This document shows positions 1-64,000 of a stretch of 64,000 bases of DNA, one piece after another; the first letter of the stretch is position 1; each line of letters begins with the position of its first letter. The stretch spans positions 310,774 through 374,773 of the forward strand of contig PJRA01000172.1 in assembly GCA_016987375.1 (NCBI GenBank), in the 5' to 3' direction. This DNA is from Brachionus koreanus. Lineage: Eukaryota > Rotifera > Eurotatoria > Ploima > Brachionidae. The notes beneath the pieces are model-generated. The model was not told the DNA's origin. It saw only the letters and a list, made by a program, of their open reading frames with translations, and ran no database searches. A program made the translations under genes and the position numbers.

Positions 1-442
1 GTATTGCAGAGACATTTGACAGTGACAAAAAAAAAAAATTGTTAGATGATTGATAAGACTTTTAAAGTTAAATTAAATACAAGACATTTAAGCTTTCAGA
101 ATTTCTGGTTAATCTTGTATAGTTTTATTGCGGAAACAGAGTCAAACCGAACCTTTCAAATATATAACCATGTCAAATCGACTATTGATTTATATTCTTT
201 AGCTCTTTAGTTAACTATCGAGCGGTCTGCAACACCATAAAGTTATTCTGATTCTGAGATATTAGACTTCAAGTACAACACACTTTGAAAAGTGTCCAAC
301 TTTGCCTAACGGGTGAGGCATAAGTAAATAGACAAAAGTTAAGCTTACTTTCCCGATAAGGAAAATGATCAGATGATCTAATATATATATATATATATAA
401 ACTACTACATTAGCTATAATATTGGAAAATTTTTTTTTTTAA
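1..442. other. Intergenic, with a (TA)n run
   Basis: No coding signal is visible. The stretch is AT-rich and has a (TA)n microsatellite at about 380-399, shortly before the mariner remnant. Confidence 0.5.
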
Positions 443-1076
443 ATGCTACTTTCTGTGACTGAAAAAACGCCAAAATATAGTGTCGTTCAGTTTGAAAAAG
501 CAAAGCACTTGAGCGCAAAACTTTCAAATATGCTATATCGCTCACCATGCTCACTTACTTTTTCGGGATGCGTGGAAATGCCGGATATTACACAAATAAC
601 AAGTCTTCTTGTCCGGACAGTGTTCGCTTTGTTGGAAAAGAGAAGTTTCCAAAGAAGGTTTTGGTTTGGATAGCCATATGCGATCGAGGAATATCAAAGC
701 CACTTTTTACACCATCAAAGTCGGTCGGTTTTTTGGCGTGAGTTAGCATCTGCTCACTATTCAAGGGACTGCATGGATGGACGAAAACGTAAATTATGTG
801 GCCAAAGACATCAACCCACCAAATGTTCCTCAAGCAAGTCTAATTGAAAATTTTTGGCGTTGTTTAAGTCAGAGAGTATACGAGGTAAGTTGGCAAGCCT
901 CAACTGAGCAGCAGCTGATTAGCCGAATTGAGTTGAAGTTGAAGGAATTTGACTTAAATTTTGTGAAATCGCTAATGGCGGGTGTCAAAGCAAAGCTCAG
1001 AAAAATCGGCAACGTTGCAGTTTTTTCTTTATTTAAAAATCGTAATTCTATTAAAAAAATTTTTTTTTACCTTTAA
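443..1076 (+). pseudogene. Decayed Tc1/mariner-like transposase
   Basis: Three overlapping frames each carry a piece of a Tc1/mariner DDE transposase. Frame 547-741 reads FPKKVLVWIAICDRGISKPL, the typical central DDE segment. Frame 777-1076 reads NPPNVPQASLIENFW followed by a KVYE-like segment, the family's C-terminal motif; the E of IENFW is the third catalytic acidic residue. At least one frameshift or deletion separates the pieces, and the helix-turn-helix N-terminus is not recognisable. It is a dead copy. A second mariner remnant lies at 28753-29753 with the related motif NPANVPKARPMEVFW. No clear terminal inverted repeats were seen around this copy. Confidence 0.8.
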
Positions 1077-1116
1077 AATACATAAAATTTATTTTATGTA
1101 TTTATGTATTTTAAAG
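1071..1116. repeat. Perfect 16-bp inverted repeat
   Basis: CTTTAAAATACATAAA at 1071-1086 is exactly inverted at 1101-1116 with a 14-nt spacer. It begins at the last codons of the mariner remnant, so it could be a transcript hairpin or terminator-like structure, or a remnant terminal repeat. Confidence 0.6.
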
Positions 1117-1506
1117 TCTTTTTTAATTCTATGATATTTGTTGAGCTAAATTACTTAGAAAAAATCAATTGTGGGGTGGTTATGATGAAATAAGAGAAAA
1201 TGTTTTAAATACAGATTTCGAATGGCTAGTCTGGTGATTTCATTTAATATAAATTTATGAAAAAATTTACTTATTTTTTAATTTTGAATAAAAATTATAT
1301 AAAGCTTGTGAAATTATTTATTTTTTAAATAAAATTATCATCACAAAAATAAATTAGAGTTTAGAATTCAGATTTTTCCCCTTATTCCCAAAAATTCAAG
1401 CATAATGAACTAAATGTTACGTAACTATCTTTTGATTGAATTGCTCGAATTATATAAAAATAACGAAACTGTTTAAGCTATTTATTTTTAAACCAAAATA
1501 TTTAAA
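1117..1506. other. Intergenic, upstream of SOCS-box gene
   Basis: AT-rich with no coding signal. A TATATAAAAA box lies at about 1451-1460, 47 bp before the ATG at 1507, and is a plausible core promoter element for the next gene. Confidence 0.4.
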
Positions 1507-2622
1507 ATGTCAATAGAAGAATTTTTCGAGCAACCTAGAGTTGAAGGGGAATATAACCGTCAAATAGTATTTCCCCGTTTGCGTTGGTTATCTAAAAGCA
1601 AATTTGAAAAAGAAATTATTAACAAAAATTTAGAAATTCATCCATGTCTCAACGAAAATCAACCGGTTAATAATCGAATTTATATAGGCAAATTAATTCC
1701 CAATTTTCATAACTCGTTATTACTAAGCAGTGAACAGCAGTTTGATTCGGAAATAATTGGAAGTGTTTACTTTTCAAATGACCAAATTTGGAAAATGAGA
1801 ATTACTCTTGATGGGCAAATCCACGAAATAATCGATGGTTTTATGATTTTAAATATACAGGATTCTAGCACTTATTTTTGGAGTTCAAGCGACGCTCTTC
1901 GAAATGTTCATCTTCCACTTTATGCGCTCAAATTAGCTTTTGATTCTTCAGATTCTCATTATCAGTATGCGGGCAGACGCTGCAAAGAATCCTTTAATTC
2001 TGAATACTCGATTGTTTTTTACTCGAATGCTTGGCTCAAAATGGAAAATAAATTCGAATCGACTTTCGGCAAAATTAAAACCAATTTAGGCTTGCTAATG
2101 CTTCCTCATGAAAATATGGAAATAGGCTTTTCAAATTTTGAAATTCTTTGTCTTAAAGCTTCACCAGCTAAACTAAAAATATTGTGTAGATCTTCAGTAA
2201 GAAAATATGCAAATCATTCTCAAAAAAATATAAAATCTTTGTCTAATCCGGTAGAAAAAAATATATTTCTTCCAGATTCGCTTGTGAATTTTTTGAAGTA
2301 TCCCTCATTTTTAAACATGGGTGACTGTATGTTTAAGGGAGAAAAGCTAGTCGACGACAACGGTGAATATGAACTCTCAATTGACCAAGAAACAGGAAAT
2401 TTAATTTGCAAAAAACTATCTATGCATTTTAGCAAAGAATGGCTTTTAGAAAACAATACAGATTGTATTTTTCTTCATCCATTTAACACCGTTTTTTATT
2501 GCAATTCAAAAAAAAAAGCAACAAAAAAAAGATCAATCAATTCAAATAATTCGAACACTATTTTTCCATATAAATTTTTTTTAAATTGGGAAAATTTAAC
2601 TTTTGAAATAAAATATTCTTGA
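1507..2622 (+). CDS. SOCS-box protein, intronless
   Basis: A single 371-codon reading frame. Residues about 219-266 (SPAKLKILCRSSVRKYA through FLPDSLVNFLKYPSF) match the SOCS box: the L-x-x-LCR-x-x-(I/V)RK BC-box helix that binds elongin B/C, followed by a cullin-5-type LP-x-x-L-x-x-(Y/F)L-x-Y segment. By family knowledge such proteins are substrate receptors of ECS (CUL5 or CUL2) E3 ubiquitin ligases. The roughly 215 N-terminal residues would be the substrate-binding domain, but I do not recognise them: no ankyrin, SH2 or WD repeats are evident, and a SPRY-like or Neuralized-like beta fold is possible. Unusually, about 105 residues follow the SOCS box, ending in a basic KKKATKKRS stretch. 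SOCS box confident; substrate domain unknown. Confidence 0.75.
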   Translation: MSIEEFFEQPRVEGEYNRQIVFPRLRWLSKSKFEKEIINKNLEIHPCLNENQPVNNRIYIGKLIPNFHNSLLLSSEQQFDSEIIGSVYFSNDQIWKMRITLDGQIHEIIDGFMILNIQDSSTYFWSSSDALRNVHLPLYALKLAFDSSDSHYQYAGRRCKESFNSEYSIVFYSNAWLKMENKFESTFGKIKTNLGLLMLPHENMEIGFSNFEILCLKASPAKLKILCRSSVRKYANHSQKNIKSLSNPVEKNIFLPDSLVNFLKYPSFLNMGDCMFKGEKLVDDNGEYELSIDQETGNLICKKLSMHFSKEWLLENNTDCIFLHPFNTVFYCNSKKKATKKRSINSNNSNTIFPYKFFLNWENLTFEIKYS

Positions 2623-3184
2623 TTTTTTTTCCAAAATATAAAAAAAAAACAGTTAGTACTAATTTTTTTTTTCCATGACAAAGCTATCCATGATATTTTC
2701 TAAATTAAGATAGCACAAATCAAGAAATAATCAGTTAATGAACTGTTTTTTTAAAAGCTAAATTTATTAAAATATTAAATACTCGTTAAATGTAAAGGAT
2801 TAATTTTAAGCTTTAATTAAGAAAAAAAAACTGATAAATAAATCATACTTTAATTCTTGATTAGTGATTTGAACAAACGAAATCAAGAAAAAATAACCAA
2901 AATATGAAACAATGAAAATAACCGAAAATTGACTTGGTCAAATTTAATTACTTTCTTATATATTTTATTTAATTTTTGAATTATTTTTTTTTTATAAATT
3001 TTGACCTAAGAGGTCTAAGAGGTTTTTTTGACAAATAATAATAATAAAGACTTTTGAGAAAAGTATAAATGTATATGTAACAGTAAAAATCAAAAAAAAT
3101 CATTTTTATAATTTTACTTAGAAAATTAATAAATTTACGTTCCTGCCAAAAGAAATTTATCTGTATTAAGACCATGTATTTATA
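2623..3184. other. Intergenic, nothing recognised
   Basis: AT-rich, with no coding or RNA gene signal. An AATAAA-like signal overlaps the stop of the SOCS-box gene (about 2605-2611). Confidence 0.4.
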
Positions 3185-3366
3185 TTAACACTAGAAGTAC
3201 CAAGCATTTTTTCAGTTTTGTTTTATTCAAAAATATTTTATAAAAAACTGAAATAATTTATAAATTAATATCATTTTTTAAAGAAAATTTTAAAATCTAC
3301 ATAATTCAAAAAAGATATATTTATTAGAAATCACCAATTTAAAAATTTTGGTGTTTCTAGTGTTAA
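3185..3366. mobile_element. piggyBac-like MITE, copy 1
   Basis: A 182-bp AT-rich element bounded by TTAA on both sides. The left end reads TTAACACTAGAAGTACCAAG and the right end, reverse-complemented, reads TTAACACTAGAAACACCAAA. TTAA target duplication and short CACTAGAA termini are the hallmark of piggyBac-superfamily elements; there is no coding capacity, so it is a non-autonomous MITE. Copies 2 and 3 lie at 14697-14921 and 14927-15148. Confidence 0.75.
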
Positions 3367-3399
3367 ACTAGTATTAAAAGTAAATTAAGCTTATTTATT

Positions 3400-3790
3400 T
3401 TATTCTTGAAGTCAGGCAAGGATGCGTTCTCTCTCCGTTACTATTTCTAATAGTGAATGATTATGTAATGAAGAAAACAACTGTGCAAGAGGTAAACAAT
3501 GGAGATTAACAGCAAAGCTTGAAGACTTAGACTTTGCGGATGATCTGGTGTTAATATCTAGTAAAAAAAAAGCATCTGAATATGAAGATTTGGCGAACAA
3601 CGTTAAACCAACTGCCGAGTGTGTAAACGAATTTACATACTTAGAAAAGACAAAAGAAGTCTGAGTACCTTTCACACTAGAAGCCTGCAAAGAATTCAAA
3701 ACAAAGAAGAGCTAGAAAAAAAAAGCATTTTGAGAGGCATGTGCTTAGAAAATTAAGAACTAAAGCGGCAGCACAAGTAGCTTAGCTATC
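3400..3790 (+). pseudogene. LINE reverse transcriptase fragment
   Basis: Plus-strand frames read EVRQGCVLSPLLF (about 3409-3450) and then, after a 1-nt frame change near 3500, WRLTAKLEDLDFADDLVLIS (about 3501-3560). FADD is the catalytic motif of the reverse transcriptase palm. A shortened CVNEFTYLE segment follows at about 3621-3651, then stops. The piece is 5'-truncated, frameshifted and internally deleted. Downstream an (AAACC)n tract (about 3945-3967) may be the 3' tail of the insertion. Confidence 0.8.
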
Positions 3791-3944
3791 ACCTCATGCA
3801 AAAATATTCCTACCGTTTTTTTTTCTTTCTTTTTTTTTCATTAAATAATTTAATTCAATTAAAAAAAAAATATTTATAAAAAGTAATTCACAGATATAAT
3901 ACTGTAAACACCGTCTTCAATTGTGCTATTCATATTTATTCAAT

Positions 3945-3967
3945 AAACCAAACCAAACCAAACCAAA
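3945..3967 (+). repeat. (AAACC)n short tandem repeat
   Basis: About four and a half AAACC units, following an AATAAA-like stretch and about 160 bp beyond the LINE fragment. Simple-repeat tails are common at the 3' ends of some non-LTR elements, so it may mark the end of that insertion. Confidence 0.6.
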
Positions 3968-5389
3968 CTGAATTAACTCCAAGCTCATCGAGAGATTTTT
4001 TAAAGCTGTTTCTCAATTTTTTTAAAAAACATTGATGTGAAAGACGAAATCGTTAATTGACTCATCGTAGCATCTGTAGATTGAATAAACTAAGTGCTAT
4101 TTTTGAAAAAAGAATGCGGAAACATGAGACAAAGTATTAAAAATGTAAAAAGAGGTTACTAATTTCCATTTTTAAATGCAAACTGATTGAGTATTCATAA
4201 AGTATAAGAAACTTATTTGAAAAAATGAAAAGATTAAGTGTTATTTTAAAATGAATGTTTTACAAAGAAGAAAAATTAAGCTTGTAATAATTGTAATTTG
4301 TTTTTTATTTTTTAGTCAAAATATTAACATGAATGTAAATAAATTAAAATTATCTGACTTATAAATTAATATATTTTTATTTAAATAAACTAAATGGAAG
4401 GTTTGAAAATATTGTTTTTAGATTCTTTCACTAACATTTTGTACTTATTTTAAAATAGCTAAGCATTCAAAAACTTTGTTCTAATCAATTTTAAATTAGC
4501 AATTCCCTATAAATACTTTCAAAAACAAGCTAAGTAGGTCTAGTTCCATTTATGACAAATCTATATTTTCTAGTTAGATATGGCAAATATTTAATTTTTC
4601 AATGATTTCATATTTCAGTTAATCGTTTTTATTTAAGTTAAAACTAAATGAATAAATTATTTATCTAAGATTAAAAAAACAATAATAGAATTATTCCCTT
4701 GATACTAAATTATTTTAAAGTTTTCAATAAGAAATGAATGCAATAAACAAAATATATATTGCTGTTAATGTTTAGAGAAATTTCTATCATTCATAATATT
4801 AGCATTAATCAGTAAACGAAAAAAAGAGAATTGATCAAAAGATATTCAAAGCATTTAATTGATGATTTATCTTAGAAATTTTGGCAAAACTTTTTGAGCA
4901 ATCGAAGATGTTTATAATTTTTTATTTAAATTTTACAGTTTATTTTAGAGAAATTTATAATTTTCGTGCCGATTAGCAACAATTTAGAAATCGAAGTTTA
5001 ATAATTTCTAGAGAAGTTTAAGGTTTTTCTTGCTTTTTTTATTTTAAATTTAAAAAAAAATGCGCACTCATATTTTTCTATTCAAAAATTTTATTTTCTA
5101 AATGTTTAATTTGTAATCTATTTTTTTTTTGCTTTAAATAGCGTTGGCTTTCAATATATTGTTTTCAATAACACTAAATCTTAGAAAAATGTACTTTCTT
5201 TTAAGAGTTCCTTGATTATCAATCAAATCATTTTATTAATACCGTTTCAGGCTTTAAAAAACGTACAATTTGAAAATTAGGTGATTTAATCTTTATAAAC
5301 AGGCAAAAAAAATATTTTTTAGAGAAGCTTCAAGTCTTTTAGAAAAAAAAAAAAAAAACTTGTCTTTTTTATCATTGGATTATTGTATT
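3968..5389. other. Intergenic, nothing recognised
   Basis: AT-rich with frequent homopolymer runs. No reading frame or repeat could be supported. A long A-run (about 5342-5357) precedes the next gene's start. Confidence 0.4.
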
Positions 5390-6468
5390 ATGTCAAAAAA
5401 TAGTCAAAATTTTCGGAGTTCTAGCGTCCAGCCTAATGAAAAGAAAGAGAACAACGAAAAAAATCAATTCAAATCCATGAAATTTGGGTATCGGAACAAT
5501 ATTTCATCATATTCGCTCAACCAAAGCCAGCAGAGCCTGTTTTTAGGCATAGACGAAGATAGACACGATGATTCTTTTCATAGGTCAGCTATATTTAGCT
5601 ATCAAGATCCTAACTCTGCTAACAATAACTTAAATAAAAATCCTCAAATTTATATAAATTCAAGTAAGATTGGAAAAAAGTCTAAAATTTGTTTATTTTT
5701 AGCCTAATTTTTCAGACTTAGCACTGTTTAATGATGGATATCAAAAACCAAACTCTTTACGTCCTCAAAATTTCAATAGACTAAATGCTAGTGAAAACTA
5801 TAATTCATTAAATCACTTATTGATTGGCAGAAATCCTCAACTAATTGAAACATCGAGCTTGAGAAGTTTTAATAGCAGCTTCAGCGATTCTAGCTCTTTA
5901 TTGTCTTTGAATGTTGCCTTGAATAATGATTCCAATAATAAAGATAATAGCATGTTGGAAAAAAACAATGAATCTCATATAGCTCAAAATTATTTATTAT
6001 TGGATCGATTAAATCAGAGACAGAGACAAAAACAACTTTTACAATCAAAAAAAGATCTGCACCGTCAGCAATTAGACGATTTAAAACACAAACAGTTGAA
6101 TTTAGAGCAAAAATTTGTCCAACCTAGAAATAAAGCATTAGATTCTGACGTTTTCAATTCAAAATTGGCTTCACATTATTCTCTAAATTCAAATTCAAAT
6201 TTATCGAGCAATAGCTATGACAAAGCCAAATCAAATTTAAATTTTTCAACAAGATCTTCGAACACAAATGAAAGAATATCTCCATCTAGTGAGAATAAGT
6301 TTTTTTTTGAAACAGGTAAAAAAGCACAAAATTTTCAAAAATCAAATACTTTTTCAAATGAAACGATGTTTATTCCTTCTGGCACATGTGCAAATTTTCC
6401 AATTAATAAATCAAGTGATTTGTTTATGGTGAAAAAGTCGATGTATGAAAAAAGTTCTCTTGAAAAAG
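5390..6468 (+). CDS. Ser/Asn/Gln-rich hypothetical protein
   Basis: Two exons can be joined: ATG at 5390 (MSKNSQNFRSSS; an upstream in-frame ATG exists at 5360) to 5663, a 52-bp intron 5664-5715 (GTAAG...TTCAG), then 5716 to about 6468, where GTAAGC follows SSLEK and looks like a donor. The frame closes across the intron. The protein is low complexity, rich in Ser, Asn, Gln and Lys, with a QRQRQKQLLQSKKDL to KHKQLNLEQK helical/coiled-coil segment in the middle. No known domain was recognised. If the donor is not used the frame stops at 6506. A possible last exon lies at about 7918-7988 (ILKNTSTSSV..., phase-compatible), which would require a 1.45-kb intron; this is weak. Confidence 0.5.
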
Positions 6469-6506
6469 TAAGCTATGATATTTTCATATCATCATTTTGG
6501 ATTTGA

Positions 6507-8730
6507 TCACTGTTTTAAAGACTTGTTTAAAGTTAAGTTAAGACCCGAGTTTTGTCATCTCTTAATCTTTCTCTCTATACATTATTTAAATGTAGTTAAG
6601 TCATAACTGCAGTGAGAGCATGCTAACACTTAACCACTATATAAACCATTAATTATTTGTATTAAGGGGGGATTCCATTAAATATACTTTTAACTAAATT
6701 AAATTGTTTTATTTATTTCTTGGCTTTAATCCCTAAAGTCCAAACCCGAGACTTTACAGTTACATAGATAAATTAAAGAATGCATTTAATTTGATTTTTG
6801 ATTTTAAGTCAAAACAAAAATACATATGCACACACTCATACACCTTGTATTCGTATAAGAAAATAAAAATTTTAATTTGAAGTTGTATTTTAGTTTAATT
6901 CAATTTTGTTTTAAAAATAAAGTGCTAAAATTAAATTATTTCTAAGTTAAAAATTAGATTTAGGATATTTTTATTTTGAAAATATAAAGTAGATTTAAGA
7001 CATTAATCTTACGCAATCATCAGAACAAAAAAAATAAAAATTTTAATTTGTTTATTTGACTGCATTTCTAAATCGGTTGAAATAAACACAATAGAAGTTG
7101 TTGATTAAGGTATTTTTGAATCGAAAAATAGAAACCAGAGAAATCAGATTTTCAATAATATTTTATTCAAAAATCAGACATCTTAAAATAAAACAAATTA
7201 TAAAAAAATCATTACATAATAGAGTAAAGATTGTAAACACTCAAGCCCTGGAATTTTTCACGATATATTTTTAATTTAGCAAACTATATGCCTCTGATTT
7301 GATTCATTTTCATCCATATTTAAATTTACATGACATTTTCTTTTAGCTAATAATGTAATAAATGAATTGCTTTGCGAATTTTTTATTAATTATAAAATCG
7401 AGCACTCACAATTTTTGTATATTACTTCCAGATTTTATTAGTTTAGACCTAGATGAGATTTATGTTAATTTTTTGTGTTGGGTCCTAGATTTTCTAAATT
7501 ATTTCAACAAAAATTCTTCTAAATGTATGAAACTATGCTTTCGAATTATTGGAATACTAAAATTTCATTTATAAAATCAAACAATGAAAAAATTCAAATC
7601 TATGCCTTGAATTTTCTCTCACATTCTCATTCGAGTTTCTTTAAAGAATCGTGTTTATATGAAACAAATTAATAGCATAAAAGCTGTCTAGATAAAATGA
7701 GAGAAAAAAGTTAAATAAAATGATTATGTAATATTTAGTCCCTAGATTAGCTAAAATATAACTATTAGTTTATAATTATAATTACTATTAATTTTGATAG
7801 AAATTCCATCATAAATAATTTTGATTGCAATTTCTAAAACATTTTTCCTATTATTCATATTTTGTCAATTAGAACGAGACATTTGTTTAGGTAAAGTTCA
7901 ATTTTTTTTTATTTTAGATTTTAAAAAACACTTCTACCTCTTCAGTCATTAGAAAAAAATTAATTGATAATTTACTAATATGGTATTGAGGTATCCGTAA
8001 ATTGGATATTGTTTGATTAATTAAAAAAAAAACTATAAAAATGCCAGTAAGTATTTTTTATTTTCAACTTTTATTCTGAATAAAAATTCATTTATATGTT
8101 GTTCATTTGTATTCTTTTTTGAGAAATAACTTTTTTTTCAAACACCAACTCACACGGAAAAAATTCAAATAAATTAATCACATTATCAGACTTGGTCAAA
8201 AGAAAGAATTGAAGTAATTTCAAAGTCGCTTGCTTGTCTAATCCAGCTTGCTATTGTTACATTTTAACTATTTAAGTATACAGCAGTGGCTTGCCAAATT
8301 CTATCAAAAAAATTTTAGTAAAGGCATGAAAAATTTCAGCAATTAAGTTGGTCACACTCACAAGGACAAAATTAAATAAAGTCTTTTGAAAATTTATATT
8401 CGTGAGACTGAAGAAAAAGCAGCATCAGAATGCATAATAAATTCTTAGATTCATATCAAGCCAACCAAAATTTAGATTTGATGTTAAAAAAAATCAATAA
8501 ATTTATAAGAATTTAAAATTTTCTAAGACTAGATTGATGCACTTTGGTTTCAATAAATAAAAAATATTATAAGGTTTTCTTAGAAAATCTTATTAAGATC
8601 AAGATTAAAAACTTCCTGGCTTATTCTAAAAAATCTTACCCTCGTACTGAAAAAATTTGTTTTATTTTAAAATGTTTATCAAAATTATTATAATCATTTC
8701 TTTATTTAATTCTTCTCATTTATTTAACTC
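6507..8730. other. Mostly non-coding AT-rich stretch
   Basis: Apart from the speculative exon at about 7918-7988, I see nothing supportable. An ATG followed by a consensus donor (ATGCCAGTAAGT, 8041) is isolated. Confidence 0.35.
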
Positions 8731-8762
8731 ATTAATATATATATATATATATATATTAATTA

Positions 8763-10092
8763 CTACGGCGAGTCTTTTATGTTAGTGACAAATGATAATG
8801 AATACTCTGCTACATTTAGAACATCTGTTGGAGTTAGGCAGGGTGGCGTCCTGTCTCCAAAACTATTTTCGATCTATATAGAAGACGTAATAAAAAAAGT
8901 CGAAAAAATCGATGTTGGGGTGAAAGTGGGTGACTTGAAAATCAGCATATTGCTCTATGCTGATGATATAGTTGTTATTAGCAACACCAAAAATGGCAGC
9001 CAAGAACAACTAAACGCAATTTCTGATTATGGTAAAACCACTGGAATAAAATATAATCCAGAAAAAACACTTTACATGACATTCAATAATCGTATTAGTA
9101 AGAGAGCAAAAGATAGAATAATAAACACGTCTGATAGTCCATTGACCCTAGATGGAAAGAAAATTAAGAGAGTTGATACAATGCGGTATCTTGGGTTCGA
9201 AATATCAGATGAGCTCAACAATATTAAACATTGGAACAAGAGGAAGAGTCTAGCCATAAATGCAGTGTCAAAATTGAAGACCCTGGGTATAGTAACAAAT
9301 CAAATGCATCCAAATATGAAGGCCCATCTTTACAAGACCTATGTGAGGCCAGTTTTAACTTATGGGATTGAGAATATGAACATAAATGCGAGCTCACTGA
9401 ATGACATTAGAAGAACAGAGGGTAACATAGTCAAAGGACTACTAACTATACCAAGGAGGTGTCGTACAACAAGCTTATTCTTGTCTTTGAATATCATGCC
9501 TACGGATTACATCATCAAAAACATTAAGGTTGACTTTTTCAATCGATTAATTGAAAATGAACTCACTAAGAAGATGATGATTGAGCTAGCAAAACAACCG
9601 ATTCCAGACGACTTCATTTGTGAAATACTGGAACTTACCCGAGAATTGGAAGAGGAAAACATGTCACTACAGGACAAATGCAAACTTGTTAAGCTGAATA
9701 TCACTACTAAATACCGTTCAAATCAAAGAAACGATGTCAAAGTCCAAAAGCTCAGAGATATATATAAGACAGGGAGAAAAGATAACATATCGGGCTTAAT
9801 ATTCCAGATTTGTAGATTTGATGTAGCTTAGTTTTCAAATCCGACAGTTTCCTATCAATTAAAAGTCAAACATTTTTTTAGGAATGATTTTTTCTTAGAC
9901 TAATTGTATTTTATCATTGAATATCTAAAATTGTAAATAGAAACTATGGCACTTTTTTAATTTTTTCGGTACCATTTACACACAATTTTGTAATTTTTAT
10001 ATTTTTATGCAAAACACAGTGCCCCTTATTTGACGGGTCACTGAGCAAGTGGTCGGCGATCGGCCTTAGCTTAGAATTAATAAATAAATAAA
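8763..10092 (+). mobile_element. 5'-truncated LINE with intact RT C-terminal frame
   Basis: A reading frame to 9831 starts inside the reverse transcriptase: VGVRQGGVLSPKLF (fingers/palm), LLYADDIVVIS (catalytic YADD near 8955), then GIKYNPEKT, MRYLGF and VRPVLTYGIE, the standard order of non-LTR RT thumb motifs. The frame is open to its natural stop, so this is a fairly recent copy that lost its 5' part (endonuclease and RT N-terminus). A 3' UTR of about 250 bp contains a locally GC-richer patch (about 10018-10070) and ends in TAAA repeats. Both flanks are (TA)n tracts ending in TTAAT, consistent with target-site duplication. Clade not assigned. Confidence 0.85.
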
Positions 10093-10300
10093 TATATATA
10101 TATATATATATTAATAAGTTGCGTTTTTAGAATGTTAAAGTGCTAACTTATTATAATATTATGTCAATTAAAATCAAGTCTTATAATATCGTTTATTTCA
10201 AAAAGTTTGGAAAAGCTATAGCTAAGATTTGTCGATTGTTCATATTTTTTTCGAATATTTCATTATTTCATTTACAGTTATTTTTTTAAAGGATAAGAAA

Positions 10301-13300
10301 ATGAGCGCAACAGGCCCGAATCAAAGCGGCGCTGCTCAAAATCAACAAGTGAATCAGTATCAAAACCAAACTACACCTGCAGGTGTGACGTCTCCAGCTT
10401 CAAGTTCAATTTCAACTGGCGATAGTGTTAATCAAACCCAGTTCTCTTCTAGTTCATGTAAGGTATCTCAGCTGAACCCAATCTCTCCAATTTCACCTTT
10501 AATCAATATGGTTTCTCAAACATCAATATCCAATTCAAACTCAAGTAAGAATAATGTATAAATGAATCATTTAGATTTTAATGTTTTTCAATAAAGCACT
10601 TTCCGGTGTTGGTCTAAATCAAAATTCAAAAACCACTCATCAAAATTTATCTAATCAGCAATCTTCAACTCACAGTTCGATTGTAACAAATCAAGGTTCT
10701 AATCCAAGTGGTGGCATAGAACAGTCTATATCAAATGTAAATAGTCAAAATTTAAATTTAACTCCATCAAACACAAGCTCTTCGACGGGAACAAAAAATA
10801 TTTCTATTATATTGCCTGGTGATAAGAAGCCAAAAATGATCGGCAGTGGAAAAAAGCCAGACATTAAGGCAGATGTGGTTAGTAGATGAGTCAAATATTT
10901 GCGTGTTTTTTAGATGAATTTATTTTAAATTTTAAACAAGGATGTAGCAAAATTAATTCACAAAAACAAAGAAGAACAAAATTTGATTCTTGACTTGAGT
11001 AAAAATAATGTAATCAAAATTTAAATATTTGTAAAATATGATTTTTAAATTTTTTTTTTCCGTTTTTTAAAGATAACTATTATTCCAACAGCATTGAAAG
11101 AAGTATAATTTTTGTTTTTCAATAGAATATAGGGCTTGATAAAAACTATATTTTTAAGCTTTCGCATTTGCAAGAGCTTTATTTGTACACTAATCGTCTA
11201 CAACATTTGCCAAATGAGATTGGTCTTTTGTCAAACTTAAGAGTTTTGGCCCTGTACGAAAATTCGCTTACTTCTTTGCCTGAAAGTTTAGCAAATTTGA
11301 AAAATCTTGAATTTTTAGACATTCGACATAATAAATTAGTTGAGGTAAAAAAAATTTTTTTCAAATAGGAAATTTATGCTTATTTTTTTTTTCAAATAGA
11401 TTCCGGATTTTATTTATTCTCTTGTTTCTCTATCAACATTATATTTGCGTTTCAATCGAATTAAAGAAGTTTCAAGTGATATAAAAAATTTAACAGTAAG
11501 TAAAATAGAAAACTTTTAAATATTTGTATTTACAATAAAATCATCAATAAAAATGTTTATTAAATAAAAGAAAAAATAATTAAAATTTATTGCTTAAATC
11601 AAGTTATTTTTATTTTAGCGACTACAAAAACTGAGTCTGAGAGAAAACAAGATACGAAACTTGCCTCAAACAATCGGATGTCTTGTCAATTTGACAACTC
11701 TTGATTTAGGATTTAATCATTTAGAACATTTACCTGATACAATAGGAAACTGTATTCAGCTTACTACTCTTGATGTTCAACATAATGAACTAATCAAGCT
11801 TCCGGCATCGATCGGAAACTTAAAACAGTTGTCTAGACTAGGAATAAAGTAAAAAAAAATTATTTTATATTTTTTAATTTATTTTATTTTATAATTCTAA
11901 TTAAAAAGATACAATCGTTTAACTCATATTCCAATATCGCTTAGTCAATGTGTTAATATGGATGAATTTACCATTGAAGGAAATTGTGTTTCTCAACTAC
12001 CTGTAACAATTCTTTTAATTAATCAGAAAATAAATAAAAACATTTTAAAAGGACGGACTTTTATCGAGCCTTACAAATTTAAGCAGCATAACGCTGGCCA
12101 GAAACCAGTTTGCCTCATTTCCACTGGGAGGTCCTACTCAGTTTACATCTGTTCATGTAAATTTCTGTAAAATATTGGTATCATGAGATTTAAAAACAAA
12201 CAAAACAAATATTCAGTCTAATAGAATAAATTTTTTTCTTTATTTTTAGGCAAATCAAATTAATAATCATTTTAAATCTTATTGATGTTTCATTTTTTGT
12301 CCTTTTTTTGCATAAGAAAAAATATTTTAAATTAAAAAAGTATGTGGCACCAATTTGCAGTGTCGTTTTTAAAAAAAATTTATTTTAACAAGTTTTAATT
12401 TTTCAAAAAAGGAAGAATTTTTGTTTTGTTTGTGTATTTGAATTTCACAATACCAAATAATTTAGATCCAATAAGTTCTACTTTTTTTTCAATCAAGTCA
12501 ATAAATATGCAGCACAATCAAATTGATATAATACCATATAGTATATTTTCATTTGCCAAGCATCTTTCATCGTTGAACATGAACAGTAATCAATTAACAT
12601 CGTTACCTTTGGGTATTCATAAGATCTATTAGTCAAAACTTTATTGGGTCTAAATGAAATTTTTCTAGATATTGGAACTTGGACTAGCATGGTCGAGCTT
12701 AATCTAGGAACAAATCAATTAATATCTCTTCCTGATGACATAAACAAACTTCAAAATTTAGAAGTTTTGATTTTGAGCAACAATTTATTAAGAGTAATTG
12801 AAAAGTTTTAACTAAAAGAATTAAAAATTTAAAAATTTTTAGCGCATACCTCAATCGATTGGTAATTTGAGAAAACTCCGCACACTAGATTTAGAAGAAA
12901 ACAAGCTTGAATCACTGCCAAGTGAAATAGGAGCATTAAGAGAATTGGCCCGTTTAGTTGTAGCATCGAATCAATTAACTCAAATTCCAAGAACTATTGG
13001 ATCATTAACAATTCTTCAGTATTTAAATGTAGGTGAAAATAATCTTTCCAGTATTCCAGAAGAAATTGGTATTTATTGATTGAATTTTAACTATGGCGTT
13101 AATATTTTAAATAATAATTCTAGGACATCTTGAGAACCTTGAACATTTATATTTAAATGATAATCCAAATTTGGCTACTTTACCACTTGAACTAGGACTA
13201 TGTACAAAGCTTCAAATAATGTCTATAGAAAACTGTCCTCTTCATAAAATGCCACCAGAGATTGTCGGTGGTGGGCCATCTCTAGTAATTCAGGTATTTT

Positions 13301-13388
13301 AGTAGATTATTGAGGAATGCAGTCTTATTATTTATCTTTTATTTAATTTTAGTTCTTGAGAGTACAAGGACAGTACTCAAACAATTAA
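10301..13388 (+). CDS. SHOC2: SHOC2 leucine-rich repeat scaffold, complete, 14 exons
   Basis: In other animals SHOC2 is a leucine-rich-repeat protein that, with MRAS and PP1 catalytic subunit, dephosphorylates RAF and promotes Ras-ERK signalling. Exons: 10301-10544, 10597-10877, 10941-11009, 11073-11102, 11159-11344, 11400-11495, 11619-11848, 11909-12002, 12052-12156, 12498-12612, 12669-12793, 12843-13068, 13124-13293, 13353-13388. All phases close, giving 668 aa against about 580 in vertebrates; the excess is a Gln/Ser/Asn-rich N-terminus of about 190 residues. The LRR array follows vertebrate SHOC2 repeat by repeat, for example [48 protein letters not shown] and [20 protein letters not shown]. 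The start at 10301 follows a possible 5'UTR acceptor (TTTACAG, 10276). An extra 24-codon N-terminal extension from 10229 is less likely. Confidence 0.95.
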
Positions 13389-14130
13389 TATTTCATCAAA
13401 AAAAGATTTTAGTCAATCGACAAAATCAAATCAAATGTATGTTTTAACTTAGAAATTGTTTATAAATTTTATTGTTTATTCGTTATTTTTCCAAAATATT
13501 TTTCATATTTGTTTATTAAAAATATTTAAACTAATTTTTTTGAACTTTTCTAAATTTTTAAATAAAATTTCTATGTTTCCATGTTTTTATTAAAATTCTT
13601 GAATTTTATTTTATTTTTTTTTTAATATTTTTTATATTAAAGAAAGTCTTAACTTAACTTTAAACTATTTAATTAATCGATAGGTTTTTTGAAAAATAGT
13701 TGAATAAAAAAAATTATTTAGAAATACGAAAGCTTAGTTTGAATTTAAAAAAAATTAATCAAAAAAATTGTGAATGAGTCAAATTGAAACAAAAATTTCT
13801 TTTAAATAAAAAATCAAAGAAATAAATAATTTAAGAAAAAAATATTACGTATTTCAATTGAAGACCGATATGACCTGCATAAATATTTTAAAAAACTTTA
13901 ACTATAAATTATAATAATGGTAAAAGTAAAACTTTTGATCTAATATTACTTTTTTGATTTTATTTGAACATTTTAAAATGCGATAAGGACAATTTCCCAT
14001 ATTTTTAAATTTTTGTAAACAAATTGTTTTATCTATAGTGTCCCAAATCATAAGATGTAGCCAAACATTTCAACTTTGAGTATATCAAAGATATTTCAAT
14101 TTCAAGATAAATAGATAAAATAACAAATAC
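13389..14130. other. Intergenic, nothing recognised
   Basis: AT-rich 3' flank of SHOC2 with no coding signal. Confidence 0.4.
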
Positions 14131-14233
14131 TTGAAGTTTTTGAAATTACTGCTTTTTGATAGTATGGAACAGAAGCAGCCATATCCATTGAATTTGTCCA
14201 ACGCCACCTTGAAAACTTTCGAGGTTCTACTGA

Positions 14234-14272
14234 TCCAATGAATCCACTCAAACATTTCTTAATAGAATGAAT
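14234..14272 (-). repeat. Chimeric patch: cathepsin D exon piece joined to LINE piece
   Basis: 14234-14254 is identical over 21 nt to part of cathepsin D exon 9 (around 16147-16167, encoding CLSGFIG). 14253-14272 is identical over 20 nt to 15387-15406 in the LINE reverse transcriptase. The two matches overlap by 2 nt, and both keep the orientation of their sources (minus). Confidence 0.65.
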
Positions 14273-14696
14273 ATGTGGGACTACTCTATTTGAATAGAAG
14301 CCTTGTCTGGCAGTCACCATACTTTTGCAGAAAGCTTTTTCTGTTCATTTTTATACAATTGCCTTCTAATATTGCCGTTTTCTCTACTGATACAGATAAA
14401 GGGACTTAATTTAGCTTTGTATTTTCGAATCCACTTGCTATTTTATAAATTTATCAAAATCTTTTTGATTGGATTGCAAACTTGCACTGCAAATTCTACG
14501 TGAAGTCTCACCATAGATGTATATAATTTTGCCCATTACTTCTTCTGTAAACTAAATCTTATCGCTTAAGCATTCCTAGGATCTTATTTACTTTTGTACA
14601 TGCACTTTTTGCCTTTTTACACTTAAAATCAGACGATACCATCACTCCTAAATTTCTCTTGCAGCTAGTAACCTCTAGCATTACATTCCGACTCTC

Positions 14697-14921
14697 TTAA
14701 CACTAGAAGCACCAAGCATTTTTTTACGTTTTTTTAATTCAAAAATATTTAGAAAAAAAAAACTAATAATTATATTAAGTAATATAATTTTTTAAAGAAA
14801 ATTTTAAAATACACACAAATCAAAAGAGATATATTCATTTGAAAAATCTATTCAAAATATACAAGGATTTAAAAATTTTTTAAGTGAGTCAAAATGACTT
14901 GTTTAGTGCTTCTAGGGTTAA
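14697..14921. mobile_element. piggyBac-like MITE, copy 2
   Basis: 225 bp with TTAA at both ends. Left end TTAACACTAGAAGCACCAAG; right end reverse-complemented TTAACCCTAGAAGCACT. It shares internal sequence with copy 1 (for example TTTTTTAAAGAAAATTTTAA and AGATATAT). It is inserted in the CR1-like LINE. Confidence 0.8.
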
Positions 14922-14926
14922 TTAGT

Positions 14927-15148
14927 TTAACACTAGAAAGCCCGGCTGATTTCTCATTAAAATTTCAAATAAAGCAATCAAGATAAATTAAACATTTTCT
15001 TTAAAAATTTATTCATTTTTTAAAAAATTAAAGTCAAGATTTTTAGATGATAAAAACCGTTTTTTAAAATTTTATTTACTTGTGGTAAAAATCAAGTTTC
15101 AATTTTTCTAAAAGGGGTCTAAAAAACCCCTTGGGCGTTCTAGTGTTA
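14927..15148. mobile_element. piggyBac-like MITE, copy 3
   Basis: 222 bp with TTAA at both ends: TTAACACTAGAAAGCCCGG on the left, and TTAACACTAGAACGCCCAAG reverse-complemented on the right. A short palindrome AGGGGTCTAAAAAACCCCT (about 15111-15131) sits just inside the right end. It starts 5 bp after copy 2. Confidence 0.8.
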
Positions 15149-15610
15149 AGCTATATACTTATGCCTTTCATCAAAAAACGGCGGACTGGTTTCGACTGGG
15201 TAATATTTACAGTGTGGACGATCAATTGGATGCAGTAGCCTTTGTGTCAGATCAGAATTGTTGCTCAAAAAAGTACTTGAAAAGCAAATAAGCGCCTCCC
15301 CATTATCCGCATAAACTTGATTTATAGTAGCAAGGATTTTTGGGTATTCAGCATTCATCTGCACCTTGAAACATAATCTGGAAGGTCATTTCTTAATAGA
15401 ATGAATAATATAGGGCCAAGAACAGATCCCTGAGCAACTTCACTTAGAACAGGAGACTGTGATACAGAATTTCCAAGTACTAAATATTAAATATAAAATT
15501 TTCAAACCTTAGCTCGGATTTTATGTATAACGCGTTTATGTGGCACTGTATCAAAAGCCTTAGAGAAATCAATAAATACTTTCAATTTCATTTTATTTTA
15601 ATTTTAAATT

Positions 15611-15963
15611 GATAAATCAAATTACTTATAGAATTTTTTTGCAAAAAGTTTTAATAAAAAGTTAAATTGAAAATAATATAGCCACATTTTCCTTGATCAA
15701 TAGTAATTCAATATTTTGTTAACCCGTTTTTATTTTCTAACTGATTTTTTTAAATCGCTTAGGTTTATTACATTTTGGGATAGATTTTGAGATCACACTA
15801 TCAAACTGACTGAATAATATTAATTCACATATAATTAAATTCTATTTTAATTGAATCAACTAAAAAAAATAGTTTAATCATTTATTTAAAATATTCTTTT
15901 GAATAAAAAAGCATATGAAATTATTAGCCTAATTTATTTAAATTCAATCTTGAAAATTATTAT
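15611..15963. other. Intergenic, 3' flank of cathepsin D
   Basis: AT-rich; no other feature was seen. Confidence 0.4.
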
Positions 15964-17608
<1,645 letters not shown>

Positions 17609-17865
17609 CTCAATTCGAAAACAAAAAAAATTATAATTTGATACTTTAAATAATTTTTTTTTAAATATATCTTACTTTAATAAGATAATTTTCTTACTTG
17701 AAGATAATTTAGTCCAAAATTTATATTTGTATTATCAAATATTTTCTTAAGATAAAAGTCACATGGTATTTTAAGTTCTAAGTTAATCTCGTAGTTTTAT
17801 AATTTCGAATATATTTTTTAAAACTGATAAATTTTTATTCTATAATTGATTTCATTTTTTTAGAG
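17609..17865. promoter_or_regulatory. Divergent intergenic promoter region
   Basis: The 257 bp between the start codons of cathepsin D (minus) and paralogue A (plus) must hold both promoters. It is AT-rich; no specific factor site was recognised. Confidence 0.4.
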
Positions 17866-20403
17866 ATGAAAACTTTAATTTTTCTTGGACTCTTGATTGG
17901 ATCGATCTATGGTCAAGGTCAGATAGATGATACATTTTGTAACTTAGATAACATTGGTAAAGTGCTTTAATTTATTGAGAAATATATTCATTGTTTTTAA
18001 TGTTCTAGTTCCTGATGATGGCCAGCAAATTCAAATTCCATTACACAATTCTTCTGAAAGATTTCAGATTTCAGCTGAAAAAAATTCTAATAAAAATTCG
18101 TTTACCATTGAAATAGATGAATTTTATGATGGTCTTAGCAACATAGGGATATCTATAAATACATTTGTTGGTCAAAAGATTTACACTTATAGTTATTATG
18201 ATCAAAATGAACTACTTCTAGTTGAAAGTAGAATACATAAACTTTTTAGAAATTGAAAATAATTATTGATTTTCCAAAGATGATAAATGCAAAGTTTATA
18301 AGCTAAATGAATCATACGGTTTAACGCCATTTTATGTTGTTAATACGCCTGATGGAAAAGAGCATATTATTTCAGAATTGGGTTTTTTTTTGGCAAATCT
18401 TAAAATTCAAGTTATTATTTAAAAAAGAAAAAATTAAATAAAATTATTTTAATTTTTTTAAATAGACTGCGTATTTGGGTTCTAAAAATAAGATAAGAGG
18501 TATTCCTGTTAGAGAGTGGCAATCTTGCCTATATTCGGATAAAGATAAAGCTACACTTAAAGTCACAATTTCTTTTTCAAGTAAACTTAGGTTTTTATTT
18601 TGCCTAAATTTTATTCGAGAATTTTTAAGATGATAAAATGTGGATTCCAGCTGTTTCAGTTCCTGGTTATGAATCAATACCAGTTCAAACAAAGATAGAG
18701 TACAAAACTAAAGATGGAAATTATTATACAGAATATATATCTTATACTCAATTCAAACCAGGAATTCTTCTTCAAGAAGAAGACTACTTTGTGAGATAAA
18801 AATAGTTTTTTAATAGAAATATTTATTTTTTTTTTATTTTAAGACTCGCTCTGGTGTTTATTGTGCAGGAAGACTTTCAAAAAAACCTTTACCTAATATT
18901 CCCCAGTCATTTTCATTAGTTCTTCAGGCAGCCCAATCTAACGCTGGTGCAGACAGTCTTTTTGGATCAATATCAACTAGTAGAGTAATTTTCAATAAAC
19001 CATACAAAATTTTATCTAAAACTAAATTTTTAGTTGGAATTTGACTATGACAAGAAACTTTTTAGATACGATTATAGAGTTAATGGAATTAGATATACCG
19101 AAATACATGATAGAAATACTAATTTAAAATATGTCTTAGATAGGTATCATCGAAATTGTTCGATACAACTCATGCAAGACTTATCTATTGAAGAAAATCC
19201 GTTTGAATTGTTTGAATTTAATAAGGATCCTCCTTTTGAATATGTTGGACAAGTAAAAAAATAAAAAACAAAAAGAAAAAACACTATAAATTTAAAATTT
19301 GTAGAGAAGAGTAAGAGGTATTAATACTGATGTTTGGATTGCTCCTAGAGGTGGTAAAAAGTTTAATGGAACGTGGGAATGGCATTTTATGGCTGATGGT
19401 TGGGTAGTGCAAGAAACAAGTGCTGTTAAACGCAATGAACCATTACTGCTTTTATTTAATTTGAATGTTCCTTCACCAAACGGAAATGTAAATGATTCAA
19501 TTTTTAAAGGATAAAATTTTTAAAACAAGATTTTCTTAAGATCAAAAGACCTATTTATTATCACATATCAAATTTTGATCAAACTCGCATTGATATATTT
19601 GATTTTGATGTTTCAACTTGTAAAAGTATCAAAAATCAGCATTTAAGATTTAGTTTAACAAGTAAGTGAAAATTTGAATATTTGAATGAATTTATTGAAA
19701 TTATTTGTAACAACCTGAAGCTGATAAATATGAAATAATGAAGAGCAATAGACTTTCGTTAAGAGAAGGGCTAGTTAATGCTATCAAAGAAACAGCTAAT
19801 ATCAATTATATTCGTATAACTCAACTTGAAGTAATAATGATTATCAATTTTCTCAATCAAAGATTATTTAAATATTTTTTAATTTAGCCAATTTTTGACA
19901 ATGGAACCTGCCAAGTAATATTCACTTTATTGGATAGATCCACACTTGGAATTGGAGATCAAATTGAATTGAAAGGTATAGTTTGCCTATTTTAGATATG
20001 CAATACAGCATGTAATTATTATATTAGATGCGATCGCAAGTCTTAATAGAACAATATCTTCGTCCAATTTGGTTGTAAAATTTAATGATTTAAATAACAA
20101 AGTAGCTCTTTAAAATTAGTGTTAAAAATAATCCCTAAATATTTTAATTTTTAGACTTATGAAGTAAAAGTGGACAGTGATAGTTTAATTATGTTAAATC
20201 AAAGAAATGGAAGATACGAATATTCTTATTATGATATAAAAAAGGGATACAGCGGAGGAGTTGTTGCCGGATTTGTAATTGGCTTTTTGGTTATTGGTTT
20301 AGTTATTGGAATTTTTGCAGGAGTTTTTTTCATTATTAAAAAACAAGCACCATTTATGGGTCAACTAAGTTTTTTCAATCCTAACTTCAAAAATGATGCC
20401 TAA
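17866..20403 (+). CDS. Tandem paralogue A: secreted/type I membrane protein, possibly LolA-like family
   Basis: Thirteen exons (17866-17956, 18009-18227, 18280-18410, 18466-18580, 18630-18790, 18844-18984, 19034-19252, 19305-19487, 19541-19661, 19721-19830, 19888-19975, 20028-20101, 20155-20403) close to 633 aa. Layout: signal peptide MKTLIFLGLLIGSIYGQ, ectodomain of about 560 residues, then a Gly/Val/Ile-rich membrane span (GGVVAGFVIGFLVIGLVIG...) and a short tail. Recurrent ectodomain motifs: CKVYKLNESYGLTPF, IRGIPVREWQSC, SGVYCAGR...LPNIPQSFS, RYDYRVNGIRYTEIHD. The module with PG-x-YCPGR, EIHD and NVWIG resembles what I recall as metazoan LolA-like domain proteins; this assignment is from memory and unproven. 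Orientation and ectodomain suggest a lipid- or ligand-binding surface protein, but function is unknown. Residues of the family are shared with B and C downstream. Confidence 0.8.
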
Positions 20404-21169
20404 TTTTATATTGATAAACACTTTTTTTTTAAATGAATAAACTATTTTTGTTTGAAATTCAGAAAAAAAAATTGTAAAACTTGTTTTACATGATAAATAT
20501 TTTAATTTTCAATAAAGTTAATTTCAATCAAATATTTTTTATTTAAATTTGAACAAAACATTACATCTAAAAACTAAAATTATTACTCTGTTCAAGTCAC
20601 ATCGAATTAGGTAAACACTCAAAGATCGAAGGGGTTTTTTAAACCTCTTTTGTTACTTACTCTTTTTTTGTTTTTTATTCAATAAATTTAATAATTTTTT
20701 TAAAATTTTTTTTTCAATAATGTCTAAAATCAAAAAAATAATAAAATTATTATTAGAAAAAAATCTTGTTTTTTTAAAAGTAAAAAATCATGTCAAATTG
20801 GTCGAAAAATTCCTCCAGCCTTTGAGTGTTAAAATATAATTTCCGTTTATCAAAAAAAAAATTAAAAAAAAAAACAAATATATCTTATCTTTTTAGTTGA
20901 CTTGATAATTCAATAATTTAATCAAATTTTGCAAAAAATAACACAATATTTCTCAGCATATTTTGTTACTTTTATCTCTTCAGTTTTTATCATATCCAAG
21001 TTTTTTATTTAATCAAAGCAAGTGATTTTTTGGATTTTGAATGTTGATTTATTTAATTTTAACTAATTTAAAGTAGATAAAATTTTCAAGTAAAAATCTT
21101 TTTTTAGGATAATTTGTAGAATAATTAAAATAAGCAAACTAAACAAATTTAATTTATAAACTTGAAAAA
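20404..21169. other. Intergenic between paralogues A and B, contains a MITE
   Basis: Apart from the MITE at 20612-20832, no feature was seen. Confidence 0.4.
20612..20832. mobile_element. Diverged TTAA-type MITE
   Basis: 221 bp. The left end reads TAAACACTCAAAGATCGAAG and the right end reverse-complemented TTAACACTCAAAGGCTGGAG. The right TTAA is intact and the left has become TAAA. Internally it has the same GGGGTTTTTTA / AACCCC motif found just inside the right end of MITE copy 3 (in reverse orientation), and nearly the same length. It is probably a second subfamily of the same MITE group. Confidence 0.65.
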
Positions 21170-24103
21170 ATGAATTTCATGCTGAAAATATTATCTATTT
21201 TGATTTTGTATTCAAACGGAATTTTAGCCCAGCAAGACCTAGAATTTTGTGACATAAACAATCTGCGTATGAATTTTGTTCTTTTCTAGATGATTCACAG
21301 TTAATAAAAAAATTATATTTTTAGCTGCTGATCCGCTACAACTTAAAATTCCAACATTAAACGATACGGATCAATATCAAGCAGTTTTGGAAAGAAATGA
21401 TTTTGGCGTGACAGAAGAAATAATTGAATTTTTCGATGGAAAAGCTAATCTTGGTATAGCTATTACAACTCTAGCTGGAAAAATCACTCGAAGCTACGCA
21501 AATTTCTTAAGAAATGAACTGTTATTAGTTGAAGGTAAAATACAACTAATTAAATGCTAAAAAAATTGAGAATATAATTATTAACTTTATTAAATTAAGG
21601 CAAAAAATGTTCATATAGAAAATTGAATGAGTCATACCAACTGACACCCTTTTTCTTGATCATTGATGATCAAGGAAAAGAGCATATAGTTTCTCCTTTA
21701 AATTTAGCTCTTAAAAATTTAAAAGTGAGCAAATTTCATTCCATTTTTAAAATTTAATTGAACTTATTTTACTTTAAAAGTTTGTTTATACTGGTTCATC
21801 AAGTTTTATAAGAGGTATTCCGGTAAATGAATGGCAAACATGTACATTTAACACGATAAAAAAGGAAACAGTTAAAATTACTCTTTCATATTCGAGTATT
21901 TAATTTTTTTTATAATGCTTATTTAACAAAAAATTATTGCAAGATGACAAAAAATGGTCACCAGCTCAAATAATTCAAGATTTTCCATCAATTCCAGTAG
22001 AAGTATTGATTGAGACAAAAAATCAAAATGGCGATTACAATAGCGAAAATTTTTCTATTTTTAAATATAAACATGGAATCGATTTGGAAATTGAGGACTA
22101 CTTTCTTCCTCCTGGTGTATTTTGTCCTGGTCTGCCAAATTCCTCTCCTTTGCCACCAATTCCAAAATCATTTTCGTTTGCAAACCAACTAGTTGAAACT
22201 TTTGAAGATGTTCTTGATAAAGCAGGTAGAGTTGATAGAATTCGAGTAGGGTTTTAAGTTTGACAAAATTAAAACTTATTTAAATTTCATTAAATTATCC
22301 AGGAAGAATATGATTTCGAAGCAAAAATTTTCAGATATGATTACGATATTAAAAACACACCAACTACTGAAATTCATGACTTCAACACAGGTGATCAAAT
22401 ACTTCAATAATTCTTTATCATATCATATTTTTTTTAAACTATATCATTAAATTTAAAAGGTTTAAACTACATAAAAAACAGACTAACAGGTGGTTGTAAA
22501 ATTGAAAAGCTAAAAGGTGGTTCACCTGATAGCCAAAAAAATGGTACACTAATAGAAATTCGTGATCCTGTGTCATTTTTTGATTTTGATAATGCAGAAA
22601 TTCATTTTGTCGGGCTAGTAATAAAGATTTGATTTGATTCAACTAAAAATTTAAATTATTTTGTTAAGAAAAGAACTGATGGCATTTTGGCAAATATTTG
22701 GATTGGAAAGAAGAAAATAAATGGCCAAGATGCGATAATTGAATGGCATTTTTTGGCTCAAACTTGGAACAAAACTGAATGGACTCAGCAATATGAAACT
22801 ACTCCATTGAAAATCATTATTTTTACTCCAGCTGTCATTCCGGGAACGAACATTACTGTAAAAATCTATAAAATAAAAGAGTTTGTTAAATCTGGTACTA
22901 AATAAGGCAGATGATCAAATTTTAACAACCATGTTAAGAAAAAATTTTTTATTTAAAAATTAAGTTTTAGTTTGCTAAATATGTTTTTTTTAAGGTATAA
23001 AAATGGAAAAAAAATTAAAAAATGCATTTAATTTTAATTTTTTCTATGAAAACGATCTTTAAGATTTGATCTTTAACTTCTTTTTTCCAAAAATACAGCA
23101 AAAACAACAATATAAAAAAATGTTAAATTGTCTTTTTAATTAATTTTACACCAAATTTAACCAAACCATAAAGTGACCAGATAACTGTTTAATTACTTAA
23201 AGGGTACTGCAAAATTTACAAATAATATATTTTATTTTCGCGAACATGAATTGAATATTTATGATTTTAATATACGACCTTGTTTGGAAGATCGACCAAG
23301 ACAAACATTATCTATTTCAATTTCATGTATTTTTTTATTTTATTTTTGTAAATTAAAAAGAATACAATTAATTTTTTTTTATTAAAGCTAAATATACAAA
23401 TGTCATAGAATCTAATCTTCTATCATTTAGTCGTGGTTTCGTAATGGCTATTAAAGATGCTGCCCGAATAACAATTCTAAGAATAACACCACCAAGGGTA
23501 AAACCAAAAAAAAATATCATTAATATTTAATTTTTATTTTTTAGCTTGCATTTTCAAAAGATATAATTATTGCATCTTTTAACATATTCGAACGTTCCGA
23601 ATATGGTGATGTTATTATACCAAAAGATGACGTTATTTTAGAAGGTAAACTGATGAAATTTTTATGAATTTTATTTTAACAAAAAAATACAACTATTTTA
23701 AATTTAAGATGCTGTTGAAAATTTGAAAAAATATTTTGCTCAAAATCAACTTGAAATAAAATTTTTGGATGATTTTAAAAATGTAGGACTTTTTAAATTT
23801 TTTTTTCAGCCCAAGATGATTTTTTTTAAAAGAATGTATCGGTTTATGGTTTATCAAAATCACTCAATGATCATTTTGAATCTGATGGTATTGAGACTAT
23901 TCGAATTGGAAATATAGATAATGGATTTTCTGGAAGTAGGAATCATTGATAAAATTCTTTTTCGAATTAAATAAAATTTCTTTTTTTTTTTAGTTTCAAT
24001 AGCTATTATTGTAATTGTAGTTTTGATAATGGGAAGCTTAATTGGTCTTTTATTGACTATTTTACACAAATATGAAAAAATCAAACTACCACTAGTTAAT
24101 TGA
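21170..24103 (+). CDS. Tandem paralogue B of the LolA-like(?) membrane protein
   Basis: The second member of the tandem trio. Exon 1 is 21170-21266 (signal peptide MNFMLKILSILILYSNGILA) and exon 2 is 21325-21534, with the same intron phases as gene A. Recognisable blocks follow in the same order: CSYRKLNESYQLTPFF, IRGIPVNEWQTC, PPGVFCPGLP...LPPIPKSFS, FRYDYDIKN-x-x-x-TEIHDFNTG, ANIWIGKKKINGQDAIIEWH, then a membrane span (SIAIIIVIVVLIMGSLIGLLL) and tail HKYEKIKLPLVN. Between the WIG block and the block starting GTAKFTNNIFYFREHEL (23203) an intron of about 300-345 bp is needed, longer than any other here; its donor is either after TNIT (22857) or slightly later, so this junction is uncertain. 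Function unknown, as for A. Confidence 0.75.
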
Positions 24104-24425
24104 TAATTGATTATTGGGCTAAAATTTTTTGGATTTAAAAATAAACTTTGCTTATCAAAAATAAATTATAAATAAAGATTAATTTAAATTATTATTCAAA
24201 TTTTTTTATCAATTCGAGTTAAATTAAATTTTTTATTTCTTGCTTTTAAGCAGCCAAATTTATCTATTAAGATTTAAATAATTTTGTGATAAACTAATCA
24301 CGTTATAGATAATTTTCTTTTTAAGATAATTAATTTATGAAAAAAAAAACTATATCAAATCAAATAGGATAATTGTGCAAAGTATATGAAAATTAAATTG
24401 AATTTTTTTTAAACAATTTATCAAA
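24104..24425. other. Intergenic between paralogues B and C
   Basis: 322 bp, AT-rich; nothing recognised. Confidence 0.4.
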
Positions 24426-27117
24426 ATGTCTAATACTTGGACGAAATTATTTTTTTTTGTCTTTTTTGTTCAGTTAAATTTTACTTATGCGCAAAATACA
24501 GTATGTCAGCCATCATGTAAGAGCTTATGCATAAAAAAAAATTGTTTAAAAGTTTAATTTTAGTTCCGACTGACCTAAAAATACCTAATTTGCCTGTTGA
24601 TGGAAGATTTCAAGTGTTTATAGAAAAAAATTCAGACGGAATTACTGAAGAAACAACTGAAATATACAACGGAAAAGAAAATGTTGGAGTTGTCACATAC
24701 TTTTTGGCATCGATTAAAACAAAAATGTACTCATATTTTAATCTTAATGAGCTAATAACTGTAGCAGGTTTTGTTTATTTTTAATTTTGTTTTGAATTTT
24801 GTTCAATTTAAAAAAAGGGGATGTTTGCAAAGTATATCCTTTAAATAAGTCCATTGAATTGACTCCCTTTCAAATTATTAATGTTAATGGATCACAGCAC
24901 ATTGCGTCTCCTTTGACAGTTCTTTTATTTAGCCAACAATTGAATGTAAGATTAATCAAAATTATTGTTCAATTTAGTTAATAAATCAAATTAAGTTTAA
25001 TTATATTGGATCAAATAGTTTCGTAAGAGGCATACCTGTGAACGAATGGCAATATTGTCTTGAATCACCTCAAGGAAAGTCATTTTTAAAAATAACAGTT
25101 TCATTTTCAGGTAATAGAAAAATTATCCTATTTGGAAAATAAATTAAACTTATCGAAAAAAGATGATAAAAAGTGGACACCGGCTGTGCCAATAAATTCT
25201 TTTCCCTCAATTCCACTTCAAGTTTCAATTCAATATAAACTCGAAAATGAATCAAATTCAAAATCAGATTTTTATTCTATCACTAAGTTCAGGGAATTTG
25301 TTATTATTCCTGAGGAGGACTATTTTGTAAGTTTAAAATTATTATTTTTTATTTCTACATCAAATTATTAGCAAAATAATAAAATACTTATTTAATATTT
25401 AAAAAAAATAATTATAATATTTAAATTATTTACTGATTTATTTAAAATAATTTATTCTTCATTGTAAATTGTTTAAACTGATCAAAATATTTATTATACT
25501 AATCAATTAATATATGGTCTTTTATTTACTTTTATTGTATTCCAAGACTCCTAAAGGAATTTATTGTCCTGGTCGAAAAAACTTAAAGGAAGTTCCACAG
25601 ATTCCAGATTCATTCGTATTTTCATCTCAAGTTGTTGCACCATTTCCAAATTCATTTGACAAATCTGGAATAGTAGAAACATTATTTGTACTTTTTTTTT
25701 TAAATTTATTCATCAATCTTTGATAAATAAATTTTAAAATAGGAAGAATACAATCTAGAAAACAATCTATTTCACATGACTTACAGTTCGGCAAACTCTT
25801 TAAGCGACGAAATTCATGATTATAGCACGGGTCTTGTATATACATTTGATAGAAAGACAGGAAATTGTATGATTTCCAATATTACTGGATCAAGTGTTGA
25901 TACAAACAAGAATGGTTCATTTGTGTACTTGAGAAACCCAAATCAGATTTTTGACTTAGATGGATCAAATGCTCAGTTTGTTGGACTGGTAAGTTCATGT
26001 TAAAAAAAGGCTCTTGAATTAAAATCCAAATTAGAAAAGAGTTAATGGAATTAATTGTAATGTTTGGATAGGTCAAAGAGATTTCAATGGCATCAATTCG
26101 AGCATTGAGTGGTATTTTTTGTCTGATTTTTGGAATAGTACTGACTCTGGTATTGAGAAAAAAAATTATCCAGTGCCAATACAAATCATAATGTATTTTC
26201 CAGTTAAACAAAGTCAGAAAAAATATGTAAATTAAAGCAATTAGAAAAATTTTAGCTTAATATTTTTCAAAGGAAATAACAGAATTAAAATACAACATAT
26301 TTGCATTTAGTCCAGTACCTTTCATTGCTCGCGACTATAGTATAAGTGGATGTCATGAAAAATCGCCAAAAAAATATTTTACCTTTGAGCTTGGTGGTAA
26401 ATATTAAGATTTCTGAAAGTATTCTAAAATTATATTTAAACTTTTAAATAAAAAGCTGATTTGTCGCATTTAATACGATCGAATTTATATGAATTTAAAA
26501 GGTCTCTGATAAAAATTCTACATGAGAAGATAAAAGTTACAATCCTTAGAATATCTCAAATGGAAATAGAATTCGACACCAATGGTGTGTTTGTCTTTTT
26601 CACTTTATTAGACAAACCAGACTCATATGGTCCAGTTCCTTATCCGAAAGATGACTTGCCTCTAGAGGGTTTTATTTCGCAATTGCTGTCACAACATTTT
26701 GTTTCTAATCAAAGTTTATTTAGATGCAGCAATAGAACTAAAAAAAGCTATTGAAAGCGATAAAATTCAAATAGAATTTAAGTCATATGATGATAATGAT
26801 GTATTTTAAAAAAAAAATTCAATTTATAAATTATTATTCTACATTAAAAGGAATACATTGTGCCAGTTATCAAAAATAGCTTGGTTGAAATTGGAAATTA
26901 TAAAGAAGGATTTGTGAGAATTAATACTCAAAATAAGAACGGAAATTTCACAGGAAGTATTATTTACATTTTTAAAACTTCATAAAATATATAAAATTAT
27001 TTTATTTAAGCTGCAATAGCTATTGTAACAATTGTGGCAACTGTTAATGGAATTGTTTTTGGACTCTTTTTGACCGTTTTGATCAAATCGAAAAAAATCA
27101 ATCTTTCGTTTTTGTAA
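24426..27117 (+). CDS. Tandem paralogue C of the LolA-like(?) membrane protein
   Basis: The third member. Signal peptide MSNTWTKLFFFVFFVQLNFTYAQ; blocks CKVYPLNKSIELTPF, VRGIPVNEWQYC, DDKKWTPAVPINSFPSIPL, PKGIYCPGRKNLKEVPQIPDSF, LFHMTYSSANSLSDEIHDYS, RKTGNCMISNITGSSVD, NCNVWIGQRDFNGINSSIEW, then a C-terminal span (AAIAIVTIVATVNGIVFGLFL) and a very short basic tail. Exon order and most intron phases mirror A and B, so all three arose by tandem duplication after the intron pattern was set. C is closer to B than to A in the RGIPVNEWQ and DDKKW blocks. One intron before the PKGIYCPGR exon (about 25327-25548) is enlarged. Several NxS/NxT sites suggest glycosylation. Function unknown. Confidence 0.78.
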
Positions 27118-27329
27118 ACAATGAAATTGACTAATTGAAAAGAGAATATTTATTATTATACTTGAATTAAATTAATTGAAATTTTAATGATAAATTAACA
27201 TTTAACAAAAAATTAAAAATAAAATGCTTTAAATAATTTTAAATTTAACATTAGCTTTTAATCATTTATTCAAAAAAATAAAACAAAAACAGACATATTC
27301 ATTGATATTTTTACTTTTACCTCTAAACT

Positions 27330-27690
27330 AAGTTTTGTTAAGCTACAACTTGCTCTTGTAAATTTTGACCATTCTTAGTAGCAGGTTCTTGTTCATCTTC
27401 GAATTCAATAATGAACGAGATTTCGTCTTCGACCACTTCATTTTCAAATGACTTTGAGTTTCGATCGGCTGGCGGTTAAGAGTATCTTTATTCTTAGCAG
27501 GCCTTCCTTTCTTTCTGTTTTCAACCAGTGGCACATCTTTTGCGCTCTCGTGCCATGGCCTACCTCTGTCGAGACAAGTAATAGCTACTATATGTTTGCA
27601 CATATAGTTTTTTTCCAAAAGGGACAAGTACACGTACTCTTTCTCCATTCAGCATTTGAGTATATTAACACATTTATGATTAACAGTTGT
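27330..27690 (-). pseudogene. SWIM zinc-finger fragment, MULE-type transposon remnant
   Basis: The minus strand reads WRKSTCTCPFWKK then, after a 1-nt frame change in a seven-A run (about 27609-27615), NYMCKHIVAITCL: the CxC...CxH pattern of a SWIM zinc finger. It is followed by VENRKKGRPAKNKDTLNRQP, an AT-hook-like basic tail commonly seen after SWIM fingers in MULE/FLYWCH-type transposon proteins. No transposase core is next to it. It is either a decayed terminal fragment or a homopolymer sequencing error at the shift. Confidence 0.7.
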
Positions 27691-28139
27691 CAATTAATAT
27701 TTGTCTGATTAATTAGTTGATACCAATTAAACAAAAATATTTGTATCACATAAACAAAATAAGTATCATTTTCAGCTCGACCAGCTACACAATAAAATAA
27801 AAATAAAAAATAATAAATTTAATTTTATTTTTAGTATCTTATTTGTGAATTTTAGTATCATTTTTATTTTTTTTTTTAGTAGCAGAAATATAAATTTAGT
27901 ATCAGCATAAAATATAAGCGTTTTATTAATAGCCCATTTTTTTCTCCAAAATTATAAAAAAAAGAGTTTTCTAAACGCTGTAAAATATCGTCTTAGTTTC
28001 ATTAATTGCTTTAATTGCATTATAAATAAATCAATAGACTTTTATAAAATTACTTAAATTTATTTAATTTTTTAAATAATTTTCTAAGTTCTTTAGCGTA
28101 AAATTAGTTTAAAAACAAAAAAATTATTTAAAACTTAAT
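27691..28139. other. Intergenic, nothing recognised
   Basis: AT-rich spacer between transposon remnants. Confidence 0.35.
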
Positions 28140-28600
28140 AAATAAATATAATAAATAATAAGCAGGCTTGCGAAGATGTTTTACTAGGAAGGCAAATAGG
28201 TTTGAAGAATTGGATCATGTCGCCTCTTACACGACGCTCTTGGAGCGTTTGTGGGCACAAGACAGCAAGTCGGTCTTCGTAGCCCCAATTTTTGATTATT
28301 GAGACTAGTTTTGTAGCTCTTCCCTGGACCTTCTCGAGAGCGTCTATATCTTTCTTGCTTGAAGTTGCCTCAACAATTCATGCTTATTCCAGATGTGGTT
28401 TTTCCAAATTCGCAATACCGAGTCTTGAAAGTCTCAGTGGTATAGTATTTGAATGTTCTTCTTAACTGACCGAGTACCGCATTTGCTTTGTTATTCTGGA
28501 TTTTTATATGAGTGGAGAATTTCAAGCAACAAAAACAATTGCTAACTATGTGTCGATGCATCAGACATCCATTGTATATAAAAAACTATTCAACATTAAA
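28140..28600 (-). pseudogene. CR1-like LINE RT C-terminal fragment
   Basis: The minus strand reads KANAVLGQLRRTFKYYTTET (about 28480) and then, in other frames, DIDALEKVQGRATKLV and LQERRVRGDMIQFFK. These are the post-palm motifs of CR1-type elements (KANAILGLIRRTF, LE-x-VQRRATKLI, LE-x-RR-x-RGDLI). It is truncated at both ends and frameshifted. Confidence 0.75.
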
Positions 28601-28752
28601 CACACTGCCAAATTGATATGCAAATTGAAAAAATAATTTTATTTTTGATGCTATTAAGTCTGTTTTCGTCACCGATAGTCATCGAGTTTCAGTAAATAAA
28701 TTTTAAATATGAAGAAAAGAGATGATTAAGCTTAACTATATCCCAACAAATA

Positions 28753-29753
28753 ACGGGTATAGAATAAAAAATGGCACAAAATTAATTTTTTCATAAGAAT
28801 TTTTTTTATTTAGAGCAAACAGTCTTGGCATGGTCTTGTACAATCATTGGATCGATATTGCTCAGAAAAGTGCGAATTTTGTTTTCGAGTTGCTTAAGAT
28901 TTTTGGTCTTTCAATCACCCTCATAAACTTTAGCTTTCAAATTTCCCCAAAAAACTTCCATTGGTCGTGCTTTTGGTACGTTTGCCGGATTCACTTCTTT
29001 AACAACACACCTTATATTTTTATCTTACATATAACTAATTCTGTACCATATTGGCATAATAAAATGATGCTAATTCGGGCCAAATACTATGCCATGCTTA
29101 TTAAGGCTCAAGTCGTTTCTTAATACACTCTCCAAGGTAGGCATGTTGACTGACCGCTATACCATTACATAAAAATATATAATAAACCAACCAAACCATT
29201 AATTTTTCTTCAAATTTTTAACATACTTGTTCTTTAAACTCTCCGGCATCTTGCTAACATTACTGCTATAAAAAATATCATTTCCTGGCGCGGTGTTGCC
29301 TAGAGTAAAATATGATTCATCATCAATTATAAATTCATATCAGCTGTATTTTGAAAAAATTCAAGAGGAAATTTGGCCTAGCTGCCTTCTCCTGGTTAGC
29401 ATTTAAATGAGGTATCTTATGTTTTTTATACTTTTTGATGTTTGTATGGTTCTTCTAATATCTAGCCAAATTTTAGAAAAAGAACGTTTTCTGTATCCAA
29501 GACCAGTGAATCGCCTTACAACTTCAGCTTTAGACAAATTTTGGTTACTTTTTACAAAGTTGTTCAAGTCTTTTTTGACGGTTTCGTATATTTTTTACTA
29601 ATTTATCAAAAATTCAACTTTTTGAAATATTTTTTTTATTTTAAAGCAGTGATCAGTCTGATTTTAAGTTTTGAGAAAAATTTGGAAAAGGTCTTGTCCA
29701 CTCTTATGGCAAATTAAACTTAAATTTTGTGAGATTTTTTATTCCACATCCGT
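28753..29753 (-). mobile_element. Decayed Tc1/mariner element with both terminal repeats
   Basis: About 1.0 kb bounded by inverted ends: left ACGGGTATAGAATAAAAAAT, right reverse-complemented ACGGATGTGGAATAAAAAAT. Both continue with CACAAAATT and a shared CATAAG. TA dinucleotides flank both ends (28751-28752 and 29754-29755), as expected for mariner target duplication. On the minus strand a transposase is readable in pieces: SKAEVVRRFTGLGYRKRSF (DNA-binding HTH, about 29530) and EVNPANVPKARPMEVFWG (DDE C-terminus, about 28970), with stops including a TGA in place of an expected Trp codon. It is not functional. Confidence 0.85.
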
Positions 29754-29755
29754 TA

Positions 29756-30185
29756 TATAGTCATTTCTCTCAAAAATTTCACTCGGTGTGCATTTAAATA
29801 AAATCCATTGTTTTAAACTTCATTCTTATTCAGTCAAAATTTTCAATTTTTCCATTAAGCTGTATTTTTGTTTAGTTGTCTTTAATTTTTATTTTAATTT
29901 TATTAAGAGTATTTTTATCTCTTGTTAAAATATTTTTCAATTGTTTTTATCTTTTTAGAATAACTTGATTGATAACTTTAATTTGATTGTTTATTAAAAT
30001 TAAATATATAAATACTTTTATAGAACATTAGCTAATTAGCTTTATTTTTTAGATGTCTTAAATTTCGATCCTTTAAAAAAATTATATTTTTATTGAAAAA
30101 TATACTAAGTAGAACAAAAAGTAAAATAAACTTATAATATTAAAATCTATTAGCAATAAGAAATATTTAAATTACAATCAAAAAT
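29756..30185. other. Intergenic, 3' flank of CAPZB
   Basis: AT-rich; nothing recognised. Confidence 0.4.
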
Positions 30186-31022
30186 TTATTCAGTTGCATT
30201 TGATTGTCTATTGGGCACTTTAGACATCAGCTCTCCTTTCAAAGCCTCTCTTTTTGCTTTTTCATCGCCGTCAACAGGTGAACGCAAACTATTCAAAATA
30301 CTTTTGGTTTTATCGAAATAAATTGTGTTTAATGAATGTCTTATTTGATTTTCCATCTCTTCAACCATGCGGCCAATGTTGGCTATATGAGTCGAGTCGG
30401 CCAACGAAGCGTCTTGTTCTTTTTGACGCATTAAGCTTCCACCCAAATTCATCATTCCTGAGTCAGCTTTGTTAGTTTGAAGCCATAGCATAACTGTTGA
30501 TGTTAATTTATAATGCACTTTACTCGAAGTTGATCTCTCTTGTACTTCAATAACGTGAATAGAATCCCAACATCCTTTAATCTTTTGGTTGCTCCCATCC
30601 CCAGCTTTTTTGATTAGAATTACCCCGGCAAAACCATAATCATTATCCCAAAAATAAACTGAAGAGACGCCACCTTCAAAATACATTTCTCTATATTGTT
30701 CGAATGCAGAGTTAGCTTCGATCTCTAATTTTCTCAACTTATCTGATGGTTGAATTCCTTCTTCAAAGGCTGGATCATATTGATTACTCCAAGGTGATCT
30801 ATACGAATCTCCATCTCTGTTGTAATCGCACAACAAATAATCTTTTCCAACTAATTTGTCTCTTGCAACTTTCAAAGGCTGGTCAATAGCACTCAATAAA
30901 TCCTCACATAAATTGGGAACTAAATCGATAAGATTTGTCAGATTTTTTTCGATTTGTTGAGGTGGCAAACGCCGCATCAAATCCAATGCATAATCTAATT
31001 TGTTATTTGAATCATTAGACAT
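30186..31022 (-). CDS. CAPZB: F-actin-capping protein subunit beta, intronless
   Basis: 278 codons, uninterrupted. The protein matches the CapZ beta family over its whole length: [20 protein letters not shown] at the N-terminus, [84 protein letters not shown] and the C-terminal [22 protein letters not shown] that forms the actin-binding tentacle region. Known role: with the alpha subunit it caps barbed ends of actin filaments in the cytoplasm and in dynactin. Length agrees with the family (about 270-280 aa). The absence of introns is notable beside multi-intron neighbours and may indicate an old retrocopy that replaced the original, or intron loss. Confidence 0.97.
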
Positions 31023-31860
31023 TTTAACAAATTACTCTTTTTTTTTAAATCTAATTGTTTTTATGAACGAAAAAGAACTTAGAAACGAAGCTCAATTTAT
31101 TTAAAAATAAGATAAAAAAGCGCAAATTAAAGTCTATTTGGGCAAAAGAAAAATATAAATAATACCAATATCTTTCAAACTTGTGATCAAAAATTTAAAT
31201 TTTATGTTGGATTTGAATTTTACTTTTTAAGGAAAATATACTAAAAAATAGTAATAATTATGGGTCTCTTATTTTTTTAATAAATTTTGCTTAACATATA
31301 TAAATCTTTCAATTTTCAAGTTAGTCATTTTTATATATTTTTTATGATCATTTTGGTATTCATATTCATAGCAAATTGTCTCAGAATAGAAAGTAAATAA
31401 CTAAATAACTGAGACATTTCAAACATAGCTCAAAATTGTCAATGAAGAATAGAATTTTTTTTATTATACAAATAAAATTTTGAATTTAATTAATTTTATT
31501 CACAAATACTGAAAAAAAAAAAAACAAAAAATTTAAAACATATATTTTTGTCTGCATCATTAAAATTTAATGGTCAATAAAAAAAATATTTTTTTTGAAA
31601 TATTTCGGGCCATTATAGAAAATAAAAAATTTTCTAAAGAGACGAAAAAAAATAGTTCCATAGAGATTGAGTCCTTATAAAATGTAAATAGGCTATTTCG
31701 TTGAAATTACGAATTTAATTTCTGTTTATTACCATAGTTACAAGAAAGTCAAGGAAAATTTATTGAAAAAAAATTTGAACGAAATTTTAACGATCAACTA
31801 TTTTTTTATTGTATTAAGTAAAGTAATTATTTAAATTTTTCAAGCATCAAATACAAAAAG
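31023..31860. other. Divergent intergenic region CAPZB / CAPSL
   Basis: 838 bp between two start codons on opposite strands, so it should contain both promoters. No specific motif was recognised. Confidence 0.4.
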
Positions 31861-32838
31861 ATGGCTGCTACTGCTCGTCACCAAGAAGAACTCAAGAGAA
31901 AAGCGATGAAAGCTATTCAAACATCTACAGATCCTATAGAAATACTCAGAGCTAAATGCTTGGCGAGAGGTGCTAATGGTATAAGGGGTTTATCGAGGCT
32001 TTTTAAAATCATGGATGACAATAAAAACAAAAAACTAGATTTCGAAGAATTTCGAAAAGGAATTACTGAGTATGGTTTAAACTATTCAAAGGAAGAAATA
32101 AGTGAAATTTTCGCTATTTTTGATCGTGATAAATCCGGACAGATTGACTTTGATGAATTTTTAGAAAGATTGAGAGTAAAATTTAGACAAAAAATCTAAA
32201 AAATCTTGCAATAAAAATATTAAAATTTAGCCTCCAATGCCAAGAATGCGAATAGAATTAGTAAATCAAGCTTTTAATAAACTTGATAAAAATAAAGATG
32301 GTAAGTGTGATAAATCTAGTTTAAGTTTTTTTTTAAATTAATTTTGTTTAAAGGTAAAATCGAGGTATCTGATTTAAAAGGTATTAGTTAAAATTCATAT
32401 TTTTTAACTTTAATCATTTTCTATTTTTTTATAGGTGTTTATAATGTTAAGCAGCACCCAAAATATTTGAATGGAGAGTGGAGTGAAGATCAAATATTGA
32501 GAAAATTTTTGGATACTTTTGACACAAAAGGACAAGAAGATGGAATTGTAAATTTAGAAAAATTAATTTTAATTTAGATTCTTGGTTGTAAAAAATTTGA
32601 ATCAGAAAATACTAAGAATCAGAAAATAATTAAAAGTTTAATTTTTTCATTTTTTAATTTAAAAAGATTACAAGAGAAGAATTTTTACAGTATTACTCTT
32701 CTGTATCAGGTTAATTTTAATTACTTATTAAATTTTATTTACTTATCTAAATCAAATATCTAACAAAAAATTTCTTTAGCTTCCATTGATAATGATGCTT
32801 ATTTTGATTTAATGATGAGAACAAATTGGAAACTATAA
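31861..32838 (+). CDS. CAPSL: Calcyphosin-like EF-hand protein, complete, 6 exons
   Basis: Exons 31861-32175, 32231-32300, 32354-32380, 32435-32547, 32667-32709 and 32780-32838 close to 208 aa, the same length I recall for vertebrate CAPSL. Diagnostic segments: TARHQEELKRKAM, DPIEILRAKCLARGANGIRG, EF-hand loops DDNKNKKLDFEEF (first), DRDKSGQIDFDEF (second), DKNKDGKIEVSDL (third), then VYNVKQHPKYLNGEWSEDQI and the strongly conserved end ASIDNDAYFDLMMRTNWKL. The first three loops keep acidic residues at the Ca2+-coordinating positions; the last (DTKGQEDGIITREEF) is longer than canonical. In other animals the gene is expressed in ciliated cells; its exact role is unsettled. Confidence 0.95.
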
Positions 32839-33470
32839 AAAAATTTTTTTTGAGTTTTTTTTTTTTAAATCTAATTATTTTTTATAATTTGGAATCATTT
32901 TAAAAATTGAAAACATTGTTGTGTGCACCAAATTAAAATCAATTCAAGTTTCAAGATAAATTTAATATTTGCCTAATTTTTGAATAAACTTTTTAGTTTC
33001 GATTTTGTATTTTTTAACCAATTAGCTTCAGAATGATTCTCTTTAAATATTTGAATTAGTGTCATAGTGAACATTTTAAATTCTTTTAAATTCAATTCCT
33101 AAATAGATTTAAAAATTAAAAAAAAATAGATTTAATTTTATCTATTAAAAAGAAAAAATTCATGACTAATGTTACACTTGTTTAGACATTAACTTCTTTT
33201 ATTTAGTATTTTTTTGTAACTCTTCACTAATGCATACCAAAAGTTTAAAAAAAATCAAATTCTTAAAGAAAAAAAGGCAGATGTTTCGCAAAAGTTTAAT
33301 TTATGTAATAAATCTAAGAAGCAAGAACAGTTGTTTTTTTAAAAAAATGAATTTTTTTAAAGTAGAACGAACTTATTTTATTGATTTGTTTTATATAAAA
33401 GAAGTCTATGTCTCATATTCAAAAAAAAATAAATAATTTTTTTGGAGGGCTAAAAGTATCTTAGATTTGA
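32839..33470. other. Intergenic, nothing recognised
   Basis: AT-rich 3' flank of CAPSL; small open frames here have no recognisable similarity. Confidence 0.4.
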
Positions 33471-33615
33471 ATGTGAATTTTGGAACAAAAAACAAATACA
33501 AAGATTTTTAATTAAATTAGCTTTTTTTCTAAGTGCATAAAAATCGTTGTAAAGAATGTGTCAACTGATACAAGATTTGTATCAACCAAATTTAGTCTGT
33601 GCAAAAACTGTGCAA
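33471..33615 (+). repeat. Left arm of a 2.1-kb-spaced inverted repeat
   Basis: Two blocks (GAATTTTGGAACAAAAAACA at 33477 onward, and GTATCAACCAAATTTAGTCT starting about 33579) match the reverse complement of 35525-35615 with a few substitutions and one insertion of about 45 nt in this arm. A MULE-type remnant and a LINE lie between the arms. Confidence 0.6.
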
Positions 33616-33791
33616 TTTAGTTTTAATAATTTTCTAAGACATATAGTGCTTTGGATGACTCAGACTAAAAATAGCAGCTATCTTAGTAAACAAAAAATAG
33701 TTTCATTTTTCTGCTAAATTATTATTTGCAGTTTATTACATGAGAAAAAAAATCATCATTTCTATTAAAAAATCTCACTAGTGAGGCATAT

Positions 33792-34060
33792 ATGTCTGAT
33801 AAAGATTTGATTAATCAGTTCGTTCAAATCAGGATTCGTTACGAGGGAACATTATGGAATATTCATAGTTGTATAAACGATTGTTTGCCTAGAACAGACA
33901 ATTTTGTTGAGGCTGGCACAATTCATTTTACAAATTTGTACAAACGAATTCCTAATTCTGCAAATACTCTTCATTTTTCTCTAAAATGCACATCATTAAA
34001 AAAAACATTATTTATTATTTATTTATTTGTAAATCTGTATCGAGCGTTAGCTCCTTCAGA
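33792..34060 (+). pseudogene. MULE/FLYWCH-type transposase fragment
   Basis: The frame reads RYEGTLWNIHSCINDCLPRTDNFVEAG then IHFTNLYKR. The W-N...LPRT(D/N)N-x-VE-(G/A)...F pattern is the C-terminal end of MULE-like transposase domains, often found with FLYWCH or SWIM fingers. The remaining frame runs into low-complexity sequence. It sits between the inverted repeats at 33.47 and 35.6 kb. Confidence 0.55.
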
Positions 34061-34277
34061 GAAAAATAAAAATAAAATAAAATCAAAATAAAATGATTAA
34101 AATAAAAGTTATAAATAAAATAAGAATTTAAAAATATAGTTAAATAAATGAAATGTCAAAAGGAAATAGAAAAAAAAAGAGACAAAAGTTATTTCAGTTT
34201 AGTTTTCAGAGAAAAAAGGTAACAATTACACAATGGGGTTGGATAGTTAACAAATCTAAACATTAGATTAAATTTGC

Positions 34278-35410
34278 ATTAAATTGAACAGTTTTTGTAG
34301 AGCTTAGCTAATTTAGAATTCGTTGGTACAAAATTGCTAAATTTATTATTATTTTTATTTATTTTATTTGTAATTTNNNNNNNNNNNNNNNNNNNNNNNN
34401 NNNNNNNNNNNNNNNNNNNNNNNNNNNNNNNNNNNNNNNNNNNNNNNNNNNNNNNNNNNNNNNNNNNNNNNNNNNNNNNNNNNNNNNNNNNNNNNNNNNN
34501 NNNNNNNNNNNNNNNNNNNNNNNNNNNNNNNNNNNNNNNNNNNNNNNNNNNNNNNNGATTGGAGACTGTTAGTAATTTAAGTTTATTCAATGCCTCGTGA
34601 TGTAATATATTTGAGGGTTTGTCGTATTTTAGATTTAGAATAAACCGAACAGCTGAATTTTGGATTACCTGTATTCTTTTAATATTTATTTCAGAGAATG
34701 AATTAAGACATGAAAAAGTATAATCCAAAAGATTTGTAAAGATTTCCTAAAGTTTTATAATTTAGACCCCATTTTTTATCCGATAAAACCTTTATTAAAT
34801 TGAGCCTTGAATTACAACGTTCCTTAATTTCATCTATAATTGGTTTAAAATTTAATTTAGAATCCAATTTTAACCCAAGAAATTTTGTATCTTTTTGTCT
34901 AATAATTTTATTTCCATAGATTCTTAAGTTTAGATCAGCCTTTTCCTTGTTTTGTTTTGAAAAGACCATCGAACAAGACTTTTCAACTGATATTTTCATT
35001 TTCCACTTGCGAAGTCACTGTTCTAGTTCATTCAAGTATTTATTGATTTTATTTTCTAACTTAGAAAATAAATCAAAACAAGGTAATTGAATTACCCTGT
35101 TTTTTATAAATAAAAAAGGTGACAAGGTCGTCTGCAAAAAGGAGAGAGTATTCATTATTTGTTTTGTTTTTTCTAGGGATGTCGTTAATAAAAAAACTGA
35201 ATAATAATGGACTAATAACCGAGCCTTGAGGTACACCTGCTGTAATTGAAAATTCCTCAGTAATATGACCATTTACGTTTACTTTAAATTTCCTTGAGTC
35301 AAGAAAAGACTTTATCCAGTGAATAAAGTAGTGTGGGAGGTTCATTTTTATTAGCTTGTATATTAATCCGTCATGCCAGACCCTATCAAAAGGGTTTATT
35401 TTATCTTATT
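34278..35410 (-). pseudogene. Jockey-like LINE fragment containing an assembly gap
   Basis: Minus-strand pieces in order: NPFDRVWHDGLIYKLIKMNL (about 35395), PHYFIHWIKSFLDSR, ITAGVPQGSVISPLLFSFFI, SLLFADDLVTFF (catalytic FADD, about 35115), KMKISVEKSCSMVFSK, DTKFLGLKLDSKLNF, then RIQVIQNSAVRFILNL. These are RT palm and thumb motifs and the tail region of jockey-like elements. The frame changes several times, the 5' end is cut near 35410, and a 180-nt N run lies in its 3' part. Confidence 0.8.
34377..34556. other. Assembly gap (180 N)
   Basis: A run of N inside the LINE fragment; true length and content unknown. Confidence 1.
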
Positions 35411-35524
35411 TTAATGCTATATTTAATAAACAGTATTGCTTTTTTATTGTCACTACATTAATACTTGCTAATTAATAACCTGTGTCAGTGTTAACTTGCT
35501 ATAATGAAGTGAATTGAATTGCTT

Positions 35525-35615
35525 ACGTTCTACACCATTGCAGAGTTTTTACACAGACTAAATTTGGTTGATACAAACCTTGTAATTAAAAATTTTTGCT
35601 TTTGTTTTTGGTTCT
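35525..35615 (-). repeat. Right arm of the 2.1-kb-spaced inverted repeat
   Basis: Reverse complement of the left arm at 33471-33615. Its outer edge touches the last codons of EFCAB9. Confidence 0.6.
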
Positions 35616-36249
35616 AAAATTCAAAATGCCATTTGTTTGTATGTAAAATTACTTCATCTCCTGTAATATCGAATTCCTTGAAAATTTTTTTTATAAATTT
35701 TGAACCAAAGTTGAATAGATATCCAATTTTATTAAGTTCTTTGATAGATATTGTTCCTGAACAGTCTTCATCTAACAAATCGAATACTGTTTTAGAATGC
35801 TTTGACACAAAGTCTTTTTCTCGATGAATCTTAATAAAAATATTAAAAATTAATATTTAGCTTATTAAAGAATTTACTTTAGTTGAAATTAAAATGCAAA
35901 TAATTAGGTAAAACTCCTCAATTTCAATCAAGCCTGATTTGTTGACATCAAACTTTTTAAAAACCGTAATAATTTGTCTTGATGATAAATTAGTAGTCGC
36001 TTTCATAAACGAATAAAACTGTATGTCTGTTTTAAATTAATCTATTTAAAATAAAATAAAATATTAAACAAAAAAAATACCGTTCAAAGCATTTTGGTCG
36101 TGGACATCTATTTTTTTAAAAATATAATAAACCAATTTAAGATCTTTTAGAGTAAGAAGGTTATCATAGTTGAGCAAATTTATGAAATTGAAAATTTTCA
36201 AATCTTTTATTTTCATTTTAAAATATTTAATTAATTTCTTTAGTGACAA
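35614..36249 (-). CDS. EFCAB9: EFCAB9-type EF-hand protein, possibly C-terminally truncated
   Basis: Exons: 36249 (or the Met at 36216) to 36081, 36026-35878, 35829-35614; phases close. Matches to EFCAB9 as I know it: KKIDVHDQNALNDIQFYSF (helix-loop with DVH), VFKKFDVNKSGLIEIEEFY (canonical EF-hand), HREKDFVSKHSKTVFDLLDE, then IFKEFDITGDE. In mammals EFCAB9 is a Ca2+ sensor of the CatSper channel in the sperm flagellum. The last EF-hand stops after DITGDE, where the family continues with a loop, EF helix and tail. The frame ends in divergent sequence (VILHTNKWHFEF), or would need a 39-bp intron whose acceptor leads into the inverted repeat. The 3' end may therefore have been altered by the neighbouring insertion. 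Orthology is good, completeness doubtful. Confidence 0.8.
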
Positions 36250-36306
36250 AATTTATAAACTTAATTTATATTTGGTTATTAAATATGGGCAAATATTAAC
36301 ATAAAT

Positions 36307-36921
36307 CTATTCAATATAGTCTAGATCATCCGGTATCTCGAATTGTTTGTCGATAATAGCATAATCGACTTTAAATTTATTCTTTAACCAAGATTTGAGT
36401 GAAAAAATATTCTCAATCCATTGATTGCAGGCTTTCTTAGTTTCATCAATTGAATGCAGAGTATTTTGGAAAACATTTGGATCGTTTTCTTTAATCGATT
36501 CGAGTTCTGTTAGTAATTTTTGTCTTTCATCTACTAGTAACTTATATTCTTGCAACAGGTTATTTCTTTTTTGTTCATCATCTTGACTATTTTCATAATT
36601 TTTAAGCATTTCCCTGTAATTGATGCTCTTTTCTTTTTCTTCTGTTAGTTTAGTTTCTATTTTACTGATTGTTTCATTGCGCTTTTTTAAAGCCTGACTA
36701 GGTAGAGACCAATAGTAAATCGATGTGCCTATTTTTTCACTTTCAACTAGACCATCATCGACTAAAGATAACAGAATGTCTTTGATGGTTTGAATTGTTA
36801 TGCCTTTCTCTTGGCTACATTGTTTTTCAATGTCTTTCAGCTGGAAAAAGTCTTGCTTCTCGTGAAAAAATTCGAGCATTCTCTTTTTTTTTTCATCGTT
36901 GCTTAAACCCCGTTTGGACAT
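36307..36921 (-). CDS. MND1: Meiotic nuclear division protein 1, intronless
   Basis: 204 codons; vertebrate MND1 is about 205. N-terminal winged-helix region: SKRGLSNDEKKKRMLEFFHE, KDIEKQCSQEKGITIQTIKD, LLSLVDDGLVESEKIGTSIY. A central coiled coil (about residues 80-150; LKKRNETISKIETKLTEEK) follows, then the C-terminal capping segment KACNQWIENIFSLKSWLK and FEIPDDLDYIE. Known role: with HOP2 (PSMC3IP) it stimulates DMC1/RAD51 strand invasion in meiotic recombination. Its presence implies retained meiosis, relevant if the species alternates sexual and asexual phases. It has no introns. The start codon is 149 bp from TRMT112 on the other strand. Confidence 0.96.
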   Translation of the reverse strand: MSKRGLSNDEKKKRMLEFFHEKQDFFQLKDIEKQCSQEKGITIQTIKDILLSLVDDGLVESEKIGTSIYYWSLPSQALKKRNETISKIETKLTEEKEKSINYREMLKNYENSQDDEQKRNNLLQEYKLLVDERQKLLTELESIKENDPNVFQNTLHSIDETKKACNQWIENIFSLKSWLKNKFKVDYAIIDKQFEIPDDLDYIE

Positions 36922-37070
36922 TTTTCAGAAAATTAAAATTTTTCTATCCGAGTTATAAATTGGGAATTTAGTTTTGCATTAAAAGAAAATTATTTCATAC
37001 AAAATATATATATTTTTTTCAAATTAATATTTTATTTTGAAAAATTCCTAGTTCTAAAAGTAAAAAAAAA
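36922..37070. promoter_or_regulatory. Bidirectional promoter region MND1 / TRMT112
   Basis: Only 149 bp separate two start codons in head-to-head orientation, so regulatory sequence must be shared or overlapping. A short (TA)n tract lies at about 37003-37012. Confidence 0.55.
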
Positions 37071-37508
37071 ATGAAACTTTTAACTCACAATATGTTAACC
37101 TCAAAGATTTTAAAAAATGTCGTTAATGGATACCCTCTGAAGATAAATGCTATCAAAACAGAATTAAAAAAAGCCGATTTTCAACCTGATTTTATCGCAA
37201 GAATGGTTCATAAAGTAGATTATAAAGCTTTGTTTCAAGCAGCAGAGACGGTAAATCATATTGTTTTTTCATTCATACAACTAGATTAAAACAAATATTG
37301 AATTTTTAAGCTTGGTTACTCAGAAGGACTACCAAAGTGTGAATTTTTAACTGATCAAGATTTAAATGAAAACGTTTTAAAAAAATTGCATGAAGTTTTG
37401 CTCGAGGTCGAAGTCATTGAAGGGGATTTAGAATGTCCAGAAAGTGGAAGAAAATTTCCAATCAACAATGGAATTCCAAATATGCTTGTTAATGATGAAG
37501 AAATTTAA
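37071..37508 (+). CDS. TRMT112: Multifunctional methyltransferase subunit TRM112
   Basis: Two exons, 37071-37250 and 37311-37508 (60-bp intron), giving 125 aa, equal to the vertebrate length I recall. Start [12 protein letters not shown]; middle [40 protein letters not shown] then [19 protein letters not shown], the zinc-ribbon-like end of the family. Known role: an obligate small partner that stabilises several SAM-dependent methyltransferases acting on tRNA, rRNA and release factor eRF1. The N-terminal Cys pair typical of yeast TRM112 is missing (HNML), as in other animals. Confidence 0.96.
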
Positions 37509-38588
37509 AATGTTTATTTGAATAAAAATAAAGTAAAAAATGAAATTTTTGAATGTGACAATTTACTTGAATCATCTAATAATCAATAGTGCTTTCAATG
37601 GCTTAATTTTTTTTTCATTTATTTAGCTATTTCATGTAAATCCTTGGTACAGTCAGAAACTAAAATTAATTCTTTATCCTGGTATACTATTTATTAACCT
37701 CTAGATGCAAAAAAAAAATTATAAAATTCCCAGAGGAAAATTCAAATTTTTAAGATTCGTATTTAAAGTTAGATATTAATAGTTTAAATTTCCTATACTT
37801 TTAATTATTTTAAAAAAAATCTAAATAAAGAACAATTAATTTTAACTACTTTAAATTAGTAAAAAAATTAATTTCGATGCATCAATTTTTTAAATTTAAA
37901 AAAAAAATTTATTTTATCAAGAAATAAATATTTTTATTTAATTTAATTTTAAATAATTCTAGGAATAAGAGCTCTCTTTTAAAAAAGGGAAAAAAATATT
38001 AGTTTTGGGATACCATCAGAGACGGCCAAAGGACTGCCAAAAAATGTTACGGCCATCAAAATTTCTAGCACCGATTTTTGGCAGTTCTTTAGCCGCAATT
38101 GACGGCACCCAACATTAAATAGGATATTTATTTTTTTGATTGAATTTTTTTGGCGTATTATGTAAACAGTTTTATAAGTAATAACTCTAAAAACAATAGT
38201 TTTCATTATTTTGACATTCAAGAAAATAAAAATATTAATTTAAAATTTCAAAAGATGGTCGTTTAAAAAAAAAAGAATTAGATGATGGAATAGTTTTTTT
38301 TTTAAGTCTTTAGTAATAATTTCATATGTTTCATATGCAAAAAATTATCAAGATGCTTCTTAAAGAAAAAGAGCATTTTCTAAATATAAACACATGATAA
38401 AGCCTTTCTAGTCACGTTACCCTTTTTATGATAATTCATTTTATTTTTTGAAAATTATTTTATAAATTTTTCAAATGACTCTTTTCTTAAATTGATTGGT
38501 ATTATTAAGTTATTGTGATAATTTTTATTTAGATTATTAATGTAAAGATCGTCAGTGAATTTTTTTGTTAAAATTTCGAAAAATCAAA
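37509..38588. other. Intergenic with a GC-richer hairpin
   Basis: Non-coding except for the hairpin at 38021-38105, which is described separately. Confidence 0.4.
38021..38105. repeat. GC-richer imperfect inverted repeat
   Basis: GACGGCCAAAGGACTGCCAA (38021-38040) followed by AAAAAT is mirrored by ATTTTTGGCAGTTCTTTAGCC then GCAATTGACGG-like sequence (to 38105, reverse complement with a few G-U compatible differences). The stem is about 22 bp, with an apical part of about 28 nt. It is clearly richer in G/C than its surroundings. It may be a small foldback element or a structured RNA; it does not resemble a tRNA. Confidence 0.5.
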
Positions 38589-38668
38589 AATGACTTTATT
38601 TGAAGATGCTCAAGTAAACAATATTTTTGATTTCCATAAAGAAAATTTTCATTCTTAAAATTTGCTAG

Positions 38669-41600
38669 TGTCGCGATTACCATCAATTTGATTATAATTC
38701 TTCTTGGATTTGTAGTTTTATGAAAACAACTGAAGATTGTCAAATAGATGATGGATTCGTAAACTATTTAGTCTTTACTTATTGTTCTTTTGGCTTGAAC
38801 ATGACTTGGTTCGCTGTTTTACTACTAGTAAATTTAATCATATCATAATGATTTTAACTTTTTAACATTAAAATCATAAGAGCGTTTGGTTGATTTTCTT
38901 ATTTATGAGCTTAGGTGTAACTGCAGATACATTGTAAAATTATTTTGCTTTAAACCTTTGCTCAATTGATTTGTTTAAATTTTAGTTTCTGTCCATCTCT
39001 AAGAGTAATAGCAGATAGTATGAGACTTTCACAAAATATAGCTATATCCTTTAAAATTTTTATTTAAATGAACTTTTTTTTTATTTAAAATTTTCTTAAC
39101 TTAACTTCTTACGGAGTTACCTTTCTTGCATTTGGAAATGGTGCTCCTGATGTATTTAGTGCCATAGCTGCTGTCGGAAATGCCAAAGGAGGAGATGCTG
39201 GTCTTGCATTCGGGGCTCTTTTTGGTGCTGGTGTTTTTATAGTATATTTAATTTTAAAATTTTAATTTCAAATAAATTTTTTTTAAATAACAAGAGTACA
39301 ATAATAGTTGGCACAATATGCTTTATACGACCTTTTTATAGTGTACAAAGACCTTTGCTTCGTGATATTATATTTTTTCTTTTAGCAGGATTTTGGCTTT
39401 TTGTCGTTATTTGGGACGGAAAAATAGTCTTGTGGGAAACACTTGGTAGATCTAAAATAATTATAAACCATTATAAACTTATATTCTCTTTGACTAAAGG
39501 ATTTTTGTTTCTTTATTTATTTTACATAATTGTTGTTCTAACTGGGAGATTTGTTAATCAAAGAATAAAAATAAAACGTGGCATTGTTGTTACCAAAAAT
39601 GACTTTAGTAGTGAAACGATAATAAGGAGAAAAGAAAGCATGCCCAGAGCACCCATCAATATTCAAGGAGATTCAGAGAATGAAAATGAAGCTGAAGAAG
39701 AGTACGAAAATGAAGAATTAACTCGACCACTTCTTTCACGGACCCATATTGAAGAACTACCTGAGATTGGATTTTCAACTAAAGATGCACTTGCAATGAC
39801 TTTTATACCAATTGAAAAATCTGAATGGGAAGAATCAAATTTGTTTTTTAAGTTTGTTATGATTTTAAAAGCTCCCATAATCATTTTGTTAAAATTGACA
39901 ATTCCTCTTGTTGATTATGATGGGCCCAATCACAATTGGAACAAGATAACAACTATGATTAATTCTATTCTTGCTCCCTTATTTATTGTTTTTGCTACAA
40001 AGAGTATTTTCAAAATTTTTCAAAATCAGTTTCTAAATTAGCTTTGTTTAGTTGCAAAACACAAACTCTTTAACGAAATTCCAGTTTGGAGCATTGCATT
40101 AATTATTGGTTTATTGTGTGCTGGCTTGGTTTGGTTTTATACAGATTTTTACGATAAACCAAAATATCATTTAGTAATATACTTTTTAATCAAATTAATA
40201 AAAAAACTAGAATTTGATTTAGGTATTGGCTTATTTTGGATTCATTGTATCCGTTGTGTGGATCTATTCAATAGCAAACGAAATTGTCAACATATTGACT
40301 GTAATATTTTTTAATTTCATCTTATTAACCCCTTATTACTGTACTTGCCTAACAATAAGCTCCAGTGTATCAGATTTAAAAAGCGGGAGATCTATAAAAG
40401 TTCACTTTTTAAGACCAAGATTGTAAGATGCATGGGCATCTTAATAAAAAAAAATAGTCTAAGACAAAAATGATCTCAAAATCAGCTAATAATATCTTTT
40501 GATTATACGAAATGGACAACATTTGTACCATCATCATCTATTTCATTTATAATCAAATTTTCATGGGTTATCACTTTGAGCAAATTTTAGCAATCTCTAA
40601 AAGAGCATATTTAGGATAAAATTAATTAGTTACATGTATGAGTTAATATTTTTTCTCAGATTAATTGAATGAAAAATTGATTATTTAAAAAAAAAATTTT
40701 TGCTATTAAAAAAAATTTTTTGATTAATATAGCAAAAATTTTTTTTTTAAATAATCAATTTTTCATTCAGATGATATCTAAGCTTAGCTCTAAAGAGCTG
40801 TAGCAGTCGCTTCTTTTTGTTTCGCCAACCAACTATCAAGCTTCGTTTCGAAACTCTTACTATATCTTGCGGCAGTTTATTCCATCTATTTACAACTCTA
40901 TTTGTAAGAAAGTTAAATCTTGGAAGACAGTTCTTTATTCTTTCACGGGTAAAACAATAGCTATTTCTCCTCAACTTATATCTTCTGTTACCAGGTTATG
41001 TGTTAAGACTGTAGTTGATTCCTTAATTTGTTCGTAATTGTTTACCAATTTGTACATCTTGATAAGATCACCTCTTAATCTTCTTGTTCTCAAGTTAGTT
41101 AAATCTACCCAAATTACGAAATTCTGGAATCAACTTTGTTGCTCTTCGTTGAACTCTTTCAAGTTCATCTATGTCCTTTTCTGTATAGGGACACCAAGCA
41201 CTAACAGCATATTCTAGATGTGGTCCAACCATTGAGCAACACAATAATTTGACAGTCTCGCTACAAGGATACTTAAATGCTTTCCTAATTAAGCCCAATA
41301 TTTTATTTGCTTTTTTGAGCACTCCATTTAAAATCACTTTGTATGTAAATGCTCAAATCCCTTTCAACATTTGACTTACTCAAGGTTTTTGAATCAATTT
41401 TATAATCAAACTCTGGATTTTTGTTGCCAGTATGAAAAACTTTTCATTTTTTACATTTAACTGAGTCGACCATTCTTTTGATCATTTGCACACTTTATCT
41501 ATATTCGATTGTAGGTTATAATTCGAGTTCAAACTATCAATTGTTGATAAGATCTTCGTATCATCAACAAAGGCTTTACAATTAATAGTTTAATAGTTTA

Positions 41601-43416
41601 AAATTAAAGATAAATTGTTCTCCGATATTATTTGAATAAGTAGAGCATGAACTTTTACAGATAATTTTAGTACTTTATGACTAAATTTCAAGGCATCTGG
41701 TGGAAAGATTTCTTTTATTCCTTTTATAATTGTGGTTTTCCTTTTTTAATTTTGAAATAAAACATTTAATCTCGTTTGGTGTTTTAAATCAACCTCAAGC
41801 TCATTTATTTCATTTAAATCAGCATAAGCCATTTTTAACAAACGATGAAGAAATTATAGTTATAATGTTTTTGTTATTTATTATTATTTTTTATCGTAAA
41901 GCTGGTCGAGCTTAGCTCCTTCAGACAATTTTGCTTTTGATTTGTTAAATAGCATATGCTTTTTTTTCTGCTAGAAAAGATCTTCACACATGAAATTAGA
42001 AACAGTGAAGAATTATACTTATTTAATCCCAATCATAGTTCAGCAACAATGAAAAATATTGTAATGAATAATATTATCCAATTTAAAATATTGTAATCCA
42101 AAGCATGTAATTTCAATTACTAATTTCCTATAATTAATCCAGGCTTATTAAAAATAGACACATAAGTTGTCCTGCATATGTTATTTTTGTTCTTATTTTT
42201 ACTAAATCTACTACATCACCCATGATGTGTTTGCTGAAATAAATATTATTGAAACGAAACAAATTAATATGTATTGCATTTTTAACATCTTCTAAAATTT
42301 AAATTTGCAATTATTTTTTTAGAGAAGTCTAAGATTTCCTTTAATAAATCTTACTCATTCTCAAACTCATTCCATTTTTCAGATGCCCAATATATAACAG
42401 TGCCGAAATTTGGTGATCTCATATTATCTTGTTTTACAAAGCTATGCTCTTCATTAATTTAGTAGTCAGTCTGGTATCGACTGAATATTGTTTAAAGTGG
42501 TATAAAACACTAATTTAAATGATACTATTAAATAATATTAATAATAAAATAGAGAATTTCAATTTTTTATTTTATTGTCCCTTTTGTAATTTTCTTTCTA
42601 CATCGAGCAATTTTTTGATTAATTTTAGTCTTCAGTTAGACAAAAATTTCTGGAGAGCCACTTTTTCGAGGCAGTACAGTATTATTAAATCAAAAAATCT
42701 TCAACATAAGGTTGAGTTGTTCATTTAGACGCTTATTAATATTTTGCCTAAAATTAATAATTCTTTAAAATTCTTTTAATTTGAAAAAAAAAAGCTATGA
42801 TTCATTTTTGCTATAAATCTTAAGATTAATTTTTAATTTTTTTAAAGGCTTTTGGTGTAATTTTGAACATAAGCAATACAATTTTAGGCTTGACATTTTT
42901 AGCCTGGGGAAACAGCATGAGCGGTAAATTTTAAAATAAATTTAATTAAACTAAAAATTTATTTCAAATTTCTTAGATTTAATTGCAGATGTATTTTCAG
43001 CCCGAAAAGGATTTCCGAACATGGCCATTTCTGCATGTTTTGGAGGACCTCTTTTTAGTAACTTCAAGAATTCTCATATTCTTAATTCTAATCTATTTTA
43101 AATCCTAGACATTTTGATTGGAATTGGTATACCATTTACTATTAAATGCATTCAATTACCAGATGGATTTGTCGTAATTTTAATAAAAATTTTTGATAAT
43201 TCAACTAATCTAATAATTTTCAACAAGATAAAGCACAATTTTTTGCAATACTTTTTGGCTCTTTTTTTAGCAATCAGCTTATGCTCATCCTTGATATTTT
43301 TGCCTTTGAATAACTTTTTTTTCAGCAGAAGATACGCTTTTTATCTAATAGCAATATATGCCATTTTTATTATTGGATGTGTGTTGATTGAAAGTGGCGT
43401 TATTAATCCAGCATAA
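38669..43416 (+). CDS. SLC8B1: Mitochondrial Na+/Ca2+(Li+) exchanger NCLX
   Basis: In vertebrates this is a CaCA-superfamily inner-mitochondrial exchanger that extrudes Ca2+ from the matrix. Exons recognised: 38669-38827 (CRDYHQFDYNSSWICSFMKT), 38881-38933, 38986-39043, 39113-39241 (alpha-1 repeat GVTFLAFGNGAPDVFSA), 39295-39445, 39500 to about 40003, an exon from about 40049 (AKHKLFNEIPVWSIAL), an exon ending 40300, 42848-42921 (alpha-2 repeat ILGLTFLAWGNSMS), an exon around 42978-43061 (DLIADVFSARKGFPNMAISA), and a last exon to 43416. The acidic regulatory loop (SENENEAEEEYENEE) lies between the two halves. The 5' end is incomplete: before TGTCGC only a doubtful 8-codon exon (ATG 38589) is seen, without a signal or transit sequence. 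Intron 39044-39112 is AT-AC (U12-type), and intron 40301-42847 contains a LINE. Confidence 0.92.
39044..39112 (+). other. AT-AC U12-type intron in NCLX
   Basis: 69 bp: 5' end ATATCCTTT (the exact minor-spliceosome donor consensus), branch-like TTTCTTAACTTAAC (39092-39105) and 3' end TTCTTAC. Removing it joins QNIA to GVTFLAFGNGAPD in frame, as in the family. No GT-AG alternative restores the conserved join. Confidence 0.85.
40666..40769. repeat. Perfect 41-bp foldback at a LINE end
   Basis: 40666-40706 (starting TGAATGAAAAATTGATTATT) is exactly inverted at 40729-40769, with a 22-nt AT-rich loop. The right arm contains the last codons of the LINE reading frame (minus strand, NEKLII-stop), so the left arm is an inverted copy of the LINE's 3' end. 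Confidence 0.8.
40740..41600 (-). pseudogene. CR1-like LINE fragment in NCLX intron
   Basis: Minus-strand pieces in order: KAFVDDTKILSTIDSLN (catalytic region, FADD changed to FVDD, about 41575), WSTQLNVKNEKFF, LKKANKILGLIRKAFKYPCS, LEYAVSAWCPYTEKDIDELE then RVQRRATKLI, and RFNFLTNRVVNRWNKLPQDI, the canonical C-terminal end of CR1-type RT proteins. Several frameshifts and stops. It lies antisense inside the 2.5-kb NCLX intron. Confidence 0.85.
41893..41930 (+). repeat. Copy of a short shared terminus-like motif
   Basis: TCGAGCTTAGCTCCTTCAGA at about 41907-41925 recurs with a 1-nt insertion at about 34040-34060 (TCGAGCGTTAGCTCCTTCAG). Both follow AT-rich, TTTAT-repeat sequence. It is probably the conserved 3' terminus of a transposon family. 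Confidence 0.5.
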
Positions 43417-43664
43417 AACCAAAAATAACCGTCCTTCGGTCGAATCCGAGAATTTAAAAAAATATCTCTACACCTTTTTTTTTCAAAAAAAAATATTTTT
43501 AGATATAAATTTCAAATATTAATTTTTAAAAATATTTTTGAGCTTTTTGAAAAATATAATTTTAATTTTCCTTCTGAATAATTAAATTTTAAATAAATTT
43601 ACCAATGTTAACAAGTCAAATTAAATTTTATTTACAAAATAAATAAAAAAAAAAAAACAAATAA

Positions 43665-44886
43665 TTAATCATTTACATTTTCATCACTGTCTGTTCCATA
43701 ATCGTTTGAAACTAAAACTGACTCTTTTTTACTTTGTTGCGACAATTTATCGCTCTCAGAGCAAAATTTTGTTGGTTTTTTGACTAAAATTCCAAGATTT
43801 GCTAGTTTATCAGATTTTTTGGTAGCATCAAAATTAAATCCATTGTTCAAAATTTTTTCGTTTTTCGACGAATTTTGTAACTGTTGTTTCAAATTTTGAA
43901 TACAGTTTCTCTTTAAACTTTGTTCAGTAGTGGAATCTGAATTTTTTTGTTGCAAATTATTTGCAAAAATCTGATCTGATTCAATTGACTTTCTTTTTTC
44001 TACTTTAGTTTGTTCAGGTTTTTCAATTGTATTAAATTTATACAATGAAGCCAATTTTACATCATCTGGATTTTCTCTAACTAAATTTATGTTTATGTTC
44101 CATTTATCTAAAAATTTTTTATCACTAGTTTTCAATTCATGAATCATTTTTTTTTCTTCCTTTAAAAAAAAACAAAAAACAAAATTCTTATTAAATCAAT
44201 CAATTATTAGAATTCACTCTTAATTGTTTTCTTAGCATAGAGTTGAGCGCATAGTCATCTTTCCAATCACTTTTAGCAGTTTCTAGTTCTTTTAAAGTAG
44301 GGATTAATGCAGCAGCCTTTTCCTTATCAGCTGTTTCATGTTCCAAACTGAACATTGGATCCAAACTTAAGCGTTTTATATCATTCTTGTCTAAAAATTA
44401 GAACTTAAAAAATAATTTAGAAAATAATATTTATTACCTTCTGTCACTATCTGCTCATTTTCTTCCATATTCCATCGTTGCTCTTTTCTTCTAGCTCCAG
44501 AAATAATTACATAATCTGAATTAGCTGGGTCAGTTCTAATTTCAAAATATTGATCGCATAAATGGCACTTCATTCTAAACTCATAAATGGGTGTACTGTA
44601 ATACTTTCCAACCTTTTTTTTTTCTGCATTATATCGAACACCCATAGCTATATGAGCCTTACACCCATCACACCAAATATTGTAAGGCATCTCGAACCTA
44701 ATGATCAAAATGCCAGATTCTATTTTACGCGCTCTTTCTCTCAACGCATGGGTCCCATGATATCTGTTCAAATTGCCATGTTTTTTTGGATCAAAATCTG
44801 GCGGATAATATTTGTTTTGACCTTTTCTTTCTCCCTTAAAGAAAACCAAAAATAAAACAATCGTTATCATAGATTAAATTTACCAT
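43665..44886 (-). CDS. YJU2B: YJU2B/CCDC130-type splicing factor family protein, 4 exons
   Basis: Exons: 44886-44884 (only the ATG), 44834-44438, 44390-44218, 44159-43665; total 355 aa, all phases closing. N-terminal core typical of the CWC16/YJU2 family: GERKGQNKYYPPDFDPKKHG, LNRYHGTHALRERARKIESG, ILIIRFEMPYNIWCDGCKAH, IAMGVRYNAEKKKVGKYYST, FRMKCHLCDQYFEIRTDPAN; the two CxxC pairs form a zinc-binding unit. The middle LSLDPMFSLEHETADKEKAA and WKDDYALNSMLRKQLR also match CCDC130 rather than YJU2. The C-terminus is a low-complexity Lys/Ser/Asn tail. Family members act in spliceosome activation; the specific role of this paralogue is not well defined. Confidence 0.92.
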
Positions 44887-45538
44887 TTTTTTTCCAAAAT
44901 ATTAAAGTAATTTTCCAATTTTTCATTGAATAATAAATTAAAAAAATTCAAACATATTTTAATTTATATTACTATTTTGAAAAATTTCTATAAAATTGGA
45001 AATTAAAATAACTTAACAATTATCCTAAAAATTGATATAGAATTTATCTAGTGATATTTATTATTTAGAGATCTTAAGCTCTGAAATTTTAATATTCTTA
45101 GCTCACGCTCAGATATTTCGTCTACTAGAAAATAAATTCAAACCACTCATCTTTTTATTCAAACCATTTTACAAAAAACAAGAAAGCTTTTGATAATTGA
45201 ATGATGAAAACTAAGACATTCAAGTATTCATTCTGTCATATTGGCACTTTGATTAATTAGAAAAAGTATGCCTTTCCATTCATTTAAAAAGGGTAAGTTA
45301 TTTTTTATATTATTTTTATTCTATTTCAAAATCAAATATTATTTGATCTTTAATTTAATTATAATGTTTTTATTAATGAAAATTAATTTATTTTTTCTAA
45401 TCAACTTAAATTTTTAATTATCCTTAAATAAATAAAAATCTAAAATAAATCTCTGTTTTTATTTTTTTCTAAATCTAGTTTATTCAAAATAACTAAAATG
45501 TTATCAAAAATTTAACTAAATATTTTTTTTTTAATTTT
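44887..45538. other. Intergenic between YJU2B and ALDH
   Basis: 652 bp holding the YJU2B promoter and the ALDH 3' flank; no motif recognised. Confidence 0.4.
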
Positions 45539-47432
45539 TTAATTATTTTTTTGTGGAATCTTAATTGTAACACATTTAACTTCAGTGTAGTTGCTAATTC
45601 CATATTCCCCTTTTTCACGACCATATCCCGATTGTTTGAAGCCTTAAATAAGATTAAGTGCATTAATTCTCTATTTTTATGTCTCTAAAATACCTCCAAA
45701 AGGTGCAGCAACATCAAAATTATCGTAGCAGTTAACCCAAACAGTTCCTGATCTTAAGCTGTTTGATATCTGTAGAGCATTATCTATATTTTTGGTGAAA
45801 ACCGAAGCTGCTAATCCATATTCAGCTTAAAATTTTTAAAATCATATATTTTCTAAGCTTCTACATATGTGTATATTTACTATTGTTAGCTCGCTCAATA
45901 ACCTCATCAATGGTTTTAAATTTCAAAATCTGCATTACTGGTCCAAATATTTCTAGAATTTTGAAAAATTAATTAAAGCTTATATGATAAAATTTTCAAA
46001 AACCCTCTTTGCATATTCGCATATCATCTTTGACATCTCCAAAAACAGTTGGTTCAACAAAATATCCCTCATTTCCCCATCTGGAGCCACCAGTTAGTAA
46101 TTTAGCCCCTTGTTTTCTTCCGGAATCAATAAGCTCCAAGATTTTTTCCATTTGTTCATTGTCAACTTGTGGTCCTTGTTCAGTTTTTGAATCAAAAGGA
46201 TCACCAATTCTAACTTTTTTAGCTCTTTCAACACTTTTCTCCAAAAATTCGTCGTAGATGTTTTCATGAACGAATATTCTAGAGCCCGCACAACAGCACT
46301 GTCCTTGATTGAAAAATAGTCCAAAATGTGATTGATTCACAGCATAATCCAAATCACTGCCTTTCAAATCACCAAGAACAATATTAGGAGATTTGCCACC
46401 AAGTTCAAGCGTCACTCTTTTAATTGAATCAGCAGCTTGTCGAGCAATCAACTTTCCGACTTCAGTTGAACCTGTAAATGCAACTTTGTCTATATCAGGA
46501 TGATTTACAATGGCTGCACCAGCTGTAGGACCATAGCCTGTCAAAACATTTACTACTCCTGGGGGAAAACCAGCTTCTGCAATCAGCTTGCAAACATGTA
46601 AGGCTGATAGTGGAGTTTGTTCAGCAACTTTCATTACAACTGTGCAACCAGCTGCTAAAGCTGGACCCAATTTCCAAGATTGCATTAATAAAGGAAAATT
46701 CCAAGGAATGATCTGTCCAGCTACCCCAACTGGTTCGTGTCTGGTATAAGAGATAAAATCACCGCTTACTGGTATTACTTTTCCATGAATTTTATCTGCC
46801 CAACCAGCATAATATCTTTATTGAAATATTTAGGTTAAATCAAATCTACTTGTAAAATTTACCTAAGATTAGCAATTGAACCAGGAACATCTACATTCAA
46901 AGCGATCTGGTAAGGCTTGCCGTTATCCAAAGACTCTAATGCTGCTAAATGAGCTGCATCACGCTCCATCAAATCAGCTAGTCTATTCATTAAATATGCT
47001 CTGTATGCTCCATCAGAACGCCTCCATGGAGAACCCAGTTTAAATGCATCCTTTGCTGCGTTGACTGCTAAGTCCACGTCACCCTATTTATGAAAATATT
47101 AAAATTTTTTCTACAAAAGCGTCCATTGTCTTATTACTGAATCAGCTTCAGCTACTCTGGCGATCGGTTTTCCAGTCGCCGGATTTAAAGTTTCAAATGT
47201 TTTACCACTCTTTGCATCGACAAATTCATTGTTTATAAAGAGCTTTCATAAAAAAGTTATTTTTAAATAAATAAAATTTATTCTTTCATTTTTTATTTAC
47301 TTTAGTGAATTGAATATCAGGGTTAGAATTTGGTTTAAGTGAAGAAGAGAGCTTTCTCTTTAAATCGAGATTAACTCTTCCTGATTGTATTAGCTTTGCT
47401 AGATTTCTAGCTTTCAAATTTAAAAACGACAT
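45539..47432 (-). CDS. Aldehyde dehydrogenase, ALDH2/ALDH1B-like, 7 exons
   Basis: Exons: 47432-47301, 47242-47138, 47083-46863, 46815-46004, 45952-45881, 45825-45694, 45642-45539; 525 aa, phases closing (human ALDH2 is about 517). NAD+-dependent oxidation of aldehydes to acids. Seen: VPGSIANLR then [36 protein letters not shown], the NAD-binding [13 protein letters not shown], general base Glu in [13 protein letters not shown], nucleophile Cys in [14 protein letters not shown], and [12 protein letters not shown]. The N-terminal 40-odd residues ([20 protein letters not shown]...) are basic, lack acidic residues early and fit a mitochondrial targeting peptide, which favours ALDH2/ALDH1B1 over cytosolic ALDH1A. 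Assignment within the subfamily is uncertain. Confidence 0.93.
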
Positions 47433-49132
47433 ACCAATTATCTAAAATAAAATAAAATTGTTCAACCAATAACTTATATAAAAAAATTACACCCCATTTT
47501 TTTTCATGTCTTATTACCAACTAATTTTATATATGAATTAAAATACATTGCAAAAATAAGTTTTATTAAGAAATAAAATTCAAGGCAAAATTTATTCCAA
47601 AAAAATTAAATTTTTTTTTTATAAATAATTATTAAACACTAAGTTATCTTAATATCTTCCCTTTAAATCTTTTTATTTACAAATTAGCAAACGTTAAATA
47701 TAGAAACATTTTTTATTTAACGTTTTGACTTATGAAATTGAACAAGTTTTTATTTTATTTCGACATTTATTTTTTCTCAACTTAGCATGATGAGAAAAAA
47801 TTTAAGTCATATCCCTGGTATAGTGCCTCAAGTTATTGACATTAGTAAAAAAATCTTAATTTCAAGTTTGATTACATTTGTGAGACTCAACAAATCTTTA
47901 TTTTTTAAAAGATATCTTTTGTTTTTAGGAAGCATTTTTCGAAGCATCAAAATTAAGTTGTCATATCTTTTAAATCAATATTTGTGTAACAGATAATCGC
48001 TTCAAGTAGTTTTCTCACAAAAATTCAGTGTTTTTAGCAGTAATTGGATTGTATTAGATCGGCATGAAATTGTCAAAACCTTTATATTGGTGTTTGTTTT
48101 TAAATTTTTTTTCTTAATCGACTAGAACAAATGACCATGGCTTTTAAAAATATATTTTGATTCTGGTTAATTAGTTTAATAATTATTTGACTTTTAGAAC
48201 TGAATTAAGATAAAATTGCAGCATTAGTTTGTCGATAGTTTGTTTTAAAAAGAAAATAAAGACGAGAGCCAAAAGTCTATTGAAATCTATTAGCGTTTTG
48301 GTAAATTTCTTTTTATTACTCTTGACACAAAAATAAATGACCCATAAAATAAGGTCACAAATGAAAGCTGCTTTTTAACTTAAAATTTAAAGTATTTCTC
48401 TCTAATATCATAATAAAGATGATTCAAATTAAAAAGCAAAATGAAAATAATTTTACATTTTTACATTTTCAAATTATTAGATTTTTGTGCAATATTTATA
48501 AAGTTTTTAAACACTTTATAAAATACTGCTGAATATAAAATTATTTCTAAAAAAAAATTAAATAATTTTTAATATTTTGGATATGATTTAAAAAAATATA
48601 TAAAAAATGATTAAATTTATTGAATAAAAAACAAAGAAAGTAGCAAAGAGGATTCAAATATCCCTGCTAGTAATAATGATAGAACAATAAAAATCGGTGT
48701 TTCATTTAATTTATTAGATAACGTTATATCGTGGATTTAAAAAAAAAAAAAAGACAATTTAATTTCTTATTTTTTTATTAAGGAGCTCTTATTTTAAGAT
48801 TTTTTGCTAAAACTGAAAATTTCATAAAAGTAAAATAAAAGCCTAAAAAATAAAAATAAAAAAATGAGAATTGAAATAATTCAAAAACATGGAAAAAAAA
48901 ATTTTTTTTAAAAATTCTTCAAATTTTGGAATTTTTCATTGTTAAAAATTTAAAGATAAAAAAATTTTAAATTTTTAACAATTCATTTTGAAGGTTCGTT
49001 CAATTCCAATTATCTAAATAGCGTAATAAAATAACGATTCGGAAAACTAATAATGAAAAATGTTTGTCCATTTTTTGTCACGATATCATTGAACAAATAA
49101 ATATTTAAAAATATTTAATTTAACTAAAGTAT
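47433..49132. other. Intergenic, nothing recognised
   Basis: 1.7 kb of AT-rich sequence upstream of ALDH and downstream of the first elongase. Small open frames show no similarity I can name. Confidence 0.4.
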
Positions 49133-50050
49133 CTATTTATCTTTTTGTGTTTCAGTACCATTTTCATTTAATTTTTTGATCACTCCATTTTCTTTTGATT
49201 TTGGCTTTGGAGCAATATATGCTTTATAGAAAAAATGGAAAAATAAAACAAAATATGAAAAGTACATGACAAATGACCAAAAAATGTTTTCATAACTAAC
49301 ATCACAAGGACGATTTTGTTTGAGCTGAGAATAGGCGATCAAATTTATGTAAATGCCAAAAATCATTTGGGATATTTGACCACTGGTAATCGCTATATTT
49401 ACCCATTTAGGTATCTTAAATCGAAGAGCTCGAAAACCATAATATGAATACATAACAGCATGAACAGTATAATTCATAAGAACAAACCAGCGTCCAGAAC
49501 CAGTAAAATCTTTTGATGAATACCAACAGTAAATTAGTACAGTGGCATGATGATACCAGTGAAGAAAGATTAGCTGTTGCTTGCGTAAAACTATAAATGC
49601 AGTATCAACTAGTTCTGGAACTTTACTCAATATAAACAACCATGACCAGCATCCGGTTACTCCATATGTATAGTCTTCTGAACAAACCGAATGAACAATC
49701 CCTTTATTAGAAATTGTATAGACAAATTCTGGCCACACACGGATTGTTCCCATTATGCTAAATAAAGCTAAAACAAAGTTCCAAGCTATCAGAGCTTTTC
49801 TCAAGTCATATTTTTCTCTTGTTTTCATATAAGCTTGTCCAGCAAATATAATAACTATGTAAAAAAATGCATAAAAAAAGCTTGTGTGCCAGTTATTTAG
49901 CATCCAGGCACGTTTACCATCGACGTATTTTTGATTGAAAAATTTTTTTTCGTAAAAAAATAAATTGGTATAGTTTAATCCACTTTTAGATTGATAATAT
50001 CCATTTGTTATTATCGGTTCATATGATGGTCCACTTGGCTCAAAACTCAT
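49133..50050 (-). CDS. Fatty acid elongase, ELOVL3/6 type, intronless (copy 1)
   Basis: 305 codons without introns. ELO-family condensing enzyme of the ER membrane that adds two carbons from malonyl-CoA to acyl-CoA. Key motifs: KVPELVDTAFIVLRKQQLIF, the histidine box LHWYHHATVLIYCWY (HxxHH, active site), MNYTVHAVMYSYYGFRAL, and QMIFGIYINLIAY. Several hydrophobic spans (YAFFYIVIIFAG and others) fit a seven-span topology. Lysines at the C-terminus could serve ER retention. HWYHH with T-V-L-I-Y-C-W and the VWPEF motif favour the saturated/monounsaturated (ELOVL3/6) branch over the PUFA branch. The paralogue at 52105-53067 is in the same orientation. Confidence 0.93.
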   Translation of the reverse strand: MSFEPSGPSYEPIITNGYYQSKSGLNYTNLFFYEKKFFNQKYVDGKRAWMLNNWHTSFFYAFFYIVIIFAGQAYMKTREKYDLRKALIAWNFVLALFSIMGTIRVWPEFVYTISNKGIVHSVCSEDYTYGVTGCWSWLFILSKVPELVDTAFIVLRKQQLIFLHWYHHATVLIYCWYSSKDFTGSGRWFVLMNYTVHAVMYSYYGFRALRFKIPKWVNIAITSGQISQMIFGIYINLIAYSQLKQNRPCDVSYENIFWSFVMYFSYFVLFFHFFYKAYIAPKPKSKENGVIKKLNENGTETQKDK

Positions 50051-52104
50051 TTTGGAATTGTTTAAAATATTTTATATTTTTTTTTATCTAGAACCTATTA
50101 TTTATCGTTCACCTTTAGAAACAATTATTATGTTTTTCTACTTGTTGCTATATGTTACTATTTTTCGATTAGTTTGAATTTAAAAAATCTAAATACTGAA
50201 AACTTTTCAATTTATACTCGTTGATATTAGTTACTTAAAAAAAAAGGTTTTATTCAAGAATAAAAAGGTTGTTTTTGTGGAACTATGGAAACTTGCTTTT
50301 CAAAATTATTTTGTTTAAAGTAATTCTTTAGATCTGACTTTCGTCATAATTTTAGCATTCTTGAATGACGACAAAAATTGTATCCAAGAGATTAATGAAA
50401 ACTTTCACAGGTGAAGAAAACAAAAAAGCTAAAATAACCCTTTAGAATAATCGAAAGACTTTAATTTATTATTTTATAAATTAAAAAAAAAATAAGGAAA
50501 ACTATAATTTTCTATTTAGTTATTTGCAAAATAAAGTTGATAAAATTCCATGTTTTTTAAGGCCTTGTGATATGTTAGTTACATTAAATAAAACATCAGC
50601 TAAAATAATTTATGTTTTTTTCAGAATTTTTGAATCAAGGCAGACCTCAGATGCAAGCAACAAAAATAATTGCAAAAAAAATTTTATTTAGATGAATTTA
50701 TTCTGAATATTGAACTGTGTGAGTCACTTAAAGCACGTTTAGAACAATGCATTTATAGTATTAAATATAAAAAATGATTGATTGAATAAAAAAATTTAAA
50801 TTACTGAGCAAAAATCTAATTACGAAATTTTTTTTTTCATAATAAAACTAAACATTTCATCGTTTTCATTTAAATTACTCCTCATTAAATTAAATAAAAT
50901 ATTTTTTTCGTTTAAATTATTTTTCTAAAATGATTCTAAAAAATTTTAAGTTAAAAATAAAAAAGCCTTGTTTTTTTCAGGTTGATAAACAAAAAAATGA
51001 CTATCTTAATCTTTTTTTTAAAATGAATTAGGCTTAGAAATTCAATTTATTAAAAATTCAAATTTTTAAAAACTCTTTATCATACCAAAAAGTTTACTTT
51101 GAATTTAAAATTTAAATTAATTACTCACAGTTTCACAAAAAAATTTAGCAAAAAAACACTTTTGAGCCATTCACTTAGGAGTAAATCTATGAAGCTTTGT
51201 TATAGTTTTGATTTGATAGAGTTTCACTTGTCGTATTAATTTAGGTCACGAGAAAGAAGTTTTTAAAACCACACATTTTTTAATGATATTTGAATGTGAT
51301 TAAGTTTTAGCTTTAAAATAATTCCTGAGGCTAAATTATAGGCTTTTGGTGCTTAAATTTTTTGGCATACTATGCATTTCTCTCATACTTTTTATTTTTA
51401 TAAGCTATTTTTTAATCAAAAATTTTTCATTTCAATTGATTTGAATCATTAATTCCTATTAAACCAAAATGTTTATGATTTTATTGAAAAAAAATTATTT
51501 TAATTAAGCTAAATAGAAAAAATTCAAGAATTTTATCTCTAATTTTATTCCATTTATCTCTATTTATAAATTTAAATAGGTAACCTTTAATTATGTTTAT
51601 GAATGATATTCAAATTAATTTTTGAATAAAATTGATAAAATTTATTTAAAATATATTTTATTCATTTTTTTATTTAAAATCAAAAAATATTAAACTAATA
51701 TAATTATATTATCGAATAATAGAATCTCCCATTTAATCTTTTAGAAAATTATCAGAACTAAAAATTTAAAAAAGTTATAATTTAAAAAATTTTTTTGGCG
51801 AAAATTGAATACAAGACATGGAAGAAGCCGTTGATTTCTTTTCGTCATAAAAATAAAATTGCTTTGTTTCAGGTCAGAATAGAATATTAAAGCTTTCGCA
51901 AAATGTTTGATTCAATCGGCCAAATAAAATAGTCAAAATCACTTAAAAGTGACCTATTGTTTATAATAATAAAAAGCAAATTGAAATAACAATGATGCTT
52001 TTAATTGCTTATAGCCTTATTTTTAAATAAGTTATCGGGTCCTGTTCATTTTTCTTAATGTAGCAATCAAAGTATCGAAATAAAAAAAATTAGAAGAGTT
52101 TTTT
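50051..52104. other. Intergenic between elongase paralogues
   Basis: 2.05 kb, AT-rich; no gene or repeat recognised. Confidence 0.4.
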
Positions 52105-53067
52105 TTAATTATATTTTTTTCCATTGACATTTTTTTTGTCTTCGACTAATACTTTACCATTTTGTTTGGCCATATTTTTCCTTTTGAGAATGTAGGCATT
52201 GAAGAAAAAGTGAAAAAATAGAGCAAAATAGCTTAAATACATCAAAAACGAGTAAAATATATTATCGTTTGAAATATTGCATTCACTATTTGGTGAGCTT
52301 TTTTTTGTATGATAAGCTACCCAATTGACATAGCAACCAAAAATCATCTGAACTAATTGTGATGTTGTGATTAACTTAGATACGAACAATGGGACCCGAA
52401 TTCTAAGAGCTTTGCATGCATAATACGAATACATAATTGAATGAACAAAATAATTCATAGTCATAAACCAACGACCTGATGCGGTAAAATCACTGTAGCT
52501 ATACCAACAGTAGATTAAAACGGTTGCATGATGATACCAATGAAGAAATATGAGCTCTTGTTTGCGGAAAACAATAAAAATTGTGTCAATTAATTCTGGC
52601 AATTTGCTCATTATGAACATAAATGCCCAGAAACCTGTTACGCCATAGGCATAACTTGAATCACAAACTGAATAGACAATCCCTTTTTGAGTTATGCTGT
52701 AAAAAAATTCTGGCCACGTTCTGATTGTACCCAAAATGCTAAATGATGCCAAAACGATATTCCATATTATCAGTGGAAATCGTAGCTCATATCTTGTTTT
52801 ATTTTTCATATAAAATTTTATTAAAAATATAAATACTACATAGATAATTGATATATTAATGCTCATGGTCCAGTTTTTGTTCATCCATTTTCCAAGACCA
52901 TCCACGAATTCTTTTGACTCAAACAACTTTTCAAAGCCAAATATATGCGAATAAGAAAATGTCATGTTTGATTGTAAATTTTGATCAACTGGATTTAAAT
53001 CAAACATTGGTTTGAGGAAAAAAAACGAATCGACAACTTTTTCCAAAGCCAAACTCATTGTTGACAT
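52105..53067 (-). CDS. Fatty acid elongase, ELOVL3/6 type, intronless (copy 2)
   Basis: 320 codons, intronless, and clearly a duplicate of copy 1. Shared blocks: TIRTWPEFFYSITQKGIVYS, YGVTGFWAFMFIMSKLPEL, IFIVFRKQELIFLHWYHHAT (catalytic HxxHH), SGRWFMTMNYFVHSIMYSYY, QMIFGCYVNWVAYH. The N-terminus is about 15 residues longer (MSTMSLALEKVVDSFFFLKP) and diverged, as is the C-terminal tail (KRKNMAKQNGKV). Two intact diverged copies suggest different substrate ranges or expression. The ATG at 53067 gives the longest frame; an in-frame Met four residues later (MSLALEK) is also possible. Confidence 0.93.
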   Translation of the reverse strand: MSTMSLALEKVVDSFFFLKPMFDLNPVDQNLQSNMTFSYSHIFGFEKLFESKEFVDGLGKWMNKNWTMSINISIIYVVFIFLIKFYMKNKTRYELRFPLIIWNIVLASFSILGTIRTWPEFFYSITQKGIVYSVCDSSYAYGVTGFWAFMFIMSKLPELIDTIFIVFRKQELIFLHWYHHATVLIYCWYSYSDFTASGRWFMTMNYFVHSIMYSYYACKALRIRVPLFVSKLITTSQLVQMIFGCYVNWVAYHTKKSSPNSECNISNDNIFYSFLMYLSYFALFFHFFFNAYILKRKNMAKQNGKVLVEDKKNVNGKKYN

Positions 53068-56000
53068 CTTTTTTTTATCTAAATAGACATAAAAAAACTT
53101 AGCTATAAAGTTATATTTTGGAAATAAAATTAATTATCTCAAACATAGAATTTTATTTTAAATGATAAGATATAAAACACGTTGTTTGAATGGTTCGATT
53201 AATTTTGATCACTTTAGAATAGTAACCGTTCTATGTTTGTTATTTAAAATTTTTCTTTTAAAAATATGTATAAGTACATGACTATCAATGAGTGAACAAA
53301 GCATTTTAATTATGCAAAAGCAAAGTTTAATTTTTTTATAAATAAAAAAAAAGAGAGAAAGAGATCAAAATATTGATTTTTTTTAAATTATAGAAAAGAA
53401 AAAACTAGAAACAGATTAATTTGGAAATAGAAAAAAAAAACAGGTCTCTAAGATTGAGTCAAATTTCAATAAAATTATTTCGGTTAGTAACCAATTTTCA
53501 TAAACATGAATTTTTTCTCAAGCGAAAACAAAGAAAATAAATTAGCTCTGAATTAGTAATTTAATTTAAATTCACGTTTTAAAATTGGTTGCCAAATTTA
53601 TCAAATAAATCAAATGTTCTTGAAATTTGAAAAAAAAATATCCATAAAATTATATTTAAAATAATCAAGAGTCTACTTTAAATAAAGAATCCAAAAAGCT
53701 TTTCTTTTTTATAAATTCTAATTTTTTTAAACGGTTATCTCTTAATATATTATTCTATATTATGATAAAAATACACTAGTAAACGGCTTGAACATAAATC
53801 ATAAAATTAAAGCGTAATTATTTATTTTTTTAAATTAAAGCTATTATTCCATTGTAAGAATTATAAGCTTGAAGAAAAAAATGAAATTAAAAAATAATTT
53901 AAATAATATATCTGCTCTAAATTGTTTATCGTTTTAAATTTGTCAATATATTCTAGTTCTAAAAATGTTAAAATTAGATCTTTCAAAATTTTTCCAACTT
54001 CATCCTAATTACAAAAATTAATTTCTTAATACAAAAAAAAAGATCAAATTGACTTGCATCAATAAATTTACAGAAGTTATGGTAATCTTCAAATTAAGAA
54101 TTTTAAAAAATTAGTCTAAATAGAAAAAAAATTATAAAAGTTTTATAACAGATTCTCAAAAAATCTAAATAATATGAAATATTTTCAGACATATTAATTT
54201 ATCTGTAGATAACCAATATTTTGTCTGATTATGATGTGTCTAAATATATTTTTGAAGCATTTTCATTAAAATAAAACAGTTTTTCACTTAATTATTAATT
54301 TATTTTTTACATAAAATTACTAACATTTTAACATACATTAAATTTTTGTATAGCATTATAATCAATTTTTTAATTTTAATTTACTATTAAACAATAAGAA
54401 TATACAAAAAATTTGAAAAGTTCATTTTTGATTGTGAAAAATGAATTTTTAATAAAAGAAATATTTTTTTGTTTTTGTTAAAAAGATCAAAAAATTATTC
54501 CAATTCTCAGATTAATTTCCCATATTCTATAATAAAGATTTTTTTTTATTTTTTATTTGAACTAAGTCTTTTAGGACTCTGTTTTAAAAGAGAATTAATA
54601 ATTAGCAAGATTAATATAGTATGTTCAATCTAGTTGAGAAAACTCATTAAATTTTTTTAAACGTAAATACCATTTTTAAGTATTTTTTTTAAATTTCAGT
54701 TTTAAATTATTTTTTAAAAGGTTTAACATAAAAAATTTCTTAAGTCAAAATTAAAATTTAAATTTTATAAGATTTGCTAAAATTTGACATAAAAGAGCAG
54801 TAAAAATTTCTAAATGCAAATGATATCTTTTCTCTAAATGTTAACAACTAGCTATGTTAATGCAACATACTTCAACTTACATGATTGCATTCGCTAAAAG
54901 AATTATACACTGGTCTGCAAATATCTTCCGAATGCATTAGAATTACATATTTTGATTTATTTTTACTCAATTAATCTTGATAATTTAATTATAAAGCTAT
55001 TTTGAATCACTACCATCTTTAATCCAAGGAAACACTAATTTGATTATTTGGCTTGAAATTGACAAAATACAAAATCTGTCAATTAAATAAAGTTAAAAAT
55101 AGGAAAAATTTCTTTTAAAATTTCATTTAAAACATGTAATATTTGATTAGTCAATGATCATTTTTTTAGATAATTAACAAATAAATTCTAAAATAGCGAT
55201 TACAGAAAATAAATTTGGGTAGTTTCAATTCTGTAACCCTTTTTTTTTTGGAGATTAGAAAAATTTTGCTTTTAGAGATTTAGAAAACTTTTTTCCAAAA
55301 AATAAAAAAACAAAAATGATTAATTTAAATTCAAGAAAAACAAAATTATGCTTTTTGTCATTCTATGAAGAGTTATTAAATTAATCACTCATATTTATAT
55401 AAAAGTAAAAGATTGTGAAACCAAAGCTGAGTTTATTTTACAACAACAACAACAAAAAAAGATTGTAATAGAAATAGAGATTCCTGTAATGAATCTCGAT
55501 TTCAAGATTTTTAGATTTATATTACAAGCAACCTAAATTTGGTTATGTTCATTTTTATTGATTTTAAAGGGGAATTTAAAGCAATATTAAATTTTATACT
55601 AATTTTCAGTATTTCAAATTCTAATTAACATTAGCTTTTTTATAAACGCCAGGTATTATGAGCTCTAGAATGTTAGCATTAAATTTGAATGAGAAAAAAT
55701 GAGAAATGGCGAAAATCGATAATTCAATTTTTCAATTCAATAGTTCAATTTTTAACCTAATATTGGAAACGATAACAACCAATTCGGACACTTAACGATA
55801 TTTTAAAATTTCTGGTTTAGCATACACATTCAATTTTTTTAAGAAGAAAATATTTTATTTATTTAAAAAAAAAAAAAATATTCACCTTTTTCTAAGCAAA
55901 TACTGAAAACTCGATTCTTAGCATTATAAACGCTAGCCAAGTCGGAATTATTGTTAGTGTGAGACAAACAATTATCTATGATCAATTTTTAATCAATCAA

Positions 56001-57034
56001 TCAATTAAGAGTTAGAGAAATTTAATTGAATTTTTTTTCAATTTAATGACATTAAGTTTAAAATTTAAGTATCTATGGCCTATGTCATATCATGAGTGCT
56101 TATTAATCTTGATCTTAAAAATTAACCAGTAGATAATTGGGCGAATATCTATAAAATAAAGTAAAGAGTAAATAGTTTTTGCTTTGAGTCTAGACTTGGA
56201 ATTGATCTTAAATAAATCCAAGGTCCAAACTTTTCATGATTTAAGTTAGAACAAAAAAAAAGCAGTGTTCATGAATAACATTTTTAGTTGATTATAGAAA
56301 AAAAGCTTAGCCAAATTAATTTATTAAGGTCACGTGAATTTGAACTAAAATAAAAAATAATGTCAGTTATTTAGAAATAAATAAATAAATAGATGCTCAT
56401 TAGCAATCAATAGTATACTCATTTTTTCTCTTTAAATTCACAATAAAATGCTTTGTGGACATTTAAAGTGAAGTTCATGCGTATAATTATTTTTTGTGAA
56501 ACAGCTTTTTGCAGGCAAATTATTTTAAAATACTATTATTTCACATTTATATGTCAAACAACGCCTTTTAATTTGTTTATATGCTTTTCCTGAAATGAAT
56601 ATACAAGATCTCGGATAAAGTAAATAAATTCATCAACGTTAAGATAAAGACAAATAGTAATTAAGCTTGAAAATATTTAATTTTTAAGCCCAAAACAAAC
56701 CAATGACTTTTGTTATGAATTAAAGCGAAAATTTTCTTGATTAATGGCTTAATCGATTTAAAGTTTTATTTTAGGAATAAAATCATGGGTTGAGTTTGAT
56801 TAAAAAATACATTTCTTAAACTAAGCTAAACGCAAACAATTGGAAAATTTTTGTTGTTATTGTTGTCCTGCTAATCTATTATTTTCAAAATTGATAGAAG
56901 GTTCAATTAAAAGTTGCCTTTTAGTTTAAATGTATTATTTGAATTGGATTTTTTTTTTTGCTTTTTGAATAAATAATTTTAGCTAAGATTTTTTAATTTT
57001 TAGATCGTCAAAACGAAATGAAAATTCTTATTTA
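53068..57034. other. Gene-free AT-rich stretch, 4 kb
   Basis: The longest gap in the window. Extremely AT-rich, with poly-A/T runs and a short (CAA)n tract near 55441. I found no coding, RNA or repeat signal. Confidence 0.45.
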
Positions 57035-60000
57035 ATGAGACATCTTAATTTGAATTCAAATCAGCATTTAGAATTGGACTTAATTAAAACAATGTTAATT
57101 TGCTTCATAATTAACGTTTTTATTTGTAATTTTTTCTCAATTTTTGTTTCTGGTGAACTTGAGACATTCAAATTTAACAATGTTACAAACGAATGCAATA
57201 TAATAGACAACGAATACTGCATTCACAAGCCTTTAAAAGGTTAATTAATTTAATTTAAAATATGACTTAATTTAATCTATTTACATTATTCAGACGATTG
57301 TACAGTGACAATCATCTCTCCTTTCTCTTGTGCTAGTCAACAAAATGAGACATCATGTGATTTTTTTCTAGATTGGAGCACAATCAATGACGATGTTGCA
57401 AAGTTTACTCTGAGCAAATACAACTACAAAATGGATGAATGGATAGCAATTATATTCTCCAATTCTAATATTTCTAATACTGAAGTATGTAAAATTGTGA
57501 ATTTAGGAAAAAATAAAATTTTTAAAATCCTAGGTAAATTCTGACATAATAATTACACTGTTGCCTTCGACTAGCAAAGCTCGACTTTTGAATGGGTAAA
57601 GCTATTTGGATTATGGTTTTCTTATTTAATTTTTTTTTAGTATTATAAAAGGTTCGGATGTAATTTTGGTTGATGATTTACAGGAAATAGATAGCTATAA
57701 TTATAGCGAAAAAAAATTACTTAGCCGAAAAATATCATTTACAAAAAATTATGTTGATATTGAGTTTTCATTTAAATACACATCTGATAAATCAATTAAT
57801 CTCAACAAGTGCTCAAAAAATGATCCGAGCAAAGGATTTTACATGTTTTTAATGAGTGGAAAGTTGGATGAAAAATTCAATATTCTTTTCGAGACCGCAA
57901 CTATTCCCAAAATATTTGGTCCATTCTGTTTGGCTTCTTGCTCAAAAAATTTGCCCTTTTTCAAAATAAGTCCGTCGAAAAATCAAACTACAGTTTTGAA
58001 AAATCAAGAAAAAAAACAAGCGATTACTTTAAGAAACAAATCGGACCTAGTTACAAACATATCTACAAACACAGATTTTTACTCAATCGACAATACCACA
58101 ATTTTGTCTGGTTATTTTGATAATAACGCTGAAAATTCAAGCACAGTTGTTAGCGTACCAATCACTCCTGAAATTGAAAATTCAACTAATTTGGCTGCCA
58201 AATCAACTGAACTTGTCACTACTGTAATGTCCACCACAGCATCATTGGAAACTATTAGCACTGAGGCTTTGATTACAACAAAAAGTGAGATCATCGATTT
58301 ACCGTCAACAGAAAACACAAATACTTCAGTTAAAGTTACAACAATAACAGAAGTAGTTACAACAACTACAATGACTAGTTTGTCATCCTCTCCAGAAAAT
58401 TTTTGCTCTGATCAAGTTCATAATTTGTCTAATTTCTATTTCACATATATTTATGATCATCGAGTTCAATCTTTTGAGTATACTTTAACGGTTAATTTAA
58501 ACTATAGCTTTAGAAGGATAGGCATTTTCAATATAAATCCTTTTAACAAAGTAATTATAGAAAATTAACAATTATCTTTTTTATTTTAATTTTTTTTTCA
58601 TTAGAAAGAAACTTTTTTGGTAGTCGCTGAAACAAATGAAACTGCATCAAAAACGTAACTTTTTATTTAAGCCAGAAAATTTAAAATACACAATTTCGAT
58701 TATTAGGTACACTAACAAAAATGAATCAGAAAGCATATCGTCTTCAGTTGATAACAATAAAATAACATTTAGTATTCCTAGAGAACTAGAATTGACAAAC
58801 AATGTCTCAATGAAAGATTGTCTATATTTCAATTTTTATATAGGAAATGACAGCGATATTAGCACCATGGAATTCATTTCTCATCCAAATGAAAATTCTC
58901 TAGCAATGTCAAAAGTTGAGTTTGTTTGCTTAGAAAAATGTCCCAATATTGGTATTTAAATTGAAAATTATTTTTATAAAAACAATTTTTAATTTTTAAA
59001 ATATTAGAAAGAAAAAAAATAGAAATATATCTAAAATTCAATGTCAATAATTATTTGTATCATCCTGACTTGGATAATTTAAATAGTGAAAAGTCTAAAA
59101 ATTTATCTTTGAACATTATTGAAATAGTAAGTTTGAATTTTTTCTAAATAAAAATTAATTTTTGTCTTTAGTTTAGGACGATATTGACCGATAAATTTGA
59201 TAGCTTCAAAATAATCAATATTCTAAAGGCAAACAACAAAAAAAAATCTTTTAAAAGACAAATAATGGCTGATTTCATAATCATTGAGTCAATATTGACT
59301 GTTTTGTCCGAAAATAGTCAAAAATTTACTCAAAACAATGTTTTGAAAATTCTTCGTGAAAATTCCTCATTTTCTCATCTGTACCAAATTAATGGATTTA
59401 ATTTAATTGAAACTTTTTCACAAAAAACATCTACTTCAATTCAAACAACCACTTTAAGACGTAAGTATTTAGAATTTTTCAAAAGTCAATTAAATATACA
59501 AACACCAGAAATACACGAGGGGTTTTTTACTCCCTTTTTTGAAAAACTGAAACTTGAATTTTATCACATACAAATAAAATTTTAAAAAATTGCTTTTGTT
59601 TGCTAAAAATCTTGAATTTATTTATTTAGAAAATGAATAAATTTTCACATAACATGTTTAATTTATCTTAATAACTTTATTTGAAATTTTAATGAGAAAT
59701 CAGTTTAAAAATTTTAAATCTAATATTTTTTAAGCATATGACACCGAATATTCAAAGATTTTTGCATTGGCCTTAGTGTTTAGTTTATTAGTGACAGTTC
59801 TAGTTCTTGGAGGTGCTTTGTTTGCTTATCATCGATGGCAAAAGTCAAAATCACATGGAACTAATGGTCTGAGACTCGCGGTACCTAATCGCCGAGTTGA
59901 TTATGAAGGTCAGATGATCGATTTAGATTCTTCACAGGAAAATAAATTTACCACTGAAGGCTTAGATCTTGAATTTGTCAATCCGGCATTTGAAGAAAAT

Positions 60001-61674
60001 GGCAAAGAAAACACTAATTTGAATTTCACTGACTTTACAGGAAGTCGTGAAGTCGGCATAGACATCGGGACACTAGAAGAAAATTCACCAAAACAGCCAG
60101 TTATCATGGAAGAAATTAACGAAAAAGACGATGAGTATAAAAACTTGCGCAGCATTCTAAACGAATGTCTTAAACCAGAAATAGAAACAAAGAATTCAAA
60201 TGGTTCTTTGTTTAATAGCTATGAAATTCATAATCAAAACTTACATCGGGCAACTAAATGTGAAAATTTAAAAGCTGAAAATGATGAAATCAATTTCGAC
60301 TACTTCGATGAGTACAAAAAAAATGCGAATGATTCTCAAACTTTAAAAAATAGCTCACAAAGTGAAATAAATGAGGAAAAAAATGCAATTTCTCTTAAAG
60401 ATCAAGATTTAGATTCTTTTGATGATAAAACAGAAGAAGTAGCCAATATTTTTAGTAAAGACATTGAGAAAAATCTGCCAGAATTATTTGGTGAATATTT
60501 GGAAGAAGATGTTGTTAAAAAAAAGACGAAAAAAATACAATTAGACCAAGAATCAATTGAAAGTGCGGCTAAGGACTCGTTGAATATATCAACTGATGAA
60601 CACTCTGAAGAAGAAGATTTCAAACCAATAGACAAAAATGCATTCAAAAACTTTCGTGTTGAATCCAATAATAAATTTATAATTGATGAAAGCAAAAGTT
60701 CTTTCAAAGAATTGTTTAAACAGAAGAGTGAAAATGGTGAAAAAAATGAAAATACACCCAATTATGAGCTCAAGGACAAGTCGAGCAAAGCTGACATTCT
60801 AAAACTTTTTTCAGGAGGAATAGGTAGCTCTAATTCATAAAAAAAAACATTCTTAATACTAAAAAATTATTTTTCTTTAGCTGAATTTTCTACTCCAAGA
60901 GTTTGTGTTTTGAACACACATTCAAAATCAGTCGAATTGGGCTTACATTTTAGCGATAATAGAAACAACATGATACTTGATATAGAAAAGAATTCGCCGG
61001 CAGAATTGGCCGGTGTTAAGCCTGGCGATAAGATTTTATTCATTGGTAGCGTTAATGTTGAAAAATCAACATGTGAAGATGTCAAAAATAAAATAAGCCA
61101 AGCTATATTAAGTTCATCTAATAACGAAATAACTCTAGTTGTAATGAATGCTATTGAATATAATATTTCTAAGTCTAACGAAACACTGTTGATTAAAAAA
61201 GAACTAGATAATGATAAAAATATCTTAGAAAAAAAAACTAATAGCCAAGATTCCATTGATGCTGTAAAATCTCAAAATGAAACAGAATTCAATCCATTCG
61301 ATGACATACCAAACGAAATGATAACTCCTTTTTTGCACTATTCATCTATCCCTCCACCAGACACATTTCAAGTAACTGATGAAGACAACATGAGAAATGA
61401 TTCTTTGGAAGAATCTACCAGTGAAACAGTGTCAAGTTGTATTGATATGAATAAGAAAAAAGATGAAATTCAAAACAATTTGAACGATATTGATTTTATT
61501 TCTAATTTTACATCAACAACTGATATTTATAATGAGACAAACTCGAATCCATCTAACTTTTTATTTCCAGAAAGTTCTCAATTCAAAATTCCCTGGTCAA
61601 TAGAAAACTCTTATTCAGAAAACACCGAAAACACGACAAAACCTATATCGGATCAATGTAAAAAAGAATTTTAA
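57035..61674 (+). CDS. Type I membrane protein: DOMON-like, Ser/Thr-rich, TM, PDZ
   Basis: Exons inferred: 57035-57239, 57294-57533, a 16-nt micro-exon 57580-57595 (uncertain), 57641-58550, 58605-58654, 58707-58951, 59008-59126, 59172-59460, 59735-60823, 60881-61674; about 1318 aa, phases closing. Order: signal peptide (MLICFIINVFICNFFSIFVS from Met at 57092); Cys-containing DOMON-like module (CDFFLDWSTINDDVAKFTLS...WIAIIFSN); Ser/Thr-rich mucin-like region (about 58140-58390); further ectodomain, with a possible SEA-like unit before the membrane; span ALALVFSLLVTVLVLGGALF (59764 on); acidic cytoplasmic region; C-terminal PDZ domain (about 60900-61150: VELGLHFSDN, SPAELAGVKPGDKILFIGSV). The PDZ domain suggests a scaffold at the membrane that binds C-terminal peptides. 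I do not recognise an orthologue. Confidence 0.75.
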
Positions 61675-62150
61675 TAATTTTAAAATCTTTTTTATTAAAC
61701 AGTGAATCAATAGTAAAAATGACTATACGGTAAATGTACTCTAATTTGTAACTTAATTTATAGTTTTATCTTTTTTTATTTATTATTTTATTTATATAAT
61801 TAAATATACTAACTTATTTCATATTTTTTTTTTTTTTTATAAAATCCAAAATGGTTGTCATCGGAAAAATTGAAATCAATTTTAAAAAGAAAAAATTTTG
61901 AAAAATTATTGAATCATAATCTATTAAAGCTCATTGTTAATTTAAAATAATTTTTTATTTTAATCTTACATTATATAAATACTATAAAATTTTATATTCT
62001 TAAATTAGATTTTATTTTTTTTAAATTAAAATTCAAAATTTAGTAAACAATAAATAAATTAGAAAAAATTTTTTATTATTTTTTTATTTCAAAATTTTTT
62101 AATTTTTGAATCAAAAATTTAAATTTTCGCGAGAAAAAGATTAAATAGAA
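61675..62150. other. Convergent 3' flanks
   Basis: Very AT-rich region between the PDZ gene's end and the SECIS element; nothing else seen. Confidence 0.4.
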
Positions 62151-62154
62151 TTAA

Positions 62155-62225
62155 TCGATTAAAAATCGATCTAAAGCTTTCTTTTTTAAAAGAATTCAGC
62201 TTCAAATGTCATAAATTTCTAATGA
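62155..62225 (-). promoter_or_regulatory. Candidate form-II SECIS element in 3' UTR
   Basis: Minus-strand RNA, in order: AUGA (62212-62209), CAU, UUGAAGCU, G, AA (apical unpaired pair), UUCUUU-UAAA-AAAGAA mini-helix, AGCUUUAG, AU, C, then GAU (62167-62165). UUGAAGCU pairs with AGCUUUAG (two wobbles) and AU with AU. The AUGA and GA sit opposite each other as the non-Watson-Crick quartet, and 12 nt separate AUGA from AA. The extra top helix defines form II. It starts 73 nt past the stop codon. Confidence 0.8.
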
Positions 62226-62285
62226 ATTTTATTTAATCTGTCCCAAGTACTTAAAATTTTGATTTCTTGTCAATGGAAAAATTTA

Positions 62286-63010
62286 TCATTTTTTAATATT
62301 TAATGCTTTTAAAATATCATCAGCATTAACCATTTGTGAAGCATCTTCTTGTTTGTATTCAAACAGAGCTTTACCATTTTGAGCTACTACTAAGGCTCCA
62401 CCATTTTGGAAGCCGTCTCCTTTCATGTCTCCCTTAATACCGAGTTCTTTACTTCTATTGTTGGCGTCAGTCCAAGCTTTCGATAGGAGTTTTTTAAATA
62501 AATCAAAGAATGAAAATCGTTGAAATTGAAGGGCTTTGTAGCATTCCATTTGCGGATCCACAAACAGTTCTAATAATTTCAAATGCGATATAAATTTATT
62601 TATTTTATTTTATTTTCTAACTCACCACCAGCAAAGTATCCTTCTTGAACAAACGGCTGAACAAAGCGTGAGTCAAATCCGATTCCAATAAAACTTTAGT
62701 AATCAAAATTATAGATTGATAGAAAACAAGAAAATTATTCTAAAAATACCGGACATTATTATTATCTAATGTTGGTTTTATTGAATTAGACAACTCTTTA
62801 GCTGCCAGCCGACAGAACTGTCATCCAAATCGACGAAAAAAAAGAATTACACATGGAGAATCTTTCCAGAATGTTTCAACAGCAGTTTTGGTCTAAATAT
62901 TTGAATTTTTAGAAATGCAATTTAATTTCTTTGTTTCTTACTGTTTCTATTTCACCAGCACTGTTAACTTTCTGGACAAGAATTTTCGCTATCTTAGACG
63001 GCGAAGACAT
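62286..63010 (-). CDS. PRXL2/SelU family protein with in-frame UGA (selenoprotein)
   Basis: Exons 63010-62942, 62892-62750, 62693-62626 and 62569-62286, phases closing at 187 residues if the TGA at 62823-62821 is read through. Family: peroxiredoxin-like 2 (FAM213 / SelU), thioredoxin-fold reductases; PRXL2B is prostamide/PGF synthase. Matches: SPCVILFFRRFG-U-QFCRLAAKE at the redox site, FIGIGFDSRFVQPFVQEGYF, AGELFVDPQMECYKALQFQR, SKELGIKGDMKGDGFQNGGA, then LVVAQNGKALFEYKQ. Vertebrate PRXL2B has RRFGC-x-x-CR there, so UGA occupies the first Cys: a U-x-x-C motif. Homology is uninterrupted on both sides, and a SECIS candidate lies downstream. The stop is TGA followed at once by TAA. Sec insertion is inferred; a nonsense mutation is the alternative. 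Confidence 0.85.
62821..62823 (-). other. UGA predicted to encode selenocysteine
   Basis: Codon between GGA (Gly) and CAG (Gln) in exon 2, aligned to the N-terminal Cys of the family's CxxC. The resolving Cys (TGT) is three codons on. Confidence 0.82.
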
Positions 63011-64000
63011 TCTTGTTCTATTTTATTCTTAAATTTTCTTAAATTATTGAAAATAAATTTAGTAAAAATTAGAGTTGGTTAAGTTTTTTATATTTAATCA
63101 CGTTCTTATTTCATCTTTATTTATTTATTACATTAGGAAAATTATGCAACAATTTTATGATTAAGCAAAATTTTTGAAAAAGCGTGATTTAGTTTATGTT
63201 GCAAATATCATTTCATAATGTCTATAATTAAACTATTATGCAAAATTTTAAAATGCTTTTCAAAAAGTTAAACTAAAGACTAAAAATTTATTAATGATTT
63301 AGATTAATTCTAATCCAAAGTATTATTTTAATGCTTTATCTTGAATTTAGTTTTATATGATATTTGGCTAAAACACTATCATTACAAGATACAATGCTAA
63401 TCATATTAATTGAATTTTTAAATAAAAAAACCAAGATCGTATTTAATTTTAGTGGGAAAACTCTTATTTTCAGGACTGATCTGATGCTATATCTTCTTGA
63501 TTTTTCGACAAATTGCTTGAATACTGATATTCTAACACACAAAATAATGCATAGTTTCATCGGGTTTCTTAGTAAAATCAGAATGAAACTGTTAATTCCA
63601 TTTTTTGTCATTTGTTGATTTTTTTATACATTGCATTTTATTTTTAAATTTGTTTGTTTACAGCATCTGTAACACTCAATGGATACCTTTTTTTATGCTC
63701 TTTATCATAGAGACTGTTTATAAGATTTCCAAAAATCCAATTTTTTTTACTCAAAATTTTAGTTAGACAAATTTTTAAACCCATTTGGATTCAATTTTAT
63801 GACTTGACTTAATAAAGTTTAGTGACATTTGTCGCATGGACTACGAGATAATTATCCTTTTTAGCCCATCATTGTTTGCTTAAAAATTCATTTGAATTTG
63901 TTTCGAATTTTTCATAGAGACTATAACAGTAGTTTATTCACCATTTGAAGATAATTTTAAAGTTCTTCTTGCTTCTGCGCAAATTTGCCGAAGCGTACTC
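63011..64000. other. Intergenic, nothing recognised
   Basis: AT-rich upstream region of the SelU-like gene. Overlapping open frames at 63336-63618 on both strands have no recognisable content. Confidence 0.4.

What the first reader, a model, noticed from the sequence alone, without database searches (positions are those of the whole stretch)
62286..63010. Selenoprotein U-like gene: UGA at the first Cys of the CxxC redox motif
Four exons close in frame only if TGA (62823-62821) is decoded. Its context is RRFG-U-QFC-R where the PRXL2/FAM213 family has RRFGC-x-x-C-R; identity resumes immediately and continues to the C-terminus. Members of this family are known selenoproteins (SelU) in some animals and Cys-containing in others. 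A rotifer-like SelU with Sec would be a useful data point on Sec/Cys exchange.
Basis: partly seen in the sequence, partly recalled or inferred. Interest (0 to 1): 0.9.

Follow-up and report, generated by a model that had tools for sequence, protein, structure and literature searches.

The report
Rotifer selenoprotein U (PRXL2B type)
A Brachionus-type rotifer gene for a small antioxidant-type redox enzyme very probably reads a UGA "stop" codon as the selenium amino acid selenocysteine at its active site; it is a rotifer member of a selenoprotein family already known in other invertebrates.

Summary
Four exons (63010-62942, 62892-62750, 62693-62626, 62569-62286, minus) join into a 187-residue PRXL2-family protein. 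It has one in-frame TGA (62823-62821) at the first position of the redox motif (RRFG-U-QF-C-R), and homology continues to the C-terminus. The closest named protein is from Brachionus plicatilis. A SECIS-like hairpin (62212-62165) starts 73 nt after the stop codon; quartet, helix, unpaired AA and mini-stem resemble candidates behind this genome's SPS2, TrxR and one SelW gene. The 83-Mb genome also holds tRNA-Sec (UCA), SepSecS, eEFsec, UGA-containing SPS2, a PSTK-like gene, TrxR ending GC-UGA-G and five UGA-containing SelW-type genes on one contig. SBP2 was not found. The refinement: it is the PRXL2B/SelU3 type (prostamide/PGF synthase-like), not fish SelU1. Sec-containing SelU3 in invertebrates has been in print since 2012, so this is a new member of a known kind. 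Two further points: the B. plicatilis and B. calyciflorus database proteins both lack the UGA stretch (in B. plicatilis exactly a 33-nt GT..AG segment), and rotifer-type relatives with Cys at the site exist, which suggests Sec/Cys exchange inside that clade.

The parts
62942..63010 (-). Exon 1 (23 codons, ATG start)
   Evidence: donor GTAAGA; N-terminus MSSPSKIA shared with P0001-P0005
62750..62892 (-). Exon 2, carries RRFG-U-QF-C-R
62821..62823 (-). In-frame TGA read as selenocysteine (residue 47), position of the first Cys of CxxC
   Evidence: Cys in 9us9; W 30, C 26, no residue 66, of 122 relatives
62812..62814 (-). TGT, Cys50, second residue of UxxC
62818..62850 (-). 33-nt GT..AG in-frame segment containing the TGA; it codes for exactly the 11 residues missing from the B. 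plicatilis protein P0001 (probable pseudo-intron of annotation)
62626..62693 (-). Exon 3
62286..62569 (-). Exon 4 with the terminal stop TGA 62288-62286
62165..62212 (-). SECIS-like hairpin: ATGAC quartet, 10-bp helix, unpaired GAA, 6-bp mini-stem, CGAT; 73 nt after the stop
   Evidence: the 186-nt stretch after the stop folds at z -3.46

Best explanation
This is a nuclear gene of a Brachionus-type rotifer for a PRXL2B/SelU3-type thioredoxin-fold reductase. UGA at codon 47 is decoded as selenocysteine. Shown from sequence: gene model, UGA at the catalytic Cys position, SECIS-like hairpin, tRNA-Sec and most of the Sec machinery. Inferred: the mRNA hairpin recruits an SBP2-type protein and eEFsec carrying Sec-tRNA(UCA); the ribosome inserts Sec at the UGA, 423 nt before the end of the CDS; the enzyme uses Sec47 as the attacking selenolate on a peroxide or endoperoxide (prostamide/PGH2-like) substrate, with Cys50 as resolving residue forming a selenenylsulfide that thioredoxin, and behind it the UGA-containing TrxR, reduces.
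For: Gene model and single TGA. Family and CxxC register; the form 9usa with Ser at both Cys is deposited beside 9us9. SECIS-like element at +73: on the two 64-kb strands of the window the scan has only two other sites, and 42 of 1500 dinucleotide shuffles of the 700-nt 3' region give any hit, 2 of 1500 one with score >= 20 and at most one mismatch. A like architecture (helix of 9-10 bp, 3-4 unpaired nt with AA, mini-stem) folds for SPS2 and TrxR, and with 8 bp for SelW L027. Machinery: tRNA-Sec 76.6 bits, anticodon UCA, SepSecS, eEFsec at two loci, SPS2 with TGA at KG-U-GCKVPQ, PSTK-like, TrxR ending TGC-TGA-GGT-TAA, SelW-type genes with TGA at all eight loci. Relatives: 30 W and 26 C, no other residue, among the 56 of 122 that have the site; 27 of the other 66 begin within five residues after it.
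Against: No reads, transcript, peptide or 75Se data. SBP2 not found: 8 L7Ae hits, of which the one I tested best matches RNase P p38, and a recalled human SBP2 fragment with no hit; the tool warns that an empty answer shows nothing. Rfam found no SECIS in the window at gathering score nor at E <= 10 in 61000-63100; it also found none behind SPS2, TrxR and two SelW genes, so it says little. I saw the hairpin by eye before writing the scanner. At the scanner's standard settings SelW L028, L026, L029 and L031 have no hit, L030 and L032 share one doubtful site, and L025 and L028 fold without the mini-stem. ATTAAA and AATAAA motifs lie 25 and 21 nt before the hairpin; early polyadenylation there would cut it off, though SPS2 too has such a motif before its candidate. 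That W means TGA is inferred: the DNA of those relatives was not seen (empty).
Confidence: 0.95

Rival explanations
1. The TGA is never translated because it lies in a 33-nt intron (62850-62818, GTAATT...GACAG), as the B. plicatilis database protein implies, or it is spliced facultatively.
For: The segment has GT and AG ends, a T-rich tract and keeps the frame; P0001 lacks exactly these 11 residues.
Against: It would remove FFRRFGUQ with half of the redox pair; all 56 relatives that have the site carry RRFG (44), RRWG (6) or RRFA (6) before it. It is shorter than the four introns measured here: 49, 56, 56 nt in this gene and 50 nt in SepSecS. The B. calyciflorus protein lacks 25, not 11, residues there, as expected of two pipelines dodging a stop. 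Rotifer-type Cys forms P0040 and P0120 read straight through. A SECIS-like element would be unexplained.
Confidence: 0.03
2. Assembly or sequencing error, or a rare allele, at a TGC/TGT codon.
For: No reads were available; one base separates TGA from TGT or TGC.
Against: SECIS-like element with low background; both Brachionus database proteins lack the same codon, as if it were a stop there too; the site is W (inferred TGA) in 30 of the 56 relatives that have it.
Confidence: 0.015
3. Decayed gene with a true premature stop.
For: One in-frame stop in a gene with one detected copy.
Against: 140 further codons open, protein 89% identical to B. plicatilis in the alignment; intact splice sites; the stop falls on the one residue where Sec is known in this family.
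Confidence: 0.005

Closest known systems
SelU3 of invertebrates, Sec form (PMC3473315; section 8 read, other passages seen)
   Same: PRXL2B (prostamide/PGF synthase) subfamily with Sec in place of Cys; invertebrate SECIS there are mostly AUGA_AA as here; the paper counts 8 SelU3 in 7 species, 3 of them Cys (sea urchin, amphioxus, sea squirt)
   Different: No rotifer in that main text (0 mentions)
Prostamide/prostaglandin F synthase (PDB 9us9; the gene name PRXL2B is recalled)
   Same: Same family, aligned over residues 28-185, RRFGC..CR motif
   Different: Cys instead of Sec; prostaglandin substrate not shown in rotifers
Vertebrate SelU1 (PRXL2A/FAM213A)
   Same: PF13911 family; Sec form in bony fishes (PMC3316567, passages)
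   Different: Seven PRXL2A proteins are separated from the window protein by a 100/100 branch
SelU of Schmidtea mediterranea (PMC3828610, passages)
   Same: Sec SelU in another spiralian; Cys in two parasitic flatworms
   Different: Subtype not stated in the passages seen

Membership tests
Eukaryotic selenoprotein | In-frame UGA at a conserved Cys/Sec site with homology on both sides | tested here: met
Eukaryotic selenoprotein | SECIS element in the 3'UTR | tested here: met
   Computed only: hairpin 62212-62165 with features of this genome's other SECIS candidates; Rfam silent on it and on four control loci; transcript end unknown
Eukaryotic selenoprotein | tRNA-Sec, SepSecS, PSTK, SPS2, eEFsec in the genome | tested here: met
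   the PSTK-like hit (69-70 bits) is far below its curated cut-off (382) and has no PDB match
Eukaryotic selenoprotein | SBP2 in the genome | tested here: inconclusive
Eukaryotic selenoprotein | Se incorporated into the protein | not testable with these tools
   needs 75Se or mass spectrometry
PRXL2/SelU (PF13911) | AhpC-TSA_2 domain above cut-off | tested here: met
   87 bits against 27
SelU3/PRXL2B | Groups with PRXL2B apart from PRXL2A/SelU1 | tested here: met
   38 rows, 100/100; only one PRXL2B reference, on a long branch
SelU2/PRXL2C | Would group with PRXL2C | not tested
   no PRXL2C reference was in the tree
Prostamide/PGF synthase | Reduces prostamide H2/PGH2 | not testable with these tools
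   enzyme assay needed

The most novel reading that the evidence does not exclude
The 33-nt GT..AG stretch around the UGA is a facultative mini-intron in Brachionus: with enough selenium the UGA is read as Sec and the full enzyme is made; with little selenium, splicing (62850-62818) removes the UGA in frame and gives a stable, Sec-free, redox-dead isoform, as the B. plicatilis database protein would be.
Probability: 0.03. Interest if true: 0.75.

Novelty: new member of a known kind. Interest (0 to 1): 0.4.

Why it matters
It documents a Sec-type SelU3 and the Sec trait in a Brachionus-type rotifer, a group used in aquaculture and ageing work. My searches listed no paper on a rotifer selenoproteome; most listed papers were seen as titles and abstract starts only, and 17 of the 37 papers were not listed. 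It shows a concrete annotation problem: both public Brachionus proteins found lack the active-site stretch. With Cys forms in close rotifer-type relatives (P0040, P0120) it offers close lineages for testing what Sec gives over Cys in the same enzyme.

Tried and rejected
Rfam for SECIS: nothing in the window, nothing behind four control loci either; dropped as a test. A covariance model from the other SECIS candidates: MAFFT put SPS2 and TrxR out of register, so no model was built. GPx as further selenoproteins: both GPx genes found are Cys. SECIS candidates of SelW L030 and L032 are one and the same doubtful site, and L028, L026, L029 and L031 have none at the standard settings; L028 has a weaker one (8 pairs, 3 mismatches). 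ARAGORN with its bacterial setting missed the tRNA-Sec, Infernal found it. DNA of the W-bearing relatives: none in viral or prokaryote contigs. L046 as SBP2: best PDB match is RNase P p38. PSTK-like L048: no PDB match. Papers checked for rotifer selenoproteins by passages: PMC8614756 (only GPx04 in Rotifera), PMC5333405 (one mention, in its reference list), PMC3253786 (a selenium-binding protein transcript up in B. plicatilis resting eggs, no selenoprotein of its own described in the passages), PMC5330540 (no rotifer).

Full report
The thing itself. On the minus strand, exons 63010-62942, 62892-62750, 62693-62626 and 62569-62286 have GT-AG borders and join into 188 codons including the stop, with a single in-frame TGA at 62823-62821. 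The context is FFRRFG-U-QF-C-RLAAKEL. The protein matches PF13911 (AhpC-TSA_2) with 87 bits. The only two solved-structure sequences matched are prostamide/prostaglandin F synthase 9us9 and its sibling 9usa, in which both Cys of RRFGCVVCR are Ser; the first of those Cys lies on the TGA. One copy was found in an 83.26-Mb, 92-contig genome. The nearest named proteins are B. plicatilis P0001 and B. calyciflorus P0002, so I take the organism to be a Brachionus-type rotifer; no name was given.

SECIS. Rfam sees none, at gathering score over the window or at E up to 10 over 61000-63100. A scan for RTGA-N, a 9-13 nt helix arm, AA, and NGAN with at least 9 pairs and at most 2 mismatches finds a hairpin at 62212-62165, 73 nt after the stop. 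I had noticed it by eye first, so the scan is a check, not a discovery. The window, both strands, has two other sites (48986 and 16923, minus). Of 1500 dinucleotide shuffles of the 700-nt 3' region, 42 have any hit and 2 have one with score 20 or more and at most one mismatch. In 123,382 strand-bases of 19 other loci, chosen from those fetched, there were 5 hits, two of them one site seen in overlapping loci. Positive controls from the same genome: SPS2, TrxR, SelW L025 and SelW L027 each have a hit in their 3' regions; SelW L028, L026, L029 and L031 have none at these settings, and L030 and L032 share one doubtful site. Folded alone, the inner parts of SelU, SPS2, TrxR and SelW L027 give a helix, three to four unpaired bases with AA on the 5' side, and a mini-stem; L025 and L028 do not show the mini-stem. 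The 186-nt stretch after the stop folds 3.46 standard deviations better than shuffles. Rfam found no SECIS behind SPS2, TrxR or two SelW genes either, so its silence says little.

Sec machinery. tRNA-Sec at C33 with 76.6 bits and UCA anticodon; SepSecS on the window's own contig, C42:294162-295570; SPS2 with one TGA at the KG-U-GCKVPQ position and best PDB match selenide, water dikinase 1; two eEFsec loci; a PSTK-like gene at 69-70 bits, below the curated cut-off of 382, with no PDB match. A TrxR-type gene, matched in pieces below its model's cut-off, ends in TGC-TGA-GGT-TAA. SelW-type genes carry TGA at all eight loci seen, five on C2 and three on C27 that look like copies of three of them. 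GPx genes are Cys, while PMC8614756 finds only the GPx04 subfamily in Rotifera (passages). SBP2 was not found: the L7Ae family gave 8 hits, one of which I tested by PDB search (RNase P p38), and a recalled human fragment gave none. This is a gap, not evidence of absence.

Relatives. In 122 proteins from two searches the residue at the site is W in 30, C in 26 and not present in 66, with nothing else (one search counted 123 hits and listed 120). Of the 66, 27 begin within five residues after the site, among them proteins named from Daphnia pulex, Daphnia sinensis, Penaeus indicus, Oratosquilla oratoria, Lineus longissimus, Parasteatoda tepidariorum and (labelled partial) Uloborus diversus, the pattern of a gene cut at a UGA. 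P0001 lacks residues 38-48, which in the window is exactly the 33-nt GT..AG piece 62850-62818; P0002 lacks residues 38-62.

Which SelU. In a 38-row tree the window protein falls with 9us9 and the invertebrate proteins, and seven PRXL2A (SelU1) proteins sit behind a 100/100 branch; with P0001 and seven W-bearing proteins it forms a 100/99 clade. The single PRXL2B reference is a long branch, and no PRXL2C (SelU2) was included. In a short-region tree (35 rows, 77 columns) the Cys forms P0040, P0120 and P0115 fall inside the rotifer-type clade (99/97), the first two near Brachionus with unstarred support (87/84); this would need at least one Sec/Cys change there. P0040 and P0120 carry what looks like a read-through of an intron at about residue 23.

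Known or new. PMC3473315 (section 8 read; passages) states that SelU3 is the most abundant group among its invertebrate SelU proteins, 8 in 7 species, with Cys only in three deuterostomes. PMC3316567 (passages) places all Sec-containing vertebrate SelU in SelU1. PMC3828610 (passages) reports Sec SelU in a planarian and Cys in two parasitic flatworms. Searches for rotifer or Brachionus selenoproteins and for SelU3 and prostamide synthase selenoproteins listed no paper on a rotifer SelU. Apart from passages of PMC8614756, PMC5333405, PMC3253786 and PMC5330540 and of the three papers above, only titles and abstract starts were seen, one search listed 20 of 37, and the library holds open-licence papers only. 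So: a rotifer member of a known kind.

How it most likely works. Inferred from the family: Sec47 attacks the peroxide-type substrate, Cys50 resolves, and thioredoxin with the UGA-containing TrxR recycles the enzyme. The natural substrate in rotifers is unknown; prostamide H2 is the substrate named for the SelU3/prFsy proteins in PMC3473315.

Noticed in passing
own genome C2:3206777-3214078 (L025, L027, L028, L030, L032), C27:755117-756697 (L026, L029, L031): Five SelW-type genes within about 7 kb, every one with an in-frame TGA in the redox-motif exon; three have near-copies on C27.
   Followed up: partly
own genome C42:294162-295570 (L010-L013): SepSecS, the enzyme that makes Sec-tRNA, lies about 77 kb from the SelU gene on the same contig.
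   Followed up: no
own genome C10:698130-698465 and C36:688747-689082 (L015, L016): Two eEFsec loci with equal open-frame length; haplotypes or duplicates.
   Followed up: no
window 49133-50050 and 52105-53067, minus: Two neighbouring single-frame ELO-family fatty-acid elongase genes.
   Followed up: partly
window 8779-9831, plus: Reverse transcriptase fragment (RVT_1), probably part of a retroelement; observed only.
   Followed up: no
window 36307-36921, minus: Mnd1-family (meiotic) open frame with both Mnd1 HTH and LZ3wCH domains.
   Followed up: no
own genome C22, C24, C25, C8, C21, C13, C31, C58, C1: 25 further weak tRNA-Sec model hits of 42.0-42.7 bits in two size classes (81 and 83 nt), probably many copies of ordinary long-arm tRNAs.
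   Followed up: no
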